Source: Pseudomonadota bacterium (GTDB lineage Bacteria > Myxococcota_A > UBA796 > GCA-2862545). Taken from it: DNA of 43,531 bases. A program made the position numbers and the translations under genes. Where the stretch lies: contig JAGSGY010000046.1 in the NCBI GenBank assembly GCA_023954855.1, positions 1 to 43,531 on the forward strand, read 5' to 3'. The stretch's first letter is position 1. Every line of letters begins with the position of its first letter. The notes beneath the pieces are model-generated. The model was given only the letters and a program-made list of their open reading frames with translations, had not been told where the DNA came from and did not search any database. Shown here in pieces: positions 1-43,531 of this stretch.

Positions 1-782
1 CTGCCCATCACCTCACCGAGCGAGGCGGCGTGGTTGGCCGACATCGCGGGATGTCCGATGAAGAAGTGACCGATGGCGCGCTTGACGTCGTCGTCGCCAG
101 ACTCCATGCGCTCGAGCAGCTCGCTGCCGTCGCCGCTCTTGTGGGCATCGATCATCGCCGTGAGGAGCTCGAAGCCTTCGCCATCGGCGCCGAGGCCCGA
201 AGCGGCAGCAGCGGTGCGGTCCCAGTCGTTGATGCGTGCGAGTGCGGTGCAGCGGGCGTGGTCCACGCTCGAGTCGCTGTCTTCCCATGGTCCGCGGGCC
301 AAGGTCTCGACGGCGCCGGCGTCGCGCAGACGACCCAGGCCTTCGGCAGCTCCACGGCGCGCGTCGTTGTCGGAGTCGCCGAGGTTGGCGATCAGCGCCT
401 TCTGGGCACCGGTCAGTCCCATGAGTCCGATGAGAACCGCCGTGCGCTGACGCACCCAGTAGGTGCGGTGCTTGAGCAAGCCGCCGAGCACGCTCGCCAC
501 GTCCGCATCACCGGGGATTGGGGTGGTAAGCAGCAGAGCGAGCTGCTCTTCCTTGCGCGTCGGGCGCCCGAAGCCGCTGAGGATCTCGCGAAGCAGGTCC
601 TTGTCGAGAAGGTCGGTGTAGCCGCGGTCGTCCTTGGCCACGAGCGGGAGGGTGCCGAAGAGCGACAGGGCGCAGGTCCAGCTCTCCGGCTTTCCGGGAG
701 GCAAGGGTAGGGGCAGCGGAATCGCGTCCAGGTACGTGTCCAGGCCAATCTTGGTGTAGTGGGGGCGTGGCAGGGTCGTCAT
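1..782 (-). CDS. HEAT-repeat protein, 3' end cut by window edge
   Basis: An open minus-strand frame starts at ATG 782-780 and runs off the left edge without a stop; 260 residues are visible. It begins MTTLPRPHYTKIGLDTYLDA. From about residue 95 it has helical pairs of HEAT/PBS-lyase type: a repeat around VRQRTAVLIGLMGL, then DNDARRGAAEGLGRLRDAGA, then a weaker one around DHARCTALARI. No signal peptide or membrane segment is visible, so it is probably a cytoplasmic scaffold or adaptor. Its ATG overlaps the TGA of the VWA gene (ATGA, 779-782), so the two are very likely translationally coupled and may work together. The exact function is unknown. Confidence 0.75.
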   Translation of the reverse strand, partial: MTTLPRPHYTKIGLDTYLDAIPLPLPLPPGKPESWTCALSLFGTLPLVAKDDRGYTDLLDKDLLREILSGFGRPTRKEEQLALLLTTPIPGDADVASVLGGLLKHRTYWVRQRTAVLIGLMGLTGAQKALIANLGDSDNDARRGAAEGLGRLRDAGAVETLARGPWEDSDSSVDHARCTALARINDWDRTAAAASGLGADGEGFELLTAMIDAHKSGDGSELLERMESGDDDVKRAIGHFFIGHPAMSANHAASLGEVMG

Positions 783-2584
783 GTCCGGGCTCCTCTGAGT
801 GCGCGGGCGCCGCTGGGCGAATCCGCGAGTAGCAGTCTGTCGATCGTCTCTCCGAGGGCTTGCGGAAAGCGCTCAAGAGAGACGTTGGCGATGGCGTCGG
901 GGTAGTAGCGCTCGACGTGGTCCGTTCCCGGGCCGAGGCCGATGCCGACGAGGTGGATGTCGGTGCCCTTGCGCACCTGGGCGACGGCGCGCTTGAGGGC
1001 GCCATCGGCGTCAGACGGGCCGCTGGGCTCCCCGTCCGAGATCAGTAACAACATGCGCTCGTGCGCTGGGTACTCTTCGAGCAGGTCGGCGGCGCGAAGC
1101 AGGCACGGCCCATCCCAGTTGTGCTGCGGGCGGTTGTGTCCGCCCTTTCGGTTGCCGCGGACCTCGGCGGGCATGGTGCCGATGCGCTCACGGGTGGTGG
1201 GGTCGAGTGCGGTGGCGAAGTCCTTGAACGGCACGACTTGATCTTGAAAGCCGTAGACCGCGAACGGGATCTGCAAGCGCTCGAGCACTTCGCAGCAGAG
1301 AACCACGCCACGAAAGCCGTGGTGGATGCGGTCGCCGTTCATCGAGCCCGACAAGTCGAGGAAGATCATGAACGCCGGGTCGCGCTTGGAGGGCAGGGTC
1401 TTGCGTTGCCACATGCGCGTGTAGGCACCGGCCTCGACCTCGAGGTGCATGGCGATGCGTAGGTCGACGCGGTTTCCGCTCGCGTACCCGCCCACCCAAC
1501 GAGGGTAGCTGGTCGGCCGAAGGATGCGCTCGAGCTGGGCCACCATGGCGTCGGCGTAGGGCATCACGTCATTTCGGGCTTCTTCGTACTGATTCTTCGC
1601 CGACTCCTCGGCCATGCGCTCGAGCATCTCGCGAAGCTCTTCCGAGAGCTCGGCAAGCTCCATCGGCTCGGCGTCAAAGTCGCCTTCCTCGGGAGGGGAG
1701 CCCATCTGGTCGCGCAGGGCAGGCGGCACGAGGTGCGATGGAATGCGGACCGAGCGGCCCTTCGCTCCCTTGGGCGGCGCGCCGAAGCGAAGCTCGCGGA
1801 TCTGCTGGAGAAACTGGCCTTCCTGCTCCTTGATCTTGCCGGCGTTCGCCTTGTCTTGGCGGATCAGCTCCATGTAGACCGGACGGATCTCGAGCCAGGT
1901 GATGCGGTAGGCCTCGTAGGCTGCGAGTCGGACCAGGCGCTCGAACGGGTCGGGCGGGACGAACACGTCGGCGCTTCGGAACACCCGCGCGACGCTGTGG
2001 CGCTCGTAGGTGAGGGCGAGCGCGAGGTCGACATCGGCGTGGACAGGTGGCTGGGCGTCGACGATGCGCTGCCGAGCGTCGCGGGTCACCTCGAGGGCTT
2101 CGCGCGGGGTCGGATGCAGGGTCTCGGGCAGCTCGCCGTGCCACCACTCGTGAATGGCGCCGAGGCAGTACTGCTGAAAGAAGGGCTGGGCTTCGAGGCC
2201 CTTGCCGCTCTTGGGGAACAGGCGGTCGTTGTACAGATCGACCCAGGCCTCGGCGCCCGGAAAGCGGGCCACGATCCAGTCTTCGATGCGGCAGTCCTCG
2301 AGGCTGTTCATCAGCGAGGCGATGCCGGGCTGCTTTAGCGTCTTCTCGGGGACGAGGGTCAGGTACCGGGTGACTGCGGCATGGGCGGCTTCGTGGCAGA
2401 TCAGCCCGCGCACATCATCGGCCGCTTCGTTCGTCAGATCGCCGCCGTCGACGTTGATGATCCCGGTCTTCGGCGTGATGAACCAGCCCGAGCCAGGCTT
2501 GCCGACTTGCACGTCGAGTCCCGCGTCGAGCGCGATGGCTCGGGCGAGGGCGGTGAGTTCTTCGACGGGTACGACGTGCGGCAT
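779..2584 (-). CDS. HExxH metallopeptidase-like + VWA domain protein (CobT/DUF2201-like)
   Basis: 601 aa, soluble. The N-terminal third has a gluzincin-like zinc site: HEAAH at residues 64-68 and a glutamate in SLEDCRIE (94-101) that could be the third ligand. The middle is acidic and helical. The C-terminal third is a von Willebrand factor A domain with the MIDAS motif DLSGS (D410, S412, S414), preceded by FMIFL and followed by ISDGEPSG. This layout resembles CobT-like or DUF2201-type VWA proteins, which usually act with a MoxR-family AAA+ ATPase as metal chelatase or protein-remodelling partners; no ATPase is in the visible part, but the operon continues past the left edge. The ATG at 2584 has no clear Shine-Dalgarno site. 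The HEAT gene follows with an ATGA overlap. Peptidase activity is unproven. Confidence 0.75.
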   Translation of the reverse strand: MPHVVPVEELTALARAIALDAGLDVQVGKPGSGWFITPKTGIINVDGGDLTNEAADDVRGLICHEAAHAAVTRYLTLVPEKTLKQPGIASLMNSLEDCRIEDWIVARFPGAEAWVDLYNDRLFPKSGKGLEAQPFFQQYCLGAIHEWWHGELPETLHPTPREALEVTRDARQRIVDAQPPVHADVDLALALTYERHSVARVFRSADVFVPPDPFERLVRLAAYEAYRITWLEIRPVYMELIRQDKANAGKIKEQEGQFLQQIRELRFGAPPKGAKGRSVRIPSHLVPPALRDQMGSPPEEGDFDAEPMELAELSEELREMLERMAEESAKNQYEEARNDVMPYADAMVAQLERILRPTSYPRWVGGYASGNRVDLRIAMHLEVEAGAYTRMWQRKTLPSKRDPAFMIFLDLSGSMNGDRIHHGFRGVVLCCEVLERLQIPFAVYGFQDQVVPFKDFATALDPTTRERIGTMPAEVRGNRKGGHNRPQHNWDGPCLLRAADLLEEYPAHERMLLLISDGEPSGPSDADGALKRAVAQVRKGTDIHLVGIGLGPGTDHVERYYPDAIANVSLERFPQALGETIDRLLLADSPSGARALRGART

Positions 2585-2794
2585 GGTCGAGCACCGTCGA
2601 CCGGGGGAGCAGGCGTGTCAACCACTCGCGGCCGCTTGGCTGAGGCGGGCGCAGTGGCGGTCTGATCGGTGGCGTCACAACCCTTCACGACGTGGTTGAA
2701 GCGACGATCGCGTGGGGCGCGAGGGGACCGTTTCGGCCGCTGTGCTGCGGATCGGTTAGAGGCGACGGCCCCTTCGGGGTCTTCCCAGGATTTC

Positions 2795-4132
2795 ATGTCC
2801 GGCTCGCTCACCATCCGCCAAGCACGACTCGTGCTTCCAGACCGCGTTGTCACCGGCGATCTACTCGTCGAGGACGGTGTGATTGCGGCGATTGGTCCTT
2901 CGGTCTCGCGCTCTTCCGGCGAAGAGATCGACGGCACCGGACTGACCGTGATGCCCGGCGTCATCGACCCGCAGGTGCACTTCCGCGAGCCGGGACACAC
3001 CTACAAAGAAGACCTGGTCTCCGGCTCTCGTGCCGCGGCGGCCGGTGGCGTGACCTCGTTCTTGGACATGCCGAACAACAACCCGGTGACCACCTCCGTC
3101 GCTCGCCTCGAGGCCAAGCTCGCCATGGCGGCCGAGAAGTCGGCGGTGCACTACGGCTTCTTCATCGGCGCGAACGGCGAGAACAACGACGAGATCGTGG
3201 CCTGCGAGCGCACCTGTGGCGTCAAGGTGATGATGGGTCCGTCTACGGCTGGACTTCGCCTCGAGGGTCTCGAGCGTATCGAACACGTCTTCGCCGGTGT
3301 CGGAGACAAGCTGCTGGCCGTGCACGCCGAGGATGGCGCACGCATTCGCGACCGGCAGATGCTCTACGAGGGACGGGGAAGCGTCGCGGACCATCCGAGG
3401 ATTCGCGATACCGAGGCGGCGCTCATTGCCACGCGACACGCCGTCGAGCTCTCGCTCAAGCACGGTCGGCACACGCACATCCTGCACCTGTCGAGCGGCG
3501 AAGAGGCCGAGTACCTCGCGACCGTGGACCGCACCCACATCACCACTGAGGTCACTCCGCATCACCTGCTGATGGGGGAAGAGGCCTACGAGCTGATCGG
3601 GACCCGCGCTCAGACCAACCCGCCGATTCGCGGGGGACGTCATCGCGCCCAGCTGCTCAAGCACCTGCGCAGCGGCACCATCAACTGCGTCGCTTCGGAC
3701 CACGCTCCGCACACCATCGAAGAGAAGGACCGGACCTACCCCGCCTCCCCGAGCGGTGTGCCGAATATCGAGTGGTCCCTTCCGCTGATGCTCGACTTGG
3801 TGTCAAGGGGCGAGGCCACCCTCTGCGAGGTCGCGCGCTGGATGTGCGAGGGGCCTGCTCAGGTGTATGGCATTCCACGCAAGGGTCGGCTCGAGGTTGG
3901 CTTCGATGCGGATCTGGTTCTGGTCGACATGAAGGCCAAGCGCACGATCGGCGAGGACCGCATCTGGACCAAGGCCGGCTGGACCCCGTGGCCCGGCGTC
4001 GAGCTCGCCGGGTGGCCCGTGCTCACCGCAGTGCTGGGCCAGCCCGTGTACCGCGAGGGCGAGATCCTCGAAGGCGTGCGTGGCCGTGAGCTCACGTTCT
4101 CGCGTTTCGATGGCCAGCGCTCGCTCGGCTGA
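2795..4132 (+). CDS. pyrC: Dihydroorotase (amidohydrolase superfamily, class I-like)
   Basis: 445 aa from ATG 2795, chosen because AGGA lies at 2787-2790 and family homology starts at SLTIRQARLVL; the frame is open further upstream but that part looks non-coding. Dihydroorotase cyclises carbamoyl aspartate in pyrimidine synthesis. Visible landmarks: DPQVHFREPG (58-67), the candidate carboxylated lysine K144 in GVKVMMGPS, H177 in AVHAED, H231 in HILHLSSGE, and D302 in ASDHAPHT. The first histidine of the usual HxH pair is glutamine (Q60), a variant I recall from a dihydroorotase subgroup. A hydantoinase or allantoinase role is the main alternative, but HFREPG and SDHAPH favour dihydroorotase. 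It stands alone, divergent from the VWA gene. Confidence 0.85.
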   Translation: MSGSLTIRQARLVLPDRVVTGDLLVEDGVIAAIGPSVSRSSGEEIDGTGLTVMPGVIDPQVHFREPGHTYKEDLVSGSRAAAAGGVTSFLDMPNNNPVTTSVARLEAKLAMAAEKSAVHYGFFIGANGENNDEIVACERTCGVKVMMGPSTAGLRLEGLERIEHVFAGVGDKLLAVHAEDGARIRDRQMLYEGRGSVADHPRIRDTEAALIATRHAVELSLKHGRHTHILHLSSGEEAEYLATVDRTHITTEVTPHHLLMGEEAYELIGTRAQTNPPIRGGRHRAQLLKHLRSGTINCVASDHAPHTIEEKDRTYPASPSGVPNIEWSLPLMLDLVSRGEATLCEVARWMCEGPAQVYGIPRKGRLEVGFDADLVLVDMKAKRTIGEDRIWTKAGWTPWPGVELAGWPVLTAVLGQPVYREGEILEGVRGRELTFSRFDGQRSLG

Positions 4133-4300
4133 TGCGGTCTAGACGCCCGCGGGTCCGTGCTCGGCTTCGGCTACAGGTGTGCGCTGCCTTCGTCAATGAA
4201 CGCAGGTGCGAGATCTCGGTGCGCTGGCAGCGTCAGCACGGGACGTGGATCGAGCAATCTCGGGCCTTGCGGGGCCTCGGCGTGCGATCCGGCTGCGGAG

Positions 4301-4330
4301 GCACCGCCAGCCACGTTGGGCCGGCGGTGC
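4301..4330. terminator. Strong hairpin, possible bidirectional terminator
   Basis: Arms GCACCGCCAGCC (4301-4312) and GGCCGGCGGTGC (4319-4330) pair over 12 positions with one A-C mismatch around a 6-nt loop. It sits between two convergent genes, 8 nt beyond the stop of the 39-aa gene and about 170 nt after the dihydroorotase stop. No clear T-tract follows on either strand, so intrinsic termination is likely but not certain. Nothing else recognisable is in the 4133-4338 gap. Confidence 0.5.
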
Positions 4331-4338
4331 ATTCGGGC

Positions 4339-4458
4339 TTAGCCCTTGACGACCTTCTTGAGGCGTCCGCCAGCCTTGCGCTTCTTGAGCTGATGGTTCT
4401 TGCGCAGGCGTTCCTTGCGCTTCTTGGCTTTGAGCTTGGCGTTGCGACGGTTGGCCAT
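4339..4458 (-). CDS. 39-aa Lys/Arg-rich small protein
   Basis: ATG at 4458-4456 and TAA at 4341-4339. By my count 19 of 39 residues are Lys or Arg; it starts MANRRNAKLKAKKRKERL and ends RLKKVVKG. A strong Shine-Dalgarno site (AAAGGAGG, GGAGG at 4467-4463) stands 4 nt before the ATG, much better than most genes here, and Lys codons (AAG/AAA) are used in a gene-like way. The composition is that of very small ribosomal or nucleic-acid-binding proteins, and the strong start suggests high expression. It is not one of the named ribosomal proteins I can recognise. A hairpin follows at 4301-4330. RNA, ribosome or DNA binding is inference. Confidence 0.7.
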   Translation of the reverse strand: MANRRNAKLKAKKRKERLRKNHQLKKRKAGGRLKKVVKG

Positions 4459-4617
4459 TGGGCCTCCTTTTGGTCCGCCGCACTAACTGTTTGCGGCGAT
4501 TCTGTCAGCCACTCGGTGGGTTCGCACCGCGGTTCGGTCTAGCGGCCGTGGACCGGACAGGCCCCTGACACGCCCGGCCCAGGGCTCAGGTTAATTCTGC
4601 GCTCCACTGGAGAAGCC

Positions 4618-5094
4618 ATGCTCGATGTCGGCGACAAGCCCGAAGACTTCACTCTCACCGATGATCAGGGCAATGAGGTCGTCTGGTCCGAGCTGCGAGG
4701 TTCACCGGTCGTGATCTTCTTCTACCCGAAGGCGTCGACGCCCGGCTGTACCAAAGAGGCCTGCGCGTTTCGCGACCTGAGCGGCGAGTTTGAAGCGCGC
4801 GGAGTCAAGGTCTTCGGAGCCTCTGCCGACTCGGCCAAGCGTCAGACCAACTTCCGAAACAAGTACGACCTCACGATGCCTCTGCTCTGCGATCCCGACC
4901 ACGTGATTCTCGAGCCCTGGGGCGTGTGGGCCGAGAAGAAGAACTACGGCCGCACCTACATGGGCATCATTCGCAGCACTTTCGTGTTCGATGAAGAGGG
5001 AACGGTTCGCGCACGCTGGGCCAACCTCCGCGTGAAGGGCCATGCTGACGCTGTGCTCGCGTCGGTCGACGAACTCTTTGGCCAGGAGGCCTGA
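4618..5094 (+). CDS. bcp: Thioredoxin-dependent peroxiredoxin Bcp/PrxQ
   Basis: 158 aa, full length for the family. It reduces hydrogen peroxide and organic peroxides in the cytoplasm with electrons from thioredoxin. The peroxidatic cysteine is C44 in TPGCTKEAC and the resolving cysteine C49 lies five residues on, the atypical 2-Cys arrangement of Bcp/PrxQ. FFYPKASTPGC and AFRD are family signatures. GGAGAAG is at 4609-4615. The sequence before it (4459-4617) is a divergent intergenic region shared with the 39-aa gene; I see only weak promoter-like matches there. The next gene starts one base after this stop, so they form an operon. Confidence 0.92.
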   Translation: MLDVGDKPEDFTLTDDQGNEVVWSELRGSPVVIFFYPKASTPGCTKEACAFRDLSGEFEARGVKVFGASADSAKRQTNFRNKYDLTMPLLCDPDHVILEPWGVWAEKKNYGRTYMGIIRSTFVFDEEGTVRARWANLRVKGHADAVLASVDELFGQEA

Positions 5095-5095
5095 C

Positions 5096-5656
5096 ATGAA
5101 GCCCTGGATGCTCACGTTCGCATTTCTCGTTGCTTGCAACGGCAACAAGACGCCTCCTGACGCCGCCGGCGAGGAGGGCACGACCGAGGCCAGTACCACC
5201 GAGGCCACCGAAGGACCGGACGTGACCAAGCCGGGGCCCGTTCCCGGAACCGAGCATGTCGAGCCGCCTGTCGAGGGTCAGCCTCCGATCGACAAGCCGG
5301 ACCTCTCGTTTGGTGACAGCTACTGGCTGCTCGACGAGCCGGCCCCCACGGTCGAGAACAACGTCTTCAAGGCTGTGGCTCGCCACGGTGGAGGCTGTGC
5401 CGAGCACGAGTTCAGCTACCGAGTGATCAACAAGGGCCGCTCGCAGCCGCCGACGGCGATCGGTCTGCTGCACCACAACGGCAATGGCGACCGCTGTCGC
5501 GCGCTGCTCGTGACGCCGGTCGAAATCGACCTGAATGAGGCACTCAAGGACCAGGGCTGCATCGGGAAGGTGTCGATTGCCGTTCCCCCCGTCGATGGCG
5601 CTGATGAGCCGTCCAAAGCGCTGTTGTTCGCCATCGACCCGGTAGGCTGCGAGTAG
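5096..5656 (+). CDS. Lipoprotein of unknown function
   Basis: 186 aa from ATG 5096, two bases after the bcp stop. The N-terminus MKPWMLTFAFLVAC is a short lipoprotein signal peptide with lipobox LVAC (C14). Then comes a Thr/Glu/Pro-rich linker (about 18-75) and a compact domain with cysteines (GGGCAEHEF, GDRCRALL, DQGCIGK, PVGCE) that could form two disulfides. No catalytic motif is recognised. Probably membrane-tethered in the periplasm or outer membrane. A longer frame upstream was rejected because it overlaps bcp and would bury the signal peptide. Confidence 0.75.
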   Translation: MKPWMLTFAFLVACNGNKTPPDAAGEEGTTEASTTEATEGPDVTKPGPVPGTEHVEPPVEGQPPIDKPDLSFGDSYWLLDEPAPTVENNVFKAVARHGGGCAEHEFSYRVINKGRSQPPTAIGLLHHNGNGDRCRALLVTPVEIDLNEALKDQGCIGKVSIAVPPVDGADEPSKALLFAIDPVGCE

Positions 5657-5707
5657 TCCCTGCTTGACCGCGGGATCGGTGATGGGTAGTCACCCCAGGG
5701 AGAATGC

Positions 5708-6256
5708 ATGCTCTTCATGGCGGCGGTGCGCGAAGAACTGGGTGATCTCGACGGCGAAGTCGTCGGAATCGGCTCGATCGTGGCGGCTGCTCGGGCCGCC
5801 GAGGTCATCGCGCGGCGTAAGCCCGACGGGGTGATCTTGCTGGGCACTGGCGGTTCGTACACGCGTGGCCCGGCCATCGGCGATGCCGTCTCTGCGCGCA
5901 AAGTCGGCATGTCTTACGGCGTAGCCGCAATGGGCCTCGGCTATGTTCCGCGCCCTCCCGCGCCGGTGGAGTGCGCCACAGACCTGGTCGAGGCCTTAGG
6001 GCTGCCGGCACACGACGTGTTGACCGTCGGGGCTGTGACGACAGACACGACCCTAGCTGAGCGTCTGTCCGACGGGTGGACCGTCGAGCACATGGAGGCC
6101 TTCGGCGTCGCCATGGCCTGCCACCAGGCGGGCATTCCGTTCACGGCGGTCATCGGAATCACCAACATCGCCGGACCCGAAGCGCACACTCAGTGGCTGC
6201 TGCACCGCGATGCGGCCCAGGCTGCGGCTCGCGACGCTGTGCGCCATCTCACCTGA
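5708..6256 (+). CDS. PNP/UDP-phosphorylase-fold nucleosidase-like protein
   Basis: 182 aa. LLGTGGSYTRGPAIGDAV and VEHMEAFGVAMAC match the purine nucleoside phosphorylase/nucleosidase fold; the Met-Glu of HMEAFGVA is where this family contacts the ribose. The family includes futalosine hydrolase (menaquinone synthesis) and MTA/SAH nucleosidase; futalosine hydrolase is one possibility because of the small size, but the protein is shorter than usual (about 220-230 aa), and MNQ genes are not nearby. A good Shine-Dalgarno (AGGGAGA, 5697-5703) precedes the ATG. TTGACC (5664-5669) and TAGTCA (5687-5692), 17 nt apart, are a weak sigma70-type candidate. Confidence 0.65.
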   Translation: MLFMAAVREELGDLDGEVVGIGSIVAAARAAEVIARRKPDGVILLGTGGSYTRGPAIGDAVSARKVGMSYGVAAMGLGYVPRPPAPVECATDLVEALGLPAHDVLTVGAVTTDTTLAERLSDGWTVEHMEAFGVAMACHQAGIPFTAVIGITNIAGPEAHTQWLLHRDAAQAAARDAVRHLT

Positions 6257-6265
6257 CCGTCGCGC

Positions 6266-6271
6266 TATGGT
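6266..6271 (+). promoter_or_regulatory. -10-like hexamer, possible leaderless start
   Basis: TATGGT in the context CGCTATGGT ends 6 nt before the exonuclease ATG at 6278, a spacing typical of leaderless transcripts (TANNNT then start). No good -35 was seen. Confidence 0.3.
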
Positions 6272-6277
6272 GGCTGC

Positions 6278-7162
6278 ATGAAGTGGAAGCACCTTCCGAT
6301 CGTCGCCTTCGACACCGAGACCACGGGCCTGAGCCCGTTCATCGACGATCGAATCATCGAGTTCGCCGCGGTTGCGCTGACACTCGACGATGAGGGGCGA
6401 GTTGCCGACGTGGTCGAGCACTCCTGGCTGATCAATCCCGAGCGCGACATTCCGCCGAAGGTCGTCGAGATCACCGGAATCACCTCGGCCGACGTGGCCG
6501 GCGCGCCCCGTTTTGCGGAAATGGCCGACACGATTCGCGACCTGCTCGCCGGTGCGGTGACGGTGGCGCACAACTACCCCTTCGACCTCGGCTTTCTCAC
6601 GTCAGAGTACGCGCGGCTCGACCAGGTGGCGCCCGTCCCCCTCGCCGAGATCGACACCATCGACCTGTCGATGAAGGCGTGGCCCGATGCGCGTGGGCAC
6701 AAGCTCTCCGATGTCTGCAAGCGCCTGGATGTTGTGCTTGAGGGTGCCCACCGCGCCACCAACGATGCCTTGGCCTGCGGCAAGTGCTTTACCGAGCTCG
6801 CCCGACGCCACGACGTCGTCGACGAGCTCCAAGAGATGCTCACCTGGTCGAGGGCGATCGGCCGTCCACCCGAGGATGGACCGCTGGACCTCGACACCCA
6901 CGGGCGAGTGGTCTTCGGTGAGGGCAAGCACCAGGGAACCCCCGTGCTTCACCATCCCAAGCACTTGCAGTGGATGCTCAAGGCGCGTGAGCGGGGCCCG
7001 GATGGCTGGCGCTTTCGCTTTCCCGAGTCGACCCGACTGTGGATCCGTCGCTGGCTCGACGTCCGTGCCGCGGGCCGAGCGCGCTCGAATCCGAAGGGTG
7101 TGCGCTCCGAGGACTGGGGCCTGGACTCGTGCATCGCCGTTGATCGGCGTGCGCGCCTATGA
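6278..7162 (+). CDS. DEDDh 3'-5' exonuclease (DnaQ/ExoX-like) with C-terminal extension
   Basis: 294 aa. All acidic and histidine ligands of a two-metal DEDDh exonuclease are present: D12 and E14 in FDTETTG, D103 in HNYPFDLGF, H158 and D163 in HRATNDAL. The last part (about 210-265: FGEGKHQGTPV, LQWMLKARERG) resembles the small domain found behind ExoX-type exonucleases (DUF3820-like), from memory. Likely roles are DNA repair or nucleic-acid turnover; it is not the replicative epsilon subunit judged by this extension. There is no convincing Shine-Dalgarno, but TATGGT (6266-6271) ends 6 nt before the ATG, so the mRNA may be leaderless. The stop overlaps the next start by ATGA. Confidence 0.85.
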   Translation: MKWKHLPIVAFDTETTGLSPFIDDRIIEFAAVALTLDDEGRVADVVEHSWLINPERDIPPKVVEITGITSADVAGAPRFAEMADTIRDLLAGAVTVAHNYPFDLGFLTSEYARLDQVAPVPLAEIDTIDLSMKAWPDARGHKLSDVCKRLDVVLEGAHRATNDALACGKCFTELARRHDVVDELQEMLTWSRAIGRPPEDGPLDLDTHGRVVFGEGKHQGTPVLHHPKHLQWMLKARERGPDGWRFRFPESTRLWIRRWLDVRAAGRARSNPKGVRSEDWGLDSCIAVDRRARL

Positions 7163-7767
7163 GAGCTCTGCTGCTGCTCTTGCTCACGGGCTGCGGAAGC
7201 AGCCATCGCTATCCGGGAGGAGGCGATCTCGAGAACCAACTCGAGCGCGAGGTCGTGGCGCTGCAGCAGAAGACCCGAGCCCTTGAGGCGGAGCTCTTGA
7301 CCTGTGGCGAGACGGAGACCGCGCTGTACGCCGAGGTGCACCAGATCTTCGTCGGCACCGAAGTACGCGTCGACAAGGACGGGCGGCATCTACTGATCGT
7401 GCTTCCGGCAGACTACGCCTTTGGCTCTGAGCTGCACCTTCGCACCGAGGCTCGCATGGCCTTCGATCTGGTCGGCACGGCACTGAACGCGCACCCCGAT
7501 GCTGAGGTCCAGATCACCGGACACACCGAAGATCGCATGCTCAACGGCGAGGAACTTGCCGAGTTCGGCGACATGTACGGCATGGGCTTCGTCATGGCGT
7601 CACGCATTCGCACCGCACTCGTGGACGACTTCAATGTGCGCACCGAGCGCATCGTCATCGCGACGGCGGGGCAGGGGCAGCCGATTGCCGACAACGACAC
7701 CCCGTTCGGCCAGCGCATGAACCGCAGGGTGGTGGTGCGCATCGACGAGCCCGGTCGCGCCCCGTGA
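7159..7767 (+). CDS. OmpA-family lipoprotein (peptidoglycan-binding)
   Basis: 202 aa, coupled to the exonuclease by ATGA. MRALLLLLLTGC is a very short lipoprotein signal with lipobox LTGC (C12). A short coiled coil follows (about 22-48, LENQLEREVVALQQKTRALEA), then an OmpA/MotB C-terminal domain (about 95-195) with VQITGHTED, a spaced helix and GQRMNRRVVVRID. Such domains bind peptidoglycan non-covalently, so the protein probably links the outer membrane to the wall like Pal. HTED where HTDD/HTDN is usual, and GFVMASRIRTAL in place of the common S..RA..V, are mild deviations. Not Pal itself: no Tol genes nearby. Confidence 0.85.
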   Translation: MRALLLLLLTGCGSSHRYPGGGDLENQLEREVVALQQKTRALEAELLTCGETETALYAEVHQIFVGTEVRVDKDGRHLLIVLPADYAFGSELHLRTEARMAFDLVGTALNAHPDAEVQITGHTEDRMLNGEELAEFGDMYGMGFVMASRIRTALVDDFNVRTERIVIATAGQGQPIADNDTPFGQRMNRRVVVRIDEPGRAP

Positions 7768-7847
7768 TCTCTGCGCCTCGAAGCGGGCGAACACCGGCTG
7801 TGTAGCGGGCCTTCTCACTGAGGGGCGTTTGGCGTGCCACCACGGGC

Positions 7848-7853
7848 TACAAT
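7848..7853 (+). promoter_or_regulatory. Candidate -10 box
   Basis: TACAAT in the context GGGCTACAAT is five of six to the sigma70 -10 and lies 21 nt before the TTG start at 7875, with GGAG (7865-7868) in between. The -35 region at the right spacing (GCGTTT) is poor. Confidence 0.35.
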
Positions 7854-7874
7854 CGCCGCCCGACGGAGTTCCCC

Positions 7875-10253
7875 TTGGCGCTGACCCTTCCGCGTGTGCA
7901 TGTGTACGCCCAGAAAAAGCTGCTCACCGCATCCAGACGCAATGTGCTGACGTCCGAAGAGGAGCAGTTGCTGCTCTCTGTCGATGCCTACCGCGACGAC
8001 AGTGAGGTTCCGGGGGGCGATCGGGTCATTCCGCTTGGGCCCGAGCGCTTTGCGGTGGGTCGAGGCGTGGCGGACGGTGCGGTCTGGCGCGTCATCGACG
8101 GTGCTGCCGACGGACTCTCTCGGCCGGCATGGCTGTGGGCGTCGGATGCGTGGTTCCTCGATGATGTCGGCGAGCAGGCACCGCTTCCACGCGTGCTCGC
8201 ACTTCGCGAGCTGCTCGCCCGCGCACTCCCTCTGGCCGGCAGCGCCGAGTTGATTCACAAGACCCTGGGCGCGGCGATTGGCGCCCTTCGTCGTGGTGAA
8301 AAGGTCGGCATCCTGGCGCCTTCAGCGGCCATTCGCTCGCCGATTCACTCGGGCCGCTGGTTCGCGCTGGGACTCACCGTCTGCCTCCCCGACGACCTCG
8401 CACCGACCTTGCGGATCTCGTGCTGGGAGCCGAAGCCCGCACCGGGGGCGTGGGATCTCGTCGTCGTGAGCGAGCCCGCCGAGGGCTACACGATGCTCGA
8501 TCCCTCGAACTTGCCCGAGATGGGCGATGACCCGGTCGCGCTGTTCGTCATCGACCGCCTGAGCGCGGATGACCCCGAGACCCTCGAGGCCAGTTCGGAA
8601 CTGCCCGACGTCGGGCTCGAGATGTGGACGGGTGCCTTCGAGGCGGCCACCTTCGCCGGCGACTTCGAGGGTGTCGATCCCGAGCTCTACGAGTCGAATC
8701 CGTCGCTCGCGGCCTGGGTGTTGATCGGCAAGCTCGACGAGGGCGTCCCGATGACGGACTCGTTCGCCGACGAGATTGCCCTGGCGTCTTCGAAGGTGGG
8801 GGACCCCCGCATCTGGGAAGTCACCGCCGAGCGCAGCACCAATGAGCGAATCAAGGCCGTCAGTGCCTATCTGTCCCTAGAGCCGCTCCCCACCCCGAGC
8901 GAAGAGCTTCTTCGCGCCCTCGCACGGGCCCGACCTCCGGCGCGCGTTGTGGCGCCTTGGGCCCACGCGCTGCTGACCTGGATGGGAACCGACGCTCCGT
9001 CAAGTGTGGTCGAGTCGCTCCTGCTCGAAGCCCTGGCCGAGGACGATCCGATCTTCGATCCGGTCAGCCGCGCGGCGGTGTTCTCGGAGCTCCTGGTGTC
9101 TCTCGCTGAGCGAGATCGCGTCGGTGAGGCACTGCAGCAGCTGTTCGGCCCAACCGCTCACAATGTGCTCGATGCCATCGGCGCGGGACCGCTCGTGGTG
9201 TGCTGGCTCGGGCTGTCGCCCTCTAGGCGGACGCTCTCGGCGCTGCAGCAGCTGGTCGACCTGATCGCGGGGGCTCCCGATGCAGACAAGGCCGCTGCCA
9301 GGCTGTATCGCGGATTGCTCGTGCAGGGACTCGACAAGCGTGCCGAGATGGTGGTGCATCAGTGGGCCCGAAGCTCGCTGAAGCTGCCGCTTCGTGCGCG
9401 CGATGCCCTGCTCGAAGAACTGCGCGGAACCGACAACGCAGTGGAGTGGGTGCAGGTGATTGCGGCGGACGCCCCCGTCGAGCGCGTCGCCAGCCTGATT
9501 CGCGGCGTGACCCGCTCGCGCGCGGACCAGATCTGGGGCGTTGCCCTCAACGAGCGAGCCATCACCCGGGCGAGCAACGAGCGTGAGCGGCTGCTGCTCA
9601 TCGATGAGCTCCTTCCCGACGGAGACGAGGCGCTCGAGCCCGAAGCACGTGAGCTCTTCGCTCAGGCCATGCCCGCGATCACCTTCCCGGACGAAGGCCT
9701 CGCCAAGCTCGCGGCGCGACTTGCTGAGGTTCACACCGCAACGCCGCTATGGATGTGGGTGGCAGTGACCGGCGCGACGCCGAACCTGTTCCCGGACGAT
9801 ACGGTCGAGGCGACCATCATGGCGTTCTGCCAGGCTCCGCCTCACATCGAGCTCGAGCGGGAGGCTGCGCTCCGCTGTACCGCAGGCCTCGCCCACGCGA
9901 ATGGCTGGAGTCCCTTTGAGCACGCGCGGTGGCTGGTGCGGCTGATCATGGCGCCGAACGACGGTCGCGAGTTCAACCTCGAGCAGGCCGAGCGCTTCAT
10001 CTTCGCGCTGACCCAGCGCGGCGATGGCCCCGAGCGCGTCGCTGAGATCACCAACGCCTTCGTCGACATGCCTCCCGAGCACCCTGCGCTGCTGGTGTTC
10101 CTGCACCGGCTCCTTCCGGGGTTGTTTGGTGGGAAGGCCCCGCCGATCTACATCTCGCGTGTCGACCAGCGCCGCATGAAGCGCCGCATTCGCACCATCT
10201 GGAGCGAGAGCATCGCGATGGATCGCAATCCGCTGGGCCTGTACCGCCGCTGA
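7875..10253 (+). CDS. Large protein with GAP1-like N-terminus and helical C-terminus
   Basis: 792 aa from TTG 7875, with GGAG six bases upstream; the frame has no better start. No signal peptide or membrane segment. Residues 8-100 (VYAQKKLLTASRR, SEEEQLLLS, then LSRPAWLWASD) and 130-210 (RGEKVGILAPSA, LTVCLPDDLAPTLRISCWE, AWDLVVVSEPAEGY) recall, from memory, the N1 and M domains of GTPase-associated protein 1 described in predicted prokaryotic conflict systems. Residues 250-780 look like an all-helical repeat scaffold. The similarity is too weak by eye to be sure. The DUF790 nuclease gene follows after 16 nt and the amidohydrolase overlaps that one, so the three form an operon. Confidence 0.6.
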   Translation: MALTLPRVHVYAQKKLLTASRRNVLTSEEEQLLLSVDAYRDDSEVPGGDRVIPLGPERFAVGRGVADGAVWRVIDGAADGLSRPAWLWASDAWFLDDVGEQAPLPRVLALRELLARALPLAGSAELIHKTLGAAIGALRRGEKVGILAPSAAIRSPIHSGRWFALGLTVCLPDDLAPTLRISCWEPKPAPGAWDLVVVSEPAEGYTMLDPSNLPEMGDDPVALFVIDRLSADDPETLEASSELPDVGLEMWTGAFEAATFAGDFEGVDPELYESNPSLAAWVLIGKLDEGVPMTDSFADEIALASSKVGDPRIWEVTAERSTNERIKAVSAYLSLEPLPTPSEELLRALARARPPARVVAPWAHALLTWMGTDAPSSVVESLLLEALAEDDPIFDPVSRAAVFSELLVSLAERDRVGEALQQLFGPTAHNVLDAIGAGPLVVCWLGLSPSRRTLSALQQLVDLIAGAPDADKAAARLYRGLLVQGLDKRAEMVVHQWARSSLKLPLRARDALLEELRGTDNAVEWVQVIAADAPVERVASLIRGVTRSRADQIWGVALNERAITRASNERERLLLIDELLPDGDEALEPEARELFAQAMPAITFPDEGLAKLAARLAEVHTATPLWMWVAVTGATPNLFPDDTVEATIMAFCQAPPHIELEREAALRCTAGLAHANGWSPFEHARWLVRLIMAPNDGREFNLEQAERFIFALTQRGDGPERVAEITNAFVDMPPEHPALLVFLHRLLPGLFGGKAPPIYISRVDQRRMKRRIRTIWSESIAMDRNPLGLYRR

Positions 10254-10269
10254 GCGATAGGGGCCCTGC

Positions 10270-11490
10270 ATGCTCACTGGCGACCTCGTACGGGCGCGTG
10301 TCCGCGGACGCGCACTCAATCCGTCCCTCATCGATCCCGAGCGCCCGGCACTCATGCGCCGCTCCGAGGACCTGCTCGACCTGTTTGGCGATGCGGTGGC
10401 CCACCACTGGACGCGCGGTGCTCTGAACCAGGCGGTGAACGACCTCATCGGCGACGGGCAAGACGCCAAGGTCGTGCGTGGATTGGCCAAGCTGTGTGCG
10501 GATCGAAGCACCTTTGAGGTGACCTCTCCGCTGCCTCCTGCCGAGCTGCGGCACAAGGTGTTTCGCCTTGCCAGAGAGCGTGGCCCACTGGCGCTCGAGG
10601 CCGGTCCGCTGGACCGCACGACCGCCGATGATGTGCTCGAGGAGGTGGCGAAGGAGCTCGGCGTGAGCGCTTCCGAGGTTGCGGATTCGCTGTACGCCGA
10701 CCTGCGTGAGTCGCAGCGCGTGACCGCGTGCACCATGGACTCCGCTGCCGGGTTGTTGCATCGCTACAACGTAGCGTTGGTCCAGGCCTTGCTGCTCAAG
10801 GCCACCGAAGTCACCGTTCGCCTCGAGCGGCCGACGGCTCCCCGATTGCGGCAGCTGTTCCGCTACATCAAGTTCCACCAGCTGATTCACACCGCCCAGA
10901 AAGACGGACGTGCGTTGGTGGTGCGTCTCGACGGGCCTCTGTCGCTGTTCAAGCAGTCGAGTCGCTACGGCATGAACCTCGCGAACTTCTTGCCTGCGCT
11001 GCTGCTGCAGAAGGGACCGTGGACCTTCGAGGCCACGATTCTCTGGACCAAGGCCAAGCACCGAAAGACGCTGAGCCTCGACCAGGACTGCGGATTGGTG
11101 TCGCACTACCGCGACACGGGCGCGTACGAGCCTCCTGAGGTGCAGTACTTCCGCGAGCGCTTTCAGAGCAAGGAGCGAGCGTGGACCCTCGAGACCGGTG
11201 CCGAGCCGCTGAGCTTGGCGGGCCGATCCGTGGTCGTCCCTGACTTCACCCTCCGACGCGGTGAGGACGTCGTGCACCTCGACATCGCGGGCTTCTGGCG
11301 ACGCGACTGGCTGGTGCGACGCCTAGAGCTTCTGCAGCGCTCCGGCCCCGAGAACCTGGTGCTCGCAGTGAGCAAGAAGCTGGTCGGTAGCAAGGAAGCC
11401 CTCGAGGGCTTCGAGGGAGCCGTGATCGAGTTCTCACAGGTGCTGTCGCCGAAGAAAGTCATCGAGGCTGCGGAGGCGCTGTGCACCTAG
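10270..11490 (+). CDS. DUF790 family nuclease (Bax1-like)
   Basis: 406 aa. MLTGDLVRARVRGRALNPSLIDP, the KVVRGLAKL region, ADLRESQRV, and LLHRYNVALVQALLL are typical of DUF790, the family of archaeal Bax1, a nuclease that partners the XPB helicase. The C-terminal third has a PD-(D/E)xK-like segment: VVPDFTLRRGEDVVHLDIAGFWRRDWLVRR split as PDF, HLDIAGFW and LAVSKKL; Asp stands where many members have Glu before xxGFW. No XPB helicase is in this window, which is unusual because bacterial members are often next to one. The Shine-Dalgarno-like AGGGG is just upstream. A DNA-processing role with the 792-aa protein is inferred from the operon. Confidence 0.85.
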   Translation: MLTGDLVRARVRGRALNPSLIDPERPALMRRSEDLLDLFGDAVAHHWTRGALNQAVNDLIGDGQDAKVVRGLAKLCADRSTFEVTSPLPPAELRHKVFRLARERGPLALEAGPLDRTTADDVLEEVAKELGVSASEVADSLYADLRESQRVTACTMDSAAGLLHRYNVALVQALLLKATEVTVRLERPTAPRLRQLFRYIKFHQLIHTAQKDGRALVVRLDGPLSLFKQSSRYGMNLANFLPALLLQKGPWTFEATILWTKAKHRKTLSLDQDCGLVSHYRDTGAYEPPEVQYFRERFQSKERAWTLETGAEPLSLAGRSVVVPDFTLRRGEDVVHLDIAGFWRRDWLVRRLELLQRSGPENLVLAVSKKLVGSKEALEGFEGAVIEFSQVLSPKKVIEAAEALCT

Positions 11491-12425
11491 ACTGCGGCTT
11501 GGCCTGCGCGGCAGATGTCTTCGCAGATGGGCAAGGAGCCTTGCATCGCCGGCTCGATGGGCTCGAAGACCCCGAGGGTGCGCGCTTGCCTGAGGGCTTG
11601 CCCCCGGTGGTCGATGCGCATGTGCATCTGTTCCCGCCGGCGGTGTTCGAGAAGATCTGGGCCTGGTTCGAGCACTATGGCTGGCCGGTTCGCTACAAGC
11701 TGCACGCGGCTGAGACCATGCAGTTCTTGCTCGATCGCGGCGTCGAGCAGATGGTGGCACTGCACTACAGCCACAAACCCGGCCTCGCGCGGGACATGAA
11801 CCGCTTCATGGCCGAGATCACCGCGGACGAGCCCAGAGTGTTGGGCACGGCCACCGTGTTGCCGGGTGAGCCCGACGCAGCGGCGATCTTGCGAGAGGGC
11901 ATCGCCCTTGGCCTCAAGGCGGTGAAGCTTCACTGCCATGTGCAGTGCATGGCGCCCGACGACCCCGAGATGGATGAGGTCTACGAGGTCTGTTCGAAGG
12001 CCGGCGTGCCGCTGATCTTGCATGCAGGGCGCGAACCGAAGAGCCCCGCCTACCGGGTCGACACCTACGCGATCTGCGCAGCGGAGCGGGTGGAGCGGGT
12101 CCTGCATCGGTGGCCGGACCTCAAGCTTCTCGTGCCCCATCTCGGCGCTGACGAGTTCGAGGCGTACCACCGACTGATGCTCGAGCACGACAACCTGTGG
12201 CTCGACACCACGATGGTCATGGCCGAGTACTTACCGACGCTTCCGCCGCGAAAGCTTCTGGTCGATCGGCCTGAGAGGCTCATCTACGGAACGGACTTTC
12301 CGAACCTGCCCTATGCGTGGGACCGAGAAGTGCGCAAGCTCGTCGACTTCGCGCTCGGCGACGAGGTTCTTGCGCAGATCTTGTCCGGCACGGCTCGGGA
12401 ACTCTTCGAGTTCGACGAGCGCTGA
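11481..12425 (+). CDS. Amidohydrolase_2-type metal-dependent hydrolase
   Basis: 314 aa from GTG 11481, overlapping the nuclease gene by 10 nt. Motifs of the TIM-barrel Amidohydro_2 family are in order: DAHVHLFP (about 45), KLHCHVQ (about 154), ILHAGRE (about 177), LVPHLGADE (about 217) and YGTDFPN (about 275), giving the HxH, His, His and Asp ligands. The substrate cannot be told; relatives are decarboxylases, lactonases and amidases. The first 40 residues are outside the core, so a later start is possible. Its TGA (12423-12425) touches the stop of the convergent coiled-coil gene. Confidence 0.85.
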   Translation: MHLDCGLACAADVFADGQGALHRRLDGLEDPEGARLPEGLPPVVDAHVHLFPPAVFEKIWAWFEHYGWPVRYKLHAAETMQFLLDRGVEQMVALHYSHKPGLARDMNRFMAEITADEPRVLGTATVLPGEPDAAAILREGIALGLKAVKLHCHVQCMAPDDPEMDEVYEVCSKAGVPLILHAGREPKSPAYRVDTYAICAAERVERVLHRWPDLKLLVPHLGADEFEAYHRLMLEHDNLWLDTTMVMAEYLPTLPPRKLLVDRPERLIYGTDFPNLPYAWDREVRKLVDFALGDEVLAQILSGTARELFEFDER

Positions 12426-12890
12426 CTACTCGCCCTGAAGGACGCCGGCAGCGGTTCCGAGCTCGTTCCACTCGGCCAAGGCCGTGCGGAAGTCCGCGAG
12501 AGTGGAGTCGATCGCACCGACCTTGGTGTCGACCTCTTCGAGGGAGCCCTTCAGCGCAGCGGACTGTGCGTCGAAGTCCTCCTGGCTGATGGCTTCGATC
12601 ATCAGGTTGAGCTCAAGCTCTTCGAGCTCAGCGCGCTGATCGACGGCACCACTCTCGATGCCAGCCTTCTCAGTCTCGAGCTCATCGACAGTCGACTCGA
12701 CCTCGAAGAGCACGGTCATGATCTCCTGCACCACTTCCATGGAGCGGTCGGTGTGGTCGTCTACGACGACCTTGACCACTTCCGGCCGGAACTTGTCGGC
12801 AAGGGCATTGGCCTTGTCGATGAAGCCCCGGTGCTTCGCGAACGCAGCGAGGTGGGTGGTGAAGCTCTCGTATAGGGTCTCGTGACTCAT
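12426..12890 (-). CDS. Acidic coiled-coil protein
   Basis: 154 aa from ATG 12890-12888 (MSHETLYESF). The long upstream extension of the frame overlaps the divergent gene's leader and looks non-coding. The protein is almost entirely helical: heptad-like stretches at about 60-115 (VESTVDELETEKAG, ELEELELNLM) and 120-145. No signal peptide. No family is recognised; it may be a dimeric scaffold. It diverges from the oxygenase gene and its stop directly abuts that of the amidohydrolase. Confidence 0.7.
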   Translation of the reverse strand: MSHETLYESFTTHLAAFAKHRGFIDKANALADKFRPEVVKVVVDDHTDRSMEVVQEIMTVLFEVESTVDELETEKAGIESGAVDQRAELEELELNLMIEAISQEDFDAQSAALKGSLEEVDTKVGAIDSTLADFRTALAEWNELGTAAGVLQGE

Positions 12891-13043
12891 TGGGGTCCCC
12901 GTCTTGGCTCGACAGTCTAGAGGTCGCGTGGACGCGTGGGAAGCTCCATGTTCCACACCTGCCGGTGGTGCGGTTGGAATGCTGCATACGGCCTCGTGCC
13001 GCCCCGCGTTGTGGCACCCGCTCGACCCGCGCATCCATCGCGC

Positions 13044-13049
13044 TATCCT
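13044..13049 (+). promoter_or_regulatory. Candidate -10 box
   Basis: TATCCT in the context CGCTATCCT lies 19 nt before the ATG at 13069, with GAGGA (13058-13062) between them. The -35 region is unconvincing. Confidence 0.25.
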
Positions 13050-13068
13050 GCCCGCGCGAGGATGCAGC

Positions 13069-14160
13069 ATGCGTACCGAGATTCCCGTACTCGACCTGTC
13101 CGATCTTGCCGAGAATGCGCCACCAGAGGCGGTTCAGCGCGCCGCTGATGCCCTGCTCGAGGCCTTCGGGACCTATGGGCTGGTCTTCATCAAGAACCAC
13201 GGCGTCGATCGGGGAGACGTGGAGGGTGTGTACGACGCGTTCGTCGACGTCCTCGAGCGCCCGACCGAAGAAAAGGCGAGCTGGGGCGGACCTGACATCT
13301 GGTACCAGCGGGGCTGGACTCCACCCAACACCGAGCAGGCGGTCGTCGCCGGTGGTCAGCCGGACTTCAAGGAGTGCTTCTTCGCGGTCGGCAGTGAACT
13401 CGATCCACGCTGCAAGCGTTTCTGGCCCGAGCTCTACGCCGACAACGTCTGGCCCGACCAGGCCGATACCTTCAAAGACAGCACGGTCGCGCTCAGTCAG
13501 CAGGTGCACGGCATTGGCCTTCGCCTGCTGCGGGGTTGTGCGGTGGCGTTGGGCTTGGAGGAGGATGCGTTCACGTCTCTCGTCGAGGGCGGCGCGAGCC
13601 TGTCTCGGGTGCTCAAGTACCTCGAGCTCTCCGACGATCAGCTCGGTACGGGCATCCTATGGGGCGAGGAACACACCGACTTCAACCTACTGACGCTCCT
13701 TCCCGGCGGCTGCTTCTACATGAACGGGAAGCGCGTCGCGACGCCTCCGGAAGGTCAGGTTGGCCTCGAGCTTCGCACACGGCCATCTGCCGCCGAGCCC
13801 AATGGACGGGTCGTTCCGGGCCGGCCTCCGGAGGGGTGCATCGTGGCCCAGGTGGGTCAGCAGTTCGAGGTACTCACCGGCGGTCGCTTCTTGGCCACGC
13901 CTCACGTGATCCACGCGCCGGCCTCGATCGGCTGGACCCGCACCTCGTTCGCGCACTTCGTGCACCTGCACGGCATGGTCCCCGTAGCCCCGCTCGCGCC
14001 GTTCGCCTCAGCGGACCCCGAGTACGCCCCGCCCGTGCTCGCCGGCACCTACGGCATCAAGACGCTCATCGACATCGGCCTGGCGCCGACCTCGGAGCTG
14101 GACCGCCTCGGATACCGCCACTACGGCCGACTCGCAGACATCCGCGCGCGTGAGGAGTAG
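13069..14160 (+). CDS. Isopenicillin-N-synthase-like 2-oxoglutarate/Fe(II) oxygenase
   Basis: 363 aa from ATG 13069, with GAGGA seven bases upstream; the frame's further extension is rejected for lack of homology. It belongs to the plant-type/IPNS dioxygenases: N-terminal IPVLDLSDL and YGLVFIKNHGVD, the iron ligands H202 and D204 in EEHTDFNLLTLL, distal histidine H279 in ATPHVIHAP, and R291-x-S293 in WTRTSFAHF for the 2-oxoglutarate carboxylate. The substrate is unknown; relatives hydroxylate or cyclise small molecules. There is an insertion of about 25 residues (PSAAEPNGRVVPG) before the last strands. The next gene overlaps its 3' end by 11 nt, but shares no obvious function. Confidence 0.85.
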   Translation: MRTEIPVLDLSDLAENAPPEAVQRAADALLEAFGTYGLVFIKNHGVDRGDVEGVYDAFVDVLERPTEEKASWGGPDIWYQRGWTPPNTEQAVVAGGQPDFKECFFAVGSELDPRCKRFWPELYADNVWPDQADTFKDSTVALSQQVHGIGLRLLRGCAVALGLEEDAFTSLVEGGASLSRVLKYLELSDDQLGTGILWGEEHTDFNLLTLLPGGCFYMNGKRVATPPEGQVGLELRTRPSAAEPNGRVVPGRPPEGCIVAQVGQQFEVLTGGRFLATPHVIHAPASIGWTRTSFAHFVHLHGMVPVAPLAPFASADPEYAPPVLAGTYGIKTLIDIGLAPTSELDRLGYRHYGRLADIRAREE

Positions 14161-15286
14161 CGAGGCTACTGTAGGCGTGGGAGGCTTCATTCGACTTGCG
14201 CTGCTCCTGGGCCTCGTGGCCTGTGGAAGTTCGACTCCGTGGGAGTCCTCGGACGAGGACGGCCTCACGCACTTCACCGCGACAGAGACCTCGAAAAGGA
14301 ACGGTCGCGCCGAGTTCGTGTTCGACGTCGAAGATCAGCATCACGCCTTTCTCTTCAGCGCAGATGCGGTTGCGCCTTACGGTGTATTCGTCAGCCAACT
14401 CATCGACCCAAACGGCGAGGTGGTCTTCGATGCCCGCGAGCTCGCCGACACCACCGAGTCCCTCAGTGGCGCACAGTTCGCCGATACGCTGGCCCACCTG
14501 AACTGGCCGATCCTCGCTGAGCATCCGGCGCTGATTCCAGGCACGTGGACGGCGACGGTCGGGCCGCTCGACAATGCGTTCAATCTCACTCGAGGCGTCG
14601 ACGTCGAGGGCGCCCTGACGCTGAAGAGCGATACGACCCAGACCGAGGGCGTTCTCGCGGTACGCATGGTCTATGCGAACGGAGCCGACGAAGACGCGGA
14701 GCTCGTGCGCGCAACCGAGGCCGCGGCGGATCTGTGGGTCGAGCTGTACGCGAGCCACGGCATTGAGCTCGAGCTGTCCTGGGACGTGTTCGACGGAGCC
14801 ATCAACGACTCGACCGGGGGCCAAGACGGCGAGCTGTACCGAGCGCTCGCGGCTGAGTCGTCACTCGCGACCCTGAACCTTGTGGTGCTTCCGGACTTCG
14901 CGAACTGGACGGGCGTCTTTGGGCTTTCGGGCGGCATTCCCGGACCGCTCGTCGATACGCCTCGGTCCGCCGTCGCGGTGAGCGGGCTCGTCAACGCTGG
15001 GCCGGACATGGTGTTCACCGACGCCGAGATTCAGCTCTACGCCGAGACCATGGCCCATGAGGTCGGCCACTACCTTGGCGCCTACCACCCGGTCGAGCAG
15101 AACTGGTCGGACTACGACGCCGTCAGCGACACTGAGGCGTGCACGACCGAGTCCGATTGCTTGACGGCCTTTCGCAGCAATCTGATGTTCCCGTACCCCG
15201 TGTGCGGCCCGCAAAACTGCACCCCTCAGATCCAGCTCACTGCGGGTCAGAAGGCGGTGCTTCAGCACTACACGGCGGTGCGCTGA
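14150..15286 (+). CDS. Lipoprotein metzincin-type zinc metalloprotease
   Basis: 378 aa if the start is GTG 14150; GTG 14177 would give a tidier signal peptide (about 16 residues to the lipid cysteine) and is equally possible. The lipobox is LVAC (C25 from the first start). H303 begins HEVGHYLGAYH, the full HExxHxxGxxH zinc site of metzincins, and SNLMFPY about 50 residues on provides the Met-turn. The N-terminal 150 residues form a beta-rich domain of pre-peptidase kind. Cysteines TEACTTESDC and CGPQNC may be disulfides. Probably an outer-membrane-anchored or surface protease. The stop overlaps the next ATG (TGATG). Confidence 0.85.
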   Translation: MRSSEATVGVGGFIRLALLLGLVACGSSTPWESSDEDGLTHFTATETSKRNGRAEFVFDVEDQHHAFLFSADAVAPYGVFVSQLIDPNGEVVFDARELADTTESLSGAQFADTLAHLNWPILAEHPALIPGTWTATVGPLDNAFNLTRGVDVEGALTLKSDTTQTEGVLAVRMVYANGADEDAELVRATEAAADLWVELYASHGIELELSWDVFDGAINDSTGGQDGELYRALAAESSLATLNLVVLPDFANWTGVFGLSGGIPGPLVDTPRSAVAVSGLVNAGPDMVFTDAEIQLYAETMAHEVGHYLGAYHPVEQNWSDYDAVSDTEACTTESDCLTAFRSNLMFPYPVCGPQNCTPQIQLTAGQKAVLQHYTAVR

Positions 15287-15702
15287 TGTGGCTCCTCGTC
15301 CTTACGCTTGCCGCCTTTGCTGAGCCCGCGCCCGAGCTCGCCGCGTCGCTGTCGGCGCGTCACGCAGACCAGGACTGTGCGGAACTCGTCGATCAGCACG
15401 GTGTGGACGCGCTGATTCGGGCGGCCGACGAGATGACCATGCCGCCATGGGCTCCGCTCCGCGCGGCGCAGTGCGTGGGAACCGTCGCCACCGAGGGTGG
15501 TGAGCCGGCGATTCGACGGTGGCTCGCCGATGCTGAGCGACCTGGACTTGCGGCGGCGAGCGTCGCCGGACTCGAGCGCTCTTTACTGCCAGAGGGTCTG
15601 CACACCGCCATTCAGGCGCGTCTGCACGACGAGCGCTTTGCCCGGACCGTGCGGCTCGAACAGTCGACGCACCCGCCTCTGCGCGCGCTGGTCAGTCCTT
15701 AG
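15286..15702 (+). CDS. Small exported helical protein
   Basis: 138 aa from ATG 15286, overlapping the metalloprotease stop by one base, so translation is coupled. The N-terminus MWLLVLTLAAFA then EPAPELA is a short signal peptide without basic residues. The mature part is helical and HEAT-like (WAPLRAAQCVGTVATEGG, PAIRRWLADAERPGLAAASVAGLERSLL) with two cysteines. It may hold or regulate the neighbouring protease, but this is only from context. The stop is 3 nt from that of the convergent TonB-like gene. Confidence 0.7.
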   Translation: MWLLVLTLAAFAEPAPELAASLSARHADQDCAELVDQHGVDALIRAADEMTMPPWAPLRAAQCVGTVATEGGEPAIRRWLADAERPGLAAASVAGLERSLLPEGLHTAIQARLHDERFARTVRLEQSTHPPLRALVSP

Positions 15703-15705
15703 AGA

Positions 15706-16176
15706 TCAGCGGAACCAGCTGCCCATCTCGGTGTGCAACCCAACCTCGCGCTTCTCGCGCTGGGGGGGAAAGCGCACCCGGCCCGACGCGCGAATCAGGC
15801 AGCTCTGCAGATCGAGGCGGCCCGGAGCCATGACTGACGAGCTCTCGACGGTGCCATCGGTGTGGATCACCAGCGCGAACTGAATCGCTTCGTGCTTGGC
15901 CTCTGCGCTGCGGCTGCCGTGCTTTGCGAAGCAGGTCTGGACACCGCCGGATGCATGTAGGGCTGCCAGCAGGGGGTCTCGCGGCACCTTCGGCTTGTCG
16001 CTGGTCAGCACCTCGACGACCGGTTCGGTGGGAAGGTCTGGGGGAGGGGGCGTCGCCGTGCGCTGACCTGCCGTGAATCCGAGTGCGCCGCCCATGGCAA
16101 AGCCTACCAGCACCTTCCACCAGGTGCCGCTGCGCTTCTCTTGGAATTTCGAGAGTCGGATCTCGTCCCAGGCCAT
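15706..16176 (-). CDS. Single-pass TonB-like/AgmX-PglI C-terminal domain protein
   Basis: 156 aa from ATG 16176-16174. A short basic N-terminus is followed by one membrane helix (about 19-37, WWKVLVGFAMGGALGFTAG), a proline-rich stretch (TPPPPDLPTEP), and a C-terminal domain with GGVQTCFAKHG, IQFALVIHTDGTVESS, LQSCLIRASGRVRFPP. Two cysteines bracketing a G-x-V strand and ending in a W/V-x-FP motif are the pattern of AgmX/PglI-type domains common in Myxococcota, related to the TonB C-terminus. Likely an inner-membrane protein reaching into the periplasm; partner unknown. Confidence 0.7.
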   Translation of the reverse strand: MAWDEIRLSKFQEKRSGTWWKVLVGFAMGGALGFTAGQRTATPPPPDLPTEPVVEVLTSDKPKVPRDPLLAALHASGGVQTCFAKHGSRSAEAKHEAIQFALVIHTDGTVESSSVMAPGRLDLQSCLIRASGRVRFPPQREKREVGLHTEMGSWFR

Positions 16177-16235
16177 GCGGCAGCATCGCACAAGAAGTCG
16201 ACACGATCGGCTGCGGGCCCTGGTTATCTGTGCGC

Positions 16236-16799
16236 ATGATCCTCTTTCTCGCCATGACCGCCCTCGCCGAGCCTGGAGCCACCACCTCCGAGGCCTACGT
16301 TCCTCGTCCGCTCGCTGGGCGGCCGGTGCTCGATCTGCGGATTGGCGCAGACACGGTGTCGTCACTGGACTCACCGGTGTTCTGTCTCGAGGGCTACCCG
16401 CTCAAGTGGCTCACCATCGAGGGCTGCGGCACCGGAGCGGGCCTCTGGCACACGCCGACGGGACCCGAGCTGTCGCACTACCGCACGCGAGTGCGTGCGC
16501 TACACTCGGACAATGGCCGCGTCGACGCAGAGCTTTTGGCGGGCGTCGGCTTTGCAGAGTTGCAGATGGGGCCCGATCGGACAGGGTTTCTGTTTGGTCA
16601 GCCGCGTGAAGAGGGCCAGAACGAGGCCGCAGGTGCCGAGGCATCGCTGTCGGGCAAGGTGCGGGTCTGGGTGGACCGAGCCTACGTCGTCTTCGACGTC
16701 AATGCGGGTGCTGCCGTCATCCCCGCCGCGCCGGTGGTGGCCGGAGCGACCGGTCCCATCGTGGGCTTTGGTGGGCTGTCAGTCGGGGCCGGCTTCTAG
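16236..16799 (+). CDS. Exported protein, probably small outer-membrane barrel
   Basis: 187 aa from ATG 16236; GTG 16230 would add Met-Arg. MILFLAMTALA then EPGATT is a very short signal peptide. The body is beta-rich with two cysteines (VFCLEGYP, IEGCGTG), and the C-terminal end GPIVGFGGLSVGAGF closes with phenylalanine, as in outer-membrane barrels. No Shine-Dalgarno is visible; TTATCT (16224-16229) ends 6 nt before the ATG. The last 21 nt overlap the convergent kinase gene. Confidence 0.65.
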   Translation: MILFLAMTALAEPGATTSEAYVPRPLAGRPVLDLRIGADTVSSLDSPVFCLEGYPLKWLTIEGCGTGAGLWHTPTGPELSHYRTRVRALHSDNGRVDAELLAGVGFAELQMGPDRTGFLFGQPREEGQNEAAGAEASLSGKVRVWVDRAYVVFDVNAGAAVIPAAPVVAGATGPIVGFGGLSVGAGF

Positions 16800-19736
16800 C
16801 TCGGGTGTGAACGCCAGGGTGTCGAGAATGTGGTTCCAGGGCTCACGGTAGAGGCCTCGCTGGCCCGCTGGGGCCGAGAAGAACACCTGCAGTTCGCGGT
16901 CGCCGATGCTGACTCGATGGAACTCGAGGTAGAAGGTGCTCGTACCCTTCGAGACCGTGACCGCGCGGACTTCCGACGGAGCGCCGAGAACGACCCTGCC
17001 GGAGGCCTCGGTCTCAGTCAGCTCGTCGGGTGGCTCGCCGAGCCACTCGGCAAGGGTGGTCTCGCTGAAGGCCGCGACCGAGCGCTCGTGGGCGCCGGGC
17101 ACGTTGATGTAGGCCTGGATCTGGACCTGGCTATCCGCCCGGGCCTCGGTGGTGACGGTGATCAGTCGTCCCTCGCCGACGGGGAAGCTTCCGGCCTTCG
17201 GGTACCAGTTGGCGGGCCGCTCGAAGCTCAAACCCTCGTCGCTCCAGGGTGATGATGGGGCGGGGGCAGTCACGGCGCCGGGGTCCCCAAAGGGCAGGGC
17301 GAGACGCGTCTGGACGTACGCACCGTCGCGCAGAACGGTGACTGCCAGGGTGGTTCCTGGGCGCACACAGCCGGAGAGGGCGCAGCCCTCGTCGTCGCCG
17401 CATCGGCAGGCTTGCAGTTGGCCGAGCAGGTCACGTACGCCGGCGACGGGCCGGTCCTCGAGCGAGAAGATCAAGTCGCCCGCGCGAAGCTCACTTGCGC
17501 CGGGGTCGACCACCGTCGCGCCCGCTTGGCCTTCGACCGTGCCCAGAGATGCGGGAAGGCCGGCCTTACGCACGTCGGCTACCGCGGCCTCGAGGGACTC
17601 GCGTTCGGAGTCAGACAGGCGCATGCCGAGCAGGCGGTCGGCCTCTTCATCCAGGAAGGCCGGCAAGATGGTCGAGGACAGGGCGGTGAGGGAGTTGTCC
17701 GAGCTGTACTTGCTGGCGAGCAGCGGAAGCAGCAAGGCGACCAACAGGCCGGCTTCCTTGACCCATGCGAGCTTGCGCGGCCTGCCGACACCGAGGAACG
17801 GGATTGCGCTCGCGAGCAGGGCAGTACTGCCCCACATCAGCACGGTATCGATGCGGGTATCCGCGAAGGCCGCCGAGAAGCCCTCGGCCGCTGCCAATCG
17901 GTCGGCTGGCGCGCCGCTGACCGCCGAGAATAAGAATGTGAGTTCTTGAAGGAACACGACCTTGGCCGCAGAGAGGACGCCAAGGGTGGCGCCGAGCCCC
18001 ACCAACAGGCGTGTGCGCGACAAGCGCGGGTCTGCGTCGGGGGCGGGAAACGCGATGGCGGCTGCCGAAAGCCCACATGCGAAGAGCATGGCGAAGACCA
18101 CAAACGAGCCGGGTCCATCGGTCTGGCCGAGGGTGGTGAGCCACAGCGCGGTGCTTCCCAACCCCGCTACCCCGGCCGTGGCCAGACGACGGGGGCTGGC
18201 GAGGGCGCCGAACCGTGGCGACAAGCGGAACACGGCGATCAGCGCCGCGCCATCGGCGACCGCGAGCAACACGAAGGTCGTGAGTGCCATCGCCGCCATC
18301 TCGGCCGCGAGTGCCTCGGATTGGCCCGTTGCTGCGAGTAAGGCGCGCTCCGCTACCGATGCCTGCTCCACCTGAACCAGCGCGTCCGAAGCAAGCTTGG
18401 CGCTGATGATATTCCCCATGACGGCCACGAGCGTGGGGGCTACCAACCAAGGGGCGACGCTTCCGGGTAGACGCTGCGAGAACGCGCCGACCGCGGCGAT
18501 GCCCAGGAGGGACACCGCGACCATCGGCCAGACGTAGGGTGCCGCGAGTACCGCGCTCAACGTGCCGAAGACGACGACCAGCGTGCCAAGTAAGAACGGG
18601 GCTGCCGTGATCATGGCGCCGAGAGAGGCGAGGGTAATCTCGCGTGCCCCGACCTCGGGTGGCGCCTCGGTGGGCGCGAGGGAGCTCGCCTCCGAGAAGT
18701 TCATGTGGCGCGGCTGTGCAGGCCCAGGCGTGAACTCGAGGGAGACGGCGAAGGTCGGCTCGCCGGTCGGGGCATGGGCCCCAGACAGCGACTCGTCGGT
18801 GGGGGCCAGTTGCTCCGCGGAGCGCAAGATCTCTTCCGTCCACGCATCGCCTGGTGTGGAGACCAGCGGGTCACTGCGCAGTCCCTCGGCCTCGCCCGCC
18901 CACAAGGCGAGCAGGGCAGCCGCGTCGGCCGGACGGTCGTCGACGTCGACCCGAAGGGCCTCTTCGATGGCGCGGACCATGCGCTCTGGAACGTCGGGTG
19001 CGAGCGCGCGGGGATTCTCGAAGCGTCCTTCACAGATGTTCGAGAAGATCTCCATCTTGTCGGGGCCATCAAAGGCCAGGCGCCCGGTCACTAGCTGAAA
19101 GAGGATGGCGCCGAGCGAGAACACGTCCGCGCGCTGGTCCACGTGCGCGGCGTCCCGAATCTGCTCCGGGGCCATGTACGAGGGGGTTCCGAGGCCCACT
19201 CCGGTTCGCGTCTCGTGGCGTCCGGTGGGGCCCTCCATGATCTTCGCGAGGCCGAAGTCGGTGATCTTCGGGTGCAGCACACCGTCGGCGATCGCGAGCA
19301 GGATGTTGCCGGGCTTGAGGTCGCGGTGAATCAGGCCATGGCGGTGGGCGAAGGCGGCTCCGCGCAGGATCCCGCGGGCCAGCTCGTCGGCCTGGGCCAA
19401 GCTCGGTCGGCGGGACGAGAGCAGCTGAGCGAGGCTCGGTCCCCGCACGTACTCGAGCACCAGGGCGGGCATGCCGTCGACCTGCACCAGGTCGGTGACC
19501 GCGACGATGTGGCTGTGACGCATCGCCCCCTGCACGCGGCCCTCTTGGAGCAGACGCTCGCGAATCGACGGCGTGAGGATCTGCAGCACCTTGAGGGCGT
19601 GGAGGCTGCCGATCTGGTTGTGTCGCGCCAGGTAGACCGTCGCCATTCCACCCGAACCGAGGACTCCCTCGATCGTGTAGCGCTCCACGACAGTGCCGGT
19701 CTGGAGCTGCAGCGTGCGGCCTCCTGTGCGGATCAT
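16779..19736 (-). CDS. Membrane Ser/Thr protein kinase with polytopic region and PDZ-like domain
   Basis: 985 aa. Residues 20-280 are a complete Hanks-type kinase: glycine loop GSGGMATVY (28-35), K49, HRDLKPGN (137-144), DFG (160-162), APE (189-191). A Pro/Thr-rich linker leads to about eight to ten membrane helices between 370 and 650, then a PDZ-like domain (about 745-830, RAGDLIFSLEDRPV) containing a four-cysteine cluster (777, 779, 785, 790), and a 150-aa C-terminal domain. Topology suggests a cytoplasmic kinase sensing with the outside part. The start is unsure: the ATG at 19736 lies within GGCTATGAT, which looks like an extended -10, while AGGAGG (19725-19720) follows it, before CTG 19712 and GTG 19688. 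Confidence 0.9.
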   Translation of the reverse strand: MIRTGGRTLQLQTGTVVERYTIEGVLGSGGMATVYLARHNQIGSLHALKVLQILTPSIRERLLQEGRVQGAMRHSHIVAVTDLVQVDGMPALVLEYVRGPSLAQLLSSRRPSLAQADELARGILRGAAFAHRHGLIHRDLKPGNILLAIADGVLHPKITDFGLAKIMEGPTGRHETRTGVGLGTPSYMAPEQIRDAAHVDQRADVFSLGAILFQLVTGRLAFDGPDKMEIFSNICEGRFENPRALAPDVPERMVRAIEEALRVDVDDRPADAAALLALWAGEAEGLRSDPLVSTPGDAWTEEILRSAEQLAPTDESLSGAHAPTGEPTFAVSLEFTPGPAQPRHMNFSEASSLAPTEAPPEVGAREITLASLGAMITAAPFLLGTLVVVFGTLSAVLAAPYVWPMVAVSLLGIAAVGAFSQRLPGSVAPWLVAPTLVAVMGNIISAKLASDALVQVEQASVAERALLAATGQSEALAAEMAAMALTTFVLLAVADGAALIAVFRLSPRFGALASPRRLATAGVAGLGSTALWLTTLGQTDGPGSFVVFAMLFACGLSAAAIAFPAPDADPRLSRTRLLVGLGATLGVLSAAKVVFLQELTFLFSAVSGAPADRLAAAEGFSAAFADTRIDTVLMWGSTALLASAIPFLGVGRPRKLAWVKEAGLLVALLLPLLASKYSSDNSLTALSSTILPAFLDEEADRLLGMRLSDSERESLEAAVADVRKAGLPASLGTVEGQAGATVVDPGASELRAGDLIFSLEDRPVAGVRDLLGQLQACRCGDDEGCALSGCVRPGTTLAVTVLRDGAYVQTRLALPFGDPGAVTAPAPSSPWSDEGLSFERPANWYPKAGSFPVGEGRLITVTTEARADSQVQIQAYINVPGAHERSVAAFSETTLAEWLGEPPDELTETEASGRVVLGAPSEVRAVTVSKGTSTFYLEFHRVSIGDRELQVFFSAPAGQRGLYREPWNHILDTLAFTPELEAGPD

Positions 19737-19737
19737 A
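19732..19737 (-). promoter_or_regulatory. Extended -10-like sequence at the kinase start
   Basis: On the minus strand GGCTATGAT overlaps the annotated kinase ATG. If it is the promoter, translation starts further down, after AGGAGG at 19725-19720. The divergent TPR gene has its own -10-like hexamer at 19780-19785. Confidence 0.3.
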
Positions 19738-19779
19738 GCCGAGCGGAACTGCGCCGGCGCGGGACTTCCCCCGTGGCGC

Positions 19780-19785
19780 TATGCT
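19780..19785 (+). promoter_or_regulatory. -10-like hexamer, possible leaderless start
   Basis: TATGCT in the context GCGCTATGCT ends 6 nt before the ATG at 19792, which has no Shine-Dalgarno. The spacing equals that at 6266-6278. Confidence 0.35.
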
Positions 19786-19791
19786 GCTGTC

Positions 19792-20736
19792 ATGAGTGCT
19801 GGCGGAGAACAGGCCCTCCATCGGGCGCAGGGTGCCTACGATCTGCGCCGCTTTGACGAGGCGGTGGTCCAGTCCGGCCTGGCGACCGCGATGCTGCCGG
19901 ATCGACCTGAGGCCTTTCTCATCCTCGCGAAGTCGCTGTCGGCGCTTGGCCGGCACGACGAAGCCCTCGAGGCCTCTGGAGCCGCGATTGCCGTGGATGC
20001 GGAGTTCGCGCGCTGTCACGTGGTTCGGGCCGACTGCCTGCTCGCGGCAGGTAAGCACCAGGACGCCCTGAAGCCGTCTCGGGAGGCGCAGCGACTGCAG
20101 CCCCAGTGGGCGGGCGGGTTCATCGCCGAGGCGTTCTGCCACCTGAATCAGGGGAACGCCGCGCAGGGCCTCATTCCGCTCAAGGCGGCGCTGGCGCTCG
20201 AGCCTCGCAACGCGGTGGTCCTCTACTACATGGGATCCGCGCACCTCCGGCTCGGGTCCGATGCCGCGGCCGAGGACTACCTTCGGCAGAGCCTCGAGCT
20301 CGACCCGTCTGACCCGGACACCCTCAACGACCTCGGGGTCGTGCTTCAGCGGCAGGGCCGAAAAGAGGACGCTGCGCTCGCGTTCAAGTCCGCCATCTTG
20401 ATCGACCCAACGCGCGATCTGGCCAAGAACAACCTCCACGGGCTGCTCGATGGCATGGGCATGGGGGGAGCGGGGGTCGCCGCCTTCGTCGCGCTGATCT
20501 GCATGCAGGGCGGCAAGCTGAAGTTCGTCTGGCTCGCGTGGGTGGGTGCGCGCGCCGCGATGCGTCCAGAGACTCTGCCGGTGGTGCTCGCGGTGGTGAC
20601 CGTGCTGGCGCTCATCGGCTTCGCCATCTTCCGAGTTCGGCGCACGCGTGCTCAGCATACCCTCGAGGAGCTCGACCCGAGCCTTCGCACGCTGTTCGAC
20701 AAGCTGACCGAAGACAAGGCGGCAGGGCGCCTGTAG
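19792..20736 (+). CDS. TPR-repeat protein with C-terminal membrane segments
   Basis: 314 aa from ATG 19792. Residues 1-210 hold about six tetratricopeptide repeats (for example DAAAEDYLRQSLELDPSDPD and TLNDLGVVLQRQGRKEDAAL). Two hydrophobic stretches follow: about 222-237 (GAGVAAFVALICMQGG) and 262-282 (VVLAVVTVLALIGFAIF), then a basic, charged tail. The TPR part is therefore cytoplasmic or periplasmic next to the inner membrane. It is divergent from the kinase gene and could be its partner or substrate-scaffold, as often seen for kinase/TPR pairs; this is inference. Confidence 0.85.
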   Translation: MSAGGEQALHRAQGAYDLRRFDEAVVQSGLATAMLPDRPEAFLILAKSLSALGRHDEALEASGAAIAVDAEFARCHVVRADCLLAAGKHQDALKPSREAQRLQPQWAGGFIAEAFCHLNQGNAAQGLIPLKAALALEPRNAVVLYYMGSAHLRLGSDAAAEDYLRQSLELDPSDPDTLNDLGVVLQRQGRKEDAALAFKSAILIDPTRDLAKNNLHGLLDGMGMGGAGVAAFVALICMQGGKLKFVWLAWVGARAAMRPETLPVVLAVVTVLALIGFAIFRVRRTRAQHTLEELDPSLRTLFDKLTEDKAAGRL

Positions 20737-20777
20737 GGGGTGCTACGCTCGTGTGGTGTGGGCACACGGAGTTCGGA

Positions 20778-20825
20778 ATGAGTGAGACGGATCGCACAGT
20801 GCTTCCGATCGAGGCGAGCCCATGA
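20778..20825 (+). CDS. 15-codon leader ORF, coupled to lipoprotein gene
   Basis: MSETDRTVLPIEASP, ATG 20778 to TGA 20825. GGAG (20768-20771) stands 6 nt before it, and its stop overlaps the ATG of the lipoprotein (ATGA, 20822-20825). It may set the translation rate of the gene behind it; it may also be chance. TACGCT at 20744-20749 could be its -10. Confidence 0.3.
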   Translation: MSETDRTVLPIEASP

Positions 20826-21241
20826 GCCGGTGGTGGATCGCGGGTCTGGTTGTGCTGACAGGCTGCTTTGTCCGTCCCATGGATGACGGTGTGTTTTTCG
20901 TCGAGACCGGCGGTGCGCAGTGTTGGAGGTCGAGCTCTGCGAGCGGACTCGTTCGGCTGCTCAAGTCCGATGTTCAGGTGGTTCTCACCGCAAGTGAGCC
21001 CTCGGCCTACACCTTCAACGAGGTCCTGCTCGTCTCGGGTGGGACGATGGTGGAAGAGACCATATCCGAGGCTGAAGCCGTCCTCCGGGTCACCCCCGAG
21101 GCCGAGACGACGCCGGTCGTGATCACCGCCCAGCTCCACTGCGCATCACAGTGGGGCGACACCGCATCCCCACCGCTTCGCTTCGAGATCCTCGCCTCGA
21201 CGCTGTCGGAGGAATGGTCGATCACGTCCCCCGAGTTCTAG
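20822..21241 (+). CDS. Small lipoprotein of unknown function
   Basis: 139 aa. MSRWWIAGLVVLTGC is a short lipoprotein signal, lipobox LTGC with C15. The rest is beta-rich (VQVVLTASEPSAYTFNEVLLV, TTPVVITAQLHC) with two more cysteines (QCWRSS, LHCASQW) likely joined as a disulfide. It precedes and overlaps by 28 nt the RND-like gene, so it may belong to the same envelope complex. No family recognised. Confidence 0.75.
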   Translation: MSRWWIAGLVVLTGCFVRPMDDGVFFVETGGAQCWRSSSASGLVRLLKSDVQVVLTASEPSAYTFNEVLLVSGGTMVEETISEAEAVLRVTPEAETTPVVITAQLHCASQWGDTASPPLRFEILASTLSEEWSITSPEF

Positions 21242-22668
21242 CCTCCCGTGGACTCTCGATCCTAGGTGCGCTGTCGGTGCTTGCGGTGTCGCTGGGCTGT
21301 GGAGCATTGCCTGGCCGTGACGTAGCGGTGGAGGCTCCGCCTTTCGTGCTGGTGCTCGATGTGGAGGCTCCGGGGCGAAGCGCTGCCGAGGTGGACGAGC
21401 AGCTTGCGATTCCACTAGTCACGGCGGTCGCCGGTCTTCCGGGTCTTCGGCGTACGACGGCGCATTCTCGGGAGGGGCAGACTGAGATCACGCTCGTGTT
21501 CGAGGATGACCCCGAGTGGAACAGCCGCAGACGTATGGCTGTGCTCACCGATGTGTCCGACGTGCAGCTCATCGACGGGGCTGTGGTATCGCTTCGGCCG
21601 GTCATCACCACCGTGTCGGTGGTCCCAGTCGAAGGGCCGCCGGATGCAGAGAGTCTCGAGGCAAAGCGCCGCGAACTCGAGCGTGTGCCTGGGGTGGCCG
21701 AGGTCGAGTTCGTCGGTTTGAGCGTGCCGAAGATCACCCTTCGCTACGACCCCGCCAAGCTCGCGGCCTTCGACGTGGCGGTATCCGACCTCCGTGAGGC
21801 GCTTCAGCCTCCGGGCGTGGGCCTTCGCCGCCGTGCCCATGTGCTCGAGGAGTTGCTCGATGCACGGGTCGGCAAGGCCACGCTGCGCGATGTGGTGGAT
21901 GCGACCCTGGACGTGGAGCGGACTCGAGCCGAGCTGGACGGTGAGGCGGCAGCGTGGCTGGTGGTGAAGGGGACCGAGCTCCCTGAGGGTGCGCTTCCCA
22001 CTGCGAGCATGCGCGTGGACACCGTGACCTCGGGTGTGGCCATTGCTGGCGTGTTGCGAGATGCGGGCGCGGACTCAGTGCGCTGGATCGAGCGCGACGG
22101 CACGACGACGGCTTGGGCCACGGGCTCGCCGAAGGTCTCGGACCTGAGGGCCAAGGAGCAAGGACGGGTGCGTGCGGACGACGTGCGCACGTGGGCCATT
22201 GACGTTCCGCCCGACTCGGCGTGCACCGAGCTCCTCGCTGAGCGCATCGCCGAGGAGGCGGTGTGGGTTGTTCCGTCCAAGGCCACCCCCTCGGTCGACG
22301 TGCGTCCCCACCGCGAGCGCCTGGCCCAGATGGGCATCACGGCTCAGGAAGTGTCTTCGGCGGTCCGGGATGCCAGGGTCCCCATCGACGCGGGCTGGGT
22401 CATCGCCGATGGGCAGGAGGTGCCCCTTGTGCTTCAGAGCGCGCAACACTCTCTCGACGACCTTGCCTCCACGCGAGTGGGGCCGGTCACCCTCGCCGAC
22501 GTCGCCACGATTGAGGTGGTCCACCAGTCGCCGATCTGGCGCGTCAACGGCATGGAAGCCGAGCGCACGATCGCCGACTTTCCCGCCGATCTCGATGTCG
22601 AGATGACCTTCGGCACGATGTCCTGCGCGATGGTTTCGGTGAGCGAGCAGCACGAGGACTGGCGCTAG
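21214..22668 (+). CDS. RND-transporter relative lacking the transmembrane bundles
   Basis: 484 aa from ATG 21214, which overlaps the lipoprotein gene. The N-terminus (residues 1-30) is a single hydrophobic segment ending in SLGC; it is either a poor lipobox or an uncleaved anchor, and resembles the first helix of CzcA/AcrB pumps. Residues 44-250 follow the N-terminal periplasmic half of RND pumps (VLVLDVEAPGRSAAEVDEQL, VAGLPGLRR, ERVPGVAEVEFVG, KITLRYDPAKLAAFDVAVSD); residues 325-440 follow the C-terminal half (PSVDVRPHRERLAQMGITAQ, VTLADVATIE). The two helix bundles that bring proton coupling should lie between and after them and are absent. A pump function is therefore unlikely; a periplasmic adaptor or binding role is possible. 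Confidence 0.7.
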   Translation: MVDHVPRVLASRGLSILGALSVLAVSLGCGALPGRDVAVEAPPFVLVLDVEAPGRSAAEVDEQLAIPLVTAVAGLPGLRRTTAHSREGQTEITLVFEDDPEWNSRRRMAVLTDVSDVQLIDGAVVSLRPVITTVSVVPVEGPPDAESLEAKRRELERVPGVAEVEFVGLSVPKITLRYDPAKLAAFDVAVSDLREALQPPGVGLRRRAHVLEELLDARVGKATLRDVVDATLDVERTRAELDGEAAAWLVVKGTELPEGALPTASMRVDTVTSGVAIAGVLRDAGADSVRWIERDGTTTAWATGSPKVSDLRAKEQGRVRADDVRTWAIDVPPDSACTELLAERIAEEAVWVVPSKATPSVDVRPHRERLAQMGITAQEVSSAVRDARVPIDAGWVIADGQEVPLVLQSAQHSLDDLASTRVGPVTLADVATIEVVHQSPIWRVNGMEAERTIADFPADLDVEMTFGTMSCAMVSVSEQHEDWR

Positions 22669-22735
22669 AGTCATCTTCTGTCTGGCGTGCTGAGCGCGCT
22701 TCAAAGATGTGTGACCTTCTCGGCGCGGAGGTCTG

Positions 22736-25120
22736 ATGCTCGTTCTCGCTCTCTCACTCGCGTACGCCGGTGGCTACGAAAACCCACCCGAGGCGATGGC
22801 ATCGATTCTCGACGCCTCACGTCCGCCCGCGGTGTCGATGAGCCCCGACAACACGATGATGGCGCTGTTCGACCGGCCCCAACTCGCGCCGATCTCGGAG
22901 CTTGCCGAGCCCGTAGTTCGCGTGGCGGGACTTCAGCTGAATCCGAAGACGCGGGCTCGGGCTCGTGCCTACACCTACCGGGGACTGTCGCTGAAGCCGC
23001 TCGATCGCTCGGATCCAGAGACGGTCGAACTGCCCGAAGGCGCGCGCATCTCGAACGTGAGCTGGTCGCCCGACTCCTCGCATCTGGCGCTCACGCTCAC
23101 CGAGCCCGGAGGCTTGTCGTTGTGGACGGTGGAGCTGGCGAGCGGAGAAGCGGTCCGCCGTACCGAGGCTGAGCTCAACGCCACCGCAGGTGCGCCGTGC
23201 AGCTGGTTGCCCAACTCGACGGGCCTGGTCTGCAAGGTCGTTCCGGGAGAGCTGGAGGCGATGCCCGAGGAGTCGGCGGTGCCGACGGGCCCGCGCATCG
23301 ATGAGAACCTCGGACGCAAGACCCCCGCGCGAACCTACGCAAACCTGCTGTCCTCACCGCACGATGAGGCCGTGTTTGCCTGGCTGCTGACGGCGTCCGT
23401 CGACCAAATCAACCTCGACGGTACGCGCAAGCGCATCGCTGAGCCGGCGTTGATCGACACCGCGGATGTCTCCCCAGACGGCTCGCACATGCTGCTGTCG
23501 ACGCTGCATCCGCCGTTCTCGTACCACGTGCCGGCCAATCGCTTTCCCGTGCGCTGGGAGCTGCTCGACCTTGCGGAAGGCTCGCGCAAGCAGCTGGTGG
23601 ACCTGCCGCTCGCCGATGCGATTCCCGTCGCGTTCGGCTCGGTTCGTGAGGGGCCGCGCTTCTATGCTTGGCGTCCAGATCAGGCGCAGACCTACTACTG
23701 GGTCGAAGCGCTCGATGGGGGCGATGCGGGGGTCGAGGCCAGTGAGCGCGATGCCGTCTATCAGCAGACCGTGGGTGCGGAACCCACCCTGGTCTGGAAG
23801 ACCGCCCTCCGCTTTAGCGGTATTGCCTGGGGCGATGACTCGAGGGCCCTGGCCTCCGAGTGGTGGTGGCAGACGCGCACCGAGCGGAGCTTCCGCATCG
23901 ACCCGAGTGTGGAGGGCGGCGCTCCAGCCATGCTCTGGGAGCGCAACTACCAAGATGCCTACGTCGACCCGGGCAGTCCGGTCACCGAGACCGGTCCCTT
24001 CGGACGTCAGGTGCTGCGGATTGCCGAGCACGACATGATCTTCATGACTGGAAAGGGCGCTTCCGAGGAGGGCGTGTACCCGTTCCTCGATCGACTCTGG
24101 CTCGAGGATGGCACCACCGAGCGTCTCTGGCGGTCATCTGGCGAGAGCTACGAGACGGTGGTGGACGTGCTCGACGATCAGGCGCGGCAGATGGTGACCC
24201 GGCGTGAGTCGAAGAGCGAGCCGCCCAACTACTTCCTCAAGAAGAACCGGCGTCGGAACAGCCCGCTGACCGACTTTGAGGACTGGGCGCCGGCCTTCGA
24301 AGACATGCACAAGGAGATCGTTACCTACACCCGCGACGATGGTCTGGAGCTGTCCGCGACCCTGTACCTGCCACCAGGATACGACAAGTCGGATGGGCCG
24401 CTTCCGACGGTGCTCTGGGCCTATCCACGTGAGTTCAAGGACCGCAAGAGCGCGTCGCGGGTGACCAAGTCGGAGTACCGCTTCTCTCGCCCTGGCGGCA
24501 GCTCTGTGCGCATGCTGCTGCTCGAGGGCTACGCGGTGCTCGACGGTCCGAAAATCCCGATCATCGGCGAGGGCGACAGCGAGCCGAATGACCAGTACGT
24601 GGAGCAGCTGGTCTCGGGAGCGAAGGCGGCGGTGGACTACCTCGTTGAACGCGGTGTGTCGGACCCCGAGCGCATGGCGATTGGTGGGCACTCCTACGGT
24701 GCGTTCACGACCGCCAATCTGCTGGCGCATTCGGATCTGTTCCGGGCCGGCATCGCCCGCAGCGGCGCCTACAACCGGTCCCTCACGCCGTTCGGTTTTC
24801 AGTCTGAGCAGCGCACGTACTGGGAGGCGACCGACACCTACATCGAGATGAGTCCGTTCTCGCACGTCGAGAAGATCGACGAGCCGATTCTGCTTCTTCA
24901 CGGGCAGAAGGACAGCAACTCCGGCACCTACCCGGTGCAGTCCGAGCGGATGTTCGAGGCGCTCAAGGGCGTCGGAGGCACGGTGCGCTGGGTGGAGCTG
25001 CCGCTCGAGGACCACGGCTACCGGGCCCGCGAGAGCGTGGGGCACACGCTCTGGGAGATGCTCACCTGGCTCGACACCTACGTGAAGAATGCCGAGCCTC
25101 GAGGGACGTCCGCGGAATGA
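22736..25120 (+). CDS. Exported S9-family prolyl-oligopeptidase-like serine peptidase
   Basis: 794 aa; GGAGG at 22727-22731 supports ATG 22736. MLVLALSLAYA then GGYENP is a short signal peptide. The first 500 residues are a beta-propeller (WSPDSSHLALTL, VSPDGSHMLL, IAWGDDSRALAS); the last 270 an alpha/beta hydrolase with nucleophile S653 in GGHSYGAF, D726 in LLHGQKDSNSG and H760 in EDHGYR. GHSYGAF with LYLPPGYD and VLWAYPREF suggests the glutamyl-endopeptidase-like S9D group. It probably degrades peptides in the periplasm or medium. All catalytic residues are present. Confidence 0.88.
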   Translation: MLVLALSLAYAGGYENPPEAMASILDASRPPAVSMSPDNTMMALFDRPQLAPISELAEPVVRVAGLQLNPKTRARARAYTYRGLSLKPLDRSDPETVELPEGARISNVSWSPDSSHLALTLTEPGGLSLWTVELASGEAVRRTEAELNATAGAPCSWLPNSTGLVCKVVPGELEAMPEESAVPTGPRIDENLGRKTPARTYANLLSSPHDEAVFAWLLTASVDQINLDGTRKRIAEPALIDTADVSPDGSHMLLSTLHPPFSYHVPANRFPVRWELLDLAEGSRKQLVDLPLADAIPVAFGSVREGPRFYAWRPDQAQTYYWVEALDGGDAGVEASERDAVYQQTVGAEPTLVWKTALRFSGIAWGDDSRALASEWWWQTRTERSFRIDPSVEGGAPAMLWERNYQDAYVDPGSPVTETGPFGRQVLRIAEHDMIFMTGKGASEEGVYPFLDRLWLEDGTTERLWRSSGESYETVVDVLDDQARQMVTRRESKSEPPNYFLKKNRRRNSPLTDFEDWAPAFEDMHKEIVTYTRDDGLELSATLYLPPGYDKSDGPLPTVLWAYPREFKDRKSASRVTKSEYRFSRPGGSSVRMLLLEGYAVLDGPKIPIIGEGDSEPNDQYVEQLVSGAKAAVDYLVERGVSDPERMAIGGHSYGAFTTANLLAHSDLFRAGIARSGAYNRSLTPFGFQSEQRTYWEATDTYIEMSPFSHVEKIDEPILLLHGQKDSNSGTYPVQSERMFEALKGVGGTVRWVELPLEDHGYRARESVGHTLWEMLTWLDTYVKNAEPRGTSAE

Positions 25121-25390
25121 TTACTCGGGCCAGCGCCCCTCAGCGCGGCGGCCCTCGACGAAGACGGCCCAGGCGGCCTCCATTTCTTCGTTGAACTGCG
25201 CGACCTTCTCGTCGGGAAGCTCGATGCGCACAATCCACTCTTCCGGCTTCTCGATCACCGCCATGCGTCGATAGAGCGGGCGGCCAACCGCTTTGACCGC
25301 GTCGAACCACTCGGGCAGCAGATCGGCTTCAATGCGCAGGCCGAGCACGGTGTGGTCGGGAGGCGTGTCGGACTTGGTGGGGTCTTCCAT
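25121..25390 (-). CDS. Small soluble protein of unknown function
   Basis: 89 aa, starts MEDPTKSDTPPDHTVLGLRI and contains MAVIEKPEEWIVRIELPDEKVAQFNEEMEA split over a strand and a helix. No signal or membrane part. The gene is downstream of the exported 147-aa gene by 18 nt on the same strand. Its stop codon directly touches the TGA of the peptidase gene. Confidence 0.65.
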   Translation of the reverse strand: MEDPTKSDTPPDHTVLGLRIEADLLPEWFDAVKAVGRPLYRRMAVIEKPEEWIVRIELPDEKVAQFNEEMEAAWAVFVEGRRAEGRWPE

Positions 25391-25408
25391 GGCCTGTTCT
25401 ACCAGAGG

Positions 25409-25852
25409 TCAGGGCGTCTTGGTCGCGGCTTCGAGCGGCACCAGGAGTGGGTAGACAAAGCGGGCCGGTGCCGACTTGCCGTCGACGATCATGTCGCTTC
25501 GGAAGTCGAAGGGCTCGAAGCGGAACTCTGGCTCGCCAACACAGGCGATGAAGGTCACCTTGGCATCGGTCATGGGCGGTGGCACGAGGACGTCGAGCGC
25601 GCCTGTACCCGCGTTCGGCGAGACGGCTGCGCTCGCCTTGATCTGGGCGGGCCACAGGTTCTCTCGCTTCGGCAGGCAGTCGCAGACCACGTCCTGAAGG
25701 GTCGTCAATGCGGGCCGCATCGCGCTCTCGAGCTGCTCGGCAGAGGGCGAGAATGGGCCCGCCCGCGTGGCAATCGGTAGGGTGTCCACGTCTGCGGTGC
25801 AGAAGGTCGGGGTGGCGGCCTCGACGGCGGTGATCAGGGCGAGCACAAGCAT
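25409..25852 (-). CDS. Small exported protein with cysteines
   Basis: 147 aa. GGAGGAG stands right before ATG 25852. MLVLALITAVEA then ATPTFC is a short, uncharged signal peptide. The mature protein has four cysteines (TFCTADVD, VVCDCLPKR, IACVGEP) and a beta-rich end, compatible with disulfides in the periplasm. TLQDVVCDCLPKRENLWPAQIK resembles the start of AgmX-type domains only loosely. Unknown function. Confidence 0.7.
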   Translation of the reverse strand: MLVLALITAVEAATPTFCTADVDTLPIATRAGPFSPSAEQLESAMRPALTTLQDVVCDCLPKRENLWPAQIKASAAVSPNAGTGALDVLVPPPMTDAKVTFIACVGEPEFRFEPFDFRSDMIVDGKSAPARFVYPLLVPLEAATKTP

Positions 25853-25929
25853 CTCTCCTCCGGGCTGGTGAGACAGCGGCGAAGAGCGAGGGTTCGCGCG
25901 GGTCGTTAGGGCCAGGCCTCGGAGGACGC

Positions 25930-26646
25930 ATGGGCATCGTGCTGCATCACTTCAAGGCGGACTGGGACGCGCCTCACCTGAGTCCGTTTTGCTTCAAGGC
26001 GGCGACCTTCCTTCGTCTCGCGGAACTCGACTACACGGTCACGGTGTGGAATCCGCAGAAGGCACCGAAGGGCAAGGCTCCGGTGGTCGAGCTCGATGGC
26101 GAGCTGATTGCCGACTCCAGCGTCATCGTCCGGCGTCTCACCGAGCACTTCGACCTGAAGCTCGACCTGGCGTATAGCCCCGCTGAGCTCGCGATGGGGC
26201 ACGCGGTTCGCCGCATGCTCGAGGAGCACACCTACTGGGCCCTCCTACATACGCGCTGGCTCGCAGACGAGGGCTGGGCGGTCTACCAACCGGTGATTGC
26301 GAGCTCGATCCCGCTTCCGGCTCTTCTCACCGGCCCATTGACCGCCTATCTGCGTCGTGGTGTGCGTCGGGCCAGTTGGGAACAAGGATTGGGAAGGCAT
26401 GCGCCCGATGAGATTGGCCGGCGTGCGATCGAGGATCTGTCGGCGGTCGAGGCACTGCTCGCAGACCGTGACTTTCTGCTTGGCGACACGCCGTGCAGCC
26501 ACGATGCGACGGTCTTCGCGTTTGTGCAGTGTCTGGTGCACCCGAAGTTTCCGAGCCCGGCCAGCGCGTACGCACAGCAGAGTGCGCCGCTCATGGGCTA
26601 TCTGGCGCGGGTTCGTGCCTCGGCCTGGCCTGACTGGTCGGCCTAG
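25930..26646 (+). CDS. Glutathione S-transferase-fold protein (FAXC/metaxin-like)
   Basis: 238 aa, with GGAGGA just upstream. The N-terminal thioredoxin-fold domain shows SPFCFKAATFLRLAELDY, GKAPVVELDGELIADSSVIVRRL; the Asp-Ser pair in ADSS binds the glutathione gamma-glutamate in GSTs. The C-terminal helical domain has the N-capping region FLLGDTPCSHDATVFAF. It resembles the 'failed axon connections'/metaxin branch of GSTs. Likely cytoplasmic; substrate unknown. Confidence 0.85.
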   Translation: MGIVLHHFKADWDAPHLSPFCFKAATFLRLAELDYTVTVWNPQKAPKGKAPVVELDGELIADSSVIVRRLTEHFDLKLDLAYSPAELAMGHAVRRMLEEHTYWALLHTRWLADEGWAVYQPVIASSIPLPALLTGPLTAYLRRGVRRASWEQGLGRHAPDEIGRRAIEDLSAVEALLADRDFLLGDTPCSHDATVFAFVQCLVHPKFPSPASAYAQQSAPLMGYLARVRASAWPDWSA

Positions 26647-26648
26647 CC

Positions 26649-27170
26649 CTACCAGAGACGGCCGGTCGACCACGCAATCATGGGCCGCATCATCATGCCG
26701 GTGTGCACCCAGCGCACGCTGCCATCGGGGTTCACGACGACGGTCGTGGGGAAGGCCGACACGCCGTAGTCCTCGAGCACCGAGCCCTCGGCCTGCAGCA
26801 CCGTGTAGGTGATGCCGAGGTCCTTCTTTGCGTGGCGGAGCTTTGCCGCCGGGCCATCTGCGGCGACGCCGAGCACCACCACGTCCGGGTGTGCTTCGGC
26901 AAAGGAAGAGAAGCTCGGGGCCTCGACGCGGCATGGTCCGCACCACGTCGCCCAGAAGTTCACGACCACCGTCTCGCCGCGAAAGTCCGAGAGACTGACG
27001 ACCTCGCCGTCCAGATTCGGAAGGGCGAAGTCGGGCGCGACATCGAGGTCGGGGGCGCGAACCCAGCTGACTGCGAACGCCACCACCAGGCCGACCACGA
27101 CGAGAATGCCCAGCTCGCGAGCCCAGCCGAGCACGCGCTGCATCTTGGTGGGGGTGGCCTTCTCTTCCAT
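26649..27170 (-). CDS. TlpA-like membrane-anchored thioredoxin
   Basis: 173 aa. One membrane helix (about 19-37) holds the C-terminal thioredoxin domain in the periplasm; the redox site is WCGPC (C77, C80), and FPTTVVVNPDG gives the cis-proline. TlpA/ResA-type proteins reduce disulfides in the envelope, for example in cytochrome c maturation. It lies 50 nt after the MFS gene on the same strand, with GAGGA before its ATG, so it may be transcribed from that gene's sigma54-like promoter. Confidence 0.9.
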   Translation of the reverse strand: MEEKATPTKMQRVLGWARELGILVVVGLVVAFAVSWVRAPDLDVAPDFALPNLDGEVVSLSDFRGETVVVNFWATWCGPCRVEAPSFSSFAEAHPDVVVLGVAADGPAAKLRHAKKDLGITYTVLQAEGSVLEDYGVSAFPTTVVVNPDGSVRWVHTGMMMRPMIAWSTGRLW

Positions 27171-27220
27171 CGGTGTCCTCGTCGAGTCTTCTCTCTATCG
27201 CGGACGGGGCGAGGGGGTGG

Positions 27221-28528
27221 CTAGGCGAGCTCGTCGAGCAGGGCCTGGTGCGCCTTGCGGGTGAGCGGCGGCAGCAGGAAGGCACCGATGGCTGCGGCGA
27301 TCAGCACTGCGGCGGGCATAGGGCCGATCATCACCCGCACGGCCATGACTGCCCGCTCGGACTGCACTTCGGCGCCCTCGACGTAGCCGGCGAACTGTAG
27401 GCCCATGCCGAGGCTCCACAGTGCGACGGCGGTGGCGGCCTTCTCGAGGAAAGTCATCATGCCGTAGAAGGCGCCAGCGCGATCGACGCCGTTCTGCACG
27501 CGGTCGGCCTCGACCACGTCGGGAAGCATGCTCCACGGAAGCACGTGGGCGGCGGCCACGCCGGGTCCGGTGAGGGCGCCGAGAATGAGTGCAGCGGTGA
27601 CGCCGTCGGTGGGAACCAGCGACAACGCGATCATCACCAGCGCCCATGCGCCGATCATCCAGGTGTAGGCGACGTGCTTCTCCATCTTGCGGCTGATCAT
27701 GACAACGACGGGGATGGTCACGAGCGCCGAGATCTGGATCGCTGCGAACAGCGCATCGACCAGGTGCGGCGCATGCAGGTGGTGCTCGACGTAGAAGGGG
27801 ACAAGGGCCGAGAGCACGGCAATACACGTCCACGCGGCAAGGAACAGGGCTGCGGTGCGGCGGAAGGCCTGCACCTCGAGCACCGTCCACATGGACGGCG
27901 TCTCCGGCGGCTCTTCCGGCGGAATGTCGAGTCCGCGGGTCGCCCGCAGCATGACGACGAGTCCCGGAATCATCAGCAGCCCGAGGACTGCGCCCGCGTA
28001 GCCCCACTCCCCGGTGATGTCGCGCATCATCGGCAGTCCGATACCTGCGACGATGCCGCCGACCATCGACCAGGACATGCGGGCTGCGTTGAGCTGGGTG
28101 CGCTCGTCGTAGTCTTGCGTGAGGACCGGGGTGAGCGCGCCGTAGGGCACCACGACGCTCGTGTAGGCCGTGTTGTAGAGCACGAGCAGCACCGCGTAGG
28201 CGCCTGCTGCGGCCCAGCCCGACAGCGGCATTCCCCACCAGATGGCGCCGAACAGCAGGATGAACGGCATGCTGCCGCCCGCAATCCAAGGGCGGCGCGC
28301 CCCCATGGACGTCTTGGTGCGGTCCGAGAGGCGGCCGACGAGCGGGTCGCTCACCGCGTCCCAGAGCTTGCCGACCAGCAGCACGGTACCTGCGACCGCG
28401 GGCGTGAGGTGTGCCGCGTCGACCAGGTACTTCAGCAGGAAGAACATCACCGCCGTGTTGGCGATGGCCAGCGAGAAGGCGGCGGCTCCGTAGCCGTGTT
28501 TGACGCGTGATGAGAGTGACTGGGCCAT
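27221..28528 (-). CDS. MFS transporter, GPH (MelB-like) family
   Basis: 435 aa, about twelve membrane helices. WDAVSDPLVGRLSDRTKT and GARRPWIAGG between helices 2 and 3 are the signature of glycoside-pentoside-hexuronide:cation symporters. It likely takes up or releases a sugar-like compound together with a cation. GGAGG (28540-28536) stands seven bases before the ATG, and a sigma54-like -24/-12 element lies 40 nt before it (28568-28553). The TlpA gene follows. Confidence 0.88.
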   Translation of the reverse strand: MAQSLSSRVKHGYGAAAFSLAIANTAVMFFLLKYLVDAAHLTPAVAGTVLLVGKLWDAVSDPLVGRLSDRTKTSMGARRPWIAGGSMPFILLFGAIWWGMPLSGWAAAGAYAVLLVLYNTAYTSVVVPYGALTPVLTQDYDERTQLNAARMSWSMVGGIVAGIGLPMMRDITGEWGYAGAVLGLLMIPGLVVMLRATRGLDIPPEEPPETPSMWTVLEVQAFRRTAALFLAAWTCIAVLSALVPFYVEHHLHAPHLVDALFAAIQISALVTIPVVVMISRKMEKHVAYTWMIGAWALVMIALSLVPTDGVTAALILGALTGPGVAAAHVLPWSMLPDVVEADRVQNGVDRAGAFYGMMTFLEKAATAVALWSLGMGLQFAGYVEGAEVQSERAVMAVRVMIGPMPAAVLIAAAIGAFLLPPLTRKAHQALLDELA

Positions 28529-28552
28529 GAGGGCACCTCCGGCCGGTCAGGT

Positions 28553-28568
28553 TGCACAGGGTATGCCA
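28553..28568 (-). promoter_or_regulatory. Sigma54-like -24/-12 promoter of the MFS gene
   Basis: Minus strand TGGCATA-CCCT-GTGCA. The GG and GC dinucleotides are 12 bases apart as required; one mismatch to TTGCA in the -12 part. The -24 T is 40 nt before the ATG. Confidence 0.55.
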
Positions 28569-28707
28569 TGTGCTCATTCAGGTACAGCCCGGCCGAGGCC
28601 AACCCGATCATCCGCTTGTGGACGGCGTGATCGAGAAGCGACCTGGCGGTCGACTCGGAGAGGTTGATGCGGTGGGTGGTGTCGATCGTGGACGCTGTCC
28701 TGGAGGC

Positions 28708-28725
28708 TGTCGTCGATAGATGACG
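28708..28725. promoter_or_regulatory. Imperfect dyad, possible activator site
   Basis: TGTCGTCGATAGATGACG; matches the dyad at 34096-34113 at 12 of 18 positions, including TGTC and TGAC at the ends and GAT in the centre. Its centre is about 84 nt upstream of the -24 element at 28800, a usual position for an enhancer of a sigma54 promoter. Confidence 0.35.
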
Positions 28726-28799
28726 CTTTGTCGGTGGGTTGTCTTGCGTTACCGCTCGTGAATGCCGATGAATAGGGCGTTCCGAGGACTTTCCTGGTG

Positions 28800-28815
28800 T
28801 GGCATGGCTCTCGCA
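28800..28815 (+). promoter_or_regulatory. Sigma54-like -24/-12 promoter of the exported-protein genes
   Basis: TGGCATG-GCTC-TCGCA with correct GG/GC spacing. One mismatch to TTGCA. The -24 T is 38 nt before the ATG at 28838; AGGAGGT (28828-28834) lies between. Confidence 0.6.
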
Positions 28816-28837
28816 AAGGGTCTTGGCAGGAGGTCCA

Positions 28838-29410
28838 ATGCTCTCATTCCTACTGGTCACCGCCGCACTCGCCGCCCCCCCAAACTCCACGCTCGAAGGT
28901 CCGGGTGGCGCGCTCACCTGGACGACGACTCCATCGGCGGCGGGCCTGGTGATCGCCGGCTCCTCGCCGAAGTGGAAGGTCACGCATCAGGCTGGCGCGG
29001 ACTTCACGCCCAAGCACACCGAGCGGGTTGACGCAACGGGAACCAAGGTGGTCGTGGCCTACCGTCCCGACGGTGCGACGGTCACCTTCGAGGACCGCGT
29101 CGTGCAGATTGACGAGGACGGCCTCTGGGATGGCGACACGCTCGATGTACGACTCGGCTCGCTCATCGTCGCCGACCGGGTCGAGCAGCGCTTTCGCATG
29201 ATCGACTCGAGCTCCGGCAAGGTCTACGGCTTCGACAGCCAGCTGGTTGGCGAGGAGTCCTGCGGTGCCTCGGCTTGCGCTCACGTGCTCGTTCAGCTGA
29301 CCGGCATGCTGCGCTGGGTCGGTCCCAGCTTTCACTACTGGTACGCCGAAGACGGTCGACTGCTGAAGTTCGACGGTCCCGCCGGAACCTTCATCGCCCC
29401 TGGAGTTTGA
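28838..29410 (+). CDS. Exported protein, first gene of sigma54-like operon
   Basis: 190 aa; AGGAGGT four bases before ATG 28838 fixes this start over a longer frame. MLSFLLVTAALA then APPNST is a short uncharged signal peptide. The rest is beta-rich: ALTWTTTPSAAGLVIAG, TKVVVAYRPDGATVTFED, SLIVADRVEQRFRMID, and ends FDGPAGTFIAPGV. One cysteine pair (ESCGASACAH). No family recognised; probably periplasmic. The next gene begins one base after its stop codon's last base plus one, so both are one transcript under the promoter at 28800. Confidence 0.75.
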   Translation: MLSFLLVTAALAAPPNSTLEGPGGALTWTTTPSAAGLVIAGSSPKWKVTHQAGADFTPKHTERVDATGTKVVVAYRPDGATVTFEDRVVQIDEDGLWDGDTLDVRLGSLIVADRVEQRFRMIDSSSGKVYGFDSQLVGEESCGASACAHVLVQLTGMLRWVGPSFHYWYAEDGRLLKFDGPAGTFIAPGV

Positions 29411-29411
29411 G

Positions 29412-30281
29412 ATGACTGCCTTGCTTCTTCTTGCCGCCCTCGCCTCCGCTCAAGAGGTCTCCCCCGAACCCCAGGCCGTCGAGTCTGCGGATGCCACGGA
29501 TGGTGTTCACATCTGGGCCCAGCAGCGCGTCGCCGTAGCCGGCTGGCCACAGGGCGCGATGAGCGACACGCGGGTTCAGGTCCGTGCGCCCATGCATCGC
29601 TCGAAGTCGGTCCTGTTTCAGGACACCTACGCCGGCGCGGGCATGCGAGCTGCGGTGACGCCCGCGTTCACGGCGGTGGGTCCGCGCCTGTCCATCGCGC
29701 CGCTCGACATCTTTGACCTCGACGTCCAGGCTTCGTACATCCGCTACTACGGCGGAAAGGGCATCGGCCTGATCGCGTTCCCGGAGACGGCTCACAAGCT
29801 CGAGTCCGACCGAGAGGGCCGTGCGTCGACCAAGGGTGATGCACTCCAGGTGACGGCTGCGCCTACGCTCAAGCTCAAGCTCGGGCCGATCATCGCCTTC
29901 GATTCGTGGACCTTCGGATACACCTCGATCGCGCCGGGTCAGGCTCATGACGAGGAGATGGTCTACGAGCCGTACTCGGACCTGGTGGTCGAGTGGAACG
30001 ACATCACTATCGAGCAGCAGGGTGCGGTGATCTACGAGATCGTCCCCGATGAGGGAGCGGCCTTCTTCTGGGCCGGTGTCACCGCCCGCGATCGGTTGGC
30101 GGTGCGCTCGCAGGATCGCAGCACCACGGCGGGCCTCGTGCTCCGCGGTCGCCCCGCAAAGGGCAAGGCGATGCCGACGATCACCGGTCAGGCGCTGATG
30201 TACCTCAACGATGCGGACCGGGTCGGCATGGCGCCGAGCCTCGCGTTGCTCGCGGACTGGAAGCTCGCGAAGGCGCTGTGA
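29412..30281 (+). CDS. Probable outer-membrane beta-barrel protein
   Basis: 289 aa, GGAG shortly before ATG 29412. MTALLLLAALASA then QEVSPE is the signal peptide. After a short linker come alternating amphipathic strands (VDVQASYIRYYGG-like, LQVTAAPTLKLKLGPIIAFDSWTFGYT, MPTITGQALMYLN, LALLADWKLAKAL) as in outer-membrane barrels of about ten to twelve strands. It could be the outer-membrane partner of the exported protein encoded before it. Its TGA abuts the stop of the convergent kinase gene. Confidence 0.7.
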   Translation: MTALLLLAALASAQEVSPEPQAVESADATDGVHIWAQQRVAVAGWPQGAMSDTRVQVRAPMHRSKSVLFQDTYAGAGMRAAVTPAFTAVGPRLSIAPLDIFDLDVQASYIRYYGGKGIGLIAFPETAHKLESDREGRASTKGDALQVTAAPTLKLKLGPIIAFDSWTFGYTSIAPGQAHDEEMVYEPYSDLVVEWNDITIEQQGAVIYEIVPDEGAAFFWAGVTARDRLAVRSQDRSTTAGLVLRGRPAKGKAMPTITGQALMYLNDADRVGMAPSLALLADWKLAKAL

Positions 30282-32543
30282 TCAGGCCGAGAGCGGCTCG
30301 TCGGTGCAGACTCTAAAGCCGACGAAGCTGTAGCGGAAGTCCGCCTGGATGCCCGAGCGGCAGGCACAACGACAGTCGTCTTGGTCGTCTCCCCAGGTTC
30401 CGCCGCGAATCACCAGCTGGCCCTCGTCGTACATCGAGGAGGTCCACTCGCGCATGCCGCCAGCGGTGTCTCGGAGTCCGTACACGCTCTCGTCGATAGG
30501 GTAGTCATCGACCTTCCACGGCCTCGGCGCGCCGGGCTTGGACTGACGCATGTGCGCATAGGTCGGGTCGAAGCCGGGGCCCCAGGGAAAGGAGCGGCCG
30601 TCAACGCCGCGCGAGGACTTCTCCCACTCCTCTTCGGTGGGCAGTCGGATGCGGCGGCCTTCCTTAACGGAGCGCCAGGCGCAGTAGGCCTCGATGTCGG
30701 CCAGGTGGACTGCGAATGCGGGCCAGTCCGGGTCCCAGCCGGGTGGCAGCTGCCAGACCCCGTCGACGTACTGCCAGTACGTGGCGCCCTGTCCGAAGAA
30801 GCCGGCCTCGCCAGGGGCGTGGGCGCGACCGGTCTCCTCGTCGAGGTCGTTGAGAAAGGCCAGGTACTGCCTGGAGGTCACGCAGGTTCGCCCGATGAAC
30901 AGGTCGATGATGTACGGCTCGCAAGGCTCCAGCGGCTGGCGTGCCTTCGGATCGCCACCCATCAAGAACGACCCGGCGGGCACATGCACCATGCCTTCGC
31001 CGATGGCGTCATCCGTGAAGAGCGTGAGGTGTCCGACGTGGAGGGCGCCCCGCTCCAGCAGGACCGCGTAGGGCGTGTCCCGGCGACCGGGTGCGGACAC
31101 GGTGATGCGGTAGCTGCCGGGTGGCAGGGCATGCTGATCGATCGGCAGCGCGAGAGTCTCGACGAGCTCCGGGACCAGGCGGCGCTCGAAGTCGACGTAG
31201 CGCTCGACCTTCGCGGTAGCCTCGGGGTGGTCACAGGTGAGCGAAAGCGATGCAGGCGCGTCGAGCATCGCGGTGTACGGGCCGTCGGCGTCCCACTTGC
31301 GTACGCGGTGCGACGAAACGGCCGCGAAGATCGGCTCCTTCTGCTCTTCTGCTCGACGCATGCGGGCCCACCACAGCTCGGCGAGCAGGCCATGGGCGCG
31401 ACCGTCGCCGGAGAGCGTCGACGCGAGGGTGGCCGCCTCGGCCGCCTCCATCCACAGCTGCTCTTGTTGAAGCTCGAGGGCAGTGGCTCGGTCCTTTGCC
31501 ATCCACCCTGGACGCTTCTGGGCGATGGAGGCGTGGCCCGGGATCTTAGCGATCAGCACGCCAGCCGCGCGTAGCTCGGCCTCGCGGCGGGTCGAGAGGT
31601 CGCGCAACCTCGCCATGTCCGCGCGCACGCCGGTGAGCAGGCGTTCGGCCTCATGGGCTCGTCGGGTTCGGGTGGCCTGTCCGGTGAGGATGCGCTGGAG
31701 CTTGGCGGTCCAGGTCTGGATGTCGTCGCGGTCCGTGCTGAGGCCGCTGGCGAGCCAGGCATCGATGGCGGGGTCGATGTCGACGTGCACGCCGACCGCC
31801 TCGATGGGCGTGTCCCTCCAGCGAGCGATGTAGCTTCCGAGGGGCTCGTCGGTTCGGCGCGGGCGCAGGCGACGCAGCGTGAGCAGCTCCCAGGCCATCG
31901 CGGCGAGCGCATACACGTCAGCGGCCTTGCTCGCGGACTCTCCGTGCAGGCACTCAGGTGCGGCATAGCCCGGGTGTCCGGTGAAGCCGGCCTTACTGTG
32001 GAGGCCGGACCAGTCGAGGAGGTAGGGCTCTCCGGCTTCACCCACGCCGACATTGGCCGGGTGTACATCGCCGTGGATCAGGTCGCGCTCATGGGCTGCA
32101 CCGACGGCGCCGCAGAGCGCGTGGATCAGCTGCAGGCGACGTTCGATGGGCCAGGTGCTGTGGGCGCGAACCCACTGCGTCCACAGCGCGTCGAGGGTCT
32201 GGGCTGGCGCGAGGCGGTACTCGACGCAGAGCAGACCCTGGGCGGCGGTCACGCGGTGCACGGGCAACACGGCAGGGTGTGAGAGCGATGCGGTGAGCTG
32301 GGCTTCCTTGAGCAGCATCTCACGGGCTTCGGAGCCGCCGTCTGGGTTCGAGACCTTCACCGCAACGATGCGGTCGAGGACGGGATCCTTGGCACGAAAG
32401 ACCGTACCGGTCGCGCCGCGTCCGAGCACCCCGAGTGGCTCGAGGCCGAGGTCCATCGGCAGCTGTGCTTCGTCGACGGTGTGACCGCCGGAGCGGCCGG
32501 TCCCGGGGACGAGCTGATCGAGCATGTCTTCGAAGCTACTCAT
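30282..32543 (-). CDS. Atypical Ser/Thr kinase fused to SUMF1 (FGE-sulfatase) domain
   Basis: 753 aa, soluble. Kinase domain at 30-290: GRGATGTVF (41-49), K63, then HGDVHPAN (157-164) in place of HRDxKxxN and DWS (177-179) in place of DFG; the catalytic Asp, Asn and metal Asp are kept. Residues 290-450 are helical, then a PEGA-like beta segment (HALPPGSYRITVSAPGRR), and from about 515 to 750 a formylglycine-generating-enzyme/SUMF1 domain (VHVPAGSFLMGGD, LPTEEEWEKSSRG, IRGGTWGDD, VGFRVC). The second catalytic cysteine position of FGE is probably Asp, so the SUMF1 part may bind rather than modify. It overlaps the activator gene by 8 nt and probably sends it signals. Confidence 0.88.
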   Translation of the reverse strand: MSSFEDMLDQLVPGTGRSGGHTVDEAQLPMDLGLEPLGVLGRGATGTVFRAKDPVLDRIVAVKVSNPDGGSEAREMLLKEAQLTASLSHPAVLPVHRVTAAQGLLCVEYRLAPAQTLDALWTQWVRAHSTWPIERRLQLIHALCGAVGAAHERDLIHGDVHPANVGVGEAGEPYLLDWSGLHSKAGFTGHPGYAAPECLHGESASKAADVYALAAMAWELLTLRRLRPRRTDEPLGSYIARWRDTPIEAVGVHVDIDPAIDAWLASGLSTDRDDIQTWTAKLQRILTGQATRTRRAHEAERLLTGVRADMARLRDLSTRREAELRAAGVLIAKIPGHASIAQKRPGWMAKDRATALELQQEQLWMEAAEAATLASTLSGDGRAHGLLAELWWARMRRAEEQKEPIFAAVSSHRVRKWDADGPYTAMLDAPASLSLTCDHPEATAKVERYVDFERRLVPELVETLALPIDQHALPPGSYRITVSAPGRRDTPYAVLLERGALHVGHLTLFTDDAIGEGMVHVPAGSFLMGGDPKARQPLEPCEPYIIDLFIGRTCVTSRQYLAFLNDLDEETGRAHAPGEAGFFGQGATYWQYVDGVWQLPPGWDPDWPAFAVHLADIEAYCAWRSVKEGRRIRLPTEEEWEKSSRGVDGRSFPWGPGFDPTYAHMRQSKPGAPRPWKVDDYPIDESVYGLRDTAGGMREWTSSMYDEGQLVIRGGTWGDDQDDCRCACRSGIQADFRYSFVGFRVCTDEPLSA

Positions 32544-34086
32544 CTTCGTCCCAGCGCGACATCAGCCGATGCAGCCACTGTCGCGACACGCCGAGCTGGG
32601 TGGCGGTGCGGGTTCTGTGCCCGTCGTTCTCGGCGAGAGCGGCCTCGACCATGCGCCGCTGAAAGCGGTCGACTTCGCCCTGCAGGTCGGTGCTGGGGAT
32701 CGCACCGGACGAGGTCGCCGCCGGTCCGCTGTCGGGACCGAGATGCTCCGGACCGATTGTGCTCGCCCGTGTGGACACGGCGCGTGCGATGGCGGTGCGG
32801 ATCACGTTGTTCAGCTCGCGCACGTTGCCGGGCCAGCCGCGCGTACCGAGCGCCTTCAGTGCGGCGTCCGAGATCGACAGCTTGATGCCGCCGCCGAGCT
32901 CCTTGAGATTCCGCGTCAGCAGGTGGTCGGCCAGGGCAGGCACGTCGGTGCGACGGGTACGCAAGGGCGGTGTCTTCAGTACGCATGCGCCGAGCCGGTA
33001 GTAGAGGTCCTCGCGAAACTCGCCGCGACCCTCGGCGGTGTCGAGGTCGCGATTGGTGGCTGCGACGACACGGCCGTCGAAGCGCATGGTGCGCTGGCCG
33101 CCGACGCGTTCGTAGGTCCCTTCTTGAAGCAGACGAAGCAGCTTGACCTGTAGCGCCGGGGGCAGCTCGCCCACCTCGTCGAGGAACAGGGTTCCGCCGC
33201 GGACGCGCTCGACCAGGCCTTCCTTCTGGCGGTCGGCGCCGGTGAAGGCCCCGCGCTCGTGCCCGAACAAAGTGGACTCTGCGAGCTCAGCGGGGATGGC
33301 GCCGCAGTTCACGGCGACAAAGGACTTGTTCGCTCGCGGCGAGAGGTCGTGCAGCGCGCGGGCCGCCGACTCCTTGCCGGTGCCGCTCTCGCCGAGGATG
33401 AGGGCAGGCCAAGGCATGGGCGCGAAGGCGCGCAGCTGGTCGAAGAGCTCACCCATCACGGGACTATCGCCGACGATGCCGGGCACGGGTTGGGAGGGCC
33501 GCTTGCGTCGCTTCTTCTCGGCGGGCTTGAGCATCGGTGCCGTCAGCCTCGCGAGAGCCGTCAGCCGCATGCGCTGCGAGGACGAGAAGCGTCCCGGATC
33601 TTCGCCGTCCGCGAGGTAGAGCACGCCAGCGTCCCCGACCGGAATGCAGCCCACCGACCGCAGGGCGTAGGCCTGCACACTCGATGACGAGAGAAAGCGC
33701 GCATCGTTCTGGGCGTCGTCGGACCACGCCGCGCGGCCCTGCTCGACCACCTCGCCGAGCATCGTGCCCGAGATGGCGGCTGGGTCTGGGGGATGGGCGT
33801 CATCACCCGCGAGGGCACGGAACGAGACCGTCCCACTGCCGGGCTTCTTGTCCCAGAGCAGGGCCCAGGCCACGGGTGCGCCCGTCTCTTCCTGTGCAAT
33901 GCGGACGAGCGCTTGCAGGGTCGAGGTGGTGTCGCCGGCGGCGATCAGGGTGGGCAGATGGCTCTGGGCCCAGGCCAGTGCCTCGCTCGCGAGTGCAAGG
34001 CGACGAAAGTCATCGGCCAGCGTGCGGTAGAGGGACGGATCAAGAGCTTCAAGCTGCGTCAATGCAGGGGGAAGTGTGATGTGCAT
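32536..34086 (-). CDS. Sigma54-dependent transcription activator, GAF-AAA+-Fis
   Basis: 516 aa from ATG 34086; the longer frame upstream has no homology. Residues about 45-185 are a GAF-like sensor domain; 205-440 the AAA+ domain with Walker A GESGTGKE (232-239), the sigma54-contacting loop GAFTGA (279-284) and Walker B TLFLDEVGELP (299-309), and R-fingers beyond; 472-516 a Fis-type helix-turn-helix (AATQLGVSRQWLHRLM-like). It hydrolyses ATP to open sigma54-RNA polymerase promoters. No phosphoreceiver domain. Three sigma54-like promoters lie within 6 kb, and a dyad is 10 nt before its own start. The kinase-SUMF1 gene overlaps its 3' end. Confidence 0.93.
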   Translation of the reverse strand: MHITLPPALTQLEALDPSLYRTLADDFRRLALASEALAWAQSHLPTLIAAGDTTSTLQALVRIAQEETGAPVAWALLWDKKPGSGTVSFRALAGDDAHPPDPAAISGTMLGEVVEQGRAAWSDDAQNDARFLSSSSVQAYALRSVGCIPVGDAGVLYLADGEDPGRFSSSQRMRLTALARLTAPMLKPAEKKRRKRPSQPVPGIVGDSPVMGELFDQLRAFAPMPWPALILGESGTGKESAARALHDLSPRANKSFVAVNCGAIPAELAESTLFGHERGAFTGADRQKEGLVERVRGGTLFLDEVGELPPALQVKLLRLLQEGTYERVGGQRTMRFDGRVVAATNRDLDTAEGRGEFREDLYYRLGACVLKTPPLRTRRTDVPALADHLLTRNLKELGGGIKLSISDAALKALGTRGWPGNVRELNNVIRTAIARAVSTRASTIGPEHLGPDSGPAATSSGAIPSTDLQGEVDRFQRRMVEAALAENDGHRTRTATQLGVSRQWLHRLMSRWDEDE

Positions 34087-34095
34087 GCGGCAAGG

Positions 34096-34113
34096 TGTCA
34101 CTGATCGGTGACA
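34096..34113. promoter_or_regulatory. 18-bp near-perfect dyad, candidate activator binding site
   Basis: TGTCACTGATCGGTGACA, symmetric at 8 of 9 pairs. It begins 10 nt before the activator's ATG and its centre is about 101 nt upstream of the -24 element at 34206, so it could serve both as an enhancer for the GNAT gene and as an autoregulatory site. Confidence 0.5.
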
Positions 34114-34126
34114 GCGGTCAAGGGTC

Positions 34127-34138
34127 GAAGACGTCTTC
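34127..34138. promoter_or_regulatory. 12-bp perfect palindrome
   Basis: GAAGACGTCTTC in the activator/GNAT intergenic region, 14 nt from the dyad at 34096. It could be a second regulator site. Not found in the region in front of the other two promoters. Confidence 0.3.
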
Positions 34139-34205
34139 AGTCGAAGGGCCGACCACGTCGGTTCGTGAATAGGCCAAAACAGCGGGTCTAGGGCCTGTGT
34201 GACGC

Positions 34206-34221
34206 TGGCACGAACCTCGCA
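34206..34221 (+). promoter_or_regulatory. Sigma54-like -24/-12 promoter of the GNAT gene
   Basis: TGGCACG-AACC-TCGCA with GG and GC 12 apart; the -24 half is a perfect match, one mismatch in TTGCA. The -24 T is 39 nt before ATG 34245, with AAGGAGG between. Same -12 half as the promoter at 28800. Confidence 0.65.
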
Positions 34222-34244
34222 AAAAGGGAGGGCAAGGAGGCCAC

Positions 34245-35396
34245 ATGGTCGCACTCGTTCGGTCCTTTCCCGTTTTGCGCATCGACACCGTCCAGACGGA
34301 CGCCGATCTGGAGCGGTTTCTCGACTTCGCCGACCGTGTCTACGCAAAGGACCCGTCGCGAGTGACCCCGCTTCGTGCCAACGACCGTCGTCGCCTCAAC
34401 CCCAAGTCGGCCTTCTTCAAGGAAGCCGATCTCGTCTTGCTCATGGCCTGTCGAAATGAGCAGGTGGTCGGCACCATCTCAGTCTTGCGGGACCGTCGCC
34501 ATCAGAAGCATCGGGGCGAGCCGGTCGTGTTCTTCGGCTTCTTCGAGTGCGACGGGTCGTCGGAAGTGGCCTCGGCCCTGTTTGATGCGGCAAAGGTGCA
34601 GGCGCGGAAGTGGGGCGGCGAGATCTTGCGTGGCCCTCGCAACCTGACCCGCATCGAGGAGACGGGGCTGATGATCGACGGCTTCGACCAGCCCTCGCCG
34701 ATGCTCTCGGGACATCATCCCCGCGAATACCAGGCGCTGCTCGAGGCCGAGGGCTTTGTGAAGCACCATGACGTGCTGGCCTACGACACCCCCGTCTACG
34801 ACGAACACGGCAACGCGCGTGCGCTACCCGAGAAGCTGGTCCGCCAGGCGGATGCCGTCGACTTGCCCGGTCTCGAGGTGCGGAGCCTGTCGTGGATGCA
34901 CGTGTGGCGCGACCTGAACCTGGCCTACGAGGTGTTCGTGGACGCGTTCCGCGACGTTCCCGAGAACACCCCGATGCCCCGCAGCCAGTTCTTGAGCGTC
35001 GGCATTGCGCTGCTGTTGGTCACCAACCGCCACATGCTGCAGATCGCCACCGTCAACGGCGAGGCCGCCGGCTTCGCGCTCTGCTTCCCCGAGCTGAATG
35101 GCGCGCTGCACAAGGGCAACGGCCGGCTGGGACTTCGCGGCGTCGCCAAGCTGGCGGGCGGTCTTCGGACCATGGGTACGGCGAGCTTCAAGCTGCTCGG
35201 CGTGCTGCCTGCCTACCGGGGTTCCGGCCTGCACGCGCAGCTGATTCGCGAGTCGATCAACGGTGTGCGTTCCGCCGGCTACGACCGGGTCGAGGCCTCG
35301 CTGATCGACGAGCGCAATGGTCCCATGCGCCACATCGTCGAGGGTGCGGGCATGACCATCTACAAGCGCTTTCGGGTCTACGAGATGGCGCTCTAG
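34245..35396 (+). CDS. GNAT-fold acyltransferase-like protein (YghO-like)
   Basis: 383 aa. AAGGAGG precedes the ATG. The protein has a degenerate N-terminal GNAT half (VLLMACRNEQVVGTISVLRDRR, FFGFFECDG) and a C-terminal GNAT core with the acyl-CoA loop GVLPAYRGSGLHAQLI and the last strands VEASLIDERNGPMRHIVEGAG. It resembles E. coli YghO and its relatives, often called 'N-acetyltransferase domain protein' without known substrate. It stands under the sigma54-like promoter at 34206. Its TAG shares CTAG with the rhodanese stop on the other strand. Confidence 0.85.
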   Translation: MVALVRSFPVLRIDTVQTDADLERFLDFADRVYAKDPSRVTPLRANDRRRLNPKSAFFKEADLVLLMACRNEQVVGTISVLRDRRHQKHRGEPVVFFGFFECDGSSEVASALFDAAKVQARKWGGEILRGPRNLTRIEETGLMIDGFDQPSPMLSGHHPREYQALLEAEGFVKHHDVLAYDTPVYDEHGNARALPEKLVRQADAVDLPGLEVRSLSWMHVWRDLNLAYEVFVDAFRDVPENTPMPRSQFLSVGIALLLVTNRHMLQIATVNGEAAGFALCFPELNGALHKGNGRLGLRGVAKLAGGLRTMGTASFKLLGVLPAYRGSGLHAQLIRESINGVRSAGYDRVEASLIDERNGPMRHIVEGAGMTIYKRFRVYEMAL

Positions 35397-35803
35397 TCTG
35401 CGAGCTGGTCGAGGACCTGCACGTACGTCTTTCCATCGACGTTGCTGGGCAATCCCAGCGCTCGCCAGCCGGGGACGCCCCCGCCGAACGGACCACTTGG
35501 GATGCCGACAAAGCCGCCCGCGACGTTGGTGACGTCGGTGTACCCGGCCCGCTCGAGCACCTGGCAGGCCGAGGCGCTTCGGCCTCCGGTCCGGCAGCCG
35601 AGCAAGAGCGCGGTGTCTGCGGGGTAGAGGCGACGGAGAATGTCGACGAAGTCGGGGTTGATCCCAAAACCCATCGAGATCGGGATGTTGATCGCCCCGG
35701 CCGGATGCCCTTCGGCGAATTCAGCGGGCGTCCGCACGTCGATGTAGGGGCGCGACTGCTCGGACATCAGCTCGTGAGCAGTGGCATTGTCGACCTCGCG
35801 CAT
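35393..35803 (-). CDS. Single-domain rhodanese
   Basis: 136 aa from ATG 35803-35801, with GGAGG upstream. DVRTPAEFAEGHPAGAINIP and LLLGCRTGGRSASACQVLERAG are the family signatures; catalytic C70 begins the loop CRTGGRS. It carries sulfane sulfur as a persulfide in the cytoplasm. A tail of about 25 residues follows the domain. The start is taken at MREVDNATAHEL because the upstream part of the frame overlaps the divergent gene. Its stop overlaps the GNAT stop. Confidence 0.9.
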   Translation of the reverse strand: MREVDNATAHELMSEQSRPYIDVRTPAEFAEGHPAGAINIPISMGFGINPDFVDILRRLYPADTALLLGCRTGGRSASACQVLERAGYTDVTNVAGGFVGIPSGPFGGGVPGWRALGLPSNVDGKTYVQVLDQLAD

Positions 35804-35881
35804 GGGCGCCTCCAGGACGCGAGGAAAGGATCGCGCCTTCTGCCCCTTTACACACCCGCCCTCGGGGAGCATGTTTGCCCT

Positions 35882-36901
35882 ATGAGTGAGCGATACGAGG
35901 TACCGCCAAGATTGTCCTACCGGGGAGAGGTGCCGACCCAGGCGGCTCTGGTGCGGCGCAACCAGCAGCTCTCGACGGGCCAGCGCCGAACGCTGGATCG
36001 CGTGGACGAGCTGGTGCGCACCCAGACCCAGGTGGGCCGGGAGCTTACCCGTGAGCTGACGACACTCTCCGACAAGGGCCACGCCCTCGATCACCTCGAG
36101 ACCGAAGTGTCGCAGGCCGGTCTGCTGTCGAGCCTGATGGCGCGGATCACCGGCCGGAGCACAGTCCTCGAGCGCCGCTCGGCGACCGAAGCCTTGGTGG
36201 ATCACTACGAGCTGGTGAGCATCCGCCTGCGCCGTGCGTCGGCCTTTGCCGACGACCTGAGGTTGTGCGCCCTTGAGCTGCAGCAAGAGGTCGTGGAACT
36301 GCATGAGCAGCTCGCCGATGCACTCGCGAACGAACAGGCCGCAGCTCAACGAGTGCTCGCGCTCGAGACCGCGCTTGCCGCAGTGAAGGGGGTCTCGGCA
36401 GAGGCGGACCGCGCCCGAGACACCGTCGACTTCGAGCTTCGCCAAGAGGCGCTGATGCTTGAGCTGTTTCGCGCATCCGCCGACATGGCGCGCCAGCACC
36501 TCGAGCCCGCCAAAGCGCTCCGCGACACGACCATGCGTCTAAACGAAGAGATGGCCACCTTTGTATTGCAGGCCACCGGCACGGTGAATGCTGCCGGTCG
36601 GCGTATTCAGGCACTGGGTATGGCCGCTGACGCTCCGATGGTCGTCGGTGAGCTGCAGCAGTCGCTCGATGAGCTCAACGATGCGATGGAGATCACCACC
36701 GCCTACGTCGAGCAGACACAGGTCCTGCTGGCCGAGGTGCTTCCACGCCTGTCGGCTCGGCTCGAGGCCCAGCGGGAGATGGAGCAGATCACGGTGACGT
36801 CGGAGCTGAATGCCGTGACCCGGGAGCACGCACATGCGCTCGCCGAGCGCGCCCTCCGCGAGGCCGCCGAGTCCGAGATCGACGAGCTGCTCGGCTCATG
36901 A
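35882..36901 (+). CDS. Long alpha-helical coiled-coil protein (TelA-like at best)
   Basis: 339 aa from ATG 35882 (MSERYEVPPRLSYRGE). Nearly all of it is helical, with heptad patterns at about 20-95 and 100-180 and again 205-320 (RQEALMLELFRASADMARQH). No signal or membrane segment. Overall shape (MARITGRSTVLERRSATEAL, then long helices) is reminiscent of TelA/toxic-anion-resistance proteins, but without specific motifs I can confirm. No Shine-Dalgarno close to the start; GGGAG lies 12 nt upstream. The next gene starts within its stop (ATGA). Confidence 0.7.
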   Translation: MSERYEVPPRLSYRGEVPTQAALVRRNQQLSTGQRRTLDRVDELVRTQTQVGRELTRELTTLSDKGHALDHLETEVSQAGLLSSLMARITGRSTVLERRSATEALVDHYELVSIRLRRASAFADDLRLCALELQQEVVELHEQLADALANEQAAAQRVLALETALAAVKGVSAEADRARDTVDFELRQEALMLELFRASADMARQHLEPAKALRDTTMRLNEEMATFVLQATGTVNAAGRRIQALGMAADAPMVVGELQQSLDELNDAMEITTAYVEQTQVLLAEVLPRLSARLEAQREMEQITVTSELNAVTREHAHALAERALREAAESEIDELLGS

Positions 36902-37818
36902 TCGCACTGCCGCGTGAGCGCGTCGGTCCGTACGTGCGTGCCCTGAGCACCGCGCTCTCCGCGGCCGCCCCGCACGGCGACTTTGTGCCGCTGGCCGAGG
37001 CACACGCCCAGCTTGCGGCGATGGACCCGGCGATGTCTGGGCCGCTGCTGTTGCCGGCCGAGGTGGACTCGCGCTCAGGCATGCCGACCTTTACGTGGCT
37101 CGAGCGCGCGATTGCCGAGAGTGGGCTCGCCCGAGAAGCGAACCCGCCGAGCGAAGACGAGGTCCGTCGAGCGATGCGGCTCGATCCCGAGCTTGGGGAG
37201 CGGCTCGCGTCGCGTCGTCGACTTCATCAGCACCTGCTCTGGCGGCCGGTGTTGTCGAGCATGCGCCTCGACGTGCAGCTGCGTCGACTGAGCCAGTCGG
37301 CCGACTTTGCGGTGATCTACGACCGCGTCGAACCTCGGGGAACCTGGCTTCGCGTCCGCATCGAGGTGTCGGCACCCACCCGCGATGCCGGTGCCCTCTC
37401 ACTGACCGACGCGGGAAAGGTGCGGGTCGATCCCGGCCTGTCCCACCTCATCACCCGACACTCCGCAGTTCCGCTGCTCGCGATGCAGAAGCAGATCGAA
37501 GCGGCCTGTCGTGGCACCGTCACCCGCCTCGCACGCAGTCGCATCGGGCCGTTCTGGTTCCCGGGAGTGCAGCTGCCTGGGTCGGTGCCCGAGGTACTTG
37601 GACGCGGACTGGTGCTGCACCTGCAGTCTGAGGTGGTCGCGGATGATGTGCACAGTGCCGCACATCGGGATCCACTCGTGGACGCCCCCAGAGAGGCCCC
37701 CCGCGCCGGGCAGCAGGTGTTCCGCGAGCGACGCTTCGCGGCGGCCAATGCGATGGTCGACGCACTGCACAACTGGTGTCTAAGTGTCGGTACGCCCACG
37801 ACGATCGTCGGCTTCTAG
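36898..37818 (+). CDS. Unknown soluble protein, coupled to coiled-coil gene
   Basis: 306 aa, translationally coupled to the gene before (ATGA). No signal peptide or membrane part. N-terminal half is helical (VGPYVRALSTALSAA, DEVRRAMRLDPELGERLASRRRLHQHLLW), followed by a beta-rich half (ADFAVIYDRVEPRGTWLRVRIEV, TIVGF at the end). I do not recognise the family. By tight coupling it probably acts with the coiled-coil protein. It converges with the GHKL genes (6-nt gap) but shares no proven link with them. Confidence 0.7.
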   Translation: MIALPRERVGPYVRALSTALSAAAPHGDFVPLAEAHAQLAAMDPAMSGPLLLPAEVDSRSGMPTFTWLERAIAESGLAREANPPSEDEVRRAMRLDPELGERLASRRRLHQHLLWRPVLSSMRLDVQLRRLSQSADFAVIYDRVEPRGTWLRVRIEVSAPTRDAGALSLTDAGKVRVDPGLSHLITRHSAVPLLAMQKQIEAACRGTVTRLARSRIGPFWFPGVQLPGSVPEVLGRGLVLHLQSEVVADDVHSAAHRDPLVDAPREAPRAGQQVFRERRFAAANAMVDALHNWCLSVGTPTTIVGF

Positions 37819-37824
37819 CCGACG

Positions 37825-40800
37825 TCAGGACGTGAGGCGCTGAGCGATGATCATCCGCGCGAGGTCCTCGAAGTGGATGTGGTCGTCTCGCCAGAGTGCG
37901 ACCTGTCTTGCGCACTCGAGCAGCAGCATCTCGAAGACGCGCGGCTCGGTGTGAGCCAATCGAACGGCCGCGCTGCCACTGCGGTTCAGTGTGACGGCGA
38001 CACGCAGACTCGTCGACTCATAGGGACGCACCGCGACGTGGCCGCTGTTCAGCTCCGCGAAGTTGACGTCGACCCAGACGTCCTCAGAGAGGGCTGAGAG
38101 AGCGGTCCTCAGGCGCCGCGCGATGCGGTCCGAGACATCATCGAGCTCGATGAGCTCCACCTCGCCCTCGTGTGCGGGCTCGTAGAAGCGAGCCCAGGTC
38201 GCTGGCAGCAGCGGGCGCCTGTCCGGCTCGGCATCGAGCCAGCGCTCGAGGCTTCCCCAGCGAACGCCATCCGCATCGAGGACGTCCACGTGGGCTGCGA
38301 GCTCTCGGGCCGTTCCACTCGGAAGCGCTCCCTTGCGGGCAGCAGTGAGCAGTGCGTACGAGGCGGCGTAGCCCTGAGCGGTCGTGCGCGCGAGACCGAC
38401 CAGATCGGCGTCGAGCATCTCGAGGAGGCGCTGGTAGAGCTGGATCGCGCCCAAGCGCACAAGCTCGATCTGTGCGCTCTGCAGGCCGGTCGAGGTGCTG
38501 CGTGCCCAGAGGAGGCCATGGCAAGGGGCCTGCCGATCGACTTCGCCGAGCGAGAGGAGGTTGCGGCTCGTCTCGACCAAGATGGCGGCGGTTGGGTCGT
38601 AGGGAAAGCGCAGACCGAGCCAGCCCTCGACACCTGGGACGCGGATCTCGTGGCGGATCAACCAGCCCTCGCCGTCTTCGGTGAGGTCATGCCATACCGA
38701 GGCTGGGTCGTCGAAGCGGAGGGTCACGGGTCCGCGCGAGCGCTCGAGGCTGCAGAGCTCGTCGTAGGTCATGGCGACGGTCTCGTGTTCGGTCACCTGC
38801 GGTCCGTGCAGCGGGGCCACGGCGAGCCGTGGGCCGAGCTTGTCGATGTCGACGTGCTCTCCACTCGTCGCGTGAATGCGCAGGGGAATTTCGCTCTTCT
38901 CGGCGAGGCGGAACAGCGCCAGACGCAGCATCGCGTGCGCCCGCCGGGTGCGAAGACCCTCGGGAAGCTTGGCCGGGTTCTCTTCCGAGAACGATGCGAG
39001 CAGCTGCCCCAGACCCTTGAGACCTTCGGTGAGGTCCTCGTTCTCGAAGCCCTCCTGGGCCCAGGCTTCGATGGGGGAGAGTGTGGCGATTCGGGTCCAG
39101 CCGGCATCCGGCGTGGGCGTGTCCAGGCCGTCGCGTAGGCCGATCAGCACGCGGGGCTCACTCTTCAGGTCATGCCGGACCCGCAGCCAGCCTCGGTTTG
39201 ACAGACCGACCGCGACGAGGGGGAACGCACCCCGCTTCGGATGAGCGAGATGGCCATAGCCAAAGGCCTCTTCCAGTGCGCTAAGTTCGTCGAACTCGGT
39301 GGCGTCCTCGATGACGGCGATCTGGCCCGAGTTCAGTAGCCCTAGGAAGCTCTGCAGCGTCAGCGGACCCTCGGTGGTCATCGCCAGCGTCGCGTCGCGG
39401 AGGCTTCGGCGTGCTGCACCCCAGTCGCTGGGAAGCACCGCATCTACGGTCTTATCACCGGCGTTCTCGACGAAGGTGGGGCGGGCGTGCAGTGCGAGTA
39501 CGGATCGAAGCAGGCTGCGCGTGGCCGTGTCCTTTGCGTCGTGGGACAGCAGGCGCCAGGATTCGCCGAGGGCGTGCCGAACCAGGGCCACGTCGAGGTC
39601 GTCCACGTCGGGCGCCTCATCGAACTCGGCGATCAGCGACAGGGGCCCCAGCTCGAGGGGAAGTCGCAGGGTGCGAGCGGTGTCGCCTCCGACCCGGATG
39701 AGGGTGGGCACGCCTGGTCCCGTTCCCCAGTGCGGAGGGGTGCCCTCGACATGGAGACGTAGGGTCAGGCGACCATCCTGGCCGGCCACGGTGATGGGGG
39801 CGATGGCTTCACGCGACTCGGCGCGGCGCGAGAGAATTCGGTTCACGAAGCCAAAGTCTGCGGTGGTCGCCATGCGGGACAGGGCGATGGGCGCGTCGGT
39901 CTCGGAGAGCCAGATCGACTCGCCTTCGCTCAGCAGCAGTACGTGGAACGGGAAGTCGAGCGGATCGCCCGCGGGCTCGAGCTCTTCGGCCTGGTCGGGA
40001 CTGACCCAGAACACTGGGCTTCCTGGTGGCAGGTCGTCGAGCTGCTCCAGTCGGATCGGCGCCCGCGAGCTGCAGAGCTGGGGGATGGCGGCCTCGATCG
40101 GGACCGGGGCCGGCCGGGTAGGACCGGTGGGTGTGGGAAGCTCGGGATCGGGCTCCCGAATTTCGGGCATCGGAGGCAGTGCGGGTGGGCGGTAGCCGCG
40201 GCCGTGGACCTGACGCATCAGGGTGTTGGCTTCGGGCTGAACCGCGTGCAGCATGCGCACCCACCGCTCGTCGCGGACGATGTCCGACATGTCCGCGGTC
40301 TTGCGCAGGCCGTTGTCGGCGATCACGCCGCCGAGGGAGTTGCCGAGTACCTTGAGCTCGTCGGTTCCAATCCACACGCCGCCGACGACGATGCGAAACT
40401 CGGGTCGCACACCTTGTCGCACCACACCGATGGCTCCGCGACGGTCTCCCTGGTCGAGGGAAGCGGCGCGGGTCACGCCGAACAGCTGGATGGCGCGGCT
40501 GGATCGGTAGCCGAACGGGGCGCTGCCGTTGAGCAAGATCGGCACGGGCGTGTAGAGGCAGCGCTCTTCGATGAGCCGGCTCTCTCCGCTGGTTCCGGAC
40601 TTGAAGAAGCGCTCCCACCAGCCGCTGTAGAACTCGACGTACAGGTAGGTTCCGCCGAGACCCTCGGAGGGCTGGCCGACCTGGACTTGCCCCTTGCTGT
40701 CGAGCTCCATGCGCGCGGTGCCGTCGAGGGTGCCGTCCCCGCTCTCGATGCGCACGACGTTCGGCTTACGCTGGTAGATGGCATTCAGACCGACGGCGAG

Positions 40801-41118
40801 CTGCATCAGATGCCGTCGCTTCAGGTCGGCCTGGTCGACGAACAGGTAGTCGAAGATGTTCTCGAGCGAGGCGCTCGTGAGAGGTTCGCCGCCGACCCAG
40901 CCGACGAGCACGCCATCGTCCCGCACATCGATGGCGATCCACGTCGCTCCCGCAAACACCGCGGCCTGCACGAGCTCGAGGATGTACTGACGAGGGTGCC
41001 GCAGCGCGAACTCGCGCATCTTCTCGATGGCTTTGTGCCGTGCGAGGGTGAAGCGCTTTCGGGTGACGAAGGTGCCGGGTGACCGGCTTCGAGCGAGCAG
41101 CGCGTCGAGCTGGCTCAT
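37825..41118 (-). CDS. GHKL/HSP90-fold protein with degenerate ATP site
   Basis: 1097 aa from ATG 41118-41116, in ATGA overlap with the upstream HSP90-like gene. Residues 40-125 line up with the ATPase domain of that neighbour: ELVQAAVFAGATWIAIDV (48-) against ELVQNSLDAGSPRVDIWL, and LMQLAVGLNAIYQRKPNVVRIESG against IGKFGIGFTSIFAIQPDAVLLRTG. The N-box Asn is Ala52, the N-box Asp is Phe55, and the G1 Asp-Gly loop is lost (DDGVLVGWVGGEPL), so ATP hydrolysis looks impossible. The remaining 950 residues are mixed alpha/beta without known domain. The frame's extension to 41343 overlaps the neighbour and is rejected. Confidence 0.75.
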   Translation of the reverse strand: MSQLDALLARSRSPGTFVTRKRFTLARHKAIEKMREFALRHPRQYILELVQAAVFAGATWIAIDVRDDGVLVGWVGGEPLTSASLENIFDYLFVDQADLKRRHLMQLAVGLNAIYQRKPNVVRIESGDGTLDGTARMELDSKGQVQVGQPSEGLGGTYLYVEFYSGWWERFFKSGTSGESRLIEERCLYTPVPILLNGSAPFGYRSSRAIQLFGVTRAASLDQGDRRGAIGVVRQGVRPEFRIVVGGVWIGTDELKVLGNSLGGVIADNGLRKTADMSDIVRDERWVRMLHAVQPEANTLMRQVHGRGYRPPALPPMPEIREPDPELPTPTGPTRPAPVPIEAAIPQLCSSRAPIRLEQLDDLPPGSPVFWVSPDQAEELEPAGDPLDFPFHVLLLSEGESIWLSETDAPIALSRMATTADFGFVNRILSRRAESREAIAPITVAGQDGRLTLRLHVEGTPPHWGTGPGVPTLIRVGGDTARTLRLPLELGPLSLIAEFDEAPDVDDLDVALVRHALGESWRLLSHDAKDTATRSLLRSVLALHARPTFVENAGDKTVDAVLPSDWGAARRSLRDATLAMTTEGPLTLQSFLGLLNSGQIAVIEDATEFDELSALEEAFGYGHLAHPKRGAFPLVAVGLSNRGWLRVRHDLKSEPRVLIGLRDGLDTPTPDAGWTRIATLSPIEAWAQEGFENEDLTEGLKGLGQLLASFSEENPAKLPEGLRTRRAHAMLRLALFRLAEKSEIPLRIHATSGEHVDIDKLGPRLAVAPLHGPQVTEHETVAMTYDELCSLERSRGPVTLRFDDPASVWHDLTEDGEGWLIRHEIRVPGVEGWLGLRFPYDPTAAILVETSRNLLSLGEVDRQAPCHGLLWARSTSTGLQSAQIELVRLGAIQLYQRLLEMLDADLVGLARTTAQGYAASYALLTAARKGALPSGTARELAAHVDVLDADGVRWGSLERWLDAEPDRRPLLPATWARFYEPAHEGEVELIELDDVSDRIARRLRTALSALSEDVWVDVNFAELNSGHVAVRPYESTSLRVAVTLNRSGSAAVRLAHTEPRVFEMLLLECARQVALWRDDHIHFEDLARMIIAQRLTS

Positions 41119-42872
41119 GGGCTCACCTCCTCGTTCTCGTAGGTCGCGACAACGAGGTCCAGCAGGGCGTCGTAGGGTGGAGCGGCACGATTCCCGTCGG
41201 CGATCAACAGGGCTTGTGCGAGTGCGAAGGCCGCCACCGGCAGGTCTTCGGATGCGGCGATCACGAGCGCTCGGAACAGGTCGTGGTGACGGTTCACGAG
41301 CATGCACCGTCGGCGCCTTGTGAAGCTTGGCATCGAGAGCCAAGGGTCATCGGCGAGCGCGAACAGGCCGCCGTTCTCGGGTCCTTCGAGGGCGAGGACA
41401 TCTTGGGGCGCTGCACCCGACCCGCCGAAATCGCCGAGTCGGACCGTGAGCGACTTCGGCAGCGTCTTGTCGATCAGGCGCATGGCCGAGTCGAGGAGTC
41501 GACGTTCTCGGGAGGTGAGCTCGTCGCGCTCGAGCAGGTCCGGGAGCATGAACCGGTCATCGGCCGGAACGAAGGTCCGAGGCGGCCTGAAGTACTCGAT
41601 CATGCTGTGCCGCGGGAAGGACCGTAGAAGAAGCTCGGTCTCAGGCTCGAGGTCGAGGAGGTGGAGTCCTGTGGCGACCAGTTCGGCGGCAAGTCGCTCG
41701 CTCTTGGGAACCAACAGCAGCGCACCGAGGGTGTTCTCCTGCTCCTCGAGCTTGCGGAGGGTGAGGGGGTTGCCCTTCGCGTCTCGAAACAGGGGCAGGT
41801 CTAGGCGCCGGACCAGGAGCTCACGGCCGTGTACCCGCACATCGTTGGCCAGGTGACGATGCCAAGGGCCGAGGGGTTCGCCGGCCTCTGAGGCCTGGGC
41901 GATGCGCTCGAAGAGCTTGTCGCGCAAGGTGGTGGCGTGCGCACGCAGACGGCCCATCACCCGGTTGTACTGGCCATCCTGGAGCACGTTGTCACGGGTG
42001 AGCGTGTGCTCGAGGGCGTTGCACTTCACCTTGAAGGCCAGGTGAGCCAGGTCCCGATAGTTGCCCAAGACGTCGGGGTTGGTGGAGTTCACCAGGGTCA
42101 GGCCGCCATTGTAGAAGCCGTAGCGGGGCCGATCCGGATAGCCGATGCCGACGAGCAGGTCCTCTTCCTCGAGCTTGAGCGCAAGTGCGGAGTCGCCCAG
42201 GGCAAGCGGACTGTTCACGGTCTCGCGGGTGGTCTGCTCGACGGCCTCGAAGGCCGCGAACGGGTCGGCGGCCGCGGTGACCTGAGATGGCGCGCGGGTG
42301 GCGGTGCGGTCGTCGAAGGTGATGGGATGGTCGCTGTGTTCACACCAGTAGCTGAGGACCCACCGGGCCTCACGCACGAAGGCCTCGACGCGGTCGGAAG
42401 GCATGTGCTTGTAGAGCGTGATCTGCGTCCCGCTCACGGGCTCCTGGATGCGAACTTTGTCGAAGGAGCGGTCGGCGTGGAACAGCAGCTCCCAAGACTC
42501 GCCATGGCGGCCGGTGCGGAGCAGCACCGCGTCAGGCTGGATGGCGAAGATCGAGGTGAAGCCGATGCCGAACTTGCCGATCTTGGTGAGGTCGTCTTCC
42601 TTGTTCGACGAGAACAGCCGCGTCAGCTGGTTGTCGAGGATGGTCTCGTCCATGCCGTCGCCGTAGTCGTCGACGTGAATCGACAACACACCGTCAGCGC
42701 CTGCCGACTCTGGAGGGCTGTACTCGAGCCAGATGTCGACGCGGGGCGACCCGGCATCAAGGCTGTTCTGGACGAGCTCTCGAAGAAAGTCCAAGGGGCG
42801 CGCGAACTGGTTCACCAGGTTGCTGAGCGCCTGTTCGGCGAGGTCCTCGCCCCCATATTCAAGCTGCGACAT
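41115..42872 (-). CDS. HSP90-like GHKL ATPase
   Basis: 585 aa. The N-terminal domain is a complete HSP90/GHKL ATP site: N-box RELVQNSLDAG with N36 and D39, G1 DDYGDGM (68-74), lid region SSNKEDDLTKIGKFGIGFTSIF (G2, G99/G102/G104) and GTQITLY. The middle and C-terminal parts (230-585) do not resemble HtpG beyond the fold's second domain, and the length is shorter than HtpG. Such stand-alone HSP90-like ATPases are found in uncharacterised and some defence-type gene pairs. It is coupled to the degenerate GHKL gene by ATGA, so the two products probably form a complex. No Shine-Dalgarno of note; TAGACT (42912-42907) may be a -10. Confidence 0.88.
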   Translation of the reverse strand: MSQLEYGGEDLAEQALSNLVNQFARPLDFLRELVQNSLDAGSPRVDIWLEYSPPESAGADGVLSIHVDDYGDGMDETILDNQLTRLFSSNKEDDLTKIGKFGIGFTSIFAIQPDAVLLRTGRHGESWELLFHADRSFDKVRIQEPVSGTQITLYKHMPSDRVEAFVREARWVLSYWCEHSDHPITFDDRTATRAPSQVTAAADPFAAFEAVEQTTRETVNSPLALGDSALALKLEEEDLLVGIGYPDRPRYGFYNGGLTLVNSTNPDVLGNYRDLAHLAFKVKCNALEHTLTRDNVLQDGQYNRVMGRLRAHATTLRDKLFERIAQASEAGEPLGPWHRHLANDVRVHGRELLVRRLDLPLFRDAKGNPLTLRKLEEQENTLGALLLVPKSERLAAELVATGLHLLDLEPETELLLRSFPRHSMIEYFRPPRTFVPADDRFMLPDLLERDELTSRERRLLDSAMRLIDKTLPKSLTVRLGDFGGSGAAPQDVLALEGPENGGLFALADDPWLSMPSFTRRRRCMLVNRHHDLFRALVIAASEDLPVAAFALAQALLIADGNRAAPPYDALLDLVVATYENEEVSP

Positions 42873-42922
42873 CGAGACTCCGCGCGTGGTGGGTTCGCGC
42901 GGCGTGAGTCTACGCCAGTGGC

Positions 42923-43531
42923 CTAGTTTGTGCCCGTGGTGGCGCCGCTGACCTTGAACCAGGCGTAGGCTTCCAGGGACTCACCGTCGACATTGTCGAT
43001 GTCGAAGGTGGCGGTGGCGGCGTAGCTGCCTCGGTTGAGTCGGTCGGGCCAGGGGAACTCGTCGCCCCGAACGCACTCGCCCGGCTCGAGCACGATGGTG
43101 CGTTCCACGTCTGCGCAGGCGGGGCCGTACTCGATGAAGTTGCCTTGGTTGTCCTCGAGGGCGTAGCTCGTGACCAAGCACGAGCTGCTCGTGGTGAACG
43201 CGATCGGTTCGCGGCACTGCTCGTTGCAGACCCAGGTCTGCATGGAGATGATCGGGGCACAGTTCTCACACATGCCCTGGCGATCGAGGATGACCAGCTC
43301 GGTGGTCAGCGAGTCCGTCGGGCAGGTCGGGTCGGTGTCGGTGTCGGTGTCGGTGTCCGCATCTGCGTCGGTGTCCGCATCTGCATCTGTATCGGCGTCC
43401 GCGTCGGTGTCGGCATCTGCGTCGGTGTCGGCATCTGCGTCGGTGTCCGCGTCTGCGTCGGTATCGGAGTCTGCATCGGTGTCGGTGTCGGTGTCGGCGT
43501 CGTCGGGCTCGCCCACACACACCGGCGCGCC
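42923..43531 (-). CDS. Exported-type protein with DADADT repeat and Cys-rich domain, 5' end cut
   Basis: The frame enters from the right edge; 202 residues are visible ([11 protein letters not shown]...). A 58-residue low-complexity stretch of Asp, Thr and Ala is followed by a domain of about 130 residues with nine cysteines ([45 protein letters not shown]) and beta-rich end [21 protein letters not shown]. Acidic D/T/A linkers between a lipoprotein-type N-terminus and a surface domain are common in Myxococcota-like genomes. The signal peptide, if any, lies outside the window. It may be cell-surface exposed. Confidence 0.7.
43331..43504 (-). repeat. 18-nt tandem repeat coding DADADT
   Basis: 58 codons of Asp, Ala and Thr (one Ser), built from a 6-residue unit DADADT repeated about six times, flanked by DT dipeptides. 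Codons vary little (GAC-dominated), so the repeat may change length by slippage. Confidence 0.8.

Follow-up and report, generated by a model that had tools for sequence, protein, structure and literature searches.

RND pumps have been described as machines driven by protons, with membrane bundles and a periplasmic body belonging together, and a proton relay in TM4 and TM10 drives transport. The window analyzed here, a 43,531-nucleotide stretch of DNA, contains a gene for what appears to be such a body with no bundles attached. This raises the question of whether the encoded protein (here called the RND body) is a working product and, if so, what it does. A preliminary description had reported the open reading frame and a set of RND-like peptides within it; the frame proved to be real, and every quoted peptide is present in its translation (Table 1). 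The reading favored here, with a probability of about one-half, is that the RND body is a non-pumping periplasmic protein, exported or anchored at its N terminus, and probably engaged in binding or docking.

Table 1. The RND-body gene, its parts, and adjacent genes, with coordinates in the window and residue numbers in the RND body
Feature	Residues	Coordinates	Strand	Basis or remarks
TPR protein with C-terminal membrane segment		19693..20736	+	Pfam; block with lipoprotein conserved in sister genome
Small lipoprotein gene, lipobox LTGC		20822..21241	+	Upstream; 28-nt overlap with RND body
RND-body gene		21214..22668	+	484 aa; ATG start, TAG stop
Sole strongly hydrophobic segment, former TM1	8-34	21235..21315	+	Hydropathy; helix 12-29 in model
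PN1-like porter subdomain, beta-alpha-beta-beta-alpha-beta	40-132	21331..21609	+	Pfam, profile; pLDDT mostly 80-95
First part of PN2, terminating in RYDPAKLAAFDVAVSDLREAL	133-199	21610..21810	+	Pfam, profile, model
Shortened docking domain and start of PN2 second part	200-258	21811..21987	+	Alignments; model blocks 211-230, pLDDT 86-91
PC1-like beta-alpha-beta-beta, in the position of TM2-TM7	262-305	21997..22128	+	Model, pLDDT ~45-71; low to moderate confidence
PC2-like stretch, low confidence	316-355	22159..22278	+	Alignment; low pLDDT
Second docking unit (DC-like, with DN similarity too)	356-447	22279..22554	+	Profiles, shuffles, VIA-align
Tail, ending about where TM8 would start	448-484	22555..22665	+	Alignment; inference
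S9 prolyl-oligopeptidase-like gene		22736..25120	+	68 bp downstream of RND body; Pfam

The First Periplasmic Half and Its Docking Hairpin

Pfam assigned the RND body to ACR_tran (PF00873) with an E value of 1.7e-21, a match that passes the curated cut-off, and its best stretch, residues 41-198, falls in the RND porter of residues 41-199. The best NCBIfam match was the CusA/CzcA subfamily, and a PDB sequence search ranked CusA and ZneA first. A profile built from the N-loops of 13 pumps matched residues 47-199 with 71 bits. Superposition of the modeled PN1 on MexY 37-133 with VIA-align gave a Z score of 14.4 and an rmsd of 1.6 Å over 92 residues. AlphaFold confidence was high for residues 44-130, fair to high for parts of 145-234 and 360-437, and low elsewhere, with poor models over residues 240-355 and 440-484 (mean pLDDT of the two models, 63.5 and 59.2). 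The preliminary description had anticipated PN/PC-like alpha-beta subdomains, and a PN1-like one was indeed predicted with high confidence; PC1 and PC2 were weakly modeled.

In the first docking domain, the alignments showed an inter-subunit hairpin about 20 residues shorter than that of pumps. This hairpin links the protomers in AcrB-type trimers, so its shortening makes a stable trimer less likely for the RND body. The earlier suggestion of a trimeric periplasmic adaptor lacks specific support, on this and two further grounds. No match to the HlyD/MFP adaptor family was found (Pfam at E <= 1 returned ACR_tran only, and NCBIfam returned RND pump models), and no adaptor (MFP) or outer-membrane factor gene was seen among the neighbors examined (kinase, TPR, lipoprotein, S9 peptidase, and others). 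The short hairpin and the lack of such neighbors also count against an alternative in which a trimerizing docking body replaces or caps a pump between its adaptor and outer-membrane channel. Such a part in a tripartite complex would make use of the docking folds kept in the RND body, and the several full RND pumps of the genome could supply its partners. In addition, AcrBper, an engineered soluble loop fusion of AcrB, folds, trimerizes, and binds drugs without a membrane domain (PMC8617272). On balance, a tripartite role is considered unlikely.

The Second Periplasmic Half

Pieces of both periplasmic halves had been claimed, and here the outcome was divided. Two RND-homologous segments are present, as supported by profiles and shuffles, and the assignment of the second docking unit to the N or C half is ambiguous. 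The N-loop profile matched residues 358-447 with 27-31 bits, and the C-loop profile matched the same stretch with 19-23 bits. In a shuffle test, the real second half scored 30.1 bits with the N profile and 21.9 bits with the C profile, against 8.2 and 11.9 bits for the best of about 1000 shuffles; the real scores lie far above these maxima, so the RND match is not due to chance. HME-only profiles favored the C-loop over the N-loop for this stretch (14.0 versus 7.8 bits; the maxima among shuffles were 8.3 and 9.4). The second docking unit is about equally similar to AcrB 183-271, from the N-half, and to 4k0j 706-795, from the C-half of a ZneA-type pump. VIA-align superposed it on RND docking domains with Z scores of 6.5-6.9 over ~70-86 residues; Z scores under 8 carry little weight by themselves, so these were read together with the sequence match. 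Judged by sequence, the RND homology of this stretch is firm and its N- or C-half origin is ambiguous, "both halves" being the natural reading. The PC1-like region gave no sequence match of its own in the pump-loop profile search.

Absence of the Membrane Bundles

Whole-protein MAFFT alignment with full pumps misplaced the second half on TM helices, and the halves were therefore aligned and modeled separately. The resulting domain order is a TM1-like segment, PN1, the first part of PN2, the shortened docking domain, the start of the second part of PN2, a PC1-like and a PC2-like region, and a full second docking unit. The halves comprise ~220 residues each, compared with ~290-310 in pumps (profile lengths), and no hydrophobic stretch separates them. 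PF00873 matched the locus only twice, both times over a short stretch. Instead of twelve TM helices in two bundles, hydropathy analysis gave one hydrophobic segment. TM2-TM7 and everything from TM8 onward are absent, and with them the TM4 and TM10 helices bearing the proton-relay residues. Lacking the relay, the RND body cannot drive transport. Its proposed origin from an RND pump by loss of the helix bundles is backed by the sequence profiles, the AlphaFold models, and the structure matches.

The single N-terminal hydrophobic segment noted earlier was recovered as the only one. The Kyte-Doolittle maximum of 2.11 falls within it, and the runner-up (1.61 at residues 119-137) is modeled mostly as strands. 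This former TM1 presumably directs export today, either as a signal anchor or as a signal peptide; signal peptidase I may cleave near residue 31. By the usual lipobox rule, [LVI][ASTVI][GAS]C, the RND body is not a lipoprotein; the residues leading up to its cysteine read AVSLGC, which puts S at position -3 and L at position -2.

Coding Signals and Divergence

The 484-codon frame contains no internal stops. Its third-position G+C (0.79; neighboring genes, 0.77-0.88) and its codon score (0.219; neighboring genes, 0.20-0.42) are typical of the surroundings, and the two other forward frames at the locus score below 0. In a simple model of neutral drift to 38% identity, about seven stops accumulated and the frame stayed open in ~1% of runs; the nearest pumps are in fact 23-37% identical to the RND body. 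Divergence from pump constraint is strong. The N part departs from 28 of 51 pump-conserved columns (55%), compared with a median of 6% in a leave-one-out test of the pumps, and the C part, where the alignment is less certain, departs from 24 of 31 (77%; left-out median, 4%). These lost columns suggest that the RND body ceased to be a pump long ago. The combination of an open frame, normal codon usage, and strong divergence argues that the deletion is not recent and also that the gene has not been dead for long. It is no proof of present function: part of the divergence could date from the time as a pump, and the frame may have been kept open mostly during that stage. Scans for a promoter and a terminator gave no signal above chance.

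The main rival explanation is that deletions stripped a pump gene of its membrane parts and left it to decay by drift, without a function though perhaps still translated. Drift over 484 codons would be expected to introduce several stops or frameshifts where none is found, and the normal codon usage also counts against it. Moreover, the removal of all TM bundles with retention of both periplasmic halves should be a rare product of random deletions. Decay would nevertheless fit the disappearance of most pump-conserved residues, the large low-confidence parts of the model, and two results detailed below, namely the restriction of the RND body to one of the genomes searched and its location at a synteny breakpoint. 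We consider it a serious contender, with the odds somewhat against it; if it is correct, the locus represents ordinary gene decay.

Search for Relatives

Besides the RND-body locus, the genome encodes six full or nearly full RND pumps, and the best paralogs are 26-34% identical to the RND body. Together with the lost conserved columns, these identities make recent truncation of a resident pump unlikely. The same values bear on the possibility of an artefact, in which the true locus encodes a full pump whose helices were lost in assembly or sequencing. The genome is a draft in 178 contigs, which would fit such an error; however, the genome holds no near-identical pump, the retained parts have diverged far beyond those of every pump in the comparison, and the error would have to comprise several in-frame losses, each separate from the others. 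The preliminary description had named close relatives with the full-length pump as the sign of a sequencing deletion, and no such relative was found with a full pump at this place. An artefact is very improbable.

No ortholog and no protein of this architecture turned up in the genus's one other genome, in 58 relatives, in 71 genomes of the class, or in samples of 379 genomes of the phylum and 318 of a neighboring class, with 4-5 candidates per genome scored in these larger samples. The homologs with the same deletion and the same lipoprotein neighbor that had been proposed as a check were not encountered in the genomes searched. A GTDB pattern scan with the RND-body protein gave no match, and the 80 best loci from a GTDB profile scan each proved to be a pump, either full-length or truncated at the edge of its contig. 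Viral, phage, and plasmid collections yielded no relative or CusA/CzcA-type pumps only, and PHROGs and PADLOC gave no informative match. No natural RND protein without TM helices was found in the part of the published literature covered.

The following candidates were rejected. The sole shorter closed frame among the 80 best GTDB relatives (L127, 856 aa) is still pump-sized. A 482-aa ORF at the same place after the lipoproteins in the sister genome is a shadow ORF, the real gene there encoding a radical SAM protein. A match with a 252-aa frame (G010) is unrelated, and one with a 780-aa frame (G326) is a full HME pump cut by a contig end.

Comparison with Known Systems and Proposed Role

The RND body shares the PN1, PN2, and docking folds and the TM1-like start with HME-type pumps (CusA/CzcA/ZneA; TIGR00914, PF00873), to which it is up to 37% identical over approximately residues 21-201. 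Unlike these pumps, it has no TM2-TM12 and no proton relay, its docking hairpin is shortened, and adaptor and channel genes were not seen nearby. Its nearest analogue is AcrBper, in which the periplasmic loops are likewise joined directly and the membrane bundles are absent; AcrBper structures were among the top fold matches of the modeled RND body. Whereas AcrBper is man-made, trimeric, and 572-589 residues long in the structures listed, the RND body is natural, shorter (~220 aa per half), and highly divergent, and it retains the TM1-like segment. The AcrD periplasmic construct 4R86 (304-residue chain, Salmonella) is also a periplasmic RND fragment without a membrane part, and it matched PN1 of the RND body with a Z score of 13.8 over 90 residues. 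We take 4R86 to be a crystallized piece of the full AcrD pump, not a natural stand-alone gene.

For the favored binding or docking protein, the following course is proposed. The ancestor, an RND pump gene with its closest affinity to the HME (CusA/CzcA-like) branch of the superfamily, would have lost TM2-TM7 and everything from TM8 in frame, which would have joined the two periplasmic loops into one chain behind the old TM1. That segment would lead the protein into the periplasm as a signal anchor or signal peptide. There, its role would be passive: the porter cleft may bind a ligand (a metal or small molecule), or the docking domains may touch a partner, perhaps an adaptor that serves one of the full pumps in the cell. 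The substrate-carrier role suggested in the preliminary description is possible. We infer both the retention of the gene by selection and its binding or docking job. Weighing against this reading are the failure to find an ortholog in any genome searched, the poorly modeled stretches of the protein, and the lack of a conserved partner gene at its side. The fuller claim, that this is a natural, selected RND protein without TM helices, evolution's own porter-docking fusion used for periplasmic binding or docking, is given slightly less than an even chance. A natural body of this kind would mean that porter and docking folds have uses of their own, in binding proteins or in modulators of pump docking; it would also supply, ready-made, a soluble model for the periplasmic portion of RND pumps.

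Genomic Context

The reported overlap with the upstream lipoprotein gene was borne out, and its 28 nt would allow coupled translation. The TPR-lipoprotein block is conserved in the sister genome, where two further lipoprotein copies and a radical SAM gene follow it; the S9 peptidase homolog (77% identical) lies on another contig beside other genes. The block and the S9 gene are thus apart in that genome, which places the RND body at a synteny breakpoint. Sister-genome homologs of the lipoprotein occur without any RND body, so the lipoprotein is not its conserved partner, and the sister-genome comparison revealed no conserved functional partner beside the RND body.

The lipoprotein family (window 20822-21241) is itself expanded in the sister genome (G001), with three tandem copies (L046 15939-17175) and two elsewhere (34-48% identical); little or nothing of it was seen in other genera.

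Other Genes in the Window

A gene for a 985-aa Ser/Thr kinase adjoins the TPR-lipoprotein block at 16779-19736 (-); the protein contains a membrane part of several helices and has a long C-terminal region. At 37825-42872 (-), a 1172-aa ORF without a Pfam match overlaps a 585-aa ORF that has a HATPase/Sacsin-like domain and a weak PADLOC match to TmtA; the overlap is long, so the start of one of the two probably lies elsewhere. A 753-aa protein encoded at 30282-32543 (-) combines a protein kinase domain with an FGE-sulfatase (sulfatase-modifying factor) domain.
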